Of a DNA stretch of 64,000 nt, positions 1-64,000 are shown one piece after another (positions within the stretch are counted from its first letter, which is position 1; the number at the start of each line of letters is the position of its first letter). Location: contig CAMCYD010000002.1 in NCBI GenBank assembly GCA_945883785.1, forward strand, positions 45,329 to 109,328. The letters run 5' to 3'. Made by a program: the position numbers and the translations under genes. This DNA is from Helicobacter pylori PMSS1 (GTDB lineage: Bacteria > Campylobacterota > Campylobacteria > Campylobacterales > Arcobacteraceae). The notes beneath the pieces are model-generated. The model was not told the origin of the DNA. It worked only from the letters and a program-made list of their open reading frames with translations, and ran no database searches.

Positions 1-1598
1 TAGGTATCGGTCATACAAGATGGGCAACACACGGAAAACCAACAGAACTCAATGCTCATCCACACCTTGGAGTTTACTCTTATGTCGTCCACAATGGTAT
101 CATCGAAAACTACAAAGAGCTTAAAGAGGAGCTCACGCTTGCTGGTCATATTTTTGTATCTCAAACAGATACAGAGGTGATAGTGCATCTGTTTGAATAC
201 TATTTCAATCGATACAATGATGCGAATAGATCGTTTAAAGAAACGGTTGAAAGACTGCATGGTGCATACTCAATTTTACTTATCACAAAATCGCAAGCCG
301 ATAAAATCTTTTTTATGAAACACGGCTCACCTCTTGCCATAGCAAAAGGGAATGATGATGGGGAGATATATTTTGCTTCCTCTGATGCTCCACTTATAGG
401 TTTGGCTTCAGATGTTGTGTACCTAGAAGATGGGGTAAGTGGTGTTGCTAGTATCGATAAAATCGAATTTTCACACTCTGTAAAATGGTCAACACTTCCA
501 ACAAATAAACTTTTTGCTCAAAAAAATGGATTTAGATTTTTTATGGAAAAAGAGATTTATGAGCAAAAAGATGTTGTCGTAGATAGTATGATGGGGAGAT
601 TAAAAGAGGATGGGATACTTTTTGATGAGCTAACTTCTGATATCCTTGATGGGGTAAATGAGATCAAAATCTGTGCTTGTGGAACAAGTTACCATGCAGG
701 ACTCACCGCTTCCTATCTCTTTGAAAGATTATCAAAAATAAGATGTAGCGTGGAGATAGCGAGTGAATTTAGATACAAAGAGCCACTTCTTAGCCCTAAT
801 ACTCTCTTTATCGTTATCTCACAAAGTGGTGAAACTGCTGATACCCTAGAAGCTCTTAAAATGGCTAAAAATGGTGGTTTAAAAAGTATAGCGGTATGTA
901 ATGTCGATAATAGTTCTATGACAAGAGTAGCAGATGCTACAATACTTTTAAGAGCTGGAATTGAAAAAGGAGTAGCAAGTACAAAAGCATTTTCAACGCA
1001 AACAGTAGTGCTTTGGATGATGTCACTCTATTTTGCATCGCTAAGAGGGGTGATAACAGATGAGAAGCTTCAACTTGAGCTTCAAACATTAAGAGAGGTT
1101 CCAAATAGCCTTAAAGTGGAAGATAAACTCCATGAAAAATGTAGAAGACTCAGCAAAAGATATCTCCATGGGCATGGATTTTTCTTTATCGGTCGAGATG
1201 TGTTTTTCCCACTTGCACTTGAAGGTGCATTGAAACTCAAAGAGATAAGTTATCTACATGCTGAAGGTTATCCTGCTGGGGAGATGAAACATGGACCAAT
1301 CGCTTTAGCTGATCCTGAACTTTTTACCATAGCCCTTATGCCACAACATCTCCACTATGATAAAATCAAATCAAATGTAGAGGAACTGAGTGCTAGAGAT
1401 AGTACGATTTGTGCAATTAGCCCACTTCCATTTGAGTTGGCTGATGATTTTATCATGACATGTGAGACAAACCACTATATGCTTGAATTTTTTGAGATGC
1501 TTGTAGTATTGCAACTCTTTTCAATGGAGATAAGTGTGAGACTTGGAAATGATGTCGATATGCCTAGAAATTTGGCAAAATCAGTGACTGTAGAATAA
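1..1598 (+). CDS. glmS: Glutamine-fructose-6-phosphate aminotransferase, 5'-truncated by window edge
   Basis: GlmS makes glucosamine-6-phosphate from fructose-6-phosphate and glutamine, the first step to UDP-GlcNAc for peptidoglycan and LPS. The reading frame is open from base 3, so the start lies upstream of the window; roughly the first 65-70 residues, including the N-terminal catalytic Cys, are missing. The visible part begins with the glutaminase-domain signature GIGHTRWATHG and HNGIIENY. Two SIS sugar-isomerase domains follow (CGTSYHAG and SQSGETADT, then EGALKLKEISY and GEMKHGP). The protein ends with the family's usual tail DMPRNLAKSVTVE. It converges on nuoN across a gap that holds a palindromic repeat. 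Confidence 0.97.
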   Translation, partial: GIGHTRWATHGKPTELNAHPHLGVYSYVVHNGIIENYKELKEELTLAGHIFVSQTDTEVIVHLFEYYFNRYNDANRSFKETVERLHGAYSILLITKSQADKIFFMKHGSPLAIAKGNDDGEIYFASSDAPLIGLASDVVYLEDGVSGVASIDKIEFSHSVKWSTLPTNKLFAQKNGFRFFMEKEIYEQKDVVVDSMMGRLKEDGILFDELTSDILDGVNEIKICACGTSYHAGLTASYLFERLSKIRCSVEIASEFRYKEPLLSPNTLFIVISQSGETADTLEALKMAKNGGLKSIAVCNVDNSSMTRVADATILLRAGIEKGVASTKAFSTQTVVLWMMSLYFASLRGVITDEKLQLELQTLREVPNSLKVEDKLHEKCRRLSKRYLHGHGFFFIGRDVFFPLALEGALKLKEISYLHAEGYPAGEMKHGPIALADPELFTIALMPQHLHYDKIKSNVEELSARDSTICAISPLPFELADDFIMTCETNHYMLEFFEMLVVLQLFSMEISVRLGNDVDMPRNLAKSVTVE

Positions 1599-1620
1599 TT
1601 AAACCATTTAAAAAAGATAG

Positions 1621-1723
1621 TATTGTCATCATAAAGCAAACTAAAGCTTATATTGTATGTCATTGCGAGGAACGAAGCAATCCAAGAAGCCGACTTATGG
1701 ATTGCTTCGTGCCTCGCAATGAC
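1621..1723. repeat. Palindromic dispersed repeat, copy 1
   Basis: Bases 1659-1683 and 1699-1723 form a 25-bp inverted repeat with one mismatch around a 15-base loop; the arm starts GTCATTGCGAGGAACGAAGC. Bases 1621-1683 match 29526-29588 almost exactly (one visible difference), so the unit extends about 38 bases to the left of the hairpin. It lies between the convergent glmS and nuoN genes, where such a hairpin could also stop transcription from both sides. Related 'CATTGCGAG...GAAGCAATCC' palindromes are known from many unrelated bacteria. Confidence 0.85.
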
Positions 1724-1792
1724 TAAATTGAAAGTGTTTAGAAAACAAGACAATGTATTTTATCAATCACTTAACTATAAAAATGAGAAATC

Positions 1793-3289
1793 TTAATACC
1801 CGCTTGTTTCAACTGCTATTTTAATAATATGCATCAACGAATCTATCCAAAATACTGCTGTCACTGATAAAGCAACGGCAATTCCAATTGTTACTTTTAA
1901 TATAATTGTATTTGACATATCTTGATACTCTATAATCACTTTATCTTCTCTTGTTTTCAAGAACATATACACTATCAATTTCAAATAATAAAATGCAGCG
2001 ATTGCTGAATTTAGTACCATAATAATGGCAAGTAAAACTTCTCCTCTGTTGATTGTGGCACTCAAAAGATACATTTTCCCCCAAAAGAGTGAAAACGGAG
2101 GGAGACCTGCAAGTGCGAACATCAAAATACCTAAAATAAATGCTGAAACAGGTGCTGTTTTGACAAGTCCTGTAAATTTATCAAATTGATAATCTGTTTT
2201 AAATCCATAAAAAGATGGTGCTTCTTTTGTTCTGTGTACCCAAAGCATAGCAAATGCTCCAAGGATAACAAATGCAAACAATATCCAATACAAAAATAAA
2301 CTTTGAATTGCTTGGGTAGTTCCTAACATAATAGCAACAAGAACAAATCCAGCGTGAGAAATAGATGAAAATGCCAACATCCTTTTCACATCTGTTTGAA
2401 CAAGTGCTATAAGATTTGGTAAGGTCATCGTAACTATCGCCATCATATAAAGTACACTTTCAACCCAAACCTCTTCTGCTTGAATAAAAACACTAAAAAA
2501 TCGTAAAGCGACTACTAAAATAGCAACTTTAGGAACAATCGCTATATATCCAGCCATTGATGCACTTGAACCTTCATACACATCAGGTGCCCAAGTATGA
2601 AAGGGTACAAGAGATAATTTAAATCCAATAGCACCAATCATAAACACAACACCCAATAAAATTATCGGGTAATTTTCAAAATTTGTACTTACAAAGTGAG
2701 CAGATATGGCCCCTAATTCGACACTTCCTGTCACATAATACAGTATCATCGAACCAAAAGCATAAAATCCTGCCGCTAATGCACCCATTGTAAAATATTT
2801 GATAGCAGCTTCTGTTGCCTTGTCCCTATTGTGCATAGCTATCATTGTGTATAAACTCATTGATGCTGTTTCTAATGCAACAAAAATCAAAATAAGGTTG
2901 TCCGTTGATGCCATAAACTGAAACCCAGCGGTCATAAATAAAAACAGTGCAAAATATTCAGGATATCTGTACTCATGAAACCTTTGTTTTGTCAAACTCA
3001 AAAAGATAAACAAACCAGAAGCTACTACAATAATAGCTTGCGCTAAAAGTGAAATACCATCTATGTACATCACACCAAAGAAACCTCTGCTTGGACCATT
3101 GTAGCCAAGAATAGAAACTAAATCTATCAATAAAATCAAAGCAGTAAGAACTACATAAAAGTGTTTGTCATTGTGTTTTCTAAATAAATCTATACATAAG
3201 ATCATTAATGCACCAAATATTGCAATACTCATGGGTACGATTGATGGTAGATTTAAACTCATTACATCTATTGAAATTGGAGTTATCAT
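1793..3289 (-). CDS. nuoN: NADH-quinone oxidoreductase subunit N
   Basis: Proton-pumping, antiporter-like membrane subunit of complex I, 498 residues, last gene of the nuo operon. The protein is hydrophobic throughout, with the segment KLSLVPFHTWAPDVYEGSS typical of the NuoL/M/N family. A Lys in the GFKLSLVPFH helix and one in the TDVKRMLAFSSISHAG segment correspond to residues of the proton path in the family. The start codon is one base past the nuoM stop, so translation is coupled. No clear terminator follows except the palindromic repeat at 1659-1723. Confidence 0.97.
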   Translation of the reverse strand: MITPISIDVMSLNLPSIVPMSIAIFGALMILCIDLFRKHNDKHFYVVLTALILLIDLVSILGYNGPSRGFFGVMYIDGISLLAQAIIVVASGLFIFLSLTKQRFHEYRYPEYFALFLFMTAGFQFMASTDNLILIFVALETASMSLYTMIAMHNRDKATEAAIKYFTMGALAAGFYAFGSMILYYVTGSVELGAISAHFVSTNFENYPIILLGVVFMIGAIGFKLSLVPFHTWAPDVYEGSSASMAGYIAIVPKVAILVVALRFFSVFIQAEEVWVESVLYMMAIVTMTLPNLIALVQTDVKRMLAFSSISHAGFVLVAIMLGTTQAIQSLFLYWILFAFVILGAFAMLWVHRTKEAPSFYGFKTDYQFDKFTGLVKTAPVSAFILGILMFALAGLPPFSLFWGKMYLLSATINRGEVLLAIIMVLNSAIAAFYYLKLIVYMFLKTREDKVIIEYQDMSNTIILKVTIGIAVALSVTAVFWIDSLMHIIKIAVETSGY

Positions 3290-3290
3290 A

Positions 3291-4814
3291 TTATTTCTCC
3301 CCTATTGTGTTAACTTTAGCTATTTTCTCTTTAGCTTCAGGTGTGATTGCTTTTATATACATAATTTGAACAACTTGTTTTACGCTTTTATCGACTGGAT
3401 CCAAAATAGGTTTTGGATAAATTCCAAGATAAACTACCAACATAACAAGAGGTATCAAAGCTGCATATTCTCTTCCATTTAAATCTTTTAATTTTAGATT
3501 TTCTGGTTTTGTGATTGGTCCAAAAAATGTTCTTTTGTAAAGAACGAGCATATAAACAGCACCCAAAATAATTGTCAAACCAGCGATAGCTGTCATAATT
3601 GGAGACACAGCGAAAAATCCAAGTAAACTTAAAAATTCTCCAACAAACCCAACAGTAAGCGGAAGCCCAACAGATGCCATAAGCATTATTCCAAAAATAG
3701 TTGCATACATAGGCATCACTTTTGCTAATCCACCGAATTCAGACATATTTTTAGTGTGTTTCCTATCATAAATTACCCCAACAAGCATAAATAATGCTCC
3801 TGAAACTATTCCATGAGAAATCATAAGAAAAATACTTCCACCAATTCCTTCAACATTTAAAGCAAAAATTCCCAAGATAATGACACCCATATGTGAAACC
3901 GAACTATAAGCAACGACTTGCTTGATATCCTCTTGTGCATAAGCCACCATCGCTGCATACACTATTGCAATAAGAGCTAAAATAGCCATAGGAGTTACCA
4001 TCCATACTGTTGCATCTGGAAATAATGGCAACGAAAATCTAATAAATCCGTAAGTTCCCATTTTTAAAAGTACAGCAGCTAGGATAACTGACCCAATAGT
4101 TGGTGCTTGTCCGTGAGCATATGGAAGCCAAGTATGAAATGGAACCATAGGAACTTTGATAGCAAATCCTAAGAAAAATGCTACAAATAACCACATTTGC
4201 ATATCAAAAGGAAGTTGCAACATATACCAGTCAAGGAGATTAAAACTCCAAACACCAGTTGCTTGTTGATAAATATGACCAAGATACAACATCCCAACAA
4301 GCATTATAAGTGAACCCGTGAAGGTATAGAGGAAAAATTTAATCGATGCATAAATTCTTTGAGGTCCTCCCCAAGCACCAATGATATACAACATAGGTAC
4401 CAAAGAAAATTCCCAGAAAAGATAAAATAAAATAGCATCAAGAGCAAGAAATACACCTATCATAGCCATCTCTAAGACAAGAACTGTTAAAACTAAATGT
4501 TTTAGGTTTCTTGTTTCAGTAAGACCTATAAGTGAAATCATTGTAATAAATGCCGTCATAATGATTAAAAATAACGAAATCCCATCTAGTCCTAGGTTAT
4601 AAGATATTCCAAACTCTTGAATAAGTGGCATAAACTCAGTAAACTGAATACTTCCAGATGTTGGGTCGTAATTAGCCCACATAAATAGTGATAACAATAA
4701 CTCTACAAAAGTTATCACTATACCATAAGCTCTAATTGATTCTTTGTCTACAAGCAATCCTACAATCGCTGCAAACAATGGAAAAAATATTAAAATTGAT
4801 AAAATGTACTCCAT
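3291..4814 (-). CDS. nuoM: NADH-quinone oxidoreductase subunit M
   Basis: Second antiporter-like proton-pumping subunit of complex I (507 residues). It shows the family motifs KVPMVPFHTWLPYAHGQAP and EDIKQVVAYSSVSHMG, plus a membrane Glu in the DAILFYLFWEFSLVPM segment that matches the conserved essential Glu of NuoM helix 5. It sits 9 bases after nuoL and 1 base before nuoN. Confidence 0.97.
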   Translation of the reverse strand: MEYILSILIFFPLFAAIVGLLVDKESIRAYGIVITFVELLLSLFMWANYDPTSGSIQFTEFMPLIQEFGISYNLGLDGISLFLIIMTAFITMISLIGLTETRNLKHLVLTVLVLEMAMIGVFLALDAILFYLFWEFSLVPMLYIIGAWGGPQRIYASIKFFLYTFTGSLIMLVGMLYLGHIYQQATGVWSFNLLDWYMLQLPFDMQMWLFVAFFLGFAIKVPMVPFHTWLPYAHGQAPTIGSVILAAVLLKMGTYGFIRFSLPLFPDATVWMVTPMAILALIAIVYAAMVAYAQEDIKQVVAYSSVSHMGVIILGIFALNVEGIGGSIFLMISHGIVSGALFMLVGVIYDRKHTKNMSEFGGLAKVMPMYATIFGIMLMASVGLPLTVGFVGEFLSLLGFFAVSPIMTAIAGLTIILGAVYMLVLYKRTFFGPITKPENLKLKDLNGREYAALIPLVMLVVYLGIYPKPILDPVDKSVKQVVQIMYIKAITPEAKEKIAKVNTIGEK

Positions 4815-4823
4815 TTGCTCCCC

Positions 4824-6755
4824 TTACTTCGTTAAACCAAAAAACAATACGAGAGTAAGCAAAACAAATATACCCCCAACCATTAATTTTAATGCTTTCG
4901 ATAGATTTCCTGTTTGGATTATTCTACCTTCAACACCACCTTGATAAATCATTTTTGCAATACCATCTACTGTAGCATCTATAATTTTCATATCAATCTC
5001 TTTCCAACTAAATAGTGCCAATTTATGATAAGGCTTCACTACGGCTTTATCCCAAAAATGAGGAAGATAGTATTGATTTGCTAATAGTTTAAAACAAAAT
5101 CTTTTGTGAAGAGCTTTACTAAAATAGGTACCACTTTTGAGATATTTAATCACAGCAAACGCAACTCCAGCTACTGCGATAGCGCTTGTAATTCCTATCA
5201 ACATATAATGGGTATTGTGTTCTAAATGTCCTTCCCAAACTGGTAAAAGATTTGTAATGAATTCAAAAAAGTTTTCCTCAAACCATCCAGCAACAATAGC
5301 TAAAATTGCTAAAGGTGTCATCGCAGCGATAACATATCCGTAACTTTCATGCGGATGATATCCTAAATGATGATAATTTTCTTTTCCATAAAATACATAC
5401 ATTACAAGTCTAAATGAATAAAATGCAGTTAACCCAGCTGTTATCCACAAAACTGTCCATAAAATATAAGCTTCATTTGCAAAAGCTGACTCTAAAATCA
5501 TATCTTTTGAGAAGAATCCAGCAAGTGGAAAAATACCTGCAAGTGCTAAAGAAGCAATTGTCATAATGAGTGAAGTATATGGCATATGCTTTCGTAAACC
5601 ACCCATATTTTTGATATTTATCTCATCATTCATAGCATGCATTACATTTCCAGCACCTAAGAATAATACTGATTTGAAAAATGCGTGAGTAGCTAGATGG
5701 AATAATGCAACCCAATACGCTCCAAGACCAGCAGCTACAAACATATATCCAAGTTGAGATAATGTTGAATAAGCAATAATTTTTTTCATATTAGTTGCAA
5801 CCAAAGCCATAGAAGCAGCACCAATAGCGACAAATGCTCCAAGTCCAGCTATGAAATAACCAACTTCAGGAACAATTGCAAATATTTCATTTGATCGTAT
5901 AAGTAAATATACCCCTGCTGTTACCATTGTAGCCGCATGAATAAGAGCCGAAACTGGAGTTGGACCTTCCATCGCATTTGCAAGCCAAGTATTAAAAGGG
6001 AACTGAGCTGATTTTCCCATAGCTCCTATAAATAAGAAAATAGCGATTGCTACAACCAATTCATGACTCAACATCCCAATATTTGCAAATACTTCATCAT
6101 ATTGAAGTGTTCCTAAATTCCAAAAAATCAAAAACAGACCAATAAGCATACCAAGATCTGCAACTCTATTTATTATAAAAGCTTCGTTTGCTGCCCATGA
6201 TGGTGAAACTGCCGAATATGGTGAAAGTGTAGAAAATGGTGATTTTGTAATATCTTTACTATGAGGAACATCTGCTTTGTGATACCAAAATCCAATTAAT
6301 CCCCAAGAACAAAGTCCAACACCTTCCCAGCCTATAAATAATCCAGCAAAATTATCACTCATTACAAGTATCATCATTGAAAAAACAAATGCCGAAAGCC
6401 ATGCGAAAAATCTATTAAATGACTTGTCGTGATCCATATAACCATTTGAGTGAATATGCACCATTGTTGAAACAATAGTTACGACAACCATCATAGTCAC
6501 ACTTACTTGATCTACAACAAATCCAAATGGAATATAAACATGGCCGATTGATATCCAGTCCATCATATTCACATGGACAACTTCTCCAGTTTGAAGCATA
6601 TTCGCTAAAAGTATGATTGAAGCAACCATAGAAATAGCGAGTAGTAGCGATGTTACAATCCCAACAATTTGTACTTTTTTAGTGTTTCCAAAAAGTGCTG
6701 CAAACAATGACCCAACAAGTGGAGCAAAAAGTGCAATATATAAATAACTTTCCAT
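4824..6755 (-). CDS. nuoL: NADH-quinone oxidoreductase subunit L
   Basis: Largest antiporter-like subunit of complex I (643 residues), expected to carry the long lateral C-terminal helix. Visible motifs are GWEGVGLCSWGLIGFW, KSAQFPFNTWLANAMEGPTP, SALIHAATMVTAGVYL and MKKIIAYSTLSQLGYM. Length is in the family's usual range. It lies 2 bases after nuoK and is followed by nuoM. Confidence 0.97.
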   Translation of the reverse strand: MESYLYIALFAPLVGSLFAALFGNTKKVQIVGIVTSLLLAISMVASIILLANMLQTGEVVHVNMMDWISIGHVYIPFGFVVDQVSVTMMVVVTIVSTMVHIHSNGYMDHDKSFNRFFAWLSAFVFSMMILVMSDNFAGLFIGWEGVGLCSWGLIGFWYHKADVPHSKDITKSPFSTLSPYSAVSPSWAANEAFIINRVADLGMLIGLFLIFWNLGTLQYDEVFANIGMLSHELVVAIAIFLFIGAMGKSAQFPFNTWLANAMEGPTPVSALIHAATMVTAGVYLLIRSNEIFAIVPEVGYFIAGLGAFVAIGAASMALVATNMKKIIAYSTLSQLGYMFVAAGLGAYWVALFHLATHAFFKSVLFLGAGNVMHAMNDEINIKNMGGLRKHMPYTSLIMTIASLALAGIFPLAGFFSKDMILESAFANEAYILWTVLWITAGLTAFYSFRLVMYVFYGKENYHHLGYHPHESYGYVIAAMTPLAILAIVAGWFEENFFEFITNLLPVWEGHLEHNTHYMLIGITSAIAVAGVAFAVIKYLKSGTYFSKALHKRFCFKLLANQYYLPHFWDKAVVKPYHKLALFSWKEIDMKIIDATVDGIAKMIYQGGVEGRIIQTGNLSKALKLMVGGIFVLLTLVLFFGLTK

Positions 6756-6757
6756 TT

Positions 6758-7063
6758 TTATCCCCTCATCTTTTGTAACGAATCTAAATTAATTGTATTT
6801 TTTCGCTTGAACCATAAAATTAATAATCCCAGTCCAACAGCTACTTCGCTAGCTGCTATAGCGATTATAAAAAATGCGAACATTTGCCCTGTCAAATCTT
6901 GATGAAATTTTCCAATTGCAACAAAACCAATATTTACGGCATTGAGCATAATTTCAGTAGAAAAGAATAACATTAATAGATTTTTTCTTCTCGTCGCACC
7001 ATACAATCCAATTGCAAAGAGTATGACACTAAGTATCAAGTAATCATTTATCGTTACTATCAT
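6758..7063 (-). CDS. nuoK: NADH-quinone oxidoreductase subunit K
   Basis: Small three-helix membrane subunit of complex I (101 residues). It keeps the two buried Glu of the family, in the FSTEIMLNAVN and ASEVAVGLGLLI segments. Its ATG overlaps the nuoJ stop by four bases (ATGA), indicating translational coupling. Confidence 0.96.
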   Translation of the reverse strand: MIVTINDYLILSVILFAIGLYGATRRKNLLMLFFSTEIMLNAVNIGFVAIGKFHQDLTGQMFAFFIIAIAASEVAVGLGLLILWFKRKNTINLDSLQKMRG

Positions 7064-7635
7064 TTCTTATCCTTTTTATTAAAATCGCTATGATGGTGGT
7101 CCATATCACATTCCATATCGTGAGCTATTACTGTGTCCATTTTTTTGCCAGCCAAGATGATTCCACCAATCATTGCAACTAACAACATAACTGCTGCCAC
7201 TTCAAAAGGTACTAAAAATTTTGTAAACAAAATAAGTCCAACATCTTGTGTATTTGTGTATTCAGGATGGATAGGATACGCAGATATGATATTTGAACTT
7301 ATTATTGGAGCTACCAAAATCAATACAACTAAAAATGCAACGACACCAACAAGTAAAAATGTGAGTCTTGGATTTGATACTTTCTCTTCAACTTCACTAA
7401 TCGAATCAAAAAACATCATCCCAAAAGCATACAATGCCATAACAGCCCCTGTATACACTACGATTTGAACAACCCCTAAAAAATCTGCATTTAATAAGAA
7501 GAAAAATGCCGATATGAAAATCATACCAGCAGCCAATGAACTAAGTGCATACAATGCATTATTAGTTACAACCGTGACTGTAAACATTGCGATAGTTAAA
7601 ATCGCAAAAGTATAAAAAGCTACTACTTCAAACAT
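7060..7635 (-). CDS. nuoJ: NADH-quinone oxidoreductase subunit J
   Basis: Membrane subunit of complex I, 191 residues, about five hydrophobic segments. The segment FLGVVQIVVYTGAVMALYAF contains the conserved YTGAVM stretch where NuoJ forms a pi-bulge helix in solved structures. The C-terminal tail is His/Asp-rich (DMECDMDHHHSDFNKKDKK) and cytoplasmic by prediction; whether it binds metal is unknown. Confidence 0.95.
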   Translation of the reverse strand: MFEVVAFYTFAILTIAMFTVTVVTNNALYALSSLAAGMIFISAFFFLLNADFLGVVQIVVYTGAVMALYAFGMMFFDSISEVEEKVSNPRLTFLLVGVVAFLVVLILVAPIISSNIISAYPIHPEYTNTQDVGLILFTKFLVPFEVAAVMLLVAMIGGIILAGKKMDTVIAHDMECDMDHHHSDFNKKDKK

Positions 7636-7644
7636 AATTTTTCC

Positions 7645-8268
7645 TTAATAAGCTAATGGTGTTTTTTTGATTTTTACATCAGCATCTGGACTAACTGCAC
7701 CAAATCCATCGAATTCAATTTGTTGAGCAATACTATCAAATGGCGTCAAAAGGTCGTCTTTGAGTGCGAAATGAGCTCTTTGTTCACTTGCATTTTCATA
7801 TCTTCCACCATGAACAATAGCAAGTTCTGGACAAACTTCCGCACAATATCCACAAAAAATACAACGACCAAGATTAATTGAATATTCAACAACCTCTTTT
7901 CTTGATTTTGCATCTATTTTTGTCTCCATTCTAATACAATTTGAGATACAAATTTTCTCACAAAGCCCACATCCGATACATCTGTTATTTCCACTTTCAA
8001 GAAGTCCTAAAAGTTTATGCATGGCACGATATCGTGGACTTATTGGAAGAAGTTCCATTGGATATTTCACTGTATGCATTTGATTTTTAAATAATGCTTC
8101 GTTCATTATTTTAAATGTAATTCCAAGACCTTTGAACAACTCTGTACTAAAAGTTCTCCCCATAGCTTGTTTAAAAGCATCCCAACCAGTTTTTGGATAC
8201 TCCTCAATCTCTACTTGAACATAACCAGATGTCCCTATATTTTTTTCTTTTAAATCATGAAAACTCAT
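7645..8268 (-). CDS. nuoI: NADH-quinone oxidoreductase subunit I (2x 4Fe-4S)
   Basis: Ferredoxin-like subunit that passes electrons through clusters N6a and N6b toward quinone (207 residues). Two cysteine motifs are visible: CIGCGLCEKIC and CIFCGYCAEVCP. The C-terminal part (about 60 residues after the second motif) is acidic and less conserved. It lies between nuoH and nuoJ with gaps of 9 bases on each side. Confidence 0.96.
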   Translation of the reverse strand: MSFHDLKEKNIGTSGYVQVEIEEYPKTGWDAFKQAMGRTFSTELFKGLGITFKIMNEALFKNQMHTVKYPMELLPISPRYRAMHKLLGLLESGNNRCIGCGLCEKICISNCIRMETKIDAKSRKEVVEYSINLGRCIFCGYCAEVCPELAIVHGGRYENASEQRAHFALKDDLLTPFDSIAQQIEFDGFGAVSPDADVKIKKTPLAY

Positions 8269-8277
8269 ATTTTTTCC

Positions 8278-9240
8278 TTATACCATCATCACTATACCAG
8301 TGATAACTATGTTTACTAAAGCTATCGGCATCAATACTTTCCAACATAACCACATCAATTGGTCGGGTCTCACATGTGGCCAAGATGCTCTTGTCCATAA
8401 AAATACAAATATCAATAATGCAACTTTTAACAAAATAGCAATCGCACCAGGGATAAATCCTAAATCATTAAATCCACCCAAAAACATAAGTGATATTAAA
8501 AATGAAATTGTAAAAAGGTTTGCATATTCACCTATAAAAAACATCCCCCATCTCATCCCTGAATATTCTGTTGCATATCCACTTACTATCTCTGCTTCAT
8601 GCTCAAGAAGGTCAAATGGTGTTCGATTTGTTTCTGCAAATCCTGCTATCAAAAATAAGAAAAATGCTACAGGTTGAGACCAAATAAGCCAATATTGAAT
8701 TCCTCCAGATTGGAAATTGTTAATATCAATCAAACTCAAACTTCCAACCATCATAATAGGTGCAAGTATAGATAAACCTGTAACTACTTCGTAAGATAAA
8801 AGTTGAATAGCAGTTCTAGCTCCACCTAAAAGTCCCCATTTATTTGATTGTGACATACCTGCAAGTAGCGGTCCATAGAGTCCTGTTGCCATAACACCAA
8901 GTACAAAAAGAATTCCAACATTTACATCTGAAATAATAACTCCCGGCACAAAAGGAACTGCACTCATAGCAATAAATGCAGTGGCAGCTGTGATAACAGG
9001 TGCTATCATAAATATCAATTTATTTGCATTTTGAGGGACAAAATCCTCTTTTGTAAACAATTTAATACCATCTGCTGCTATTTGCAATAACCCAAAAGGA
9101 CCAACATGAATAGGTCCTAATCTTCTTTGCATAAATGCTAAAACTTTTCTCTCAATATAAGTTGTAAACCCTGCCAAAGCTGAAAATACTAGAAGAACTA
9201 CAACAACTTTAACGATAGTCATTAATATATCATTATCCAT
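8278..9240 (-). CDS. nuoH: NADH-quinone oxidoreductase subunit H
   Basis: Membrane subunit that forms the quinone-binding chamber with NuoB and NuoD (320 residues). It shows the family signatures ERKVLAFMQRRLGP near the N terminus, GLLQIAADGIKLFTKED, and FAETNRTPFDLLEHEAEIVSG. Length matches the family. Confidence 0.97.
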   Translation of the reverse strand: MDNDILMTIVKVVVVLLVFSALAGFTTYIERKVLAFMQRRLGPIHVGPFGLLQIAADGIKLFTKEDFVPQNANKLIFMIAPVITAATAFIAMSAVPFVPGVIISDVNVGILFVLGVMATGLYGPLLAGMSQSNKWGLLGGARTAIQLLSYEVVTGLSILAPIMMVGSLSLIDINNFQSGGIQYWLIWSQPVAFFLFLIAGFAETNRTPFDLLEHEAEIVSGYATEYSGMRWGMFFIGEYANLFTISFLISLMFLGGFNDLGFIPGAIAILLKVALLIFVFLWTRASWPHVRPDQLMWLCWKVLMPIALVNIVITGIVMMV

Positions 9241-9261
9241 TTTTTATCCCTTAATTTTGTT

Positions 9262-11724
9262 TCACAAAGCACAATCTGCAGATTGTATTTTGGTTAAATT
9301 TGCACTTATAAATCTATAGCCTGAAAATATGTTTTTAGTTTCACTACTTTTTGAAAAAGTTGGCACATAGGAAACATCGCCAACAAGCTGATTGTCAACC
9401 ATTATTTCCAAGGTTACAGTTCCATTTTTTGTCTCTATTTGTACCAAATCGCCCTCACTAAATCCTATTTTTACTATAAATTCATTTGAAACATACAATG
9501 CTGTTTTAAATTTTTCCAACTGTCTTGCAACTGCTGTAAATTCATTAAATTGATTTATTGGATTTGCATTATAAATAATTAGCCCCTCAAGTTTTGCTTC
9601 ACTTACTTTCGTTACAACTTCATTCCAAGCTACATTTTGAGAAGGCAATAGATAACCTCTTTTTTCTTCTCTTGCATTTGTAAAATAATTTTCTAGTTTT
9701 TCAAATGGGATTTTTTCAAATATTTCACTTGTATAATCAATCGTATATTTTACTTTTTTCGCTAAAAGTTCATTTGCAATATCATTTAAAGTATAGCCTT
9801 TATAAGAGATTGCAGCATTTGTTGGAACTACTCTTTTATCAATATTTACAAAAGTTCCCTCTTGTTGATTTAATGTTGGCATATCAAGAGTTCCGTCTCC
9901 TAAAGCACTGATTTCAACATCAGCTTTCATATTGTATCCGATGGTTTTTCCACTTGCTTTTTCATCCAAGTCACAAAGCAAACTAACTCCTAAAGTATTT
10001 GTAGAAGTTGGTACAATAACAACATCAAAAGAAGTATATTTTTCTATTAAGCCACAAAGTTTTGCTAAATTTTCAGCTCTTTCGTGGCTGTACAAATCCG
10101 CTCCAACAACTAAAGTAAAAGTATCTTTTTTCTCCAACATTGCAGTAATTGTTTCAAGTAAAATATCATCACTCCCAATCATCTCTAAAAGTTTCGTAGT
10201 TATATAACTTTCCTCTTTTGAAACTTTTTTAGAAATCTCTTTTGTAACTTCCTTGTCTTCGCCAGTTGCTTCATCTTTCACTATTTCAGTAACTTTCTCT
10301 TTTATAACTTCAGTAACTGTTTTTGTTTTTGTGATTTTTAAACTTTCAAGGTATGAAGCAATTTCATTTGGCAAGTTTGTTCCAAAAATATCAAGTAAAA
10401 GATATAAAATAGCCTCTTCACAAAGTGGGGCATGAAAAACTGTTTCAATTGTTTTTCCTTTTTTCCCAAATCCTTCTACCGTACTGTCTCCGAGCGGATG
10501 AAAATATAAACCTGCACCTTTGTTTAATGAAATTGAATTATTAAAAGCGTATCTAACTGATGGTGCATCTGATTTAAAATAACTTCCAACAGAAACTACA
10601 AAGTTGCTATCATGTAGTTTTTTTAAATCTCCACTGTAAAGTGATTTTCCAGTGATTGAACTAAAATGATTTAGAAAGGTTTTGTAAGCAAAAGCATCAT
10701 CATTTACAAGTTTCAATCCGAGTTCTGATTTTAATTTTTGCAAAATGAAAGCTTCTTCGTTTGTGATAAAACTATTAAAAATTATAGTTTCACTATTTTT
10801 AAATGCTTCAACTACTTTTTTAAATGCCACCTCATCTTTTGTTTCTACAGTATTTGAATAATCAAACCCAAATCTAGCAGCTCCACTCAAACTTGTGTAG
10901 TGTGCATCATTTGTAACTCTATAAATCATATTTGTTTCATCTTTGATACTTTTGTGCTTCACTTCATAATAAAGCAATGAACAATCTGAACTATACGGAT
11001 TTGAAGCTGGTATTTTTGTAAGTTCCCAAGCATTTGAAGTATATTTAAAATCACTACTTACCAATGCCCCAACAGGACAAACAGAGATACATTCACCACA
11101 ATGAATACACTTATCTTCTTCAAAACTTATAAGATTTTTGTTAAGTTTATTCCACATTGAATAAGCATCTTTTGGCATATTGTCTTTATAACTTTTGTCT
11201 AAAGCTTCGCTTCCTCTAACTGTTGTACCGAGTGCATTTGAACCAATCATATCTTTACAAATAGTCACACACTTTTCACAAACGATACAAAGTCCAGGGT
11301 CATAACTCATCACACCCCAATGTTTTGTGTCCCTAAGTACATCTTTTACAGCATAATTTTGTTTATCTACACCCATATAAAGTGTGTAATTTTGAAGTTC
11401 GCACTCTCCGCTTTGGTCGCACACTCCACATTGTAAAGGATGATTTACATCATAAACTTCCATTATTGCTCGTCTTTCAACTTCAATATTTTCTGTTTTT
11501 GTAGTGATTTCCATCCCATCTTTTACTTTTGCATTGCAGGCGTAAATTTGTTTTCCGCCTGATTCAACCAAACACAATCTACAAGCTAAAGTTGGTGAAC
11601 ATCTTGTCAAATAACACATTGCAGGGATAAATATATCATTTGCTCTTGCGACATTTAGTATGTATTCTCCATCTTTTGTAAGACATTCTTTACCATCAAT
11701 TTTTACAGTAATCAAATCACTCAT
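9262..11724 (-). CDS. nuoG: Second NuoG-type subunit, divergent, N7 cluster ligands mostly lost
   Basis: A second NuoG (820 residues) directly after the first. The start is taken as the ATG at 11724, which overlaps the end of nuoG1 by 8 bases, rather than a longer in-frame start. It has the 2Fe-2S domain (CYLTRCSPTLACRLC), the His-ligated set HPLQCGVCDQSGEC and two 4Fe-4S sets (CIVCEKCVTIC, CIHCGECISVCP). Where NuoG1 has CAHCSSGC and LCGAG, this copy reads NPYSSDC and LSGAA, so most N7-type ligands are gone. Residues about 461-503 are a Lys/Glu/Thr-rich insertion. The protein ends in SADCAL. It is probably a structural or modified electron-transfer subunit of the same complex. Confidence 0.93.
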   Translation of the reverse strand: MSDLITVKIDGKECLTKDGEYILNVARANDIFIPAMCYLTRCSPTLACRLCLVESGGKQIYACNAKVKDGMEITTKTENIEVERRAIMEVYDVNHPLQCGVCDQSGECELQNYTLYMGVDKQNYAVKDVLRDTKHWGVMSYDPGLCIVCEKCVTICKDMIGSNALGTTVRGSEALDKSYKDNMPKDAYSMWNKLNKNLISFEEDKCIHCGECISVCPVGALVSSDFKYTSNAWELTKIPASNPYSSDCSLLYYEVKHKSIKDETNMIYRVTNDAHYTSLSGAARFGFDYSNTVETKDEVAFKKVVEAFKNSETIIFNSFITNEEAFILQKLKSELGLKLVNDDAFAYKTFLNHFSSITGKSLYSGDLKKLHDSNFVVSVGSYFKSDAPSVRYAFNNSISLNKGAGLYFHPLGDSTVEGFGKKGKTIETVFHAPLCEEAILYLLLDIFGTNLPNEIASYLESLKITKTKTVTEVIKEKVTEIVKDEATGEDKEVTKEISKKVSKEESYITTKLLEMIGSDDILLETITAMLEKKDTFTLVVGADLYSHERAENLAKLCGLIEKYTSFDVVIVPTSTNTLGVSLLCDLDEKASGKTIGYNMKADVEISALGDGTLDMPTLNQQEGTFVNIDKRVVPTNAAISYKGYTLNDIANELLAKKVKYTIDYTSEIFEKIPFEKLENYFTNAREEKRGYLLPSQNVAWNEVVTKVSEAKLEGLIIYNANPINQFNEFTAVARQLEKFKTALYVSNEFIVKIGFSEGDLVQIETKNGTVTLEIMVDNQLVGDVSYVPTFSKSSETKNIFSGYRFISANLTKIQSADCAL

Positions 11725-13978
11725 CACCCACAACCTTTTCAATTTTAACTCTTTTAAATCTATACCCTGACGGTATCAAATCATCACTTAATCCATCATC
11801 AAAAGTAGGATAAAGTGCGATTGTCCCTTTTATCGTTGTATCAATTTTAAACATTTTGGTTTTTACTTGATTTCCGTAAATAATATTTACTTTATCTCCA
11901 GCCTTGATTTTAGCAGCTATTGCAAAAGATGCACTTCCTCTTAAATGAGTATCCGATTGCAAAAGAAGCGATTTTCCAGTTGCTTTATTAAACTGATGCA
12001 ATGGCTCACATCTATAAATGACACTTCCATTGTATGTTTCAAGCTCTTCCACTTCAGCAGGAACTTCATCAGCTGTAACTACTTCAAACCGATGCAAAGA
12101 GTATCCTCTTAAATCAGTTCCGTATTTGTCATATCCATTTTTCATAGCATCAAATTTTATAGTTTTAAATTCTTTTTGAAGTCCAAGAAGTTCAGTATAA
12201 TCTATTGTATTTATTTTTTTATTGTCTAATATCTCATTTGCCAAATCATTGAGACAATACCCATCAAATGGAAGTGCTGCATTTGTATTGATAATTTTTA
12301 AATCGAGTCCAACAAAAGTCCCCTCTTGCTGATTTAAAGCTGGCACGTTAAAGTCTCCATTGCCATCATTTGAAATAATATAATCCCCAATTTCATTGTA
12401 TCCCACAACTGTACCTTCGGTTTTTGCTTCCACATCACACAAAAGTGCAACACCTAAGGTATTTGTAAAAGGCGGTATTAAAAGAACTTTAAATTTGCCA
12501 TATTTTTCAAGTAGCGCTACAAATTTGGCTATATTTTCTCCTCTTTTATGTCCATAAATATCGGTTCCAATGATAATAACTTTATCTTTTTTTCGAGTAA
12601 ATTTATCTTTTATACGATCAATCTCTTCCTCTCCAACACTTGATTCTCCACTTAAATAACCAACATCTAAATCTTCTAAATATTCTTGTATACTTTTTGG
12701 TGCATTTGTGATGAAAGTTTTGCAAAGCATTGCTAAAATAGCTTCTTCGCTTCCAACTTCATACTTTACAAATTGAGTATATTTATTTGATAAAGCGATA
12801 TCATCAAGTGGATGCATATAGATAAACTCTGCTCTTTTTTTCTTTGTGGCGATATTTACACTATATTTTACCCCAGGATTATCTCGGCTTATTCTAGTCC
12901 CTATCATTATAATACCATCGCTTGAAGCTACCGTTTGATTTGTTGCACTATAAAGATTTTCACCGATAGTAGTATTATATGCTTGTAAGAACTTTTTATA
13001 ATTATAAGCATCTTCATTTACAAGTTTTATCCCAAGTTTTTCTTTGAGTTTTTGCAAAATCATTGCCTCTTCATTTGTGATATATGAGTTAAACTTGATG
13101 CTATCACAAGCTTTAAGAGCCTCAATTGCACTATCAAATTCCTCTTTGCTTTTACTTACATTTTTATTTTCAAACTCAAATCCAAATCTCCCAGCCCCGC
13201 AGAGTGTAGAAAATTCAAAATCATTTTTTACCCTTGCAATTTTCGTACCATATTTCACATCATAAATCAAAGCACATCCGCTACTACAATGTGCACAAGT
13301 TGCTGGTATTTTGGCACTTTCCCAAGCATTTGAACTATATTTGTATGGATTTGAAACCAAAGCCCCAACAGGACAAACAGAGATACAATCTCCACACTGC
13401 TCACATCGTGACATTTTGATATCAATCGTTGATTTATAACCACCCGGTTTGATATAAAGTGCTGCTGTTCCAATAATTTCGTTGCAAGTATGGACACATT
13501 TTTCACACATAATACAAAGGCTTGGGTCATATCCCAAAACACCCCATTTTTTTTGTTTGCGATTCAAATCAATAGCTGCGAATTGTTGTGAATCTACTTT
13601 AAATTCTAAAGTTTTATTTTGTAAATCACACTCACCACTTTTATCGCAAACACCACACTGCAGGGGATGATTTACATCATAAAGCTTCATAATATTCGTT
13701 CTGTGACGAACAAGTTCCTCATTATTTGTAGTAACGACAGCTCCATTTACTGCTTTTTCTTGGCAACTTAAGATATTTCCCTCTACACCAGCCACTTTGA
13801 CGGCACACATTCTGCAACTTGCTATCGGAGAAACTTTAGATAAATAGCACATAGTTGGGATATAAATATCATTTTTTCTAGCTATTTGTAAAATTGTTTC
13901 ACCATAAGTTCCTTGACATTCTTTGCCATTAATAACGATAGTGATTAATTTTCCTCTGTGTTCTATTTTTTCACTCAT
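11717..13978 (-). CDS. nuoG: NADH-quinone oxidoreductase subunit G (first copy)
   Basis: Iron-sulfur subunit of the peripheral arm (753 residues). It carries the 2Fe-2S domain with CYLSKVSPIASCRMC, the N5-type set HPLQCGVCDKSGEC, two 4Fe-4S sets (CIMCEKCVHTC and CEQCGDCISVCP), and an intact CAHCSSGC...LCGAG set at the start of the molybdopterin-fold domain (N7 type). The chosen ATG at 13978 overlaps the preceding stop as ATGA; a longer frame reaches 14014 but has no better ribosome site. Its C-terminal domain resembles the second copy downstream, so the two arose by duplication. Confidence 0.95.
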   Translation of the reverse strand: MSEKIEHRGKLITIVINGKECQGTYGETILQIARKNDIYIPTMCYLSKVSPIASCRMCAVKVAGVEGNILSCQEKAVNGAVVTTNNEELVRHRTNIMKLYDVNHPLQCGVCDKSGECDLQNKTLEFKVDSQQFAAIDLNRKQKKWGVLGYDPSLCIMCEKCVHTCNEIIGTAALYIKPGGYKSTIDIKMSRCEQCGDCISVCPVGALVSNPYKYSSNAWESAKIPATCAHCSSGCALIYDVKYGTKIARVKNDFEFSTLCGAGRFGFEFENKNVSKSKEEFDSAIEALKACDSIKFNSYITNEEAMILQKLKEKLGIKLVNEDAYNYKKFLQAYNTTIGENLYSATNQTVASSDGIIMIGTRISRDNPGVKYSVNIATKKKRAEFIYMHPLDDIALSNKYTQFVKYEVGSEEAILAMLCKTFITNAPKSIQEYLEDLDVGYLSGESSVGEEEIDRIKDKFTRKKDKVIIIGTDIYGHKRGENIAKFVALLEKYGKFKVLLIPPFTNTLGVALLCDVEAKTEGTVVGYNEIGDYIISNDGNGDFNVPALNQQEGTFVGLDLKIINTNAALPFDGYCLNDLANEILDNKKINTIDYTELLGLQKEFKTIKFDAMKNGYDKYGTDLRGYSLHRFEVVTADEVPAEVEELETYNGSVIYRCEPLHQFNKATGKSLLLQSDTHLRGSASFAIAAKIKAGDKVNIIYGNQVKTKMFKIDTTIKGTIALYPTFDDGLSDDLIPSGYRFKRVKIEKVVGDE

Positions 13979-15990
13979 ATGGCCACCATCCCAAGGTAAT
14001 AACATCTCATACATCTCTCCGCTTCAGCTTGAGCTTCTTCAGCTGTAAAACCAAAATTAACTTCCATATTATTGTGTTTTCTGATTTCAGTTTCTGCTTT
14101 TTCACTCACTTCTCGAGGAAGTCCTGGCATCCAACCTTTGATTTTTTCTTTTTTATTATAAACTTTAAGTTTATTCATATGGTCTTCCATAATCTCTTCA
14201 TCTGTAAGTGTTACTTTTCCATCATAAATATATCTACTTATTACAGATGCTGCTCGTCTAGCTTGTCCAACTGCATTTACAATAGTCATTGGTCCATATT
14301 CACAGTCCCCTGCAGCAAAAAGTCCAAGTCTATTTGTCATGAAATCTTTTCCATTTGTTTGCAAAGTTCCCCACGAAGTCATTGTAAGTTCCCAATCTTT
14401 TGGCAAAATTTGTAAATCAGAACTTTGAGAAACTGCTGGAATCAGATAATCACATTCTATTTCAAAATCTCCGTCATCTCGTTTGACAAGCTCAGCTCTT
14501 CCACCGTTTGGATCAGGAACTAGCTCGTATTGATTTATAAGAAGTGACTTTATGACACCATTTTCATCTCTAATCGTATCAATAGCACTATGAAAAATAA
14601 ATTCAACACCCTCTTCAACTGCCTCTGTATATTCTTCAAAAGTTGTATTTCTTATGATTGTTTTTTCATCTCTTCTATAAAGCATCACAACTCTTTTTGC
14701 ACCCTCTCTAATACTGCATCTCACGACATCCATAGAGGTAAATCCGCCACCAACACACACAACAATTTTATCTTTGAGTTCATTTGAAACTGGGCTTCCT
14801 ATTTTAAATTTATGCCAAAGATTTACCTTATCTAGCATCGCAATAGCACCCCAATATCCAAAATGATTTGGATTTTCGTTTTCACATCTCACTGCTTTTG
14901 AAAGTCTTGCTCCAAACCCAAGAAGTGTCGCATCAAACTCTGTTTCTATCTCTTTCAACCTATCAGCCGTTACTTTATAATTTGGAACTACCGTAACCGT
15001 TTCGAGTTCTGTGACAAGCTTAATATCTTCATTGTATTTATCAAACGGCATCCTATACTCTGGAACTCCAACAGTAACTTCTCCTCCCAAAACAGGTAAT
15101 TCTTCAAAAATAGTAACGCTAATCCCTTGCACTCCAAGATAATAAGCAGCCGTAAGTCCAGCAGGTCCAGCCCCAATAATAGCTACTTTTTTCCCATCAT
15201 TTCGTGGTTTTTGAGGTTTTTGTGGATGTATCCACTCTAACTTATGATCGGTTTCATAATCAGCTCCAATTCTTTTAAGCTCCATAATTGAGATAGGCTC
15301 GTCAAGATTTGCTCTTCTACAAGCTGTTTCGCAAGGATGCGGGCAAACTCTTCCACAAGTATGAGCCAAAGGCATATGTTCTCTTGTCGCACTTAAAGTA
15401 GCACTAAAATCCAAGTCACGAACTCCCTCTATATAAGCAGGAATATCAATATGTGCAGGACACATATCAGTACAGGGTGCAGTGATATTTGCAATATATC
15501 TTGAATCATCCACCAAATACCAAGGTGATTTAGATTTTGTTTCGATAAGCTTTTTAAAATCGTCATTAAAAAACCGAATCATTTGTAAAATAGGAACAGG
15601 AACAGTTTTTCCTATCTCGCATTTACTTGTAGCCATCATCGTGTCACTAATTTCATTAAGGTGTTCTAAATCGCTTTGTTCACCCTCGCCTCTTGCGATT
15701 TTATCAAGCATATCATATAAAATTCGTCCGCCCCATCTTCCAGGAGCACATCTTCCACACATCTCACTATATTCTTGGTATTGCTTTGCATAATTCAATG
15801 CCAATTTTACCACATCTACATCTGAAGTAAAAAGTGCAAATCCATCCCAACCAACAAAAGCTTTTGTGTGGTTTTCTTTATCATACTCAACTGGCAACTT
15901 AGCAGAAGATTCTTTCCATTCTTCAATAGACTCAATATTTCTATTGTCTATGTGTTCTCCTTGCCAAGTTGAAAAATATACTTTACTCAC
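13975..15990 (-). CDS. NuoF-position flavoprotein: NuoF-like cluster domain fused to GltD-like NAD(P)H oxidoreductase
   Basis: 671 residues, GTG start with AGGA upstream. The N-terminal 150 residues look like the C-terminal cluster domain of NuoF: CGRCAPGRWGGRI and SKCEIGKTVPVPI, but the third Cys of the usual CGxCxPCR is Gly. From about 170 on it is a GltD-type protein: CTDMCPAHIDIPAYI and CGRVCPHPCETACRR for 4Fe-4S clusters, VAIIGAGPAGLTAAYY for FAD and VVCVGGGFTSMDVVR for NAD(P)H, then LGLFAAGDCEYGP. It takes the nuoF place in the operon, so it likely brings electrons from NAD(P)H or ferredoxin into complex I. The donor is inference. Confidence 0.85.
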   Translation of the reverse strand: MSKVYFSTWQGEHIDNRNIESIEEWKESSAKLPVEYDKENHTKAFVGWDGFALFTSDVDVVKLALNYAKQYQEYSEMCGRCAPGRWGGRILYDMLDKIARGEGEQSDLEHLNEISDTMMATSKCEIGKTVPVPILQMIRFFNDDFKKLIETKSKSPWYLVDDSRYIANITAPCTDMCPAHIDIPAYIEGVRDLDFSATLSATREHMPLAHTCGRVCPHPCETACRRANLDEPISIMELKRIGADYETDHKLEWIHPQKPQKPRNDGKKVAIIGAGPAGLTAAYYLGVQGISVTIFEELPVLGGEVTVGVPEYRMPFDKYNEDIKLVTELETVTVVPNYKVTADRLKEIETEFDATLLGFGARLSKAVRCENENPNHFGYWGAIAMLDKVNLWHKFKIGSPVSNELKDKIVVCVGGGFTSMDVVRCSIREGAKRVVMLYRRDEKTIIRNTTFEEYTEAVEEGVEFIFHSAIDTIRDENGVIKSLLINQYELVPDPNGGRAELVKRDDGDFEIECDYLIPAVSQSSDLQILPKDWELTMTSWGTLQTNGKDFMTNRLGLFAAGDCEYGPMTIVNAVGQARRAASVISRYIYDGKVTLTDEEIMEDHMNKLKVYNKKEKIKGWMPGLPREVSEKAETEIRKHNNMEVNFGFTAEEAQAEAERCMRCYYLGMVAI

Positions 15991-15998
15991 AAGTTTTC

Positions 15999-16262
15999 CT
16001 ACTCTTCTTCGACATTTGCAACAAGTGTATTATCTAATGTATTTTTAATCACAACAGTCCAATCTACTTCGTTGAATTTTAAAGAATTCATCAAAGTCCA
16101 ATTATTTTCTTTCACTATATCAGCTACTTTTTGTATAGCTGTAAAATCACCAATTTCAAATAAAAATATCCCATTTTCATCTTGTGATATTTCACTGTTC
16201 ATAAGCTCTACCAATCTTGGTATAAAATTTTCACCATGGTTTCTTAAATCATATCTTTTCAT
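15999..16262 (-). CDS. Small NuoE-position subunit of Campylobacterota complex I
   Basis: 87 residues starting MKRYDLRNHGENF. The ATG at 16262 has a strong AAGGGG site 5-6 bases upstream, so the longer open frame (to 16337, inside nuoD) is not used. It has no Cys, so it cannot hold the 2Fe-2S cluster of true NuoE. It lies 13 bases after nuoD and 8 bases before the GltD-like gene, the same place as the small protein found in the Campylobacter nuo operon (Cj1575-type). Likely an adaptor for the electron-input module. Confidence 0.82.
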   Translation of the reverse strand: MKRYDLRNHGENFIPRLVELMNSEISQDENGIFLFEIGDFTAIQKVADIVKENNWTLMNSLKFNEVDWTVVIKNTLDNTLVANVEEE

Positions 16263-16275
16263 TTTATACCCCTTA

Positions 16276-17502
16276 CTACCTGTCAATTTCGCCAAAAACG
16301 ATATTAAGGTTACCAATAATAGTAACAACATCGGCAAGTTGATGCCCTGGAAGTAAATCTTGTAATAATCCTGTATGCCAAAAACTTGGTGCTCTTAATT
16401 TCATTCTGTATGGATAAGGGCTTCCGTCACTCACGATATAAAATCCAAGTTCCCCTTTTGGAGATTCAGTAGCCACATACACTTCACCAACAGGTGGTCT
16501 CATCCCTTGTGTCACAAGTACAAAATGTTGCATCAAAGAATAATTTTGAGTCATCATCTCCTCTTTTGAAGCAGAAATATATTGAGGCGCATGAGCCATA
16601 AGTTTTCTATCGCTCTCATGATACATTGGAATAAGTTGTTTTAAAATTCTCATAGATTGGTGCATTTCAGCCATATGGAGCTTGTACCTTCCATAACTAT
16701 CGCAAGTTTCAGAATATGGCACATCAAATTCTAGTTTGGAATACAATCCGTATGGCATCTCTTTTCTCAAATCCCATTTTACTCCACTTCCTCGCAGAAT
16801 AAGTCCCGTACATCCCCATGATTTAGCCATCTCTTTTGAAACAACTCCTACATTTTCTAGTCTCATTCTCCAAATTCTATTAGTTGTCAAAAGACCTTCA
16901 TAAACTTTAATTTGTTCAGTCAAAATGCCCATAAATTTTTCTAACTTTTCAATCCAATTCTTTGGTAAATCAAGAGGAACTCCACCAATTCTTACGCTAC
17001 TATGAGTAAGTCTAGCTCCACAATAATCTTCCATTAAGTCCATTGCAAATTCTCTTTCTCTAAATGCATATAAGAAAACAGACATCGCTCCAACATCAAG
17101 GGCATGTGTTGCAAGCCAAAATAAGTGTGAAATAATTCTATTAATTTCAACCAACATCGTTCTAATCACTTCAGCTCTCATCGGTGCTTCAATCCCAAGA
17201 AGTTTTTCAACCGCAAGTGCATAACCATAGTTATTTGATGTTGCAGCGATGTAATCCATCCTGTCTGTTGTAGGTAAAAATTCGTTATAAATCATATTTT
17301 CACCCATCTTTTCCATCCCTCTATGAAGATAACCAACATCAGGATGAGCTTTTATAACCTCTTCTCCTTGTAGTTCAAGAATAAGTCTAAGTTGACCATG
17401 AGCTGATGGATGTTGTGGTCCAAAATTAACAACCATAGTGTTATCATCTCTTTCAAATGCGATATTTTCAAAAAAAGGTTTTAGTCTGTTTGTTTGTTGC
17501 AT
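16276..17502 (-). CDS. nuoD: NADH-quinone oxidoreductase subunit D
   Basis: 49-kDa-type quinone-site subunit (408 residues), related to NiFe-hydrogenase large subunits. Signatures: [21 protein letters not shown] near the N terminus (broken here as [11 protein letters not shown]), [34 protein letters not shown], and the C-terminal [18 protein letters not shown]. It is separate from nuoC, not fused. The end ...GEIDR is the normal family terminus. Confidence 0.97.
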
Positions 17503-17504
17503 AT

Positions 17505-18326
17505 CTATCTTCTTTCTTTTAATTGTGTAGGTTTAATTTCATCAAATGGAGTTACGAGTGGGATTCCAAAAATTTTAATTCCACCCTCTTCTTGGTATCT
17601 TATAGGAGTTTCAGGTTCATCTCCATCTCGAATATCAGTTCCAAACGGTACTTCATGACCTAGTCTTGCAAATCTTGTAGTATCATATCTATCAATTTTA
17701 GCAGCATCTCTTTGTTCTTCTCCAATAGTTTCTCTAGCCTCTTTTCCAAAAATTTTATCAACTTCATACCATCTAGCAGCTTCATCGCCATGAAGTGGGT
17801 ATGTTTTGAGAAGTGGATGCCCTTGCCAATCATCTGGCATCAAAATTCTTTTCATATAGGGATGATTATTTGCGACAATTCCAAACATATCATACATCTC
17901 TCTTTCACTCCAATCGGCCATTCTAAAAAGTGGGTTTACCGACTCAATAGCTTCTCCAACTTTTACAAAAGTTTTGATTCGTAATCTTTTTCTTTTTGAT
18001 GTTGATAACATTTCGTAAAATATCTCAAAGCCCCCTTTTGTGGCTACATAATCAATAGCACTCAGCTCAACAAGTAAATCATAAGCTAATATCTCTTTTG
18101 CATGTTTGATAGCTACAATATTATCTTTTGGTGCTATCCACATAACCAAATGGTCTAACTCTAAATAAACATCATTCACAGTAACTTTTTTTGTCAAGCT
18201 AAGATAATCGTTACTAAAAACTGAATCGTTATAAACAGACTTTCTAGGTATCGTAGGGGTTACATAAAATCTATCATTATAATACGATTTTTTTTGTACA
18301 TTTTCTTTTGATTGATAGGCTCTCAT
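17505..18326 (-). CDS. nuoC: NADH-quinone oxidoreductase subunit C
   Basis: 30-kDa-type subunit (273 residues) that docks NuoD in the peripheral arm. The core is around [27 protein letters not shown] (contains [11 protein letters not shown] and [14 protein letters not shown]). It has an N-terminal extension of about 55 residues with many Tyr/Lys and a C-terminal extension of about 60 residues (to ...[15 protein letters not shown]), both longer than the E. coli domain. Its ATG overlaps the nuoB stop as TAATG. Confidence 0.95.
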
Positions 18327-18835
18327 TATATTAACCTTTTTACTTTTTGAGCCAAACTACAAGGTTGACTTCTTATTTTTTTTTGCAACATCATTAGTGC
18401 ATACTGAAGTGTTTCTGGTCTTGGCGCACACCCAGGAAGATAAATATCTACAGGAATAACTCTGTCAGCTCCTTGAACAGTAGCATAAGTATTAAACATA
18501 CCGCCAGTATTTGCACAACTTCCCATACTTATAACCCATTTAGGATCAGGCATTTGGTCGTACAATCTTCTTAAAAACTCTGCATGTTTTTTTGTCAATG
18601 TTCCAGCAATAACAAGAACATCTGATTGTCTTGGACTTGCTCTAAAAATAGTACCAAATCTATCAAAGTCAAATCTTGAAGCACCTGTTGCCATCATCTC
18701 GATAGCACAACAAGCCAAACCATAAGTCATCGGCCATAAAGAGTTACTTCGTCCAAAATTTACTAATTTATCTACAGTAGTCAGTGCGATAGGTGCACCC
18801 CCGTTTGATAAATATTTTACTTCATGCTGTGCCAT
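18326..18835 (-). CDS. nuoB: NADH-quinone oxidoreductase subunit B
   Basis: PSST subunit with cluster N2, the last electron donor to quinone (169 residues). The start MAQHEVKYL at 18835 is preceded by AAGGAG at 7 bases, preferred over an upstream in-frame ATG at 18856. Cluster ligands are seen in [18 protein letters not shown] and LPGCAPRPE. It overlaps nuoA by 19 bases. Confidence 0.96.
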
Positions 18836-19206
18836 TCTAAAGCTCCTTTTTTCCATGCATACACAAATCCAATGGTAAGCAATACTATAAATAAAATCAT
18901 CTCAACAAAACCAAACATACCAAGGACTTTAAAGTTAACAGCCCAAGGAAACATAAATATTATCTCTACATCAAAAAGTATAAATAATAATGCCATCAAA
19001 TAAAACTGCACTGAAATTGTATTAGGTTGTTTTGTGACCTCTGGTCCGCACTCATAAATAGTGCATTTTAACTTTTCTGTATCAAGTCTCGCAAGTTTTC
19101 TACTGATAAATCTTGATGCCATAGTGGTAGCGGTAAATGCACCAAATGTCAACAAAAACATCACAAATGCCCCAAAATAAGGATGAGCAAAATCCATATG
19201 TTCCAT
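18817..19206 (-). CDS. nuoA: NADH-quinone oxidoreductase subunit A
   Basis: First gene of the nuo operon; 129-residue three-helix membrane subunit. The conserved loop YECGPEV and the segment [15 protein letters not shown] identify NuoA. AGGGGGAA lies just upstream of the ATG. The operon promoter must lie in the 212-base gap to the divergent pabB; AT-rich -10-like words are present there but none is decisive. Confidence 0.96.
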
Positions 19207-19418
19207 ATTTCCCCCTAAAATTAACTATTTCTTTTCAAAATGTTATACAAATAAGCTTTATATTAGCAAAATCTCATTAAATATTTTCTTACTATTCTTT
19301 TTAAAAATGCTATTCAAAGATCTATTTGTAACGGAAAGTTACATTGTAGTTGTAATTCTGTTATTAATATTTCTCACAAGCTTTTCAATATATAATTTCC
19401 AAAAAATGAGGTAATTCT

Positions 19419-20366
19419 TTGGATTTAAAATCAACTCTCAACTATTTTGGTACTAACAAAGAGCCATTTTTCTTTTGCATTAGTTATGATTTAAAATCTT
19501 GGGATGTAATTTCTTTAAAAAAATTACCACCAAATATCAAATATTCTATAGAGTCTACCGCTGAGAATAAATCTAAACAAAAGATGTCAATAAAAAAGAA
19601 ATATATGCATTTTTCTACTTATAAAAAGAAATTTAATAAAGTTATTGCTCACATCAAAAATGGAAATACCTATTTATTAAATTTAACATCAAAAACAAAA
19701 ATTGAAACAACTCATTCTCTATTCGATATTTATACTAATGCATCTGCGAAATACAAAATTTACTATAAAGATAAATTTGTTTCCTATTCACCAGAAACTT
19801 TTGTAAAAATATCAAATAATACCATATCAACATTTCCAATGAAAGGAACTATAAATGCGGATACTTGTAATGCCAAAGAAAAAATTCTAGCAAATTGCAA
19901 AGAGTTAGCCGAACACACAATGATTGTAGATCTTCTAAGAAATGATTTAAATATCGTTTCTAAAAATGTTGCCGTTGATCATTTTAGATATGTTGAAAAA
20001 ATTAATGCGGGTCATCATGAACTTCTTCAAGTGAGTTCTATGATTTCAGGAATTTTAGATGATAATTGGCATACTAAGATTGGAGATATTTTACTTAATA
20101 TATTACCAGCAGGTAGTATAACAGGTGCTCCAAAAAGAAAAACGATTGAGATAATCAAAGAAATTGAAAAATACAATAGAGGCTTTTTCACTGGCATTTG
20201 GGGTATTTATGATGGTGAAAAATTAGACAGTGCTGTTTTGATACGATTTATTGAAAAATCTAAAAAAGATACTACATTTATTTATAAAAGTGGAGGTGGA
20301 ATTACTCTTGATAGTGATGTGACAGATGAATATTTAGAGATGATTGATAAGGTGTATATACCATGA
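19419..20366 (+). CDS. pabB: Aminodeoxychorismate synthase component I
   Basis: 315 residues, TTG start with GAGG about 7 bases upstream. It joins chorismate and ammonia to 4-amino-4-deoxychorismate on the way to folate. The chorismate-binding core is clear: ETFVKISNNTISTFPMKGT, EHTMIVDLLRNDL, and LPAGSITGAPKRKTIEII (family motif PxGSxTGAPK). The N-terminal half of full-size PabB is shortened. No glutamine amidotransferase (pabA) is next to it, so that partner must be elsewhere. It overlaps pabC by ATGA. Anthranilate synthase is a less likely alternative, given the pabC partner. Confidence 0.9.
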   Translation: MDLKSTLNYFGTNKEPFFFCISYDLKSWDVISLKKLPPNIKYSIESTAENKSKQKMSIKKKYMHFSTYKKKFNKVIAHIKNGNTYLLNLTSKTKIETTHSLFDIYTNASAKYKIYYKDKFVSYSPETFVKISNNTISTFPMKGTINADTCNAKEKILANCKELAEHTMIVDLLRNDLNIVSKNVAVDHFRYVEKINAGHHELLQVSSMISGILDDNWHTKIGDILLNILPAGSITGAPKRKTIEIIKEIEKYNRGFFTGIWGIYDGEKLDSAVLIRFIEKSKKDTTFIYKSGGGITLDSDVTDEYLEMIDKVYIP

Positions 20367-20938
20367 ATGAAATTTTTTTTGAAACTATAAAATGCTGTGA
20401 TTATGAGGTTTACAATCTATCGTATCATAAAAAAAGAGTTGCTAAAACTATTGGGTTTAATATAAATCTTGAAGAATATATCTATCCGATAAAGGAGGAA
20501 CTTCTAAAATGTAAAGTCATTTATGATAAAAATGGAATTATAAATATTGAATATTTACCTTATAAAAAAAGGATTATAAATACTTTTCAGTTGGTTTTTG
20601 ATGATTTAATAACTTATAGTGCGAAGGCAATTCATAGAGAAAATATTGATGATCTTTACCTACAAAAAGGGGCAGAAGATGATATTATAATAGTCAAAAA
20701 TGGTCTTATTACCGACACTTCTATTGCAAACATAGCTATTTTTTATCAAGAAAAATGGCTCACTCCAAAAAAACCACTTCTTTATGGAACAACAAGAGAA
20801 AGATATCTGTCAGATGGACTTATTTATGAAGAAAATATCAACATTCATATGCTAAAACAATGCACAAAAGTAGGATTATTAAATGCTATGATTGATTTTG
20901 ATATAATCACGGACTTTAAAATAGAAGGAACTTTATGA
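20363..20938 (+). CDS. pabC: Aminotransferase class IV, probable aminodeoxychorismate lyase
   Basis: 191 residues, shorter than typical class IV enzymes (about 270) and lacking most of the small N-terminal domain. It shows the class IV PLP signature around DTSIANIAIF, the WLTPKKPLLYGTTRERYL stretch, and a candidate PLP lysine in YSAKAIHR. Coupling to pabB by ATGA overlap supports 4-aminobenzoate formation from aminodeoxychorismate. Confidence 0.86.
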   Translation: MNEIFFETIKCCDYEVYNLSYHKKRVAKTIGFNINLEEYIYPIKEELLKCKVIYDKNGIINIEYLPYKKRIINTFQLVFDDLITYSAKAIHRENIDDLYLQKGAEDDIIIVKNGLITDTSIANIAIFYQEKWLTPKKPLLYGTTRERYLSDGLIYEENINIHMLKQCTKVGLLNAMIDFDIITDFKIEGTL

Positions 20939-21154
20939 TACATAATTTGATACGGAGATATTGCGACCAAGCAAGTAAGAGAATTAATCTTCATATATTT
21001 TTTATTTGTTTTTGTGTTATAAAATAATAAATGGTATTACTTTTCAAATAATCAAAATAGAAAAATAGAAATATATTGCCATCTCATAACAAACTGAAGA
21101 TTTTGTGTAGTTTGCTTTCACAAATCCAATGAGAAAAGTGTAAAATTTTTGTAG

Positions 21155-21477
21155 AGAGCCACTTGCAAATTCAAAGATTTTGAGTATGAATAGTAGCAAT
21201 TAAGCGCCTCCAACTAATTAAACTCTACAAAAAAGAGTTTAAGATGAAGTGCCAGTGCAAGGCGGAAGTTCGCAGACTTACGGTAGTAAGTCAAGAAATT
21301 CCAACGATGCAATGGTGCTTTAGCTTAAATTGTTTTTAGAGGATAATTAGTTGGAGGCACTTATTAGATTTTCACTTTAAAAATCACTTTTTGCTCCATG
21401 CAAATGGTTATTTTTAAAGGGGAAAGATGATGATTGAAACTGTTTATAATCATTTGTTTGAATTTGCAAGTGGCTCT
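21155..21477 (+). repeat. Miniature inverted-repeat element A, copy A1, interrupted by element B1
   Basis: The ends are perfect 21-bp inverted repeats beginning AGAGCCACTTGCAAATTC. Without the inserted B1 it is about 162 bp and matches copies at 31846-32008 (inverted) and 58327-58488. The whole element is a long imperfect palindrome: inner arms TTTTCACTTTAAAAAT and ATTTTTAAAGgggAAA. No ORF inside. A TA dinucleotide flanks both sides (TA-GAGAGCC at the left, GGCTC-TA at the right), as in elements moved by IS630/mariner-type transposases. Confidence 0.85.
21203..21361 (+). repeat. Miniature inverted-repeat element B, copy B1, nested in A1
   Basis: 159 bp, ends AGCGCCTCCAACTAATTA and, on the other side, the complement of AGTGCCTCCAACTAATTA. 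It interrupts A1 at CAATTATTAG: bases 21201-21202 and 21362-21363 are a duplicated TA, and removing B1 plus one TA restores the uninterrupted A sequence seen in the other two copies. Inner arms (AAGTGCCAGTGCAAGGCGGAA and an imperfect complement near 21300-21323) make it hairpin-like. No ORF. Confidence 0.87.
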
Positions 21478-21501
21478 AGAGATTAATTAGTTGGAGACAC
21501 T
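21478..21501 (+). repeat. Element B right-end fragment (B3)
   Basis: Directly after A1 comes AGAGATTAATTAGTTGGAGA..ACT, the right end of a B element with one change from B1, followed by TA. Its left part is not recognisable upstream of A1. It may be the remains of an older B copy disrupted by A1. Bases 20939-21154, before A1, hold nothing else that could be recognised. Confidence 0.65.
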
Positions 21502-21551
21502 TAAAAAATCAAGGTATCATTTTTATACTTTTATGATAAAATCCAAATGTA

Positions 21552-21627
21552 CTCCTTATCGCTTAACGGGATAAAGCAGGACCCTCCTAAGGTCTAGCTA
21601 GAGGTTCGAGTCCTCTTGGGGAGACCA
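21552..21627 (+). tRNA. tRNA-Arg (anticodon CCU)
   Basis: 76 bases with encoded CCA. Acceptor CTCCTTA pairs with TGGGGAG (two G-U pairs); D stem GCTT/AAGC; anticodon stem GGACC/GGTCT around loop CTCCTAA with anticodon CCT at 21586-21588; T stem AGAGG/CCTCT around TTCGAGT. Reads AGG. A TATGATAAAAT stretch about 20 bases upstream could be its -10 region. It lies 50 bases after the repeat cluster. Confidence 0.93.
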
Positions 21628-21679
21628 ATTAAATTCAAACACCCATTCAAAAATAACTCCCGAAATACAAGCTTATCTA

Positions 21680-22429
21680 CTATTTAACCAATATGAGTTT
21701 ATCGATTTCTTTTTTAAGTGCTTCTTGTCTACTTGTTGAAATAAGAAATTGTTTTGATTCTTCAAAAGTTGCCATTTTTTCTGGTTGATATTCTTCGACT
21801 AGAAGAATTTGGTAACCAATCTGTGGGATAGCTACTTTCACAATATCACCAGCTTTTTTATCTTTGAGCAGGGCTAACATGGTTTCGTCTAATTTGGTAG
21901 TTTCAATGAAACCAATTTCCCCTCCATTACTTTTGGCTGTTGGATCAATTGAATCAGATTTTACAAATTCTTTAAATTTTGTAAGCACTTTGGAAAATTC
22001 TTTTATGCTATTTAGTTGCTTAATAATCCTGTCAGCACTTGCTTCGTCTTTTGCTAAAATATTTCGTAAATTGTATTTTGCAGAACTGTGTGGTTTTTGT
22101 GCTTCATACATTTTTTTTAATTCTTCATCGGTTGGGTTTATGGTAGTCATAAATTTTTTAGCCCAAATATCAACAGTAAATAATTTCATAACCACTTTTA
22201 AATCTACATCATTTTGCATATTTTTGAGAAGTGCATCAGCGATTTTCAATGTTTGATAATATTCATTGACAAGTTGCATTTGTTTCTGTTCCGTTTGGGC
22301 ATCCAAACTGACTCGATATTTTTGTGCAGCATATGAAGCAACTTCGTCCATGCTGACTTTGGTTTCTTCTGTTGAAAAAGCGAATGATGATAGAAGAGAT
22401 ATACTCAATAGTATTTTATTGAATTTCAT
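21680..22429 (-). CDS. Periplasmic peptidyl-prolyl cis-trans isomerase, parvulin type (PEB4/SurA-like)
   Basis: 249 residues, ATG at 22429 with AAGGAA site; the open frame runs further up but lacks a signal there. A signal peptide (MKFNKILLSISLLSSFAFS) precedes a helical chaperone region and a PpiC domain at about 105-215 (AKYNLRNILAKDEASADRI, KSNGGEIGFIETTKLDE). The family helps outer-membrane proteins fold in the periplasm; Campylobacter PEB4 is the close functional model. It is divergent from the export module that starts at 22621. Confidence 0.88.
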   Translation of the reverse strand: MKFNKILLSISLLSSFAFSTEETKVSMDEVASYAAQKYRVSLDAQTEQKQMQLVNEYYQTLKIADALLKNMQNDVDLKVVMKLFTVDIWAKKFMTTINPTDEELKKMYEAQKPHSSAKYNLRNILAKDEASADRIIKQLNSIKEFSKVLTKFKEFVKSDSIDPTAKSNGGEIGFIETTKLDETMLALLKDKKAGDIVKVAIPQIGYQILLVEEYQPEKMATFEESKQFLISTSRQEALKKEIDKLILVK

Positions 22430-22620
22430 TTTGGTTTCCTTTTTTTGTTTGAATTGTATCCGTATTCCACTAAGCCAAATGTTAATTATCCCTATAAATA
22501 TCAAATATAATTTTATGTAAAGAAACGAATAAAAATCTTTAAAGTATTATTGAAATAGAGGTTATTAAGTCTAAATAGCCTACAATTCACGATTATAACA
22601 AAAAAATTTAGGGGAAAAAT

Positions 22621-25077
22621 ATGAGCAATAATGAGGCGAGATACAATCCAAAAATATTTGATACAACGACTATGGAAGATGCCAAAAAAATTATTTTAAC
22701 TCCAGAATGTGGAATGAAAACTGAAGAGAGATGGGAGAAGGAAACACCTTTTTTGAGAGAAGATATCAGTAAATTTTTTAAAGATTTTGATGCAAACAGT
22801 GTTGTTGTTGATTATGGTTGTGGTATCGGAAGAATAAGCAAAGAGATTGTTGAAAAAATTGGTTGTAAGGTTATCGGCGTAGATATTAGTGAGTCTATGA
22901 GAGATATGGCAAAAGAATATGTAAAAAGTCCAAATTTTGAAGTCCTATCGCCTGCACAATTTAGAGAAAAAATTCTTGACGGTCTTAGGGTTGATGGGAT
23001 AATCTCCATTTGGGTGCTTCAGCATTCAGTTGACCCAATAAGCGATGTAGCACTTTTAAAATCAGCTCTCAAAAAAGATGGGTTTTTTTATGTTTTAAAT
23101 AATCGTATTTCTGCTGTTCCTACAACAAAAGGATGGATAAATAATGGTACAAATATTTTGGCACTTTTAGAACTTAACTTTTCCAATATTGAAACTTCAA
23201 AACTTCCACAAGAAGTAGCAAAAGATAAACTCCATAGTGAAACATTTATTGCAAAACTTAAAAACGATAAAGCAAAAGCTATTCCGTCAGAATATATGGC
23301 TATGTTACGAGAGGCTTCAAGTGCATATAATCAAAAAGAATTTGAAAGCGCAAAAGAGCTTTACACGAAAGCCTATAAAAAATATCCACTTTTTAGTGAT
23401 GCTTTAAATGGTCTTGGTGTGGTGTATCGAAGCTTGGGAGATACAAAAACTGCCATCAATATTTATATCAAAGCGATTAAACTTGACCCACTTAATGGAT
23501 TTGTCTACAACAATCTTTCAAATGCTTTTAAAAGTATTGGAAAATATAACGAAGCGATAAAAGCTTGTTATGACGCAATCAGAAGTGATAGACAAAATGG
23601 GGAGTTTTACAACAATATTGGACTTCTTTTTGAAAAGGCAAAAGATACAAATCAGGCTATTGAAGCTTATAAATCAGCTGTGAGAGTTGATCCAAAAAAT
23701 ACAAAAGCTATCAATAATCTTGGAGTTTTACTCTACAATCTGAAACGATACGATGAGAGTGCAAAGGTGTTTCAAATAGCCCTTGATGTAGATCCAGACT
23801 ATAATGAAGTGTACTCCAATATGGGAGCAGCACTCAACAAAGCAAAAAAATATGATGAATCTATTCAAGCTTTGGAAACAGCGATTAAAAAGAATCCAAA
23901 ACATAGCGGAGCATACACAAATCTTGGAAATGTGTATAACAAACTCCATAACTATAAAGAGGCTGCAAAACAACACGAAATTTCTATTAAACTTGATCCA
24001 ATGGGTTATAACGCTTATAGTAATGTTGGAACAAGTTATAAAAATTTAGGACTTGCACCAAAAGCGATAGAAAGTTATAAAAAAGCGATTGAACTCAAAC
24101 CAGACTTTGAAAATGCCCATTTTGACCTCGCAACAGTGTATCTTTCTAAAAAAGATTTTTTAAATGGTTGGAGTAAATATGAGTGGAGATTTCAAAAAGA
24201 GGAGATGAAATCTCATATGTTCAAACATAAAGAGATTTTTTCTAAAAAAAGATTTGATGGAATTGAAAATATTGAAGGAAAAACCCTTTTACTCCATACA
24301 GAACAAGGGTTCGGCGATAGTATTATGTTTGGTAAATTTGTCGATTTGGTCAAAGATAGATATAAATGCCATGTGATTTTACAATGCAGAGATGAGTTAA
24401 AATCATTATTTGAAAATAGTTTTAAAAATATTGATCATTTTTATGGAAGAGATAAAGAATCTTTACATGCTTTTGATTTACAGTATCCGATGCTCTCACT
24501 CCCTTATCTTTTTGGTATGAAAGATGTGAAAGATATTCCAACAATCAATCCATATCTTATCCCTTTTAGCGAAAAAGATTTGGATATCAAAAAAGAGAGA
24601 AACAAGATTGATATTGGGATTTGTTGGAGTGCAAGTGTGACTGGAGAGAGTTATGATGGGAAAGTTTTTGATGTGGAATATTTTAGACCAATTATCGAAA
24701 ATCCAAAATTCAATGTCTACACACTTCAAGTAGGTCCAGAAAACAAAGAGTTGGAAAAAACAGGCTTAAATGATAAAGTGATTGATTGGACAGAGAAACT
24801 CACAGACTTTAACAAAACAGCATATCTTATCAAACAACTTGATTTTGTAATCAGTAGCGATACAAGTGTCGCTCATCTTTGCGGTGCTATGAATAAAGAG
24901 GTGTGGATTCCTTTACAAAAAATACCAGATTGGAGATGGGAAACTGCAGGTGATAAATCATATTGGTATCCATCTGCAAAATTATTTAGACAAAAAACAG
25001 CGAGAGTTTGGGACTCAGTTTTCCAAGCAATGTATGACAAAATCAATAAACAATACAAAGTAAGAATTAAAAAGTAA
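22621..25077 (+). CDS. Methyltransferase-TPR-glycosyltransferase-like fusion protein
   Basis: 818 residues, AGGGGA site upstream. Residues 55-170 are a class I SAM methyltransferase (motif I VVVDYGCGIGR at 61-71, then VIGVDIS). About 210-515 are eight or nine TPR units of the GxVYxxLGDxxxAIxxYxxAIxLDP type. About 530-818 match the domain that follows TPRs in many bacterial glycosyltransferase-like proteins: GWSKYEWRFQKEEM, LLLHTEQGFGDSIMFGKFV, SSDTSVAHLCGAMNKEVWIPL and WRWETAGDKSYWYP. It is 12 bases before a type I exporter gene, so modification of the exported protein is the natural guess. The sugar, the acceptor and the methyltransferase target are unknown. Confidence 0.8.
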   Translation: MSNNEARYNPKIFDTTTMEDAKKIILTPECGMKTEERWEKETPFLREDISKFFKDFDANSVVVDYGCGIGRISKEIVEKIGCKVIGVDISESMRDMAKEYVKSPNFEVLSPAQFREKILDGLRVDGIISIWVLQHSVDPISDVALLKSALKKDGFFYVLNNRISAVPTTKGWINNGTNILALLELNFSNIETSKLPQEVAKDKLHSETFIAKLKNDKAKAIPSEYMAMLREASSAYNQKEFESAKELYTKAYKKYPLFSDALNGLGVVYRSLGDTKTAINIYIKAIKLDPLNGFVYNNLSNAFKSIGKYNEAIKACYDAIRSDRQNGEFYNNIGLLFEKAKDTNQAIEAYKSAVRVDPKNTKAINNLGVLLYNLKRYDESAKVFQIALDVDPDYNEVYSNMGAALNKAKKYDESIQALETAIKKNPKHSGAYTNLGNVYNKLHNYKEAAKQHEISIKLDPMGYNAYSNVGTSYKNLGLAPKAIESYKKAIELKPDFENAHFDLATVYLSKKDFLNGWSKYEWRFQKEEMKSHMFKHKEIFSKKRFDGIENIEGKTLLLHTEQGFGDSIMFGKFVDLVKDRYKCHVILQCRDELKSLFENSFKNIDHFYGRDKESLHAFDLQYPMLSLPYLFGMKDVKDIPTINPYLIPFSEKDLDIKKERNKIDIGICWSASVTGESYDGKVFDVEYFRPIIENPKFNVYTLQVGPENKELEKTGLNDKVIDWTEKLTDFNKTAYLIKQLDFVISSDTSVAHLCGAMNKEVWIPLQKIPDWRWETAGDKSYWYPSAKLFRQKTARVWDSVFQAMYDKINKQYKVRIKK

Positions 25078-25089
25078 ACCGAGGAAAAT

Positions 25090-27273
25090 TTGGAACTGGC
25101 AAACATAAAAGACCTTAGCGAAGAGGAGCTTCTTAAATATTCTAGCAAGCTTCTTGATGATGAAGATGTAACGGTAGAAGACCCATATAAAGTTGAAAAA
25201 TTTAAAAACGACACCCTTTTGCTTTCTTTGAAGAAAGTACTTGATTTTTATTATGGTGATATTTCGATTGAAACTATTTTAAATTTTACCCATCAAAATG
25301 AAGACACTTTTACTTCAAGTATGGCGGTTGAGATATGTTTTTCAATGGGACTTAATGCTGTTGACAAAGTGATGAAAGCAAGTGATATAGCACAATATTT
25401 TCTCCCTTGTATCATTGTAGATAAAAATGGAAAAGCTTTTGTGTACCAAAATCGTTCAATGCGAGAAGCAAAAATTTATGATCCTGTCACAAAAGAAACT
25501 ACTTCTCATCCAATAAGTTTTCTCAAAAAATTTAATAAAGTTATTTTAATATTTAGAGACCAAAAAAAAAGTGAATATATTGATATTGATAAGAGTAAAG
25601 ATTGGTTTTGGAAGCCAGTAAAATCATTTTGGAGAAAATATATTGAGATAGGAATACTGACTTTTTTTATCAATTTTTTTGGAATTGCTATGGCACTTTT
25701 TACTATGAATGTTTACAATCGTGTGATTCCAAATAATGCAACTGAAACTCTTTTTGTTTTAGCTGGCGGAGTTGTTATGATATTAATCTTTGACCTCTTT
25801 TTTAAGAGTGTACGAAATCACATCATTGAAAAAATAAACAAAAATCTTGGTATCTATTTTGAAGATGAGATGATGAAAAGAATGTTGCATATAAGATCAA
25901 GCTACGATACCATGCTTACTGGAATGAAAGCTGATTTGTTTCGAGAACTAGGTCAGGTAAAATCATTTTTTTCCACTCAATCCATTGTAAATATTATTGA
26001 TTTACCTTTTTTCTTTGTAGCATTAGGGGTTATTTACATTGTCAATCCTTACCTTGCAGCGATACCACTTTTGGTAGCGATAATCATAATAATGTTTAAT
26101 ATTTTTATGCAGATTCCAATAGAAAAACTGAGCAAAGACAGGCTCAAAAATCAACAAACAAAACAAAATTATTTAGTAGAATTGATACGAGGTGGCGAGA
26201 TAGTGAAACTTTCCAATGCAAGTCCAACCAAACTTTTCAATTGGAGAAATATCATTGCTTTTCAAGATTCTATTTCAAATAAGATTCAATCTATAAATGT
26301 TTTTTCACTCAATCTTTCACAAACTTTTATGCAAATTATTACTGTTTTGGTAATAATAGTAGGTGTCTATGAAATAGCAGCAAATAGACTAACGGTTGGT
26401 GGGCTTATAGCGGTTAATATACTTGTGGCTCGTGCGATGGTTCCCATTATTCATCTCTCCTTGATGTCTATCAAATTTAAAGAAATCAAAGAATCTCTTA
26501 ATAATATTAATGATTTTTGGCATCTTCCTTTAGAAACTGATAAACAAATCGAAGTAGGAATAGGAAAACTCAAAGGGGAGATAGAATTCAAAAATGTTGA
26601 GTTTTACTACAAAGATAGTAAATATGCTTCTGTTGATAAGATAAATTTTAAAATACAAGCTGGTGAAAAAGTGGGGATTATTGGGCAAACTGGAGCTGGA
26701 AAAAGTACAATATTAAGAATGATTACAGGGCTTGACATCCCTAGTAAAGGGAGTATTTTTATAGATGGACATGATATTTCTACTGTTCATCCAATAGAAC
26801 TAAGACAAAATATCGGGGTAATGCCACAAGAGCCATTTTTATTTTCTGGTACATTAAAAGAAAATATTGAGCTTTCACATCCTGTCAGCAAAGCAAGAAT
26901 GATGGAAATTATCAAAATGACAGGACTCGAAGATTTGGTGAAAAAAACAGGACAAGGAGATGGACTTCAAGTTGGAGAAAATGGAAACAATCTTTCAGTT
27001 GGACAAAGACATCTCGTCGCTATGGGGAGAGCTATTGTAAATGACCCTTCAATTTTGATACTTGATGAGCCAACAACTGGGCTTGATATTGGACTTGAGA
27101 AAGCACTTGTGAACAAAATGAAAGAGATCATTGAAGATAAAACACTTATTGTTATCACGCATAGATTTACAGCACTTGATTTGGTTGATAGAGTTATTAT
27201 TTTAGCTGAAGGGAAAATAGTAGCAGATGGTCCAAAAGATAAAATATTAGCAGCATTGCAAGGTAAAAAATAG
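25090..27273 (+). CDS. Type I secretion ABC exporter with inactive C39-like domain (LapB/HlyB type)
   Basis: 727 residues, TTG start with GAGG 5 bases upstream. The N-terminal ~130 residues are a C39-peptidase-like fold with no Cys at the catalytic place, as in RTX exporters that do not cut a leader. A membrane domain (about 175-470) follows, then an ATPase with Walker A GQTGAGKS near 534, signature LSVGQ (usual LSGGQ), Walker B ILILDEP and the switch His in ITHRF. Expected to move an unprocessed RTX-like protein across the inner membrane. The hlyD-type gene starts immediately after its stop. Confidence 0.92.
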   Translation: MELANIKDLSEEELLKYSSKLLDDEDVTVEDPYKVEKFKNDTLLLSLKKVLDFYYGDISIETILNFTHQNEDTFTSSMAVEICFSMGLNAVDKVMKASDIAQYFLPCIIVDKNGKAFVYQNRSMREAKIYDPVTKETTSHPISFLKKFNKVILIFRDQKKSEYIDIDKSKDWFWKPVKSFWRKYIEIGILTFFINFFGIAMALFTMNVYNRVIPNNATETLFVLAGGVVMILIFDLFFKSVRNHIIEKINKNLGIYFEDEMMKRMLHIRSSYDTMLTGMKADLFRELGQVKSFFSTQSIVNIIDLPFFFVALGVIYIVNPYLAAIPLLVAIIIIMFNIFMQIPIEKLSKDRLKNQQTKQNYLVELIRGGEIVKLSNASPTKLFNWRNIIAFQDSISNKIQSINVFSLNLSQTFMQIITVLVIIVGVYEIAANRLTVGGLIAVNILVARAMVPIIHLSLMSIKFKEIKESLNNINDFWHLPLETDKQIEVGIGKLKGEIEFKNVEFYYKDSKYASVDKINFKIQAGEKVGIIGQTGAGKSTILRMITGLDIPSKGSIFIDGHDISTVHPIELRQNIGVMPQEPFLFSGTLKENIELSHPVSKARMMEIIKMTGLEDLVKKTGQGDGLQVGENGNNLSVGQRHLVAMGRAIVNDPSILILDEPTTGLDIGLEKALVNKMKEIIEDKTLIVITHRFTALDLVDRVIILAEGKIVADGPKDKILAALQGKK

Positions 27274-28545
27274 ATGAATAGATTATTTGAAGATGAGGAG
27301 TGGAATTATTATTATGCGGTAGTTCCTATAATGTTAATGTTTGCGATATTTATACTCTGGGCATCATTTAGTGAACTTGACGAGGTTGTAAGAGGTGATG
27401 GGAAAGTCGTTCCCTCTGGACAAACAAAAGTTTTACAACATCTTGAAGGTGGAATTGTTTCTAATATTTTAGTAAAAGAGGGTGACCATGTCAAAGCGGG
27501 AGATGTGATTTATGAACTTTCCCAAGCTTTTTTCGATGCTGATTTGAAGTCAAAAGATATTGAACTTAAATCATTAAATGCAAAATCAATACGACTTTTA
27601 CACGAGATAGATTTCAAAGATACACTGAGTTTTCCAAAGAGCATAGAGGAAACAATACCTGAAGTAGTTGCAAATGAGAGACTTATTTTTGATGAGGACA
27701 AGAGGTCTAAATCCCAAAAATTATCGATAGCAAACGATCAATTACAGCAAAAAATCTTGAAGAAAAAAGACCTTGAGGCAAAAAAAGAGAGTTTGGAACT
27801 TGAACTGAAACTTTCAAATGAAAATATGAAAATACTTGACCAAATGTACAAAAAGCAAGTTATATCAAAACAAGAATATTTAAAAGAGTTGCAACTGAAA
27901 CAAACACTTGTGACTAAAATCACAGATATAGATACAAATGTTCCGATTGTTGTTGAAGAGATAAATGAAGCTACTGGAAAAATTAAAGCGGTAAAATCTG
28001 AAATAAAATCAAAACTTTTAAATGAGTATTCGGATGTAAAAGTGAAAATGAATACACTAGAACAGATGAGCCAAGCAAATCAAGATAGAAATACAAGACA
28101 AGCTATTGTCTCACCCGTAGATGGAATTGTCCAAAAATTATATTTTTATACTGTTGGGGGAATTATCAAAGCTGGAGATAAAGTCGCTGAAATCACACCT
28201 GGAAATGAGTCACTTATCATAGAAGCAAAAATACGAACATCCGACCGTGCCTTGATTTGGGCAGGTCAACCTGTAAAAATAGCAATCACCGCTTATGATA
28301 CCTCAAAATATGGACTTTTAAAAGGAACAGTTCTTTTCATATCTTCAGATACACAAACAGATGAAACTACAAAGACAAGCTATTATTTGGTGCGAATACA
28401 TGCAGATGAACAATTTGCTCCCGACTCACCAATATTACCTGGAATGGTCGCAAATGTTAATATTTTAACTGGTAAAAAAACCATAATGCAATATATTTTA
28501 AAGCCTTTAAAAGATATATCGATGCATTCGTTAACAGAAAAATAA
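27274..28545 (+). CDS. HlyD-family type I secretion periplasmic adaptor
   Basis: 423 residues: one N-terminal membrane segment (about 15-33), the LQHLEGGIVSNILVKEGDHVKAGD lipoyl-half motif (contains HLEGGIV), a long coiled coil (about 130-260), the second half at SPVDGIVQKLYFYTVGG, and a C-terminal beta region ending ...QYILKPLKDISMHSLTEK. Joins the ABC exporter to a TolC-type channel; a TolC-family gene lies at 47938-49122, and whether it is the partner is unknown. The stop codon's last base is also the first base of repeat B2. Confidence 0.93.
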   Translation: MNRLFEDEEWNYYYAVVPIMLMFAIFILWASFSELDEVVRGDGKVVPSGQTKVLQHLEGGIVSNILVKEGDHVKAGDVIYELSQAFFDADLKSKDIELKSLNAKSIRLLHEIDFKDTLSFPKSIEETIPEVVANERLIFDEDKRSKSQKLSIANDQLQQKILKKKDLEAKKESLELELKLSNENMKILDQMYKKQVISKQEYLKELQLKQTLVTKITDIDTNVPIVVEEINEATGKIKAVKSEIKSKLLNEYSDVKVKMNTLEQMSQANQDRNTRQAIVSPVDGIVQKLYFYTVGGIIKAGDKVAEITPGNESLIIEAKIRTSDRALIWAGQPVKIAITAYDTSKYGLLKGTVLFISSDTQTDETTKTSYYLVRIHADEQFAPDSPILPGMVANVNILTGKKTIMQYILKPLKDISMHSLTEK

Positions 28546-28702
28546 GTACCTCCAACTAATTAATCTCTATACAAAAGAGTTCAAGACGAAGTGCTAGTAC
28601 AAGGCAGAAGTTCGCAGACTTACGGCAGTAAATCAAGAAATTCCAACGAAGGAATGGTGCTTTAGCTTAAACTTTTTTTAGAGATTAATTAGCAAGTGGC
28701 TC
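28545..28702 (+). repeat. Element B copy B2 with an A-type right end
   Basis: Left end AGTACCTCCAACTAATTA and most of the body match B1, in the same orientation. The right end instead reads ATTAATTAGCAAGTGGCTC, so the last bases (GCAAGTGGCTC) are those of element A. A TA precedes the left end and forms the first two bases of the hlyD-family stop codon; no TA follows the right end. The hairpin-like body may serve as terminator for the export genes. Confidence 0.75.
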
Positions 28703-28745
28703 AAAACAATAAATGAATACTAAAACAAAAAGATAAAATAGTAGA

Positions 28746-28802
28746 TTTGTAAAAATTCTCTTGAAACAAAAGCCCACTAAAGTGAAAGAGAATTTTTACA
28801 AA
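28746..28802. repeat. 17-bp perfect inverted repeat
   Basis: TTTGTAAAAATTCTCTT (28746-28762) is perfectly complementary to 28786-28802 around a 23-base loop. It lies in the 373-base non-coding stretch 28546-28918, between B2 and the membrane protein gene that ends at 28919. The stretch also has the palindrome TATGCCA-CTTA-TGGCATA at 28911-28928, across that gene's stop. Either may end transcription; no T-run makes this certain. Confidence 0.55.
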
Positions 28803-28918
28803 GATACATTTTAAGCTTTTTGCCTAAAGGGTAGAGCTATTGTCTATCAAATCAATTTTAGTCGTAATCCATCCTCTTGATGATTATGCTATAAATGACA
28901 TATCTATTTATATGCCAC

Positions 28919-29479
28919 TTATGGCATATCTTTTCGTCTATTTTTCTTAATTATATACAATAATATCCGTCTAAAAAAGGTGATTTTCGTTCTTTTTTTA
29001 CGATTGAAAAGAGTTGCGATTGATTCGATACGAGTTTTTAGCCCCTCTATAAAGAGTTTACTTTGTACAAAGAGGGCATTTGTTCTAATGATATGGAGTA
29101 TTTTCATTGTAAAGTTATAGAGAGAGGCGAACCATATTATAGTTAGAAGTCTCTCTTTTGAGTTTTCTAAAATCGTAAATGCTGCCGCAACAGGGATAAA
29201 TTTTATAATATACATTGCGACAAATAAACCCACAAATCCTTTCGACAAAAGAGCCAAAGCCCATATCCCTAAAATTTCAGAGATTCCAAAAAATAAAATG
29301 AAAATAGTCAAAATCAAATATTTATTTTGAGCTTGTATCCACTCTAAAGTAGCTTGATAGAGGTGTAATTTTTTAAATTGGAGATAGATTGGTTTTAAAA
29401 TCGTATCCCAAAAAAGATACTCTAAAAGGAGATAAAAAAAAGCGAGGAAAGAGATAAAAAAGTTTCTAATAATTTTCAT
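28919..29479 (-). CDS. Conserved-looking membrane protein of unknown function
   Basis: 186 residues, not recognised. About three hydrophobic segments are visible: residues 5-28, 53-80 and 84-105, with a weaker one near 110-130. The C-terminal 45 residues are very basic (FNRKKRTKITFFRRILLYIIKKNRRKDMP in part: RKKRTK, KKNRRKD), likely cytoplasmic. It is a single gene between repeats and acs. No domain can be named. Confidence 0.7.
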   Translation of the reverse strand: MKIIRNFFISFLAFFYLLLEYLFWDTILKPIYLQFKKLHLYQATLEWIQAQNKYLILTIFILFFGISEILGIWALALLSKGFVGLFVAMYIIKFIPVAAAFTILENSKERLLTIIWFASLYNFTMKILHIIRTNALFVQSKLFIEGLKTRIESIATLFNRKKRTKITFFRRILLYIIKKNRRKDMP

Positions 29480-29525
29480 AAAAAGATTTTAACAAATAAA
29501 ACCTCAATCCACTCACTATCCGAGA

Positions 29526-29655
29526 TATTGTCATCAAAAAGCAAACTAAAGCTTATATTGTATGTCATTGCGAGGAACGAAGCAATCCATAGTCGGCTTC
29601 GTGGATTGCTTCGTGCCTCGCAATGACAGTTTCTATGTTTTAGTTTGCTTTGTGA
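29526..29655. repeat. Palindromic dispersed repeat, copy 2, with outer inverted ends
   Basis: Bases 29564-29588 and 29603-29627 form the same 25-bp hairpin as at 1659-1723, with the loop changed (ATAGTCGGCTTCGT). Bases 29526-29588 match copy 1. Here the outer flanks are also inverted: ATCAAAAAGCAAACTAAA (29531-29548) and the complement of ATCACAAAGCAAACTAAAA near 29637-29655. So this copy looks like a complete element of about 125-130 bp. It lies between acs and the membrane protein gene. Confidence 0.8.
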
Positions 29656-29689
29656 TAGCTATATGTGTCAGTCAAAAAGGCAAAAGAGC

Positions 29690-31654
29690 TTATGCTCCTT
29701 TTATTATTGCCTCAATTTTCCCAACAATTGATGGATCTTCAAGTGTAGAAGTATCCCCCGTGATAGCTTCCCCTTTTACGATACTTCGTAAAATTCTTCT
29801 CATAATTTTCCCACTTCTTGTTTTTGGAAGATCAGGAACAAATGCCATCTCATCGCAAAGAGCAATCGCTCCGATTTCATTTTTGATGATTTTGTTTATC
29901 TCTTTAGAGAGTTCAAGTTCATCTGCAGTTTGGTCGGCTTCTTGCGATGCTACTGCTTTTAAAACGATATAAGCAAAAATCCCCTCACCTTTTATCTCAT
30001 GAGGTTTCCCAACAACTGCGACCGCTGCTACATTTGGATGTTTTTTGATAGCTGATTCAACTTCTGCTGTTCCCATTCTATGCCCTGAAACATTGATAAC
30101 ATCATCAGTTCGTCCTGTGATTGTGATATATTTATCTTCACTCATCATAGCACCATCTCCTGTAAAATAAACAGGCTGTCCATCTTTTTTACAATCACCA
30201 AAATAAGATTTTACAAATCTCTCGCTGTCTCCCCAAATATTTCTAATCATAGATGGCCAAGGTTTTGTGATACACATAAACCCTTTTTCGCCTATTTCGG
30301 TTGGTGTCCCATCTGTATCTATGATTTCAGCCATAATCCCAGGAAGTGCGAATGTTGCACAACCTGGTTTAATTGGAGTAGCTGCAGGAAGTGGAGATAT
30401 CATATGCCCACCAGTCTCAGTTTGCCAATAAGTATCCACGATAGAACATTGGCTTCCACCAACCTCTTCATAGTACCATTTCCATGCTGGTGGATCGATA
30501 GGTTCCCCTACTGTTCCTAAGATTCTTAGACTACTTAAATCATATTTTCTTGGCTCATCAGCACCCATTTTATGAAGCATTCTAATGGCTGTTGGTGCTG
30601 TATAGAATTGATTGATTTTATACTCTTCAACCATTTTCCAACATCTTCCAGCATCTGGGAAAGTTGGCACTCCTTCAAACATCACTGTTGTTGCTCCAGC
30701 GGCAAGTGGTCCATACACGATATAAGTGTGTCCTGTAATCCAACCAACATCGGCAGTACACCAGTAAGTATCGTTGTCTTTGATGTCAAATACCCATTCC
30801 ATAGTCATTTGAGCCCAAAGGATATATCCAGCACTACTATGTTGAACCCCTTTTGGTTTTCCTGTACTTCCTGAAGTATAGAGTAAGAAAAGTGGGTCTT
30901 CACTATCCATCATCTCAGGCTCACATTTACTTGATTCAAATTTGATAAGTTCATTGTAACTATAATCTCTTCCAGCTACCCAAGTGATATCTTCCCCATT
31001 TCTCTCAACCACACACACTTTTTTCACACATTCACAACCACTTTTTAATGCTTCATCAACTACAGGTTTGAGCATATATGGGCTCCCTTTTCTAAAAGCA
31101 CCATCACTTGTAACAACCAGTTTAGCTTCTGCATCGATAATTCTATCTTTGAGTGCTTCTGCACTAAATCCACCAAATACGATAGAGTGGATAGCTCCAA
31201 TTTTTGCACAAGCAAGCATAGTGATAGCAGCTTCAGGAATCATCGGCATATAAACAACTACCCTATCCCCTTTTTTGATATCAAATTGGTTTTTAAACAT
31301 ATTTGCAGTTTTATTGACTTCATACGCTAACTCTCGATAAGTGATAATTCTTTGGTCTCCATTATCCCCTTCAAATATGATAGCTGCTTTATTTTTTTTA
31401 GTATCTAGGTGTCTATCAACACATTGATGAGCTACATTCATTTTTCCACCAACAAACCATTTATAAAAAGGTGCATTTGAGTCATCTAAAATAGTATCAT
31501 ATGGTTTAAACCATTCTATTTTTTCACTTGCAAATCTTCCCCAAGTACCTTCATAATCCTCTTTGAATTCATTCATTAAGTCATTGTACTCACACATATT
31601 TTTAAATGCTGGATTGTTAAATCTTGATTTCTTTGGCTCGAAAATATCGCTCAT
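29690..31654 (-). CDS. acs: Acetyl-CoA synthetase (AMP-forming)
   Basis: 654 residues. Activates acetate to acetyl-CoA via acetyl-AMP. The start at 31654 ([12 protein letters not shown]) has GGAG 9 bases upstream; an in-frame ATG at 31669 overlaps that site and is less likely. Motifs: [19 protein letters not shown] (AMP-binding), [46 protein letters not shown] and the C-terminal [11 protein letters not shown] with the lysine acetylated in known Acs proteins. Single gene. Confidence 0.97.
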
Positions 31655-31845
31655 TGTTGTTTTCTCCATAAATTTTTATTTGATTTTATTATAAATAGGT
31701 TAAATAGCATTTTAATAGCATTGTAATTTAATCATTCAAGTTTCAATATAGGATAAAGATTATAGTTACTTTTTGTAACATTGTATTTGGGAGGCTTGTA
31801 AAGTTTTATTAGGAGAGAGACGGTTTATACCAAATCAAACATTAA

Positions 31846-32008
31846 AGAGCCACTTGCAAATTCAAACAAATGATTATAAACAGTTTCAATCATCATCTTT
31901 TTACTTTAAAAATAACCATTTGCGAAGGAGTAAAAAGTGATTTTTAAAGTGCAAATCTAATAATTGCTACTGTTCATACTCAAAATCTTTGAATTTGCAA
32001 GTGGCTCT
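31846..32008 (-). repeat. Element A, copy A2 (inverted, uninterrupted)
   Basis: 163 bp, same 21-bp inverted ends as A1 and A3, opposite internal orientation. Read on the minus strand it contains CAATTATTAG, the unoccupied form of the B1 target in A1. Flanked by TA at both sides (catTAAAGAGCC and GGCTCTAAAA). It fills much of the 432-base gap between the divergent acs and rsuA genes; the rest is AT-rich promoter-type sequence. Confidence 0.85.
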
Positions 32009-32086
32009 AAAATTTATCTTTTAGGTACTTATGTAAGAAAACGAATTTAAAAAATGCTATTATTCAACTCCAACAAGGGGAAATAA

Positions 32087-32764
32087 ATGAGTAAAAAAAG
32101 AATAGATGCGCATCTTTCAAAATTAGGGTATTGTACGCGAGGCGAGGTTCGAAGATTTATGAGAATGCATGAAGTTGAAGTAAATGGTATACGAATTTTC
32201 AATCCAGCACAAAAAGAAAATCATAGTGAAATAACCATAGACAAAGAGCCGCTTGATGGTGAAACACTCACTATTTTGATGAACAAACCAGAGGGTGTAG
32301 TCTGCTCACACGATGATAGTGGAAAACTTATTTATTCATTGCTTCCACAAAGATGGCAAAATAGAAATCCAAAACTTTCAACCGTTGGAAGACTTGATAG
32401 AGATACAACTGGAGCTATTTTACTTACAGATGATGGGGAACTCAATCATAGGCTTACCAGTCCAAAAAGTGATATTCCAAAAATTTATAAAGTCTCGTTA
32501 GCTCATCCTTTAAATGGTGATGAGGGTGAAATTTTTGCAAGCGGTACACTTATTTTGCATGGGGAAGAGAAAGCTTTGCTTCCAGCCAAACTCAGTGTTT
32601 TAAATGAAAATACAGTTCTTTTAGAAATAGTTGAGGGGAAATACCATCAAGTAAAAAGGATGTTTGGAGCCGTTCACAATAGAGTTTCAGCACTCCATAG
32701 AGTAAGTTTTAATGGGTTTGATACGGAAGATTTAAAAGAAGGGGAGTACAAAATACTCCACTAA
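32087..32764 (+). CDS. rsuA: 16S rRNA pseudouridine synthase, RsuA family
   Basis: 225 residues with AAGGGGAA upstream. An S4 RNA-binding domain (about 3-45) precedes the catalytic domain with GRLDRDTTGAILLTDDG (contains the catalytic Asp in GRLDRDTTG) and EGKYHQVKRMF. Similarity along the length (VCSHDDS, HRLTSPK, YHQVKRMFGAV) is closest to RsuA, which modifies U516 of 16S rRNA, rather than to RluB/E/F. Confidence 0.88.
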   Translation: MSKKRIDAHLSKLGYCTRGEVRRFMRMHEVEVNGIRIFNPAQKENHSEITIDKEPLDGETLTILMNKPEGVVCSHDDSGKLIYSLLPQRWQNRNPKLSTVGRLDRDTTGAILLTDDGELNHRLTSPKSDIPKIYKVSLAHPLNGDEGEIFASGTLILHGEEKALLPAKLSVLNENTVLLEIVEGKYHQVKRMFGAVHNRVSALHRVSFNGFDTEDLKEGEYKILH

Positions 32765-32780
32765 ATCTTCCTTTAATTAT

Positions 32781-34073
32781 TTATTTTTGCTCAATAAGTG
32801 CCATTAAATGGCTTGTGTACTTGTCAAAATCAAAATCTTTGATTTGAGCTACTCCATCTTCTAGTGCAGCTTTTGCAACTGCAGTTGCTACATACACTAA
32901 AACTCTTCTATCAAAAGGTGATGGGATAATATATTCAGGTCCAAATTCCATATTTTCTCTATTATGAGCTTTTTTTACATACTCAGGAACTTCTTCTAAA
33001 GCCAAAGATGCCAAAGCATTTGCAGCAGCAAGCTTCATATTTTCAGTTATTTGTGATGCTCGTATATCTAAAGCACCTCTAAAAATTGCTGGAAATCCTA
33101 ATACATTATTCACTTGATTTGGATAGTCACTTCTTCCTGTCCCCATAATCACATCAGCTCTTGCTTCTTTTGCAAGTGATGGAACTATTTCAGGATTTGG
33201 ATTTGCACATGCGAAAATAATAGGTTGGTCATTCATAGATTGTACCATCTCTTTTGAGATAACATTTGCCGTACTTAGTCCTAAAACCATATCAGCACCT
33301 TTCAACGCATCTTCTAAAGTTCTATCTTCTGTATCTATTGCAAACTCTAATTTAAAACTATTTAAGTCATCTCTTTTAGTGTGGATTACCCCTTTAGTAT
33401 CAAGCATAATGATATTTTTTATCCCTAAAGCTTTATACATTTTTGCACAAGCAATCCCAGAAGCACCAGCACCAACAACAACAACTTTTAAATCTTCAGC
33501 TTTTTTCCCACTTGTTTTAAGAACATTGATAAGTCCAGCTGTTGTGATAACTGCAGTTCCGTGTTGGTCATCATGAAATACAGGAATTTTACATCTTTTT
33601 TTAAGTTCCTCTTCTATTTCAAAACATTTAGGAGCAGCGATATCTTCAAGATTAATCCCACCAAAACTGTCAGCAATAGCTGCCACAACATTTATAATTT
33701 CTTGTGTATCTTTTGTATTGAGTTCGATATCAACAGCATCAATATTTGCAAACTTTTTGAAAAGAACACATTTCCCTTCCATTACAGGTTTACCAGCTAA
33801 ATGACCAATATCACCTAGACCCAAAACTGCCGTTCCATCACTGATAACAGCAACAAGATTTCCTTTATTTGTGTAATCGTACGCTTTTTGAATATCTTGT
33901 TCAATATCCAAACATGGATAAGCAACACCTGGAGAATATGCTAATGATAATTCATAGGCAGTATTACACTCTTTTGTTATTAATGTTCCTGTTTTACCGT
34001 TTGTATCAAATGGACTTTTAGCTTTGTGGTATTCTAAAGATTCCTCTTTAAATTGTTCTTCTTTTGAAATCAT
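32781..34073 (-). CDS. maeB: Malic enzyme, MaeB type without phosphotransacetylase domain
   Basis: 430 residues. Oxidative decarboxylation of malate to pyruvate with NAD(P)+. Motifs: YSPGVAYPCLDI, GDIGHLAGKPVMEGKCVLFKKF (in part GKPVMEGK), IPVFHDDQHGTAVITTAGL and the dinucleotide-binding VVVGAGASGIACAKMYKALG. It lacks the C-terminal PTA-like domain of long MaeB proteins. AAAAGGAA upstream of the ATG. Cofactor preference cannot be read with certainty. Confidence 0.94.
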   Translation of the reverse strand: MISKEEQFKEESLEYHKAKSPFDTNGKTGTLITKECNTAYELSLAYSPGVAYPCLDIEQDIQKAYDYTNKGNLVAVISDGTAVLGLGDIGHLAGKPVMEGKCVLFKKFANIDAVDIELNTKDTQEIINVVAAIADSFGGINLEDIAAPKCFEIEEELKKRCKIPVFHDDQHGTAVITTAGLINVLKTSGKKAEDLKVVVVGAGASGIACAKMYKALGIKNIIMLDTKGVIHTKRDDLNSFKLEFAIDTEDRTLEDALKGADMVLGLSTANVISKEMVQSMNDQPIIFACANPNPEIVPSLAKEARADVIMGTGRSDYPNQVNNVLGFPAIFRGALDIRASQITENMKLAAANALASLALEEVPEYVKKAHNRENMEFGPEYIIPSPFDRRVLVYVATAVAKAALEDGVAQIKDFDFDKYTSHLMALIEQK

Positions 34074-34278
34074 TTTTATTTCCTTTTTAATATTAATCTT
34101 GAAGTTTAATCAGTTTACTCTTATCAAACCTTGCTATAAGAGTAAATTAATACTGTAATAATACATTAGTATATTTAGAAATAAAAAGTATTGGGTAGTT
34201 TTCTTATATCAACTAAGTATTATCTGTTACCATAGGTAACTAAAAATGCTACATTAATGCTATTAATTAAATTGTGGG

Positions 34279-35433
34279 TCAAAAATATTTTCGAAATTTT
34301 TGTAAGTTATTTTTTAACTCTTTTTTGGGTAGGGCAATATTGAGTCTAAAAAAATATTTCCCATTTTTCCCAAAAGTTATCCCATCATTTAAAGCCACTT
34401 TTGCACCATGTAAAAGTGTATCTTTTATCTTTTTATGTTTTAAACTTGTCCCTTTAAAATCAAGCCATAAAAGATACGTTGCTTCACTTTTGATAACTTT
34501 TATATTTGGGAGGTATTGAGTAAAAAACTCCTCTGTTACATCTATATTCTTTTTCAGATAACCCAAAAGTTCCCGAAGCCAAATCGACCCCTCTTTGCTA
34601 TAACAACTCTCGATAATCGTATTTGAAAAGGAATTCAAAGAGGTGATATGGTGTTTTTTGGCACTTATTTTGAATTGTTCCATAATCTTACTATCAAGTG
34701 AAAAAGCATACGAGGTATTCAATCCTGCCACATTAAAAGTTTTACTTGGGGCATTTAAAATAAGTGAGGTTGGATTTATAGAAGCAAATGAAGTGAACTT
34801 AGCAAAAACCAAATCACTATGAATCTCATCAGAAACTACTAAAATATTGTGTGTTTTACAAATCTCATTTAACTTTGTAAGCTCCTCTTTACTCCAAACT
34901 CTCCCAACTGGATTGTGTGGGGAACAAAGGAGTAAGATTTTTGTTTTGGGTGTAATTTTGGAGTTAAAATCTTCAAAATCTATCTCATATTTCCCCTCTT
35001 TTAAAACAAGATTACTTTCAATTAACTCTCGATTGCTCTCTTTAATCACACTAAAAAATGGAAAATAGACAGGTGGAAAAACTACCACCTCATCACCAAT
35101 CTCACTAAATGACTCAACCGCCACTCTAAGCGAGGGGACAACCCCAGAGCAGATAAGAATATCCTCTTTTTGAAGACTTAACTCATGTCTTTTTTGCCAG
35201 TTCATAATAGCTTCAAAAGAGTTTTCACTTGGTATTTCATAACCAAAGATTTGTTGTTTGAGTTTCTTTTTAAGTGCTTTTTGTAAATATTTTGGGGTAG
35301 CAAAATCCATATCTGCAACCCATAAAGGTTTTACATCCGTGACTCCAAAGTAACTTTGAAGCCCATCGTATTTCACACAATTTGTTCCAATTCGCTCTAT
35401 TTTTTTATCAAAATTGATAGATTTTTGTTTCAT
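34279..35433 (-). CDS. PLP-dependent C-S lyase, probable OvoB (MalY/PatB family)
   Basis: 384 residues. By fold it is a class I/II aminotransferase-like beta-lyase: VKPLWVADMDFATP near the N terminus, SPHNPVGRVWSKEE, VVSDEIHSDLVF and the PLP lysine in NAPSKTFNVAGLN. Its ATG shares one base with the ovoA stop (TAATG). Because OvoA makes a histidyl-cysteine sulfoxide that a PLP lyase must cleave, this neighbour is a good candidate OvoB; by sequence alone cystathionine beta-lyase remains possible. Confidence 0.85.
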   Translation of the reverse strand: MKQKSINFDKKIERIGTNCVKYDGLQSYFGVTDVKPLWVADMDFATPKYLQKALKKKLKQQIFGYEIPSENSFEAIMNWQKRHELSLQKEDILICSGVVPSLRVAVESFSEIGDEVVVFPPVYFPFFSVIKESNRELIESNLVLKEGKYEIDFEDFNSKITPKTKILLLCSPHNPVGRVWSKEELTKLNEICKTHNILVVSDEIHSDLVFAKFTSFASINPTSLILNAPSKTFNVAGLNTSYAFSLDSKIMEQFKISAKKHHITSLNSFSNTIIESCYSKEGSIWLRELLGYLKKNIDVTEEFFTQYLPNIKVIKSEATYLLWLDFKGTSLKHKKIKDTLLHGAKVALNDGITFGKNGKYFFRLNIALPKKELKNNLQKFRKYF

Positions 35434-37310
35434 TATTTTTCCCAAACAGTAAAAAATTCTGTTTCATCGATAAGTTGCAATTTCTCTTTGAGTATATTTT
35501 TAAGTTGCTCTTTTTGAGTACAGTTCTTAAATGCAATTATGATTCTTCCACCCTCATTCAATCTTGTTTGAATATCTAAAAGCAAATGGGTAGGGTTATA
35601 AATCTCCTCAAAATTATTTGTAAGCAAAATAAAATCAAACCCTTTAAAATGAGGCTTAAGATTGCAACTATCCCCTTGCCAAAATGCGATATTTTCGGAA
35701 TCTTGTAACTCCAAATTTTTTTGTGCTATCAAAATATTTCTTGCCGTAAAATCTATCCCAATGATACTTTCAAAATAACTTGCGAGTTCAAATACACTTT
35801 TCCCATAGTCACAGCCAAGGTTGAGTGCACTTTTGAAATCATCTAAGATAAAGTTTTTAGCGATATGTGCGACTGTATCAAAAAACTCCACTTCCCTAAA
35901 AATTATCTCATCTTTGACAACTTCAATATCCTCTTTGTGGTCACTTGAAACTTCCACATATCGAAACCCAGCATGTTGAAAAAAGTGTCTTCTAAAAGCA
36001 TATCGTGAGCTTAAAAGTGCTTCATTTCCTGTACTTATAAAGGAACCACCCTTGATAATGTTATGCCTTCTATCAAAAGTTGGAACTGAAAAATCATCAT
36101 ACATAGGATGGATTTCAAATCCAGTAAATCCATCAATTGTTGTGGTTGTCCATTGCCAAACATTCCCAATCACATCATAAAAATCCCCATGGCTAAATTC
36201 ATCAACTGCACAAGGGGAACAGTAATGCTCAAGATTAATATTAGCTGGAGCAGTTTTCCCCCAGTTTGGCTCATCACTTAATCCACTTACTTCGTGAAGT
36301 CTATACCACATCGCTTCACTTGGCAGGGTTATGTTTTTTCCTATTTTGGATGATTTCCATTTGCAAAATGCCAAAGCTTCAAGATAATTTACCTCAACTG
36401 CCCAATTTAATGGAAGTGGGATAATATTTTGAATCGTTCTGAGATAGTAACTATCTTCTTTTAAAATCCAAAAAGTGGGATGAACTACCTTTGTATAATT
36501 TCTCCATCTAAGCCCTTCATCATCCCAAAAACTATCATTTTGGTATCCACCATCCTCTATAAATTCTAAAAATTCCCCATTGGATGTGAGATATTTTGAA
36601 GCTTTAAAATCATCGACTATAAAAGTAACTTCTCCATATTCATTATCCCAGCCATAAAAATCATCATCTTTATTTTTTCCAAGTGTTATTTTTCCGCCAC
36701 TTACCGCTAAAAGTTCATTTTTGGGAGTATCTTCATAATTTTGTGATTCATTAAAAAATAGGTTTTGTTTGATAAAATTTATCTCAAGTTGTCTATGGAG
36801 TACCGAAGATGTTTCAAGATGGATTCTTTCGTGTTCTATCCCCATCATCACTATCCACATAGGACTTTCCCAAGTTATCGGAAGCGAAAATGGAACTTTC
36901 TCTATAAAATCTAAAACAACCTCTTTAACTTTAAAGCGATAATTTCTCACATCTTCAACTTTTGGCCAAGAGTAATTTGATTGATTTAAGTCATCCCAAC
37001 TCATCTCATCAACTCCAATAGCAAAAATCGACTCATACGATGGGTTAATTCTCTCTTTTAAAAATCCACCAAGGATAAGTTTATTGATATAAAAAGTAGC
37101 CGTATGTCCAAAATAAAAGATAAGTGGATGTCGTAATTTTTCAGGTTGTTCGTAAAATATAGCATCACTTTGAAAGATTGTAAAAAGCTCTTCAAAAAGG
37201 GTGTAAGTTTTTAAAAAATACTCTTTGATTTCAGCTCTTTTAGCTTCAATATCATCGCCTTTTAAAGATAAATTTCGAGTGATAAAATCTTTCTTTTCTA
37301 ACTTTTTCAT
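35433..37310 (-). CDS. ovoA: 5-histidylcysteine sulfoxide synthase / 4-mercaptohistidine N-methyltransferase (OvoA)
   Basis: 625 residues. Ovothiol biosynthesis: iron-dependent C-S bond formation between histidine and cysteine, and N-methylation. Domains: DinB-like iron site with H69 (YFGHTATFY) and H160-x3-H164-x-E166 (EHERIHLE); sulfatase-modifying-factor-like domain (about 200-455, IGNVWQWT, GFRYVEV); C-terminal SAM methyltransferase (about 475-625, ALNLGCDYGKSVFELA). The presence of the methyltransferase and the His/Cys-type layout favours OvoA over EgtB. It is 3 bases after the mod gene and coupled to the lyase downstream. Confidence 0.9.
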   Translation of the reverse strand: MKKLEKKDFITRNLSLKGDDIEAKRAEIKEYFLKTYTLFEELFTIFQSDAIFYEQPEKLRHPLIFYFGHTATFYINKLILGGFLKERINPSYESIFAIGVDEMSWDDLNQSNYSWPKVEDVRNYRFKVKEVVLDFIEKVPFSLPITWESPMWIVMMGIEHERIHLETSSVLHRQLEINFIKQNLFFNESQNYEDTPKNELLAVSGGKITLGKNKDDDFYGWDNEYGEVTFIVDDFKASKYLTSNGEFLEFIEDGGYQNDSFWDDEGLRWRNYTKVVHPTFWILKEDSYYLRTIQNIIPLPLNWAVEVNYLEALAFCKWKSSKIGKNITLPSEAMWYRLHEVSGLSDEPNWGKTAPANINLEHYCSPCAVDEFSHGDFYDVIGNVWQWTTTTIDGFTGFEIHPMYDDFSVPTFDRRHNIIKGGSFISTGNEALLSSRYAFRRHFFQHAGFRYVEVSSDHKEDIEVVKDEIIFREVEFFDTVAHIAKNFILDDFKSALNLGCDYGKSVFELASYFESIIGIDFTARNILIAQKNLELQDSENIAFWQGDSCNLKPHFKGFDFILLTNNFEEIYNPTHLLLDIQTRLNEGGRIIIAFKNCTQKEQLKNILKEKLQLIDETEFFTVWEK

Positions 37311-37313
37311 ATT

Positions 37314-39326
37314 TTACTCAATCGGATAAATAATCTCATCACCAGCTATATTTCGCACTTTAATCCTTTTTGGTTTTGAAGTTGCACTTATTTTTCCATT
37401 CCAAAATTCTTTTGTTTTATTTCCATCGACTATTACAAATCCATTTTTATCAATCTTAAGTTCGGTGTCACTTTGCCACACACCACTTTCATTTGTACAG
37501 TCCAAGCTTATATACTCAATAAGTTCCAACCCCTCTTTACTTATTTCTATTAAAGTGGCTTTCCCTAGCAATCCTTTTTTTGCATTAAAATCACTTATTT
37601 TTTGTTTGAGTCTATCGCTATAAAATAAATCTATTTTTACCTCATAAAAAAGTCCATCGCAGTTTAAAGTGAACTCAACAATATCATCAACCACCACAAA
37701 ATCCAAAATTTGTTTTAAATCTCTTAGTTCTACATCTATAAGAGTTTCATTATTCTCTTTGATAAACTTCTCTATCTCTTTCATATCTTCAACATCAATA
37801 TAGTACACAACAACTTTTCTAATCATCCCATCATAATCATCGAAATTATAAAGTTCTCTATTAACAATCTCATTGATGGCGACAATATCTAAAACTTTTT
37901 TTGTACTATCTTTGATATCAGGGACATGCACAGGAACCGTCCCATATTTACTATCAATAAAATATCCATACCAAAAAGAGCTTATCCCTATTGGTTTATT
38001 GGGAGTTATCCCTTGAAGAAGTGTTTTTAATTTTTCCATTGTTTGGATGGGATTTCTAAAAAGATTGATACCGTCTTGCACTTCAAGGATTTTAAAATCA
38101 GCTTTTTTTTCAACAAGTCTATCTCTTACGGTTTGGATAGAGTTGATACCAATATCACAGTGGATAAACTTCCGACCCAAATCATTTGCCACTTTCGCAG
38201 TAACTCCACTTCCTCCAAAAAAATCAGCCACAACCATATTTTTATTTGATGAAGCTTCTATGATTCGTGTCAATAATGCTTCTGGTTTTTGAGTAGCATA
38301 ATCCACCCTTTCATTTTCGCCAGCCATAGCAATACCTCTAATGTCATCCCAAATGTTATCAACACTACTCATTTTAAAATAATGTCCATTCTCTTTTTCC
38401 AAATAATATTTAAGTCGAATCGTCCCATTTGTTGTTCTTAAAATACCATTTTCTATTTTTATTTCACCACCTTTTGTAGTGTGTAATCTCCCTTCCTCAT
38501 AAAATTTAATTAAACTTGCATTTGTATATGTTCCAATATGGGAAGTTGAATAAAATCCAAGTTCATCTTCATAAAAATTTTCTTTTGCTTCCTCTTTTGA
38601 ATATATTTTTTTTGTCTGCGAACCGTTCCAAATAGCTTCTTCGTTTTTAGTATATACAAATATATAATCAGCATTTTTACTATAATATTCACTATGTGTT
38701 TTCATACCACGGCTTACTTCTCTTCTCCAAATGATTTCATTTCTAAAATTCTCTTCTCCAAAAACCTCATCCATTAAAATCTTTACATAATGCCCAATAT
38801 GCCAATCAAGATGGACATAGATGCTCGCCGTATCACTCATCACAGACTTGATAGCCATCAGATTTTCAAACATCCAAGAGAGATAATCCTCTTTGTTCCA
38901 AATATCCCCATACATTTTTTCTTCAAAAGCTACAAGCTCACTAAATTCTAGCTGTTCTTCTGCTTTTTTGATTTTTTCGACAAGTTGGGGATTTCTTCGT
39001 ATATAAACTTTTTTAGCATAATCTGCTCCACTAGCAAATGGCGGGTCGATATAGACCAAATCAACTTTCATATCATTTTCTTTCAGATATGCACAAGCAG
39101 AGAGACATTCCCCACGGATAACAAGATTAGGAACCTCATCATTTTTCGGCTTTTCCCCCACAGTTTCAAGTTCGGTGAGTTCATAGTACGGAATCCCTCG
39201 TAAAATTCGCTCAAATGATTTATGATTGTCTTTATAGCTAAGAACTCTTTGTGTTCTTGTGATATTGTTCAATATCGCTTGACCTCGCACAGGTGATTTG
39301 TCATAAGGCATATATCGTATTGGCAT
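37314..39326 (-). CDS. mod: Type III restriction-modification DNA methyltransferase (Mod)
   Basis: 670 residues. DPPF at 94-97 (VYIDPPFASGADY) is the catalytic motif IV and comes before the SAM motif VVADFFGGSGVTAKVANDLGRKF (in part ADFFGGSG), the beta-class order of type III Mod proteins, which usually methylate adenine. The region between and after holds the target-recognition part; the recognition sequence cannot be predicted. One base separates it from res. No simple-sequence tract for phase variation was seen in it. Confidence 0.92.
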   Translation of the reverse strand: MPIRYMPYDKSPVRGQAILNNITRTQRVLSYKDNHKSFERILRGIPYYELTELETVGEKPKNDEVPNLVIRGECLSACAYLKENDMKVDLVYIDPPFASGADYAKKVYIRRNPQLVEKIKKAEEQLEFSELVAFEEKMYGDIWNKEDYLSWMFENLMAIKSVMSDTASIYVHLDWHIGHYVKILMDEVFGEENFRNEIIWRREVSRGMKTHSEYYSKNADYIFVYTKNEEAIWNGSQTKKIYSKEEAKENFYEDELGFYSTSHIGTYTNASLIKFYEEGRLHTTKGGEIKIENGILRTTNGTIRLKYYLEKENGHYFKMSSVDNIWDDIRGIAMAGENERVDYATQKPEALLTRIIEASSNKNMVVADFFGGSGVTAKVANDLGRKFIHCDIGINSIQTVRDRLVEKKADFKILEVQDGINLFRNPIQTMEKLKTLLQGITPNKPIGISSFWYGYFIDSKYGTVPVHVPDIKDSTKKVLDIVAINEIVNRELYNFDDYDGMIRKVVVYYIDVEDMKEIEKFIKENNETLIDVELRDLKQILDFVVVDDIVEFTLNCDGLFYEVKIDLFYSDRLKQKISDFNAKKGLLGKATLIEISKEGLELIEYISLDCTNESGVWQSDTELKIDKNGFVIVDGNKTKEFWNGKISATSKPKRIKVRNIAGDEIIYPIE

Positions 39327-39327
39327 T

Positions 39328-42072
39328 TTAGTTTTCCTTGAAAAATTGTGTTATTTTTTTATCTAAGTTGCTTAGATTTTCATCGATACTTTTACTATCT
39401 TCAAGATACAAAAAGTCAAATTTGTTGTATCCAAAAGCTGTATTGTTTGTTGCGATAAATTCCCCATCAACAAACTCTTTTTTAGCTTTGAATTTTTCAT
39501 CATTTGCGAAACCTTCCCCTTTTGTTTCCAAAATCAAAACTTTTTGTATCCTGTTTTGCTCATCTCGTTTGATGATGAGAAAGTCTGTAGTATAGCGACC
39601 GATATATTTGTAGCTATTTGGAAGTTTTTTGAAGCACTCTATTACAAATTCACTCAAGCCTCGTTCTCCGTTGTAATAAATCTCCAAGCCATGAAAATTA
39701 AATGTAAAAAATCGCTCTAAAATAGTTTTTTCAAGATTACTTTGTTTGAAGTTGTATGGCAAATAATGAAAAGATTTTTCTTTGTTTTTTGTTGCCATTT
39801 CGAGGTTTTCACTTAAGAGATTGATAGCTTCATCTGTTTTCCCTTGTGAAATCAAATCTATACTTTGTGTTTTCTTATTATTTGTAAATTCAGCTATAAA
39901 ATTTGGATTAGCATCAGCTTCCAATATCTGATTCACACCTTTTTGCGACGGATAGAGTTTAGAGTTGTTTTCGATTGTCTTTAAATTTTCTACTATAAGG
40001 ATACTTGATTCCTCTTTTAATTTTTCCATTTTAGAATGTACTTCTCTTTTGATACTAAAACAAAGAGCTATATCGTTATAAACCAATTCCAAAGTGTCAA
40101 TTGTATTGTAAATCTCTTGGAGCTCTTTTTGATATGGTTTTGTGTCAATTTGCATAAAGCTATTTTTTTCTATCTGAAATAAAAATGCTTCAAAACTTAC
40201 CTTACTAGAACTGTGTTCAAAAAATGCAGATTTGAAAGCCGTATCTTTGAAATCGCCACTTTTTATAAGCACTCTCTTTGCTTTATAGTTGTCACTATGC
40301 AGTAAGATAGCTTCCAATTTTCGTTTTGTATTTGAGTCTTTTTCAATATTTGCCATTGTGTAGTGGATACGAAGTTGGTAAAAATCTATTTTTGGTAATT
40401 TTAGATGTTCACTTCTTGAAATCCTTTGAATCCTATTTACCCCAGAAAATCTTTGCAATCTATTTATCTCTTCAATAGAGCTATTTTGTTCTTTTTTTAG
40501 CTGTTCATTTAAAATTTTAGCATTTGATTCATTCAACCAAATAAGAGCCGTATTACTATTTTTATCCACTTCTCGTAAACATCTACACGATGTTTGGAGT
40601 ACCATATTTTTTGGACTATCACCACTTCCACTTAAAATTACAGAAGTCAAACTTCTACAATCCCAGCCCTCTTTTCCTACTTGCACTAAGAGAATATATC
40701 TTTTTTGACTACTTGGAAAATCCAGCATTCTAAATTCAAACTCCCAACTTCCATCAACTTTGTATTCTTTATTTCCTTTGTGAAATTTTAAAATCTCCTC
40801 TTTTGGAATGTGAAGTGAAAGTAAATGAGGATAAACAACAGTTTCCAAATCCTCAATACTACTACAATAAATAGCACATTTTGCTATCGTTCCATCTTCA
40901 TAAACTTTTGTTTTATAAAGCTTATCAAAGTCGTTTATCGCTTGTGTAAGAATCTCTTTTTTCTCTAAATTTGCACTTTTGACCATAGGAAGTTTGAGAA
41001 ATTTTTCTATCGCTGTGGTAAGGGGATAGTAATATACGGTATTTGTGATAGTTGAAAATCTAAAAGAATCCACTTCATTGATAAATATCTTTTCTGGGGA
41101 ATTTAAATAAGGTGTTCCACTAAAACCTAAAACAGTTGTGATATTTCCTTTTTCATTCCACCAAGAAACTACTTGTCGAAGTTTTATCTCATCGGAAGCT
41201 GCATGATGGACTTCATCTATCAGAATGGAAAGGTTTGGAATAAGGGCTATTTTTTGTTTGAGTTCATTTTCTACAATCTCATCTTTCGAAAAAAGTTCAT
41301 TCAGTTTACCATCTAAAATAACTTTTTCAGCATTGACTACAAAAACTTGCCCGAAAGGATTTGGCAATATAGTGAGGACTTTCGCTGCATTTGGATTGTT
41401 TGCAAGATTTGATTTTTTAGCTGTTTTTGGTACATCTAACACATCAAATTGCAAAATCTTTTTAACCGCATCTGCTTCATTCTTTGGTAACACCCAGCTA
41501 CCATCAAAAGAAGCTATTGATTTCAGTGATGGGGCTATTGAGTTTTTGAGTCCAGAAGGGATAAGTATCAAAAAGTTGTGTGCAAAATTTTTGTTCTCTG
41601 GTTCTTTTGCAGCAAAATGTAAATCAAGATAAATAAAAGATGCCATAAGATAAGTCTTACCAGCTCCCATTGGCAAGGATAAAAGATAATCACTGTAGTT
41701 TACCCCATAAAAAATTTGCTTCATAATCGCTTCATAGTCTATTGGCTGATGGGTTTGAATAGCTTTTGCTAGAGATGGTAAATCTTTTTTTGCAAAATTA
41801 TAAAGAGAGAGTTTTTTTATCTCTCCTCTCTCAAACAAAGCTAGTTCAAAACCATCCAAACTATCATTATTGATAAAAAATCCAGCTGCAAAAAGCTCCC
41901 ACAACGGCTTATTTTCCCCTTTAATTTTGAGAAATAAGTAAATCTCAATCGCTTCAATTTGGGCAACTCTCAGTGCTTTTCTCTCTTTTATATAGTGTAA
42001 CAATTCTTTGATAGTGCATTCTGAAGATTCCAACCATCTATTTTTGAATTTTTGAATTGTATTGAAAAGCAT
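39328..42072 (-). CDS. res: Type III restriction enzyme Res subunit (helicase-nuclease)
   Basis: 914 residues. Walker A at 134-140 (PMGAGKT), DEAH-type box ILIDEVHHAAS, SF2 motif III VLGFSGTPYLN, and motif VI region LQTSCRCLREV. A C-terminal PD-(D/E)xK nuclease is visible as TDFLIIKRDEQ...VLILETKGEGF. Cuts DNA with Mod after ATP-driven movement or communication. It lies 4 bases after proS and looks intact. Confidence 0.92.
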   Translation of the reverse strand: MLFNTIQKFKNRWLESSECTIKELLHYIKERKALRVAQIEAIEIYLFLKIKGENKPLWELFAAGFFINNDSLDGFELALFERGEIKKLSLYNFAKKDLPSLAKAIQTHQPIDYEAIMKQIFYGVNYSDYLLSLPMGAGKTYLMASFIYLDLHFAAKEPENKNFAHNFLILIPSGLKNSIAPSLKSIASFDGSWVLPKNEADAVKKILQFDVLDVPKTAKKSNLANNPNAAKVLTILPNPFGQVFVVNAEKVILDGKLNELFSKDEIVENELKQKIALIPNLSILIDEVHHAASDEIKLRQVVSWWNEKGNITTVLGFSGTPYLNSPEKIFINEVDSFRFSTITNTVYYYPLTTAIEKFLKLPMVKSANLEKKEILTQAINDFDKLYKTKVYEDGTIAKCAIYCSSIEDLETVVYPHLLSLHIPKEEILKFHKGNKEYKVDGSWEFEFRMLDFPSSQKRYILLVQVGKEGWDCRSLTSVILSGSGDSPKNMVLQTSCRCLREVDKNSNTALIWLNESNAKILNEQLKKEQNSSIEEINRLQRFSGVNRIQRISRSEHLKLPKIDFYQLRIHYTMANIEKDSNTKRKLEAILLHSDNYKAKRVLIKSGDFKDTAFKSAFFEHSSSKVSFEAFLFQIEKNSFMQIDTKPYQKELQEIYNTIDTLELVYNDIALCFSIKREVHSKMEKLKEESSILIVENLKTIENNSKLYPSQKGVNQILEADANPNFIAEFTNNKKTQSIDLISQGKTDEAINLLSENLEMATKNKEKSFHYLPYNFKQSNLEKTILERFFTFNFHGLEIYYNGERGLSEFVIECFKKLPNSYKYIGRYTTDFLIIKRDEQNRIQKVLILETKGEGFANDEKFKAKKEFVDGEFIATNNTAFGYNKFDFLYLEDSKSIDENLSNLDKKITQFFKEN

Positions 42073-42076
42073 TTTT

Positions 42077-43777
42077 TCATTTTCCTTGTAAAACTTCTAC
42101 GATATCTTCTACTCGGATATCCTCTTTTTCTCCACTTTTTCTATCCACCAATTCAACAAGCCCCTCACTCAATTTTTTCCCAATAACAACTGCATAAGGG
42201 AAACCAATAAGTTCAAAATCACTCATCTTAAATCCAAATCGCTCTTTTACCCTATCATCCATAATCACTTCAATCCCAGCTGATTTCAACCCTTCATAGA
42301 TTTGAGTTCCAGCTGTCATCTCCTCTTCATTTTTTCCATTTGAGATGATGATATCCACAAAAAATGGTGCTGTTTCTTTTGTCCAGATACACCCTTTTTC
42401 GTCGTGACTTTGCTCAATTACAGCCGCTATGAGTCTACTTACCCCAATCCCATAAGTTCCCATCTCAAATGGTTTACTTTTTCCATTGTTGTCTAAAAAG
42501 TTTGCTCCAAGTGCTTTTGAATATTTATCTCCAAGTTGAAAAATATGCCCAACTTCTATCCCTTTTGTATAGCTTAGTTTTCCGCCACAACACTCACAAA
42601 TATCGCCCTCTTTAACAGCCACCAAATCAAAATAAACATCTTCGCTCAAAAAACAAACTTCAACACCACCAAGATGATAATCCGCTTCATTTGCTCCGCA
42701 AACCATATCGTTTTCATCTCTCAGTTCACTGTCTATTCTAAACATCACATTTGATGGAAGCACTTTGATGCCTACATATCCAGCCACAAGCCCTGCATTG
42801 CGTATCTCTTCTTCACTAATATCTGCTAATTCCAAAGCATTAACGCTATTGCAAGCTTTTGTCTCTTCAAGTTCATCATCCCCTCTTACAAAAAATACAG
42901 CTACTTTTTCACCGTCTTCATAGATTGCTTTTTTGATAACTGCTTTGATTGTTTGAGATGGCTCAATCTCTAAAAATCTACTCAAATCCTCGATAGTTTT
43001 TGTGTTTGGAGTGCTTATTTTTCCGTTTAATAAACTTTTTTTAGCCCCAAATTGTCGTGGTTTTCGCTTTGCTGCCTCGATATTTGCACCATAATTACAA
43101 CTATCACAAACAACAATCGTATCCTCTCCACTATTTGCAAGCACATGAAACTCTTTACTTCCAGTTCCACCAATTGCTCCACTATCAGCATCAACGATTC
43201 TAAAATCAAGCCCAAGTCTTGTAAAGATTTTTTTATAAGTTTCCTCCATAAGTGAAAATTCTCGTTTCATATCTTCAGTATCGGCATGAAAAGAATAGCC
43301 ATCTTTCATCAAAAATTCTCTTCCTCTCATCAGCCCAAATCGTGGTCGTGCTTCATCTCTAAATTTTGTATTTATTTGATAAAGATTGAGTGGTAAGTCT
43401 TTATAGCTTGTTACTCTATTTTTGACTAACTCAACCATAGCTTCTTCATTTGTTGGGCTTAAGACAAAACCATTGTTTTTTCTATCTTTGATTCGAAGCA
43501 TTTCAAGTCCCATTTTAGAAGCTCTTCCGCTATTTTCCCAAAATTCGATTGGAGTTACAAATGAAAGTTGCACCTCCATCGCTCCACTATTATCAAGTTC
43601 CTCTTTTACTACATTTCTTATCTTATCAAGTACGATTTTCCCTAGTGGCAAGTAGTTATAAAGTCCACTTCCGCTTGTATTGATAAATCCAGCTCGAAGT
43701 AAAAATTGATGGCTTGGCAAAGTCGCATCGTTTGGTGTTTCTTTTGTTGTTGGTATAAAAAGTTTTGAGAATTTCAT
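42077..43777 (-). CDS. proS: Prolyl-tRNA synthetase
   Basis: 566 residues, bacterial-type class II enzyme. Motif 2 and 3 regions appear as [28 protein letters not shown] (in part [17 protein letters not shown]) and [17 protein letters not shown] YbaK-like editing domain lies between them (about 225-395), and an anticodon-binding domain is at the C terminus. It follows hemA with a one-base gap. Confidence 0.97.
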
Positions 43778-43778
43778 T

Positions 43779-45092
43779 TTAATCTATTTCCTTATAATTA
43801 TGTATTGTTTCATTATCGAGTTGTATTCCAAAAAGATTTTGGGTTGTATTAAGCATTTCATCACCTTTTAAAGATATTGAAACCTCTTTGAGTTTAGTAG
43901 TTGGAGTATGCAAAAACTCTGCCATTATCGACTTACAAAGCTTCTCAATATTTACAATATCATCACTATTTATAAATCTTTTTTTGATAGCATTTTGTAT
44001 TTTCTTTTCAATAATAGCATCACTTTTTGCCCTAATACTTTTAATAACTGGTTCAACAGAAAGCGTTTTAAGCCAAATATAAAACTCTTCTGTCATCGTC
44101 CCAACTATCCCAAAAGCTTCTTTTGCTTGACCTGCTCGAAGTTCTAAAGTTTCATTCACTATACATTGCAAATCATCGACACTATAGATATTTACCCCAT
44201 CAATTTGCATCTCTTCAATATCTCTAGGAAGTGCGATATCAAACCAATTTCGTTCTTCTTTCAATGGCCGTATCATCTCTTTTTTGACAATAGGATAAGG
44301 GGCTGATGTAGCAGTGACCAGTAGTTGCATAGAATTCAAAAGCTGTTCTAGCAATTCATATGGTTGCACATCTATCTGTGATGCCTTGTAATTTGCGCCA
44401 TTTCCGTCCATAATGATAGAATGGGCTAACACCCTTGCTTTTTTGATATTTCGACTGCAAATAACCACATCAAATCCACTTTTTAAAAGGTGGCGACAAG
44501 CAAGTTCGCTCATCTCCCCTGCACCAATCACAAGGGCTTTCACACCCGATGAGTCTTTATAAAGTTGTTTTGCTTTTGCCACCGCCGTTGAAGCAACTGA
44601 AACAGAACCAGTCCCAAGTTGGGTGATATTTCGCACACGAGCTGCACATTTGAAAGCAAAATTCATAACTCGTGAGAGTTTTTGTCCTGCGAAATCTTTT
44701 TCTAATGCAAATTTAAAAGCATCTTTGAGTTGCCCTGCTATTTGTGTTTCACCAACAACAAGGCTATCAAGTGAAGATGCAACTGTGAAAAGATGATAAA
44801 TCGCTGCTTTATTTTCATAGACATCGGCTCGCTCTTTTAAATCTCCGTACTCCAATTCACTCCGCTTTGAAAAAAGTTTTAAAACCTCATTTGATGAATT
44901 GACACAGCACTGGACACTAGCGATGAGTTCCACTCTGTTGCAAGTTGAGACAAGCATTGCCTCATTGATATGTTCATTTTGAAGCACTTGTTTCAAAAAT
45001 GTTTCTTTTTCTAATTCATTTCCAAATGATAGTTTTTCTCTTGTTTTGATGTCGGTATTTTTGTGAGTAAAACTAACTATTAAATATTCCAT
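43779..45092 (-). CDS. hemA: Glutamyl-tRNA reductase
   Basis: 437 residues from the ATG at 45092 ([15 protein letters not shown]); further in-frame starts exist up to 45134 but give an N terminus unlike the family. Makes glutamate-1-semialdehyde for haem. Catalytic Cys in [10 protein letters not shown], the [15 protein letters not shown] motif, and the NADPH domain [17 protein letters not shown] (here ALVIGAGEM). First gene of the hemA-proS-res-mod-ovoA-lyase run; divergent from the antiporter. Confidence 0.95.
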
Positions 45093-45223
45093 AAGTCTCA
45101 ATTCCATTGTTTTAATAAAGGATAGATTATACAACTTTCTTACTTTTGATATTATTTTGAGGGATTTCTTTTTGATTTCACATTATTTATATGATATATT
45201 ACCGCCAAAAATGAAAGGCTTTG

Positions 45224-46825
45224 ATGGATCAGGTTATTTTAATTATATTGGCAACAGGGACAGTCGCTGTTATTTTAGGGATTATTCTCAAAAGATTTGA
45301 TGTTCCGCCAATTGTCGGATATATATTTTCAGGGATGATTTTAGTAAATATCATCGGTGGGAATGCTCAAAATTCTCATATTTTAGAACAAATTGCAGAA
45401 TTTGGAATTGTATTTTTGATGTTCACAATTGGACTAGAGATGAAGCTAGAAAATCTTATGCAACTTAAAAAACAAGTTTTTCTCTATGGTGGACTTCAAG
45501 TTGGATTAACACTTGTTTTATTTACAACTTTAGCCTACTTTGCAGTTGGCTTAGATATCAAAACTTCTATAGTCATAGGTGGTGCATTATCTCTTTCATC
45601 AACGGCGATTGTCCTTAAAATTCTCAACGACACAAACAATATCACAAAATATTACGGTCAAAACTCTTTAGGGATCCTTATTTTTCAAGACTTAGCCGTT
45701 ATCCCACTTTTATTAGTTATCACTATGTTGTCAAGTAGCAATAGTAATGTTAGCACTTTACTTGGAGATATTATCTTGTCCAGTATTGTATTATTTATTG
45801 TCATGTTGGTTTTTGGAAAATATTTTTTAAATCATATTTTAAAACTTGTAAACAAAGCAGATACTCATGAACTTTTTATTTTGATAGTTTTAATTATCGC
45901 TATTGGGTCAAGTTATTTTGCTCATTATCTTGGATTTACTTACTCTATGGGTGCATTTATTGGTGGTATGCTTATCGCAGAAACTCACTATAAACACCAA
46001 ATAGAAGCTGATCTTATCCCTTTTAGAGATCTTTTTTTAGCCCTCTTTTTTGTAACAGTTGGGATGCAAATTAATATTCACTTTTTTCTTTCACATATTA
46101 TTCAAGTTTTCGGCTTAAGTTTTATGATTATGTTTTTAAAAGCGATTGTTATTTTTGGGATAATCTACTTTTTTGTTGGGAAAAGAGTGGCATTTCAAAC
46201 CTCTCTCATCATTGCCCAAGTAGGTGAATTTGCATTTGTTGTCTTTACTCAAGCTATCCATAATACACTTTTAAGTCAAGAAACAGGGCAACTCTTGACA
46301 CTTGCTGTTATTATTTCAATGATTGCCACACCTTTTATTTTAAAAAATGTTGAACGAATTACCAATAAAGTTTTAAAGAAAACAGATATCAAAAGTCAAA
46401 TATTGAATGTTGAAAAAAAATCTCTTCAAAATCATATTATCGTTTGCGGTTATGGTAGTTTTGGAAAACAAATCCTTTTAAATCTCAAGAAAAACAATAT
46501 AGATCATATTGCAATTATTGATAATTATGAATTTTTTGAAGATGCTTTTGCCAAGGGAGAAAAAGTAATATTTGGAAATCCAGCACAACGACATATACTA
46601 AGTGAAGCTGGACTTCAAAAAGCAAAAGCTGTAATTATTGCCTTTCATGATTTGGAGGATATTGAACTTTTATCGCACACTATTAAAGATTTAAACAAAA
46701 AAGTAAAGATTTTAGCAAAAGTAACAAAAAAAAGCGTCCTATCTGATACTATTGATAGTGAAAATTTTATCGATATCTATGATTATACAGCTGAATTATT
46801 GGTAGAAAAAGCGACCGCACGATGA
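45224..46825 (+). CDS. CPA2-family monovalent cation:proton antiporter with RCK domain (KefB/C-like)
   Basis: 533 residues from ATG 45224, with AAAGG 5 bases upstream (a TTG directly before it is in frame but not needed). About 12 membrane segments (1-385) including GGALSLSSTAIVLKIL and a QDLAVIPLLL segment typical of CPA2 exchangers. Residues about 405-533 are a TrkA-N regulatory domain (IIVCGYGSFGKQILLNL). Likely K+ or Na+ exchange for pH or detoxification; the ion is unknown. Confidence 0.9.
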   Translation: MDQVILIILATGTVAVILGIILKRFDVPPIVGYIFSGMILVNIIGGNAQNSHILEQIAEFGIVFLMFTIGLEMKLENLMQLKKQVFLYGGLQVGLTLVLFTTLAYFAVGLDIKTSIVIGGALSLSSTAIVLKILNDTNNITKYYGQNSLGILIFQDLAVIPLLLVITMLSSSNSNVSTLLGDIILSSIVLFIVMLVFGKYFLNHILKLVNKADTHELFILIVLIIAIGSSYFAHYLGFTYSMGAFIGGMLIAETHYKHQIEADLIPFRDLFLALFFVTVGMQINIHFFLSHIIQVFGLSFMIMFLKAIVIFGIIYFFVGKRVAFQTSLIIAQVGEFAFVVFTQAIHNTLLSQETGQLLTLAVIISMIATPFILKNVERITNKVLKKTDIKSQILNVEKKSLQNHIIVCGYGSFGKQILLNLKKNNIDHIAIIDNYEFFEDAFAKGEKVIFGNPAQRHILSEAGLQKAKAVIIAFHDLEDIELLSHTIKDLNKKVKILAKVTKKSVLSDTIDSENFIDIYDYTAELLVEKATAR

Positions 46826-46946
46826 TGCTTTTGCTCAATTTCTTCGTTGAAATTTAGTAAAATTCATTTACTTTCAAGTAAGCTCCTCAATTTGACTGTG
46901 TTTAGCCTTGAACTTGAACAAAATCCTCTATTGTGCAATAGTTTCA

Positions 46947-47951
46947 TTATTTCCTAAACACAGCAACTTTAAATCTATCCCCCATCCCAACTGGTTCAAG
47001 TAAAGTTTTTACTTTATTTGCTTCCCTTAGGTAAGTTTTTTCATCTGCATTTTTATGGAGTATCTCAAGAAGCTCTATGATTCCAAATCGCACAAGCCCT
47101 TTTAGTTGTGTTTCATAGATGATATTTTCTACCCCAGCATCTTGAAAACAGTCAATCAAAAATGAAAAATTGACATCAAAAGTGATATCCGATTTTTTAT
47201 AAAGCTCTTTTAAATCAAGATTCTCTTCAAAAAGTGGAAATACTTGATGTTTACTATAAACTCTACAAGAGAAATCATTTCGTGGGAAATGGTCACCATA
47301 ATCAAAAGTGATAAATTCAAACTTTTCTATTTTACTCACTAAAGTTTTGACAAATGGTGCAAAAGAAAGGGGGAGCTCCCCTTTGGTTATGAAATATTTT
47401 TGACATAATTTTTGTATCACTTCATCTTCACATTTTTGAAATGTTATCGTATGATTTTCAACAAAACCTTGCTCCAAAATACCATCTTTTGTAAAAATCA
47501 GCTCACAAGGGAAAGCATCAAAAATTTCATTTGCTACAACAATAGCACTTTGTAAGTTAACCTCATCAAGAGATTTGTAATGTTGAAATTTGATATGGTT
47601 TCCAAAAGATTGTAGAAGGTACTCTTTTTGTTTCTCTCTCAGATTTTCATATCTTTCAACTATCGCAAACGAAAGAGTTTGAAGTAACTCTGGTTTGAGA
47701 GTATAGATAAACTGAATAATATCTGCCATCAAATAGCCATGATGTGCCCCAATCTCTACAATAGTAGTGTTTGTTGGGACAAAACCACTTTCAATCGTTT
47801 CAATTATCCTTTTTGCGATACTCCCACCAAAAAGCTGACTGGCACTCACTGCGGTAAAAAAGTCACCCTCTTTCCCTATCGTTTTGTAGTTAGAATAATA
47901 CCCATCCTCTCCATACAACCACTCATCAAAATACTCACTAAATGGTTGCAT
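46947..47951 (-). CDS. SAM-dependent methyltransferase, MidA/NDUFAF7 family (COG1565)
   Basis: 334 residues. N terminus PFSEYFDEWLYGEDGYYSN and the GDFFTAVSASQLFGGSIA segment are typical of the family, with SAM motif TTIVEIGAHHGYLMADI and NEIFDAFPCELIF. The mitochondrial relative NDUFAF7 methylates an Arg of the NuoD homologue; whether the bacterial protein acts on complex I is unknown. It overlaps the tolC-type gene by 14 bases. Bases 46826-46946 before it hold no clear feature. Confidence 0.85.
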   Translation of the reverse strand: MQPFSEYFDEWLYGEDGYYSNYKTIGKEGDFFTAVSASQLFGGSIAKRIIETIESGFVPTNTTIVEIGAHHGYLMADIIQFIYTLKPELLQTLSFAIVERYENLREKQKEYLLQSFGNHIKFQHYKSLDEVNLQSAIVVANEIFDAFPCELIFTKDGILEQGFVENHTITFQKCEDEVIQKLCQKYFITKGELPLSFAPFVKTLVSKIEKFEFITFDYGDHFPRNDFSCRVYSKHQVFPLFEENLDLKELYKKSDITFDVNFSFLIDCFQDAGVENIIYETQLKGLVRFGIIELLEILHKNADEKTYLREANKVKTLLEPVGMGDRFKVAVFRK

Positions 47952-49122
47952 TCTCTATTTTTCCATAAATCTCTAGAAGTTCCAATTGTTTATCTATCTC
48001 AAAAATTTTCATATTCAGAAGTTCGCTATCTCGCGAGTTTTGAAGAATTTTGACATCATCCTCTGTTTTTATCCCAACACTTGCCAACTCTTTATTTTGA
48101 GCTAAAAGTTCATTGTACACACCAATATTTTCTTTTGTAAGGGTAAGTTTAGAGTCAAGCATAGCGATTTTTAACTCTTGTGTTTGAAAGAAATTAGCTT
48201 CTTTCGTTTTTAGAATTTCTAAATCTTGTTTTGATTTGAGATAATCAGCTTTAGCTGAACCTGTTTTCGCATAATAATTATAATCAAGTGGGACAACAAC
48301 ACTTACACCATACACTGAACCACCAATATCTTTTGGATGTGAAGTCGATATACTTGTATGGTCATAAGTATAAGAACCATTTGCAGTGATAGATGGCTTA
48401 TAATTTGATACTATTGTCTCTTCAAGATTTTTTTTGCTTTCGATATCGATTTGTGTTTTTAAAATCTCTAAATGTTTTTCATCAAAATCTTTACCCTCAA
48501 CTTTTGATAGAATTGGTAACTCCACTTTATATGGGTCAAGTGTTGAGATATTTTTAAAACTATTAATAAGATTTATCTTAGTGAATTCAAGCTCAAGGAG
48601 AGTAGCGTCTATACTATTTTTTGTCAAAATAGCATTATTTAAAAAAGAGATATCAAGCAAACCATTTGTCACGCTCTCTTTTTTTATTCGTAAATCTATC
48701 TTCGCATTTGCCAATGAAAGCTTTTGTTTTACTATTTGAAGATCTGTTTTTTTGATAGTGTAGGCAAGATTATATGCCGTTTTTATAAGTGCTTTTTTTT
48801 GCATCTGGATAGATATACTACTTGAAGATTTGATATTATCAGCATATCTCATTGTACTTTCTATCCCGCCACTTTTAAAAATTGGCTGAGAGATAGAGAT
48901 TTTTGAAGTCAAACTATCCCCAGGTTCTGAACCATTTTGATAAGAACCTGTATATGTTACAGGATTTAACCATTGGTATTTTGTGGCTTCACTATCTTGC
49001 ACTGCTTTCTCTTTTTGAAGTTCTAAAGAGCTTTTTTGAGCATCTGATAAAATCTCAGCCCCAAATAATGTTGCCCCTAATAGTAAAAATGTTCCCGCAT
49101 ATTTAGATATTTTTAATTGCAT
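47938..49122 (-). CDS. TolC-family outer-membrane efflux/secretion channel
   Basis: 394 residues with signal peptide (MQLKISKYAGTFLLLGATLFGA). Two long helical halves flank beta-strand segments such as TSKISISQPIFKSGGIES (in part SISQPIFKSG) and GSVYGVSVVVPLDYN. It overlaps argD by 20 bases. It could serve the type I exporter at 25090-28545 or another pump; no pump genes are adjacent. Confidence 0.88.
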   Translation of the reverse strand: MQLKISKYAGTFLLLGATLFGAEILSDAQKSSLELQKEKAVQDSEATKYQWLNPVTYTGSYQNGSEPGDSLTSKISISQPIFKSGGIESTMRYADNIKSSSSISIQMQKKALIKTAYNLAYTIKKTDLQIVKQKLSLANAKIDLRIKKESVTNGLLDISFLNNAILTKNSIDATLLELEFTKINLINSFKNISTLDPYKVELPILSKVEGKDFDEKHLEILKTQIDIESKKNLEETIVSNYKPSITANGSYTYDHTSISTSHPKDIGGSVYGVSVVVPLDYNYYAKTGSAKADYLKSKQDLEILKTKEANFFQTQELKIAMLDSKLTLTKENIGVYNELLAQNKELASVGIKTEDDVKILQNSRDSELLNMKIFEIDKQLELLEIYGKIENATI

Positions 49123-50287
49123 TTTCTAACCTTTCAAATCCTAGATTTATCTCTTTTTTTGTAATAGTAAGTGGTGGTAAAAATCGTAAAGTGCTTCTTC
49201 CACTTTTAAGGACTAAAACACCCTCTTTGAATCCATTAGCGACGATTTTTCCTAAAGTCTCATCATCAATTATTTTAATCCCTCTCATTAGCCCAATCCC
49301 TGTTACAAATTCCATTTTATCTTTGTATTTTTTAGCTAATGATTTTAGTTTTTTATCAAAATAAACTATCGTTTTATCTAAATTTCCACTTTGTTTCGTT
49401 TCTTCTAAAATCTCTAAAACAGTCAACGCAGCACGAGTTACAAGATAATTTCCACCAAAAGTACTTCCATGATCTCCAGCTGTTAAAAGTTCTTTGTGTT
49501 TTGTAAGGATTGCCCCTATTGGAACCCCACCACCTAAACCTTTTGCTAAAGTAACGATATCTGGCTCGATGTTATAAAGTTTTGAAGTTAAAAACTCCCC
49601 ACTTCTAAATACACCTGTTTGCACCTCATCAACGATAAGTAAAATATCTTTTTCTTGAAGATATTTAGCTAATTCTTGTATCTCCTCTTTTCCAAAAGGA
49701 CTCACACCACCCTCACCTTGGATAAGTTCAAGCATAACAGCAACTGTTGCATCATCGATAGTTTCATAGATATCTTTGATAGTTGGGACAAAAATAAATC
49801 CATCAGGATACGGTGCAAAAAAATCACTATGAAATTTTGCTTGTCCTGTTGCTTTTACTGTTGTTATGGTTCTTCCATGAAAAGAGTGTTCAAGTGTGAT
49901 GATTTTGTATCTTTTTGTCTCACCCTTTGTTCTTCCATATTTTCTAGCTATCTTGATAGCACCCTCATTGGCTTCAGCTCCACTATTTGAGAAAAACACC
50001 CCAACATCATACCCAGCAAGTTGGTTGATTTTTTGAGCCAAAAGTGCTTGAGGTTCTATCGCAAAAAGGTTTGAAATATGGGTAATATTTTTTACTTGCT
50101 TATAGATTGCATCGGCTACTTTTTTATTTCCATGACCCACAGAAACGACACCAATTCCACTTGTAAAATCTATATAATCTTTTTTATTATCGTCATTAAG
50201 AGTTGCATTTTTCCCTTTTGTAAAGTTTACATAATTTCTAGCATAAGTCTGTAAAACATAAGTTTTATCGATAGTTTCTAAATTCAT
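49103..50287 (-). CDS. argD: Acetylornithine aminotransferase
   Basis: 394 residues. Arginine biosynthesis. Motifs: FSNSGAEANEGAIKIARKY, EHSFHGRTITTVKATGQ (in part SFHGRT), LIVDEVQTGVFRSGEF and the PLP lysine in LAKGLGGGVPIGAI. First gene of the argD-tolC-midA run, divergent from recJ. N-succinyl-diaminopimelate aminotransferase activity, common in ArgD, cannot be excluded. Confidence 0.94.
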   Translation of the reverse strand: MNLETIDKTYVLQTYARNYVNFTKGKNATLNDDNKKDYIDFTSGIGVVSVGHGNKKVADAIYKQVKNITHISNLFAIEPQALLAQKINQLAGYDVGVFFSNSGAEANEGAIKIARKYGRTKGETKRYKIITLEHSFHGRTITTVKATGQAKFHSDFFAPYPDGFIFVPTIKDIYETIDDATVAVMLELIQGEGGVSPFGKEEIQELAKYLQEKDILLIVDEVQTGVFRSGEFLTSKLYNIEPDIVTLAKGLGGGVPIGAILTKHKELLTAGDHGSTFGGNYLVTRAALTVLEILEETKQSGNLDKTIVYFDKKLKSLAKKYKDKMEFVTGIGLMRGIKIIDDETLGKIVANGFKEGVLVLKSGRSTLRFLPPLTITKKEINLGFERLENAIKNI

Positions 50288-50357
50288 AGGAGTTTTGTCC
50301 TTTACGGTAGTTTTTTAAAATAGGTTGGATTATATCCATTTTTTTATAAGAATTGAG

Positions 50358-50363
50358 TATAAT
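50358..50363 (+). promoter_or_regulatory. -10 element very close to recJ start
   Basis: A perfect TATAAT stands only five bases upstream of the recJ ATG, in an AT-rich stretch. If used, the transcript would begin at or next to the start codon. No Shine-Dalgarno sequence is seen before that ATG. Confidence 0.45.
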
Positions 50364-50368
50364 TTTTT

Positions 50369-51943
50369 ATGAAAAAAGTTACATTACATGATATAAAAGA
50401 GTTATTAGAAAGCCGTATTTCACAAGAGGATATCACCTCTTTAAAAGAGATGCCAACCCCAATTCACTTCAAAGATATAGAAAAAGCGACAAAAAGAATT
50501 TGTCAAGCTATAAAAGAAGATGAAACAATCAATATAGTTGGTGACTATGATGCTGATGGTGTGGTTTCGACTGCTATTATGGTTGAGTTTTTTACCAAAG
50601 CTGTTGGTGTAGAGGTAAACTACATCATCCCAAATAGATTTACCCATGGATATGGGATAAGTGCTAAAATCCTTGATGATATCTATGAGGGGATAATTAT
50701 CACAGTTGATAATGGGATAAGTGCCGTTGAAGCTGCCGAAATTTGTAAACAACGGGGACTTGACCTTATCATCACAGATCACCATACAGTTGGTGAAAAT
50801 ATCCCAGATGCTTATGCAATAGTCAATCCAAAGCAAGTTGATTGTGAGTTTCCATTTAGTGATATTTGTGGAGCAAATGTCGCTTGGTATTTGTGTGCAA
50901 GTATCAAAAAAGAGTTAAACCTCCAATTCAATCTTATGGAGTTTTTTGATTTGCTTACGATTGCTATCGTTGCAGATGTGATGCCTATGAGATCACTCAA
51001 TAAAACGATAGTTAAAAGGGGTTTGCTAGAGCTTTCAAACTCTTCAAGACCAGCGATTGTTGCTATCAAAGAAAAATTTGGACTTAAAAATATTAATGAA
51101 GAGGATATTGGATTTAAAATAGCTCCGCTTATAAATTGTGCTGGACGAATGGAAGATGCAACTATCGCATTAGAATTTCTCCTCTCTTTTGATGAATATG
51201 AGGCAAATGAGCAGTTAGAGTATCTTATAGGACTCAATGAAAATAGAAAAAAAGAGCAACTCACTATTTTTGAAGATGCTAAAACCAAAGTGGATGCTAG
51301 TGCCAATGTAGTTGTTGTATATGGAGATGATTGGAATGAAGGAATAGTAGGTATTGTTGCAGCTAAATTGTGTGAAAAATACAAAAAACCTAGTTTTGTT
51401 TTTAGACAAAATGGACTCTCTATAAAAGGAAGTGGACGAGGGAATGGGCAAATAAATCTCCATACACTCCTCTCTAAAGTTTCCCATTTGCTTACAGGGT
51501 TTGGTGGGCATAAGGGTGCAGCTGGACTTTCACTCAAAATGGCAAACTTTGAAAAATTTAAAGAAGAAGTAAATAAAGCTTATCTCGGCGTTCCTAAAGA
51601 AGATGATTTTATAAGTAGCGATTTTTTGTGTGAAATAGATTTTGGATTGATAGGAAAAGAACTTTTTGACCTTATCAATAACTTTAGACCTTTTGGGCTT
51701 GAAAATAGTTTGCCAATTTTTAAATTTAGTACCGTGAAAGTTGTCGAAATTAAAGAGATTGGAAAAAGCAAAGAGTACAAAAAAATAAAACTTGAGAACA
51801 ATTCTTATATGATAGAAGCATTGGTTTTTGTTGATGTAAATGAAGTTAATGTAGGTGACACTATAGATATTTTAGCGACTATCGACAAAAATGAGTTCAG
51901 AAATGAAGTAACTTATAATTTACTTTTGAAAGAGATATTGTAA
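50369..51943 (+). CDS. recJ: Single-stranded-DNA-specific exonuclease RecJ
   Basis: 524 residues. 5'-3' exonuclease for recombination and repair. DHH-family motifs: INIVGDYDADGVVSTAIM, IITVDNGISAVEAAE, LIITDHHTVGE and, in the DHHA1 part, GSGRGNGQINLHTLL and FGGHKGAAGLSL. Length is slightly below E. coli RecJ but all motifs are present. Confidence 0.95.
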   Translation: MKKVTLHDIKELLESRISQEDITSLKEMPTPIHFKDIEKATKRICQAIKEDETINIVGDYDADGVVSTAIMVEFFTKAVGVEVNYIIPNRFTHGYGISAKILDDIYEGIIITVDNGISAVEAAEICKQRGLDLIITDHHTVGENIPDAYAIVNPKQVDCEFPFSDICGANVAWYLCASIKKELNLQFNLMEFFDLLTIAIVADVMPMRSLNKTIVKRGLLELSNSSRPAIVAIKEKFGLKNINEEDIGFKIAPLINCAGRMEDATIALEFLLSFDEYEANEQLEYLIGLNENRKKEQLTIFEDAKTKVDASANVVVVYGDDWNEGIVGIVAAKLCEKYKKPSFVFRQNGLSIKGSGRGNGQINLHTLLSKVSHLLTGFGGHKGAAGLSLKMANFEKFKEEVNKAYLGVPKEDDFISSDFLCEIDFGLIGKELFDLINNFRPFGLENSLPIFKFSTVKVVEIKEIGKSKEYKKIKLENNSYMIEALVFVDVNEVNVGDTIDILATIDKNEFRNEVTYNLLLKEIL

Positions 51944-51971
51944 GAGAGGCAAAAGAGAGGCAAAAAAAGTT

Positions 51972-52178
51972 TCATCCACCTCCACAAAGTCCTTTGTAGT
52001 TTGTTTTTTTGATTTTTTCAAGATAAACTAAAGTATGCTCTAAAACTTTTTTCTCTTCAACAAGTGGTTGCATAGCTGTATTTTTTTCTGTTAAAGAGAT
52101 TGATTGATTATCAACTAAAGCTAATACTTCACCTCTAATCTCTTCTATCCTATTGTTTAAAATCTCAATCATTTTCAT
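51972..52178 (-). CDS. Small coiled-coil protein with C-terminal CGGG, unknown function
   Basis: 68 residues, not recognised. Almost wholly helical by composition, with heptad-like spacing over residues 5-58, then the tail NYKGLCGGG. Its ATG shares one base with the cysK stop (TAATG), so it is translated together with cysK. The single Cys in a Gly-rich tail could be modified or bind metal; this is a guess. Confidence 0.75.
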   Translation of the reverse strand: MKMIEILNNRIEEIRGEVLALVDNQSISLTEKNTAMQPLVEEKKVLEHTLVYLEKIKKTNYKGLCGGG

Positions 52179-53116
52179 TATTTCGTCTCATCTTTTGTAT
52201 CGAACATACCAGTGCTTAGGTATCTTTCCCCACTATCACAGAGTATCGTTACGATTTTTTTCCCTTTATTTTCTGGTTTTGAAGCTAATTTTATGGCAGC
52301 GGCAACATTTGCTCCACTTGAAATTCCAACTAAAATTCCCTCTTTTTTCGCTATCTCTTTTGCCATATCGATTGCTTCATCATTATCAATCATCATAATC
52401 TCATCATAAATAGTAGTATCGAGAATTTTAGGGATAAATCCAGCCCCAATCCCTTGTATTTTATGTGGAGCGGGGGTTCCACCACTGAGTACATTTGAGC
52501 TAAGCGGTTCAACGGCTACTATTTTGATACCAGCAATCTCTTGTTTTAAAACTTTCCCAACACCACTTATGGTTCCACCAGTTCCCACTCCAGCTACAAA
52601 AATATCAATCATCTTATCCATATCATTGAGCATCTCTAATGCTGTTGTTTTTTCATGTGTAAGTGGATTATCTGGATTTGAAAATTGGTCCAAAACAATA
52701 CTATTTTTATCAAGTTCTGATAACTCTTTTGCTTTATTCACGGCACCACTCATACCTAGATTTGCAGGAGTCAAAACAATATTGGCTCCATAAGCCTTGA
52801 TAAGTTGTCGTCTCTCAACAGACATAGATTCAGGCATGGTAAGGGTAAGTTTCAGTCCCATACTCGCACAAATTGAAGCAAGTCCAATCCCAGTATTTCC
52901 ACTTGTTGGCTCTATGATGTGAGTATCTTTATTGATTTTTCCATCAAGCAAAGCACCTGTTATCATATGTAAAGCTATTCTATCCTTGATGGAACTTGAG
53001 GGATTCATAAATTCACATTTTCCATAAATTTCTCCATACAATTCTTTATCAATATTATGAAGTCTTACGATAGGTGTATTTCCTATCAACGATGCTACAT
53101 TTTGTCCTATTTTCAT
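52178..53116 (-). CDS. cysK: Cysteine synthase A
   Basis: 312 residues. O-acetylserine sulfhydrylase, PLP enzyme. Motifs: NPSSSIKDRIALHM (PLP lysine), EPTSGNTGIGLASI, GTGGTISGVGKVLK and GISSGANVAAAIKLA. Both ends are coupled to small ORFs: its ATG overlaps the stop of a 50-codon ORF upstream (ATGA) and its stop overlaps the start of the 68-codon ORF. Confidence 0.95.
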   Translation of the reverse strand: MKIGQNVASLIGNTPIVRLHNIDKELYGEIYGKCEFMNPSSSIKDRIALHMITGALLDGKINKDTHIIEPTSGNTGIGLASICASMGLKLTLTMPESMSVERRQLIKAYGANIVLTPANLGMSGAVNKAKELSELDKNSIVLDQFSNPDNPLTHEKTTALEMLNDMDKMIDIFVAGVGTGGTISGVGKVLKQEIAGIKIVAVEPLSSNVLSGGTPAPHKIQGIGAGFIPKILDTTIYDEIMMIDNDEAIDMAKEIAKKEGILVGISSGANVAAAIKLASKPENKGKKIVTILCDSGERYLSTGMFDTKDETK

Positions 53117-53265
53117 CCATTCTCCCCTGTCTTTGTATAGTGTAGTTCCAAACCAGCAGGTACATCAATCGCACCATACCCAACTAAATAGTTCTCTTTT
53201 GCTTTTCCAATTTTATCTTTTTCATTATTGACCCCATGAGTTTCAAAAAAAGTTCCAACTCTCAT
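53113..53265 (-). CDS. 50-residue ORF coupled to cysK, unknown function
   Basis: Starts MRVGTFFETHGVNNEKDK and ends ...LELHYTKTGENG. The ATG shares one base with the stop of the haem-binding-domain gene upstream (TGATG), and its TGA overlaps the cysK ATG (ATGA). So it fills the space between the two genes exactly, a pattern hard to explain unless it is translated. Soluble, mixed composition, no Cys. No family recognised. Confidence 0.68.
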   Translation of the reverse strand: MRVGTFFETHGVNNEKDKIGKAKENYLVGYGAIDVPAGLELHYTKTGENG

Positions 53266-53699
53266 CAAAACGGTGCTTTCCCTGTCCACTCTCTAATCAT
53301 TTTTCGCTCCTCTTGTGTGAGTTCAGCTTCAGGATGAAAAGATATATAGCTTCTTAAAGGCATTGCCATAAAAACTGTGCTATAAATTTCTCCCATTTTT
53401 GTATCTTTCTCTTCATGTGTGTAAGTTTCCCAAATAGAAAAATTAAGCCATTTTTTTCCTAAATCAACATGCCTGCTCATAGACCAAGATAATGGTGCGA
53501 TGTGGCTATACCAAGGGAGAACCGTCTCGTTTGAATGACAATCATAACAACTTCTTTTAAAAATTGCCATAATTTGTAGAGGTGCTTTTATCTCTTGTGT
53601 TGGATTTGTTTTTTTTGGTTCATCATAATTTACTGGGAGAAGTTGGATTATCAAAAAAAATCCAATCAAATATTTTAAAATAGTTTTAATAACTACCAT
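53265..53699 (-). CDS. Haem-binding-domain protein (Haem_bd family), membrane-anchored
   Basis: 144 residues. An N-terminal membrane segment or signal anchor (about 5-22) is followed by one c-type haem motif CYDCH at about 52-56 (KRSCYDCHSNET) and the family stretch LPWYSHIAPLSWSMSRHVDLGKKWLNFS (in part WYSHIAPLSW). Likely a periplasmic single-haem protein. It overlaps the gene upstream by 7 bases. Confidence 0.85.
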   Translation of the reverse strand: MVVIKTILKYLIGFFLIIQLLPVNYDEPKKTNPTQEIKAPLQIMAIFKRSCYDCHSNETVLPWYSHIAPLSWSMSRHVDLGKKWLNFSIWETYTHEEKDTKMGEIYSTVFMAMPLRSYISFHPEAELTQEERKMIREWTGKAPF

Positions 53700-54289
53700 T
53701 GTGTGTGTCTTTCGTTTTCTAATTCTAAAGCATCTTCAAATTGAAGGATATTTAATTCTATAAAAAAGAAACAGATTATCCAAAGTGCTGCATCGTAAAA
53801 ATCGAGCCATTCACCATCTATTTGCCATAAAATAGCAATAATAAAAAGGGAAACATAGAGTACTATTTTGACAAATCCTAAAAATTTAACAGCAATTTGA
53901 TGAAAATGTTTTTTATAAAAAATTTCATATTCAATCAAAAGTGCAACTGCAATCCAGACAACAGCATTGTAAATATCCAAAATACCATTTTCCTCAATAT
54001 AAGCACTCGTCCCATATTCATAAGCAGAATACACTATGAGAATATAAGCAAGGACTCTCCCTATTTGTAAAAAAAGTTTTTCAGCCAAAGAGGAATATTC
54101 TTTGTCTAGTTGTGATGTTTCCCATTCAAGAAACAGAAGCAATGCAAGCCAAGCCAACGATTCCATACCTTCAGTAATTGTTTGTTCCATAAAAAATAAA
54201 ATCATATTTATAAATAATAATCCATAAATAGCCCATTTAAAATAAGGAAACACTCTTCCCATAAATGAATTTTTAGCAAAAATCAACAT
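53693..54289 (-). CDS. Membrane protein of unknown function
   Basis: 198 residues, six hydrophobic segments arranged as an apparent tandem repeat: each unit has an acidic motif such as LLFLEWETSQLDKEY, LLIEYEIFYKKHFHQ and FFFIELNILQFED. Three such 'hydrophobic-hairpin plus E-rich' units can be counted. No family could be named. It is the first gene of the run leading to the haem protein and cysK. Confidence 0.72.
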   Translation of the reverse strand: MLIFAKNSFMGRVFPYFKWAIYGLLFINMILFFMEQTITEGMESLAWLALLLFLEWETSQLDKEYSSLAEKLFLQIGRVLAYILIVYSAYEYGTSAYIEENGILDIYNAVVWIAVALLIEYEIFYKKHFHQIAVKFLGFVKIVLYVSLFIIAILWQIDGEWLDFYDAALWIICFFFIELNILQFEDALELENERHTQW

Positions 54290-54339
54290 TCTGTGCCTTT
54301 ATTAAAAAATGAATTAGGATGATACCAAATGGGTGTAAA

Positions 54340-54368
54340 AAAAGAGTTAAAACTTATAAAACTCTTTT
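54340..54368 (-). terminator. Intrinsic terminator after the addB-trx run
   Basis: On the minus strand AAAAGAGTT and AACTCTTTT form a stem followed by a run of T. It overlaps the stop codon of the thioredoxin gene at 54367 and is well placed to end the TPM-FixH-addB-trx transcript. Confidence 0.62.
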
Positions 54369-54687
54369 AACCTTCCATAAAAATTTCATACGGTCTTTGT
54401 ACTTCATCGATAAAAAAATCTACCGAGATATTTCTACTTTTTCTAAAAAATTCTTTCCCCTCAAAATAGATTATAATCGTAGGAATCACAAAAACTTGAA
54501 GTTGCGATACAAACTCTTTTTCATTTTCAATATCTATTCTCAACTGTTCTATTTTTGGAAAATGTTCTGTGAATTTTTGTGTAACTTTAGGATAAAGCGC
54601 TTTACAAACTCCACAATATTCCCCACCAATATAAAGCATACAGGCTTTTGATGTTTTTATTTTTTCTTCTAGTGTTATTGTATCCAT
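54367..54687 (-). CDS. Thioredoxin-family protein
   Basis: 106 residues, cytoplasmic (no signal). Active site EYCGVCK instead of WCGPC, and the cis-proline in VFVIPTIIIYFEG. It lies 24 bases after addB. The CGVC centre suggests a disulfide reductase of special substrate range; no partner is obvious. Confidence 0.88.
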   Translation of the reverse strand: MDTITLEEKIKTSKACMLYIGGEYCGVCKALYPKVTQKFTEHFPKIEQLRIDIENEKEFVSQLQVFVIPTIIIYFEGKEFFRKSRNISVDFFIDEVQRPYEIFMEG

Positions 54688-54711
54688 AAAAAACTCCTTT
54701 TTTTAATACAC

Positions 54712-57054
54712 TTATTCTTTGTTACATATTATTTTGTAAGGACAAAATGCACAAGTTTGCTCAATATCACACATATCAAAATTGACAAATTGTGTTTGAA
54801 AACTTTTCAATATTTCAAATAATTTTTGTAACTTTGGTTCTATCGTTATCTCTTCTTTTATCTCACCAGTATTTAAATCATAATATCCAATTTGTGATAC
54901 TCCTAAGTCTTTGGTAGCTAAAAAGTAAAATTCGAGTTGAAAATCGGTTGTATTTTCATAAGTTTTGAAAGTATCGATTTTAAGATTTGAAGATGTTTTA
55001 TAGTCAAGTATAGAAAAAGAGCCATCTTTTAGTTTGTCTATTCTATCAATCTTTCCTTTGAGAAGTATCCCATTTATATGTATTCTAAAAGATTTCTCAA
55101 GTTCAAATATTGAGATACCGCTTTGAAATCTTTTTGCTTCATTCTCAAAAAACTTTTGCAACTTTTTCTTCCAAAGTTCAAGTTCGATTGTAAGGTATGG
55201 GTTGATATTTTGATATTTTGATAGCTCTTCTTTAGTTTCTTGATAGCTAAATCTCTCATTTTTATAGTTTTGCTCCAAAATAGTATGAATGATATTTCCT
55301 AATTCATAACTTTTTGGTTTGAGAGAGATTGAATGTTCTGCTATTTTAAGAATATTTTGTAAATAATATTTTCTTTTGCAATCTAAAAAAGTTTTAAGTG
55401 AAGTAGCTGACCACTCAAGTTTGGCAAGATTTATCTCTTTGATAATATTTTTATCACTATAAAGTATCTCTTTATACAATGTGAGAATATTTACAAAGTC
55501 CAATTCTTGGATATTTTGTTTAGAAAAAAGTTCATTTAAAAATCTACTAGCTGTATGCTCTTTATCCAGAACATAAGTAATATGAACCTCTTTGGCCGTC
55601 CTAAAAAGCTTTTGATAGTAATATTTTTGGAGATTTTCCCTATCTGTTGGTATTGGAAGATTTGAATGCTTTTTCACACTTGAAGAGAGGAACTTGTCTT
55701 TGATACTTCTTTTTGGGACATTATTGTCATTAAAATCCACAACAATTACACCATCATACCGAATAGCTCTTGTTTCCAATATCCCCATTACGGTGATTTT
55801 CCCAGCCTTGATATCATCTGTTGTAATATTGTTTATTTTTGTTAGAAAAATTTTAAAACCATCTTTCAATGTCACATCTTCTATTGTCAAACTCTCAAAA
55901 AACAAATTTTCCAAACCAAGTCGAATTTCAAATAATTTCTCTTTCACATCTTCATTATTTTCATCTTTTGATACAAAATTTATTAGTTCGAAAAAAGTAT
56001 CTTTTTGAATTTGTTTATTCCAGTAAGGTTTTATTTTTTGTTCCAAGTATTCTGTATTTATAGCAAAATATTCTATTTTCTTTGTATATTTAGGCTCATC
56101 AATATTTAAATAATCATTCATTGTGTAGCTCATTTTATAAGTCATAGAATCAAAAATATTATGTCCCATTGCGAAATTAAAGTATTTCTCGTCATCAAAA
56201 CTTTTTATATATTCGCTAAATTTTTCATCAGGCAGAATAAGGACTATTTTTGAAGGGTCGATACCATTTTGTACCATTTGTGCTATGGAATATTTTATCG
56301 TTGCCACTTGAAGTACTCTTTGTGGCACAGGGTAAACAGTGTGAGTTATCGGTTTGTTTGACAATTTTATTTTAGAAATAATCTCTTTTTTTGAAATATG
56401 AAGTAGATAATCGTAATTGAGTTCAAGTGATATTCCAATTGTTTTGAAAAGCTCAACATTCTTTTGGTTAAATTTATTTATTGTGCAATGAAGTAAAAGA
56501 TTTGAAAATTCACCTATTTTATTTACAATGAAAAATTCAAATCCTGAAAAATATCCTTCATAAAACAAAGTTATATTTTGATATTCCTCTATAAAATTGA
56601 TATTTAAAGTAAAATTATTTGGGAGTGAGATAGTGTCGACAAGATTTTTTTCATCTAAAATCGATATATAGTTTTCATAAATCTCTTTTAAAAGTGCTAG
56701 ATGTTCTTCATAAAATCCATAAGTATCGATTTTGTAGAGGTCGTCTATAGTTTTAAATTCACTATTGAGTTCACTGAAGAATTTGAAAATAAAATCACTT
56801 TGAGTATAAAGTTTACTGAAGTTTTTGCTCATACCAAGCTTTATAATATTGAGTTTTTTGACTGCTAATTTAAGATATATAACTCTTAAATCCGTATCAA
56901 TTACGGCTTTATTGCGAGGAGGAATAACAACTCTATTAAACAGTTCTCCTATGGTTATGAGTTTTGGTAAAAGTTGATTTTCGGATTTTTGGTTGTAGAT
57001 ATATTCCCTAATAGCTCTATTAGTAGGGAATACAAGTAAATCTTTAGATAGCAT
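54712..57054 (-). CDS. addB: AddB-type nuclease subunit with C-terminal PD-(D/E)xK and Fe-S cluster
   Basis: 780 residues. Part of the AddAB helicase-nuclease for double-strand break repair. The C-terminal nuclease is clear: KGKIDRIDKLKDGSFSILDYKTS (contains GKIDRID and LDYKTS), with the cluster cysteines C (in LDCKRKYYL) and CDIEQTCAFCPYKIIC. The N-terminal helicase-like part begins VFPTNRAIREY and has no Walker A lysine, as in other Campylobacterota AddB proteins. addA is not next to it. It overlaps the FixH-like gene by 11 bases. Confidence 0.85.
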   Translation of the reverse strand: MLSKDLLVFPTNRAIREYIYNQKSENQLLPKLITIGELFNRVVIPPRNKAVIDTDLRVIYLKLAVKKLNIIKLGMSKNFSKLYTQSDFIFKFFSELNSEFKTIDDLYKIDTYGFYEEHLALLKEIYENYISILDEKNLVDTISLPNNFTLNINFIEEYQNITLFYEGYFSGFEFFIVNKIGEFSNLLLHCTINKFNQKNVELFKTIGISLELNYDYLLHISKKEIISKIKLSNKPITHTVYPVPQRVLQVATIKYSIAQMVQNGIDPSKIVLILPDEKFSEYIKSFDDEKYFNFAMGHNIFDSMTYKMSYTMNDYLNIDEPKYTKKIEYFAINTEYLEQKIKPYWNKQIQKDTFFELINFVSKDENNEDVKEKLFEIRLGLENLFFESLTIEDVTLKDGFKIFLTKINNITTDDIKAGKITVMGILETRAIRYDGVIVVDFNDNNVPKRSIKDKFLSSSVKKHSNLPIPTDRENLQKYYYQKLFRTAKEVHITYVLDKEHTASRFLNELFSKQNIQELDFVNILTLYKEILYSDKNIIKEINLAKLEWSATSLKTFLDCKRKYYLQNILKIAEHSISLKPKSYELGNIIHTILEQNYKNERFSYQETKEELSKYQNINPYLTIELELWKKKLQKFFENEAKRFQSGISIFELEKSFRIHINGILLKGKIDRIDKLKDGSFSILDYKTSSNLKIDTFKTYENTTDFQLEFYFLATKDLGVSQIGYYDLNTGEIKEEITIEPKLQKLFEILKSFQTQFVNFDMCDIEQTCAFCPYKIICNKE

Positions 57055-57598
57055 TTGTTTTTATACAAAAATGACCTGTGTTTTCTCCAACTTTAATAGT
57101 CCCCATAACATTCCAATACGATTTTTTAGAGAGTGATACTATTTTTTCTTCCTCGCTTTTATGAAGTGCTATCTCTTGATTAAACTTATGAGTTGAAGGC
57201 ATTGAAAAAAGAACTTTTGCATCAATATTTTTCACTTCTTCTTTTGTCACTTTATCTACAACCATAATTGAAACTTTATTTTCGCCAATATGAAGAATAT
57301 TTTTTCTAGTTTTTCGGTCTTTAATCACTCTTTGGGAAAAATAAATATCTTCATAAGATAAACTATTGACCGTCAAATCATTAATCTTAATTTTTAAATT
57401 ATATTTTTTTTCAAACAATGCATTGCTAGTGACAATATCATTATAATTTGTATCGATATCATGATAATAACCCATAAAAGTATTATCATCATCTTTTCCA
57501 ACACCAGCGCCTAAAGTCATTGTAATAGTCCAAGCAATTAGAGCTATACTAAATAAAAATTTAGCTATAAAAATAAGATACAGTGTTCTTCTACTCAT
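57044..57598 (-). CDS. FixH-like membrane-anchored protein
   Basis: 184 residues from the ATG at 57598 (MSRRTLYLIFIAK), with AAGAAAG upstream; a TTG seven codons earlier is less likely. One N-terminal membrane segment (about 5-28), then a periplasmic beta-rich domain ending KKSYWNVMGTIKVGENTGHFCIKTNAI (in part SYWNVMGTI). This resembles FixH, the copper/assembly helper of cbb3 oxidase, and the cco operon lies just upstream. Assignment is moderate. Confidence 0.68.
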   Translation of the reverse strand: MSRRTLYLIFIAKFLFSIALIAWTITMTLGAGVGKDDDNTFMGYYHDIDTNYNDIVTSNALFEKKYNLKIKINDLTVNSLSYEDIYFSQRVIKDRKTRKNILHIGENKVSIMVVDKVTKEEVKNIDAKVLFSMPSTHKFNQEIALHKSEEEKIVSLSKKSYWNVMGTIKVGENTGHFCIKTNAI

Positions 57599-58298
57599 GA
57601 TTTCTTTCTTCGCTTTCAATAATCTCTTTATTTTTTACTTCTGATTTGCTTTGTTGTTTTATTTTTCTCTCTCTTAATATCACTACAAAATACAAAATAA
57701 TCCCACTAAGCACCAAAGTGTACATAAAAACTCTCCATATAGAGCTTGCTACTTTCCCTTCACTTCCTATGCTAGAAACTAGCTTTATATCCTTATTTTC
57801 AGCCAAAGTATCAGTAATTTCTGCATATCCATTTAAGCAAGCAGCACTTACTTTTGAGTTGAGTGTATTTTTATCTTGAGCAGCCAATAGAGGTATGACA
57901 TATTCATCTAGTATAGAGTTTTTGTCTATTATATTTCTTAGATTTTCACTCATCAAAATATTTGAATATTTTTGGTCCAAAGCCAATGTCAATATTACAT
58001 ATGATTGTGTTTCATTCAAATCCTCTTGAATACTAGCTATTAAATCAGCTTCTTTTTGCTTCATCAAAGGTATTCGCTCTTTTAGTGGCAAATCAGGATT
58101 AATACCATTGCTTCCCTTAATATCAAGGTAAACCCTTACTCGTAGTTTCGACTTTACTTCATTTCCCATCGTATTTATCTCTTCGCCAGCTCTTTGATCA
58201 AGTAGCCCTGCAGTATTTAAAATAAAATTCTCTGTATTTGCATACAAAAAAGATGAAAAAATAAAAATAATTATTGAAATTTTAATTCTCAATCGCAT
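57591..58298 (-). CDS. TPM-domain protein with signal peptide and membrane anchor
   Basis: 235 residues. Signal peptide (about 1-20, ISIIIFIFSSFLYA), TPM-like domain (NFILNTAGLLDQRAGEEI, then KLRVRVYLDIKG), one membrane segment near 192-208 and a charged cytoplasmic tail. The AAAGGA site is very close to the ATG at 58298 but well spaced for a TTG two codons later (58292), so the true start is open. TPM proteins in other bacteria act in membrane or photosystem repair; function here is unknown. Confidence 0.75.
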   Translation of the reverse strand: MRLRIKISIIIFIFSSFLYANTENFILNTAGLLDQRAGEEINTMGNEVKSKLRVRVYLDIKGSNGINPDLPLKERIPLMKQKEADLIASIQEDLNETQSYVILTLALDQKYSNILMSENLRNIIDKNSILDEYVIPLLAAQDKNTLNSKVSAACLNGYAEITDTLAENKDIKLVSSIGSEGKVASSIWRVFMYTLVLSGIILYFVVILRERKIKQQSKSEVKNKEIIESEERNHE

Positions 58299-58326
58299 TC
58301 CTTTGTTTGTTTTTGTCTTATACTAA

Positions 58327-58488
58327 AGAGCCACTTGCAAATTCAAAGATTTTGAGTATGAATAGTAACAATTATTAGATTTTCACTTTAAAAATCACTA
58401 TTTACTCCCCGTAAATGGTTATTTTTAAAGTGAAAAGATGATGATTGAAACTGTTTATAATCATTTGTTTGAATTTGCAAGTGGCTCT
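58327..58488 (+). repeat. Element A, copy A3 (uninterrupted)
   Basis: 162 bp with the same 21-bp inverted ends as A1 and A2 and the same orientation as A1. It contains the empty CAATTATTAG site. Flanked by TA (ctTAtacTAA at the left, GGCTC-TA at the right). It lies in the 375-base gap between the end of the cco operon and the TPM gene. Confidence 0.87.
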
Positions 58489-58531
58489 AAATCAAACAAT
58501 AAGCTAATAGTGTTAGCTTATTGTTTGATTT
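58489..58531. repeat. 19-bp perfect palindrome abutting element A3
   Basis: AAATCAAACAATAAGCTAA (58489-58507) is perfectly complementary to 58513-58531 around the five-base loop TAGTG. It begins at the base after A3. It could be a terminator, an operator, or part of the site into which A3 inserted. Confidence 0.7.
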
Positions 58532-58621
58532 GGTGTTATATCTTACACATTCTTTTCTAAATAATCCCTTTATTTTTTAGGACTTTCAGGAGGATTCAAA
58601 AATACAGCATACCTTCTAATT

Positions 58622-58650
58622 AAAAAGGGTAGGCATTTCTGCCTACCCTT
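58622..58650 (-). terminator. Intrinsic terminator of the cco operon
   Basis: AAGGGTAGGCA (58625-58635) and TGCCTACCCTT (58640-58650) form an 11-bp perfect GC-rich stem with a four-base loop; on the minus strand it runs into TTTTTAATT. It lies 24 bases after the last small gene of the operon. Confidence 0.88.
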
Positions 58651-58673
58651 AAATTTCAAGATATTACAATCAT

Positions 58674-58766
58674 TTATCCAACAAAAACTCTTGTCGGATC
58701 AAGAAACGATAAATATACTGTAGCAACAGCTGAAACTACTAATAACCATGCAATAATTTTTTCCAT
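58674..58766 (-). CDS. 30-residue single-span membrane peptide, last gene of the cco operon
   Basis: Reads MEKIIAWLLVVSAVATVYLS and ends FLDPTRVFVG. One hydrophobic segment (about 4-22). The ATG has AAGGA seven bases upstream, and the gene starts 9 bases after the DUF4006 stop and ends 24 bases before a strong terminator. Position and ribosome site support a real peptide, perhaps a small cbb3 subunit or assembly factor. No family can be named. Confidence 0.72.
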   Translation of the reverse strand: MEKIIAWLLVVSAVATVYLSFLDPTRVFVG

Positions 58767-58775
58767 AATATATCC

Positions 58776-59006
58776 TTATTTCTCTTGTCTCATAGTATGA
58801 TTTTCAGGACTATTCATTTTTAGTCCATTCAAATCTTGGTTGATAGTGTAGTATTTTTCAGCATTAGCTTTTTGAGCACCAATACCAAAAAATGTTAAAC
58901 CACCTAAAATACTTAAAAGAAGAACCACAGCAACTAAAAATCCTGTGAGTCCGTTAAGAGCAAACAATCCTCTTTCCGATTCGTGCATTTCTTTACTTAA
59001 TCCCAT
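58776..59006 (-). CDS. DUF4006 family protein
   Basis: 76 residues with one membrane segment (about 18-42, GLTGFLVAVVLLLSILGGLTFFG). DUF4006 proteins follow ccoP in many Campylobacterota. It begins 2 bases after the ccoP stop. A role in cbb3 oxidase assembly or stability is inferred only from this position. Confidence 0.88.
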   Translation of the reverse strand: MGLSKEMHESERGLFALNGLTGFLVAVVLLLSILGGLTFFGIGAQKANAEKYYTINQDLNGLKMNSPENHTMRQEK

Positions 59007-59008
59007 AA

Positions 59009-59902
59009 TTATTTTTCTCCTATACTTCTAATATATTCTGCAACAGCTTTAACTTGAGTCTCAGAAAGTGTAGTATCAAATTTAGGCATAGTACCAATTT
59101 GACCTTTTTTACCGTCTTTTAAAACAGCTATTACTAAGTCGTCATTGTAAGATTTGAGACTAGGTCCAACCATTGCTATACCTTCTCCGTTTTCTCCATG
59201 ACAACTAACACAAGCAGCAAATGCAGCAGGTTTTTCACCTTTTAATCCACCAGCAACATAAGTTGCAAGTGTTTCTACATCAGCTCCGCTAGCCATTCCA
59301 GCTGGCATTCCAGCAGTAAAAGAAGTTTTTAAGCTATTCGCACCATTCTTAATAACACTAGCAACTTGCTCTTTAGAAATTCTTTTCGTTAAATTATGAG
59401 CTTTCCCATTACTACCATCAGCTTCTACACCGTGACAAGGAGCACATTGTACTAAGAATACAGATTCGCCCATAGCTCTTAATCCAGCAGCATCAATATT
59501 TTTATTTTTTTCTTCGAATTTAGCTTGATATTCTAATGTTTCTTCGTTCCATTGACCAATTTGAGAAAATTGATTTGTAGGATAACCAACAAAGAAATAC
59601 CAGAGCATCCATACGATAGTTCCAATAAACATAAGTCCCCAACCAGTTGGAATTGGATTTAAATATTCACCAATTCCGTCCCAATTTTCTTCAGCTAATT
59701 CACCTTTAGCTTTATCATTTTTGATTTGATTAACATATTTTAATGCTGTAGCAACTGTAATACCAACAATCGCTAATCCACCAAGCATAGTTAAATCGTT
59801 TATATAATCCTCACCAAGACTAAAAGAGTCACCTGCTACGAAGTAAGTTCCTGCCATTAGTGCTACGATAAGGATAATTCCACCTATTACCATAGATTTC
59901 AT
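59009..59902 (-). CDS. ccoP: cbb3-type cytochrome c oxidase subunit III (dihaem)
   Basis: 297 residues. Two N-terminal membrane segments and two c-type haem motifs, CAPCHG and CVSCHG, in tandem cytochrome domains ending LSETQVKAVAEYIRS. Brings electrons to CcoO. AAGGAG precedes its ATG. Confidence 0.96.
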   Translation of the reverse strand: MKSMVIGGIILIVALMAGTYFVAGDSFSLGEDYINDLTMLGGLAIVGITVATALKYVNQIKNDKAKGELAEENWDGIGEYLNPIPTGWGLMFIGTIVWMLWYFFVGYPTNQFSQIGQWNEETLEYQAKFEEKNKNIDAAGLRAMGESVFLVQCAPCHGVEADGSNGKAHNLTKRISKEQVASVIKNGANSLKTSFTAGMPAGMASGADVETLATYVAGGLKGEKPAAFAACVSCHGENGEGIAMVGPSLKSYNDDLVIAVLKDGKKGQIGTMPKFDTTLSETQVKAVAEYIRSIGEK

Positions 59903-59930
59903 ATTAATTTCTCCTTTTTATTCTTTTGTA

Positions 59931-60134
59931 TCACTCTCTATTTGATTCCAATGGTTTAGATTCAATACTATCATTATGTACCAAATCTGAATATTTTTCA
60001 AAATCTCTCTCGCCTGTTTTTTGTCTTTTGTATATAGAATATGCATAACTATAAAAAATAATAAAAACAAACAAAGTTATAAAAAATTTTGCATAACCCC
60101 CGATTGTCATCCATGTTTCTTGATCTAAATCCAT
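59931..60134 (-). CDS. ccoQ: cbb3-type cytochrome oxidase subunit CcoQ
   Basis: 67 residues, one membrane segment (about 12-32, FFITLFVFIIFYSYAYSIY) and a charged tail with YKRQKTGERDFEKYSDLV, the usual CcoQ layout. It lies between ccoO and ccoP and has an AAAGG site. Confidence 0.9.
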   Translation of the reverse strand: MDLDQETWMTIGGYAKFFITLFVFIIFYSYAYSIYKRQKTGERDFEKYSDLVHNDSIESKPLESNRE

Positions 60135-60144
60135 TAAAAACCTT

Positions 60145-60810
60145 TTATTTTAAAGAGTTCATATAAGCAATAATTGCAACAATTTCAGGAATCTTACCAG
60201 AAGCAACTGTATCTTTTACATCTTGATCTTTCATATCTGCTACTATTAATTTAGCTTCAGTTAGCGCACTATTTCTAGCATCTTCAATTGATCCAAGTGC
60301 AGGCATACCTTCTTTATCGTAAGGAACACCAAATACATCTCTTACAGTCACTGCTTCTGCATAAGCTGTATCCACATCAGCTACATTTGTAAACTGAAAT
60401 GCATACGAAGGCATAAGAGAACCAGGAACAACTTCAGAAGGCGCTTTCATATGATTTTCATGCCAATCTGTAGTTCTATAATTACCAACTCTCATAAGGT
60501 CTGGTCCAATTCTTCTTGATCCCCATAAAAATGGTCTATCATAAGCATACTCTCCACTTAATGAATACATACCATATCTATCAGTTTCTGACTTAAATGG
60601 TCTAATTAATTGTGAATGACATGCATTACAACTATTTTTAATATATACATGTCTTCCAGTAAGTTCTAGTACACTGTATGGTTTAGTCCCAACAGTTGGC
60701 TGAGATTGTTTACCAAAATCAGGAATAGCTTCAACTATCCCTGCAAATGCAACTGTTAAAAACAATGCAACTGCGAAGAAAAACGGTCTTTGTTCTAACC
60801 AATGAAACAT
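60145..60810 (-). CDS. ccoO: cbb3-type cytochrome c oxidase subunit II (monohaem)
   Basis: 221 residues. One N-terminal membrane anchor, one haem c motif CNACHS within GRHVYIKNSCNACHSQLIRPF (in part), then RYGMYSLSGEYAYDRPFLWGSRRIGPD (in part), typical of CcoO. Strong GGGAGGAG site. Confidence 0.96.
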   Translation of the reverse strand: MFHWLEQRPFFFAVALFLTVAFAGIVEAIPDFGKQSQPTVGTKPYSVLELTGRHVYIKNSCNACHSQLIRPFKSETDRYGMYSLSGEYAYDRPFLWGSRRIGPDLMRVGNYRTTDWHENHMKAPSEVVPGSLMPSYAFQFTNVADVDTAYAEAVTVRDVFGVPYDKEGMPALGSIEDARNSALTEAKLIVADMKDQDVKDTVASGKIPEIVAIIAYMNSLK

Positions 60811-60828
60811 AATTTTCTCCTCCCTTTC

Positions 60829-62298
60829 TTAAGCGCCCATAGGCGAAGCATTAGCTGGTTCTTTTGTAAGAACTCTACCAGCAGTAGCAGTTTTATACAT
60901 ATTATAAGCCCAAATGAATGTACCAACTAAATATAGCAATCCACCAACTGCTCTAATAGTATAGTAAGGATGCATAACTTCAACTGTATCAATAAATGAA
61001 TACACTAATGAACCGTATTCATCATAAGCTCTCCACATCATACCTTGTGTAATACCTGCAATCCACATAGATGTAAAGTAAAGTACGATAGCAACCGTTT
61101 GAATCCAGAATTGTGTTTCAAGTAAAGATTTAGAATAAATCTCTCTTTTGTACATTCTTGGAGCCATATGCATCAATGAAGCCATTACCATAAATGCAAC
61201 CCATCCCAGAACACCATCATGTACATGTCCTGGAATCCAGTCAGTAAAGTGTGCAATAGCATTAACAGATTTGATAGCTTGGATTGGACCCTCTATAGTT
61301 GATAACATATAGAATGTAGAAGCCATAACCATAAATTTGATTAATGGATTTGTTTGTAATTGTCCCCACTCACCTTTCATAGTTAAAAGCATATTAATAG
61401 CAGATCCCCATGATGGCAAAATTAAAACAACTGACATAACAGAACCCATAGTTTGCATCCAATCCGGAACAGTACTATAAATAAGGTGATGTCCGCCAGC
61501 CCATAAATAAACAAACATTAATCCCCAGAAAGCCAACATAGACAATTTATAACTAAATACATTTTGTCCTGATTCTTTTGGCAAGAAGTAGTAAATAATA
61601 GCAATAATTGGAGTAGTAAATACAAATGCAACTGCATTATGACCATACCACCATTGAACCAAAGCATCATTTGTACCTGCATATGCAGAAACAGAATGCA
61701 TTATTGAACCATATCCACCCGAAAGGAAATATGTAGGAACTTCCATATTGTTAAATAAGTACAGCATAGCAACCGCTAAGAATGAAGACATATAGTACCA
61801 AACAGAAACATATAGTGTTCTCTCTCTTCTAATACCAATCATTCCAAACATAGCAACACCCCATAGAACCCACCATACAACAACTAACAAGTCTAATGGC
61901 CATTCTAACTCAGCATACTCTTTAGAAGTTGTAAACCCAGTCAATAGTGTTACAACTGCTAGTAAAATAGTAATAAAGTAAAGAGCAAAATGTAATTTTG
62001 CAACTCCCATTAAAAATGGAGATTCTTTAAGTGAAACTTTAAGAACCCTTTGTCCTACATAATACCAAGTAGCAAATATTCCACTTAGCGTAAAACCAAA
62101 AGCAACACCATTCGTGTGTAAAGGTCTTAATCTACCAAATGTACCATACTCTCCAGCTAAATCGTTTAAAGCTGGAAATGCAAGTTGAAACGCAAGTATA
62201 ACACCAACTGTCATACCTATAATTCCAAACAGAATTGTGGCAAAAGTAAAAGCTTTTGCAATCGAGTAATCGTACTCAATTTGTGCACCGTTTTGCAT
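60829..62298 (-). CDS. ccoN: cbb3-type cytochrome c oxidase subunit I (catalytic)
   Basis: 489 residues from the ATG at 62298, which has AGGAGG six bases upstream; the open frame continues ten codons further without a better site. Twelve membrane segments. Haem and copper ligands are visible: RPLHTNGVAFGF, WWYGHNAVAFVFT (CuB/His region), GGHHLIYS, and HFTDWIPGHVHDGVLGW. First gene of ccoNOQP, the high-affinity oxygen reductase. Confidence 0.97.
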   Translation of the reverse strand: MQNGAQIEYDYSIAKAFTFATILFGIIGMTVGVILAFQLAFPALNDLAGEYGTFGRLRPLHTNGVAFGFTLSGIFATWYYVGQRVLKVSLKESPFLMGVAKLHFALYFITILLAVVTLLTGFTTSKEYAELEWPLDLLVVVWWVLWGVAMFGMIGIRRERTLYVSVWYYMSSFLAVAMLYLFNNMEVPTYFLSGGYGSIMHSVSAYAGTNDALVQWWYGHNAVAFVFTTPIIAIIYYFLPKESGQNVFSYKLSMLAFWGLMFVYLWAGGHHLIYSTVPDWMQTMGSVMSVVLILPSWGSAINMLLTMKGEWGQLQTNPLIKFMVMASTFYMLSTIEGPIQAIKSVNAIAHFTDWIPGHVHDGVLGWVAFMVMASLMHMAPRMYKREIYSKSLLETQFWIQTVAIVLYFTSMWIAGITQGMMWRAYDEYGSLVYSFIDTVEVMHPYYTIRAVGGLLYLVGTFIWAYNMYKTATAGRVLTKEPANASPMGA

Positions 62299-62532
62299 CA
62301 ATGTCCTCCTAAAATAAAATAAAGCCACAATAATATAAATACAACCGTAACTTATCGCGAGAATTCTAACAAGTCTTGAATTAAATGAAACTTAATATTT
62401 AATCATTAGTAAAAAGCGATATTTAAGATTTAGTTATTTAATATTAATTGCAGTAAAAACCTGTGTTTATCTAATATTAAGAAATGTTGTATTATTATTT
62501 CAAATATAAAAATTAGTAAAAAAAGGTTCCGT

Positions 62533-63201
62533 ATGCTTAATTTAATAAAAACAGTAAAAACTTCTTTCATTATTTTGGTAGCTGTTCTTTCTTTTCAAGG
62601 TTGCAACCAAAATACAATCGTGATTCCAAAAGAAAAAGCAAGTACTAATGAGGTTTACTTTACTATAAATGATGCTATTTTATCACTTTCAAACCAATTG
62701 TCAAAAAATAATAGTTTATCTCCAAAAGATACTGGAACTATTACTGTTACATCTTTTGTTGACTTGCAACAACTCAATAAAACTAGCCAATTTGGTAGAG
62801 TTATTGGTGAGTCTTTATTTAGTGAACTATTTGTAAGAGGATTTAATGTTTCTGATTTTAGGGGTCAAAATGCAATCACTATCAATGCAAATGGTGAATT
62901 TTACATTACAAGAAATGTAACAATGCTTCAGACTGAAGTTTCAAATACATATATTTTAGTAGGAACTTATTCAAAAATAGACCAAAATGTGATTATAAAT
63001 GCAAGAATTTTAGATAATAAAACTGGAAAAATAGTGAGCTCTGGAAGAGTTATGTATGCAAATGATGATTGTAGTATTTTCAACATTTGCAATAATGCGC
63101 AAAGAAAAATAAAACTAGTTTCGGATGAACTCGCAACACCTTCTAGTGCCGACAGCTTGTCTGCTAATGGGACTGTCACAATGCGAAAAATCCAATTCTA
63201 A
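62533..63201 (+). CDS. FlgO-family lipoprotein 1
   Basis: 222 residues. Lipoprotein signal ending LSFQGC. The FlgO-type domain (about 40-180) shows TVTSFVDLQQLNKTSQFGRVIGESLFSEL, of which TSFVDL and SQFGRVIGESL recur in the next gene. FlgO in Vibrio belongs to the outer-membrane part of the flagellum, but no flagellar genes are near. It is divergent from ccoN; the 200-base gap holds the promoters of both. Confidence 0.82.
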   Translation: MLNLIKTVKTSFIILVAVLSFQGCNQNTIVIPKEKASTNEVYFTINDAILSLSNQLSKNNSLSPKDTGTITVTSFVDLQQLNKTSQFGRVIGESLFSELFVRGFNVSDFRGQNAITINANGEFYITRNVTMLQTEVSNTYILVGTYSKIDQNVIINARILDNKTGKIVSSGRVMYANDDCSIFNICNNAQRKIKLVSDELATPSSADSLSANGTVTMRKIQF

Positions 63202-63244
63202 TTTATAATCTGATAAAATTCTTCAATTTATAAAGGTTTTTATC

Positions 63245-63877
63245 ATGGTGAATTTTAATTTTAAGATACTTTTTGTATCAATATTTTTGTTGTTAACAAC
63301 TGGTTGTAAGCAGAATAGTGAATATATTAACGATAACTATAAGCATTCAAATCTTTCTTTTTTTGCAGACAAAAAATTTACTGACTTAGATAGTGCTGTT
63401 GCTGAAATTGCTACTCAGCTCCTTCTTAATATCCCTTCAAATACACAGAAACAAAACAAACTCATAATAACAACATTTGTGGATTTAAATACATTATCAA
63501 AAACTTCCCGTTTCGGAAGAGTTATATCAGAATCTTTAATAGATGAATTGCATTCTAAGAATTTCAAAATCATTGATTTTAGAATGCAGGAGATGTTAAC
63601 AATAAACAAAAATGGTGAATTTTCATTGACAAGGGATGTTTCAAAACTAAAAGATGAAGTGCCAGAAGCACTCATTGTTGTAGGTACATATTCTGTAATT
63701 GATGATAATGTTATGGTTTTGAACGGACGAATTATGAATGCATTTACCTCCGATGTGATATCCACAGCTAAAGTAATTTATCACTTTAAAAATTGTGAGG
63801 AGTTCAATATTTGCGAAGAGATTGAGAAGCCAAAAGATATTAAAGCAAGCAAGATGAAAATATTGGAAGACAAATGA
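63245..63877 (+). CDS. FlgO-family lipoprotein 2
   Basis: 210 residues, lipoprotein signal ending LTTGC. It is a paralogue of the gene before: IITTFVDLNTLSKTSRFGRVISESL, MLTINKNGEFSLTRDVSKL and YSVIDDNVMVLNGRIM align with the same places there. The stop overlaps the next ATG as ATGA. Confidence 0.82.
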   Translation: MVNFNFKILFVSIFLLLTTGCKQNSEYINDNYKHSNLSFFADKKFTDLDSAVAEIATQLLLNIPSNTQKQNKLIITTFVDLNTLSKTSRFGRVISESLIDELHSKNFKIIDFRMQEMLTINKNGEFSLTRDVSKLKDEVPEALIVVGTYSVIDDNVMVLNGRIMNAFTSDVISTAKVIYHFKNCEEFNICEEIEKPKDIKASKMKILEDK

Positions 63878-64000
63878 GATATGTAATATATTTTTGTTTG
63901 GCATTTCTTTTCAATGGATGTAGTGCAATAACTGTTCCCGCAAATGATTATCATGAGGATGTGACCGATTTCAAATTTATAACTTCAAAATTAATCTCAA
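63874..64000 (+). CDS. Third small lipoprotein, cut by the window end
   Basis: Begins MRYVIYFCLAFLFNGCSAIT, a lipoprotein signal with Cys at about 16; 42 codons are visible. ATGA-coupled to the FlgO-like gene before it. The visible part (DVTDFKFITSKLIS) could be the start of another FlgO-like domain, compatible with the TDLDSAVAEIATQLL start of the second, but is too short to decide. Confidence 0.75.
   Translation, partial: MRYVIYFCLAFLFNGCSAITVPANDYHEDVTDFKFITSKLIS

Follow-up and report, generated by a model that had tools for sequence, protein, structure and literature searches.

An ovoA gene with a conserved compact methyltransferase domain, coupled to an ovoB-type lyase gene in a Campylobacterota genome

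It is common to regard an OvoA protein as a bifunctional ovothiol synthase, and 5-thiohistidine is an antioxidant-type amino acid. The bifunctional enzyme OvoATh2 (8khq) is that of Hydrogenimonas thermophila, a member of the Campylobacterota, and the closest solved 5-thiohistidine N-methyltransferase is OvoM of Sulfuricurvum sp. STB_99 (9bxl/9bxm/9bxn). As both structures are already in the PDB, ovothiol genes are known in this phylum, and the pathway is not new there. According to the literature, histidine and cysteine are converted to 5-histidylcysteine sulfoxide and then to 5-thiohistidine (PMC9103826; PMC12631010); a review names a Sulfurimonas species among the bacterial carriers of ovoA, and also reports OvoA-like proteins that lack a methyltransferase domain (PMC9103826). 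Here, we analyzed an ovoA-lyase gene pair in a stretch of 64,000 nucleotides (hereafter, the window) from the draft genome (about 97% complete, 193 contigs) of a sulfur-loving bacterium of the order Campylobacterales, probably of the family Arcobacteraceae.

The ovoA-lyase operon and its two enzymes

Both open reading frames are intact where they had been placed (Table 1), and the TAATG overlap said to couple ovoA to the next gene is present in the sequence. In close relatives, proS lies directly upstream of ovoA, and the same operon in loci L035 and L036 reads hemA-proS-ovoA-ovoB. In the window, a res-first type III-like restriction-modification pair occupies 37314-42072 (minus strand) between proS and ovoA; the spacings there are 1-4 bp, both to the neighboring proS and ovoA and between the two genes. 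The close relatives with adjacent proS and ovoA lack this pair, and neither mod nor res had a match in the loci of relatives.

Table 1. Positions of the operon features and neighboring genes in the window
Feature	Position	Strand	Description
proS	42077..43777	minus	prolyl-tRNA synthetase (Pfam; synteny in L035/L036)
res	39328-42072	minus	type III-like restriction-modification pair
mod	37314-39326	minus	type III-like restriction-modification pair
ovoA	35433-37310	minus	625 aa
ovoA sulfoxide-synthase core	35955..37310	minus	residues 1-452; DinB_2 iron-binding helical domain and FGE-type domain; predicted iron ligands H69, H160, H164; invariant Y404
ovoA compact SAM-methyltransferase domain	35433..35834	minus	residues 493-625 with the stop codon; Rossmann core with all seven strands (TIGR04345, alignment, AlphaFold model, fold match)
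codon of E569	35604..35606	minus	replaces Arg of NLIDRLYDP in full OvoM domains
TAATG stop/start overlap	35431..35435	minus	couples ovoA to the lyase gene
ovoB-type PatB-family PLP C-S lyase	34279..35433	minus	384 aa from the ATG of TAATG; PLP lysine K231 (TIGR04350, PDB 6qp3 PatB, invariant residues, adjacency in 69 genomes)

The OvoA core scored 668.7 bits against the curated model TIGR04344 (cut-off, 400) over residues 13-452, Pfam identified DinB_2 and FGE-sulfatase domains, and the best PDB match of the protein was OvoATh2 (8khq; E 2.9e-204). At the family level, E-values of 3.8e-201 and 2.5e-134 for the pair rule out a chance match, and both genes are confirmed as real. The iron site of sulfoxide synthases consists of three histidines, and such a site, set in the DinB plus FGE-type domain architecture, was found in the core. 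The four residues originally assigned to it (H69, H160, H164, and E166) are correctly placed and invariant across 25 aligned homologues; given three histidine ligands, however, E166 is a conserved neighbor of the site and not a ligand. An ergothioneine pathway was considered and rejected, since the EgtB model TIGR03440 reached 165.6 bits against a cut-off of 360 and the window genome has no PF10017 match, i.e., no EgtD.

The product of the downstream gene scored 448 bits against the curated model TIGR04350 (cut-off, 340), and the lysine expected of a PLP-dependent C-S lyase is conserved. In the PDB search it matched PatB (6qp3) with 333 bits versus 183 bits for MalY; thus, the predicted PLP lyase is borne out, but it stands nearer to PatB than to the MalY type to which it had been assigned.

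A compact methyltransferase domain under purifying selection

The OvoA tail following residue 452 measures 173 aa in the window versus about 250 aa in the nearest full-length relatives; the usual size of the methyltransferase is about 254 aa. The methyltransferase domain originally noted in OvoA is present (Pfam Methyltransf_31, 47.3 bits) but reduced, scoring 106.8 bits against the 170-bit cut-off of TIGR04345, the curated model of OvoM and the OvoA C-terminal domain. Full OvoA methyltransferase domains have 69 conserved positions, of which the window protein retains 25 and has lost 44. Those retained mostly belong to the core or bind SAM (G499, C500, G503, D520, D547, and N550-K552), and the FWQGD.CNLK strip is also present. 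More specifically, the alignment shows that the compact domain lacks the N-terminal lid YE.DE.SQYC, an insert of ~28 residues, SPYTW...WLGG, and FVIRETxRKFQH, and that NLIDR of full domains is replaced by NNFEE in the window. The arginine of NLIDRLYDP, which follows strand 4, corresponds to Glu569, and each of the family's ten compact sequences has glutamate at this position. The absent or replaced segments (the YE.DE.SQY lid, NLIDRL, SPYTW..WIGG, and FVIRET..RKFQH) are common to OvoATh2, Sulfuricurvum OvoM and, slightly changed, the selenium-specific OvsM, and they presumably bind substrate; apart from the SAM-binding core, the compact domain retains none of the segments that these three enzymes share. 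The SAM-binding Rossmann core is preserved, with its motifs kept and a complete seven-strand fold predicted by AlphaFold (pLDDT 89), for which the best solved matches were OvoATh2 (8khq) and OvoM (9bxl).

Within the window's family, the ten compact domains, from ten species, form one clade (support 100/99) with the invariant signature TARN, FWQGD, and E-[IL]-Y. Their dN/dS was 0.13-0.19 where computable, dS being saturated in some pairs, and that of the lyase was similar. The compact domain is under purifying selection, and the same values, with the same saturation of dS in some pairs, rule out decay. Elsewhere in the order, compact or absent domains have separate origins on the core tree; a single loss across the order was rejected, as that tree requires several changes to explain the proteins whose domain is compact or missing. 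In the limited open-access literature covered, we found no description of the conserved compact domain.

Separate routes to methylation were likewise surveyed. A complete standalone OvoM accompanies compact OvoA in G244 and G356, and G328 (L258), which belongs to the same genus as the window genome, encodes an OvoA of 444 aa without any methyltransferase domain, followed by the lyase; its standalone OvoM lies at another site. No separate OvoM was found in eight of the ten compact species (G000, G267, G043, G329, G331, G332, G096, and G120), including a 100% complete genome (G267) and a single-contig one (G096). No second OvoM was detected in the window genome; weaker matches there are attributable to generic methyltransferases, because the same threshold produced matches in all 14 control genomes. 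In G170 (contig 11, L085:391-2229), a full OvoM-type domain is fused behind an ADP-ribosylglycohydrolase, and OvoA of that genome lacks the domain. By eye, the standalone OvoM at L086 has ThrE-like neighbors; an association of OvoM with an exporter was dismissed, having been seen once (L086) and not repeated at L245 or L247.

A route to N-acetyl-5-thiohistidine was also rejected: a search with a 5THNAT-like protein of Petrimonas (L145) returned no homologue from the window genome, and no OvoA-linked GNAT acetyltransferase was found, the relatives showing only weak generic GNATs. At OvoA loci of Bacteroidota, L189 and L152 among them, methyltransferase domains are of full size with a degraded SAM motif (e.g., LDLNADTGR), and at some such loci a 5THNAT-like acetyltransferase lies directly upstream of OvoA.

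Candidate end products of the operon

From strong homology and gene linkage, we infer that the OvoA core would use non-heme iron and O2 to join the sulfur of cysteine to C5 of histidine, yielding 5-histidylcysteine sulfoxide, and that the PatB-type lyase, acting as OvoB, would cleave the C-S bond with PLP to release 5-thiohistidine, pyruvate, and ammonia. Among 299 genomes of the order, with the lyase counted at E <= 1e-40, OvoA was present in 126, the lyase in 152, both in 121, and neither in 142. The lyase thus occurs in 121/126 genomes with OvoA versus 31/173 without it (Fisher p 9e-47, a value that ignores shared ancestry), and in 69 genomes its gene lies directly downstream of OvoA. Within the window's family, 20 of 30 genomes carry OvoA and 20 a lyase of the close class, the two coinciding in 19, whereas a more distant lyase is the only one in nine of the ten genomes without OvoA. 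The original assignment of a sulfoxide synthase with an OvoB-type lyase stands on the curated models, this adjacency and strong co-occurrence, and the lack of EgtD. It is very unlikely that the lyase is instead a housekeeping enzyme of the PatB/MalY type, acting on cystathionine or cysteine conjugates and lying beside ovoA by chance, with OvoB activity supplied from elsewhere. The family is broad in substrate, the searched model libraries yielded no OvoB-specific curated model, and PatB-type lyases do occur in the 31 OvoA-less genomes; however, the coupling is tight and recurrent, most OvoA-less genomes of the window's family carry a different lyase class (40-46% identical), the ovoA-coupled gene encodes the sole PatB-type lyase of the window genome, and one separate canonical PLP enzyme of Cys/Met metabolism is encoded there. 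Synthesis of 5-thiohistidine by the pair is accordingly graded as well supported, given linkage across the order and within the family, the missing EgtD, and that single canonical Cys/Met enzyme; it is not new.

The claim that the two genes would suffice for ovothiol A finds no support in that form: ovothiol A needs Npi-methylation by the C-terminal domain of OvoA, and the compact domain has lost 44 of 69 conserved positions and falls below the TIGR04345 cut-off in a genome with no OvoM. We regard the domain as a retained SAM-binding methyltransferase core that would not carry out canonical Npi-methylation. Because the domain is maintained by selection and has a distinct signature, a changed role appears most likely, and we hold it to be probable: the domain may act on another acceptor or position, or serve in SAM binding or structure. 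Evidence for methylation apart from the compact domain comes from the standalone OvoM that G244 and G356 have in addition to compact OvoA, and G328 in addition to a domain-less OvoA. A more specific version, offered tentatively, is that the domain is a re-specialized methyltransferase with a different target atom or acceptor, its substrate being 5-thiohistidine or a partner; this clade of Campylobacterota could then make a thiohistidine derivative that has so far not been described. Several points speak against a changed role. A different mode of 5-thiohistidine binding is conceivable for a minimal Rossmann core, possibly with the OvoA core in cis; should the eight OvoM-less compact species require ovothiol, the compact domain would be the first enzyme to consider; coexistence with OvoM was seen in just two compact genomes; and an unseen OvoM in the window genome is possible.

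A rival reading is that the compact domain is a slimmed-down but working 5-thiohistidine Npi-methyltransferase and that the two genes make ovothiol A. Its derivation from the OvoA domain, its retained SAM motifs and FWQGD.CNLK strip, the complete predicted fold with OvoATh2/OvoM as best match, purifying selection, and the lack of another OvoM in most compact species are all consistent with such an enzyme. Nevertheless, the compact domain has deleted or replaced the segments that OvoATh2, OvoM, and even OvsM have in common, the arginine after strand 4 has become glutamate in 10/10 sequences, and a separate full OvoM persists in two compact genomes, so that we consider this reading rather doubtful. 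Far less probable is that ovothiol A is made with a separate OvoM encoded in the missing few percent of the draft genome. The fragmented assembly and the standalone full OvoM of G244, G356, and the same-genus G328 would accommodate it, but five compact species of the same genus lack OvoM too, as does the single-contig G096. As canonical Npi-methylation would be missing from the compact domain, 5-thiohistidine itself, or some derivative of it that is not ovothiol A, is the more likely end product, and ovothiol A is unproven.

Significance and relation to known systems

Across the whole clade, the sulfur-inserting half and the lyase are kept, and the methyltransferase half lacks segments conserved in known thiohistidine methyltransferases; in some clade members, the methylation gene is separate from OvoA. 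The presence of ovoA should therefore not be equated with the making of ovothiol. The compact clade makes it testable which thiohistidine accumulates and whether Npi-methylation matters for function.

Compared with described systems, the sulfoxide synthase EgtB-IV (8vih, 8vig) has a core related to that of the window OvoA (343 bits), but the latter does not reach the EgtB model and has no EgtD in its genome. The window lyase shares PLP fold-type I and the PLP lysine with PatB lyases (6qp3) and with OvoB, the C-S lyase of Erwinia tasmaniensis, to which it is likened by described role (PMC9103826). The core aligns with OvoATh2 over its whole length, with the same iron histidines; the two differ in that OvoATh2 comprises 728 aa with a full OvoM-type domain, versus 625 aa with a compact domain in the window. 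Similarly, the compact domain fits Sulfuricurvum OvoM (TM 0.75-0.77 by query length) but departs from it in YE.DE.SQY, SPYTW..WIGG, FVIRET..RKFQH, and the arginine of NLIDRL, none of which it has. Finally, in OvoA proteins without a methyltransferase domain, including those of the Bacteroidota 5THNAT pathway, the final methylation is likewise lost or bypassed (PMC12631010; PMC9103826). In contrast to these, the window OvoA occurs in a genome without a 5THNAT homologue and keeps a compact SAM-binding domain maintained by selection.
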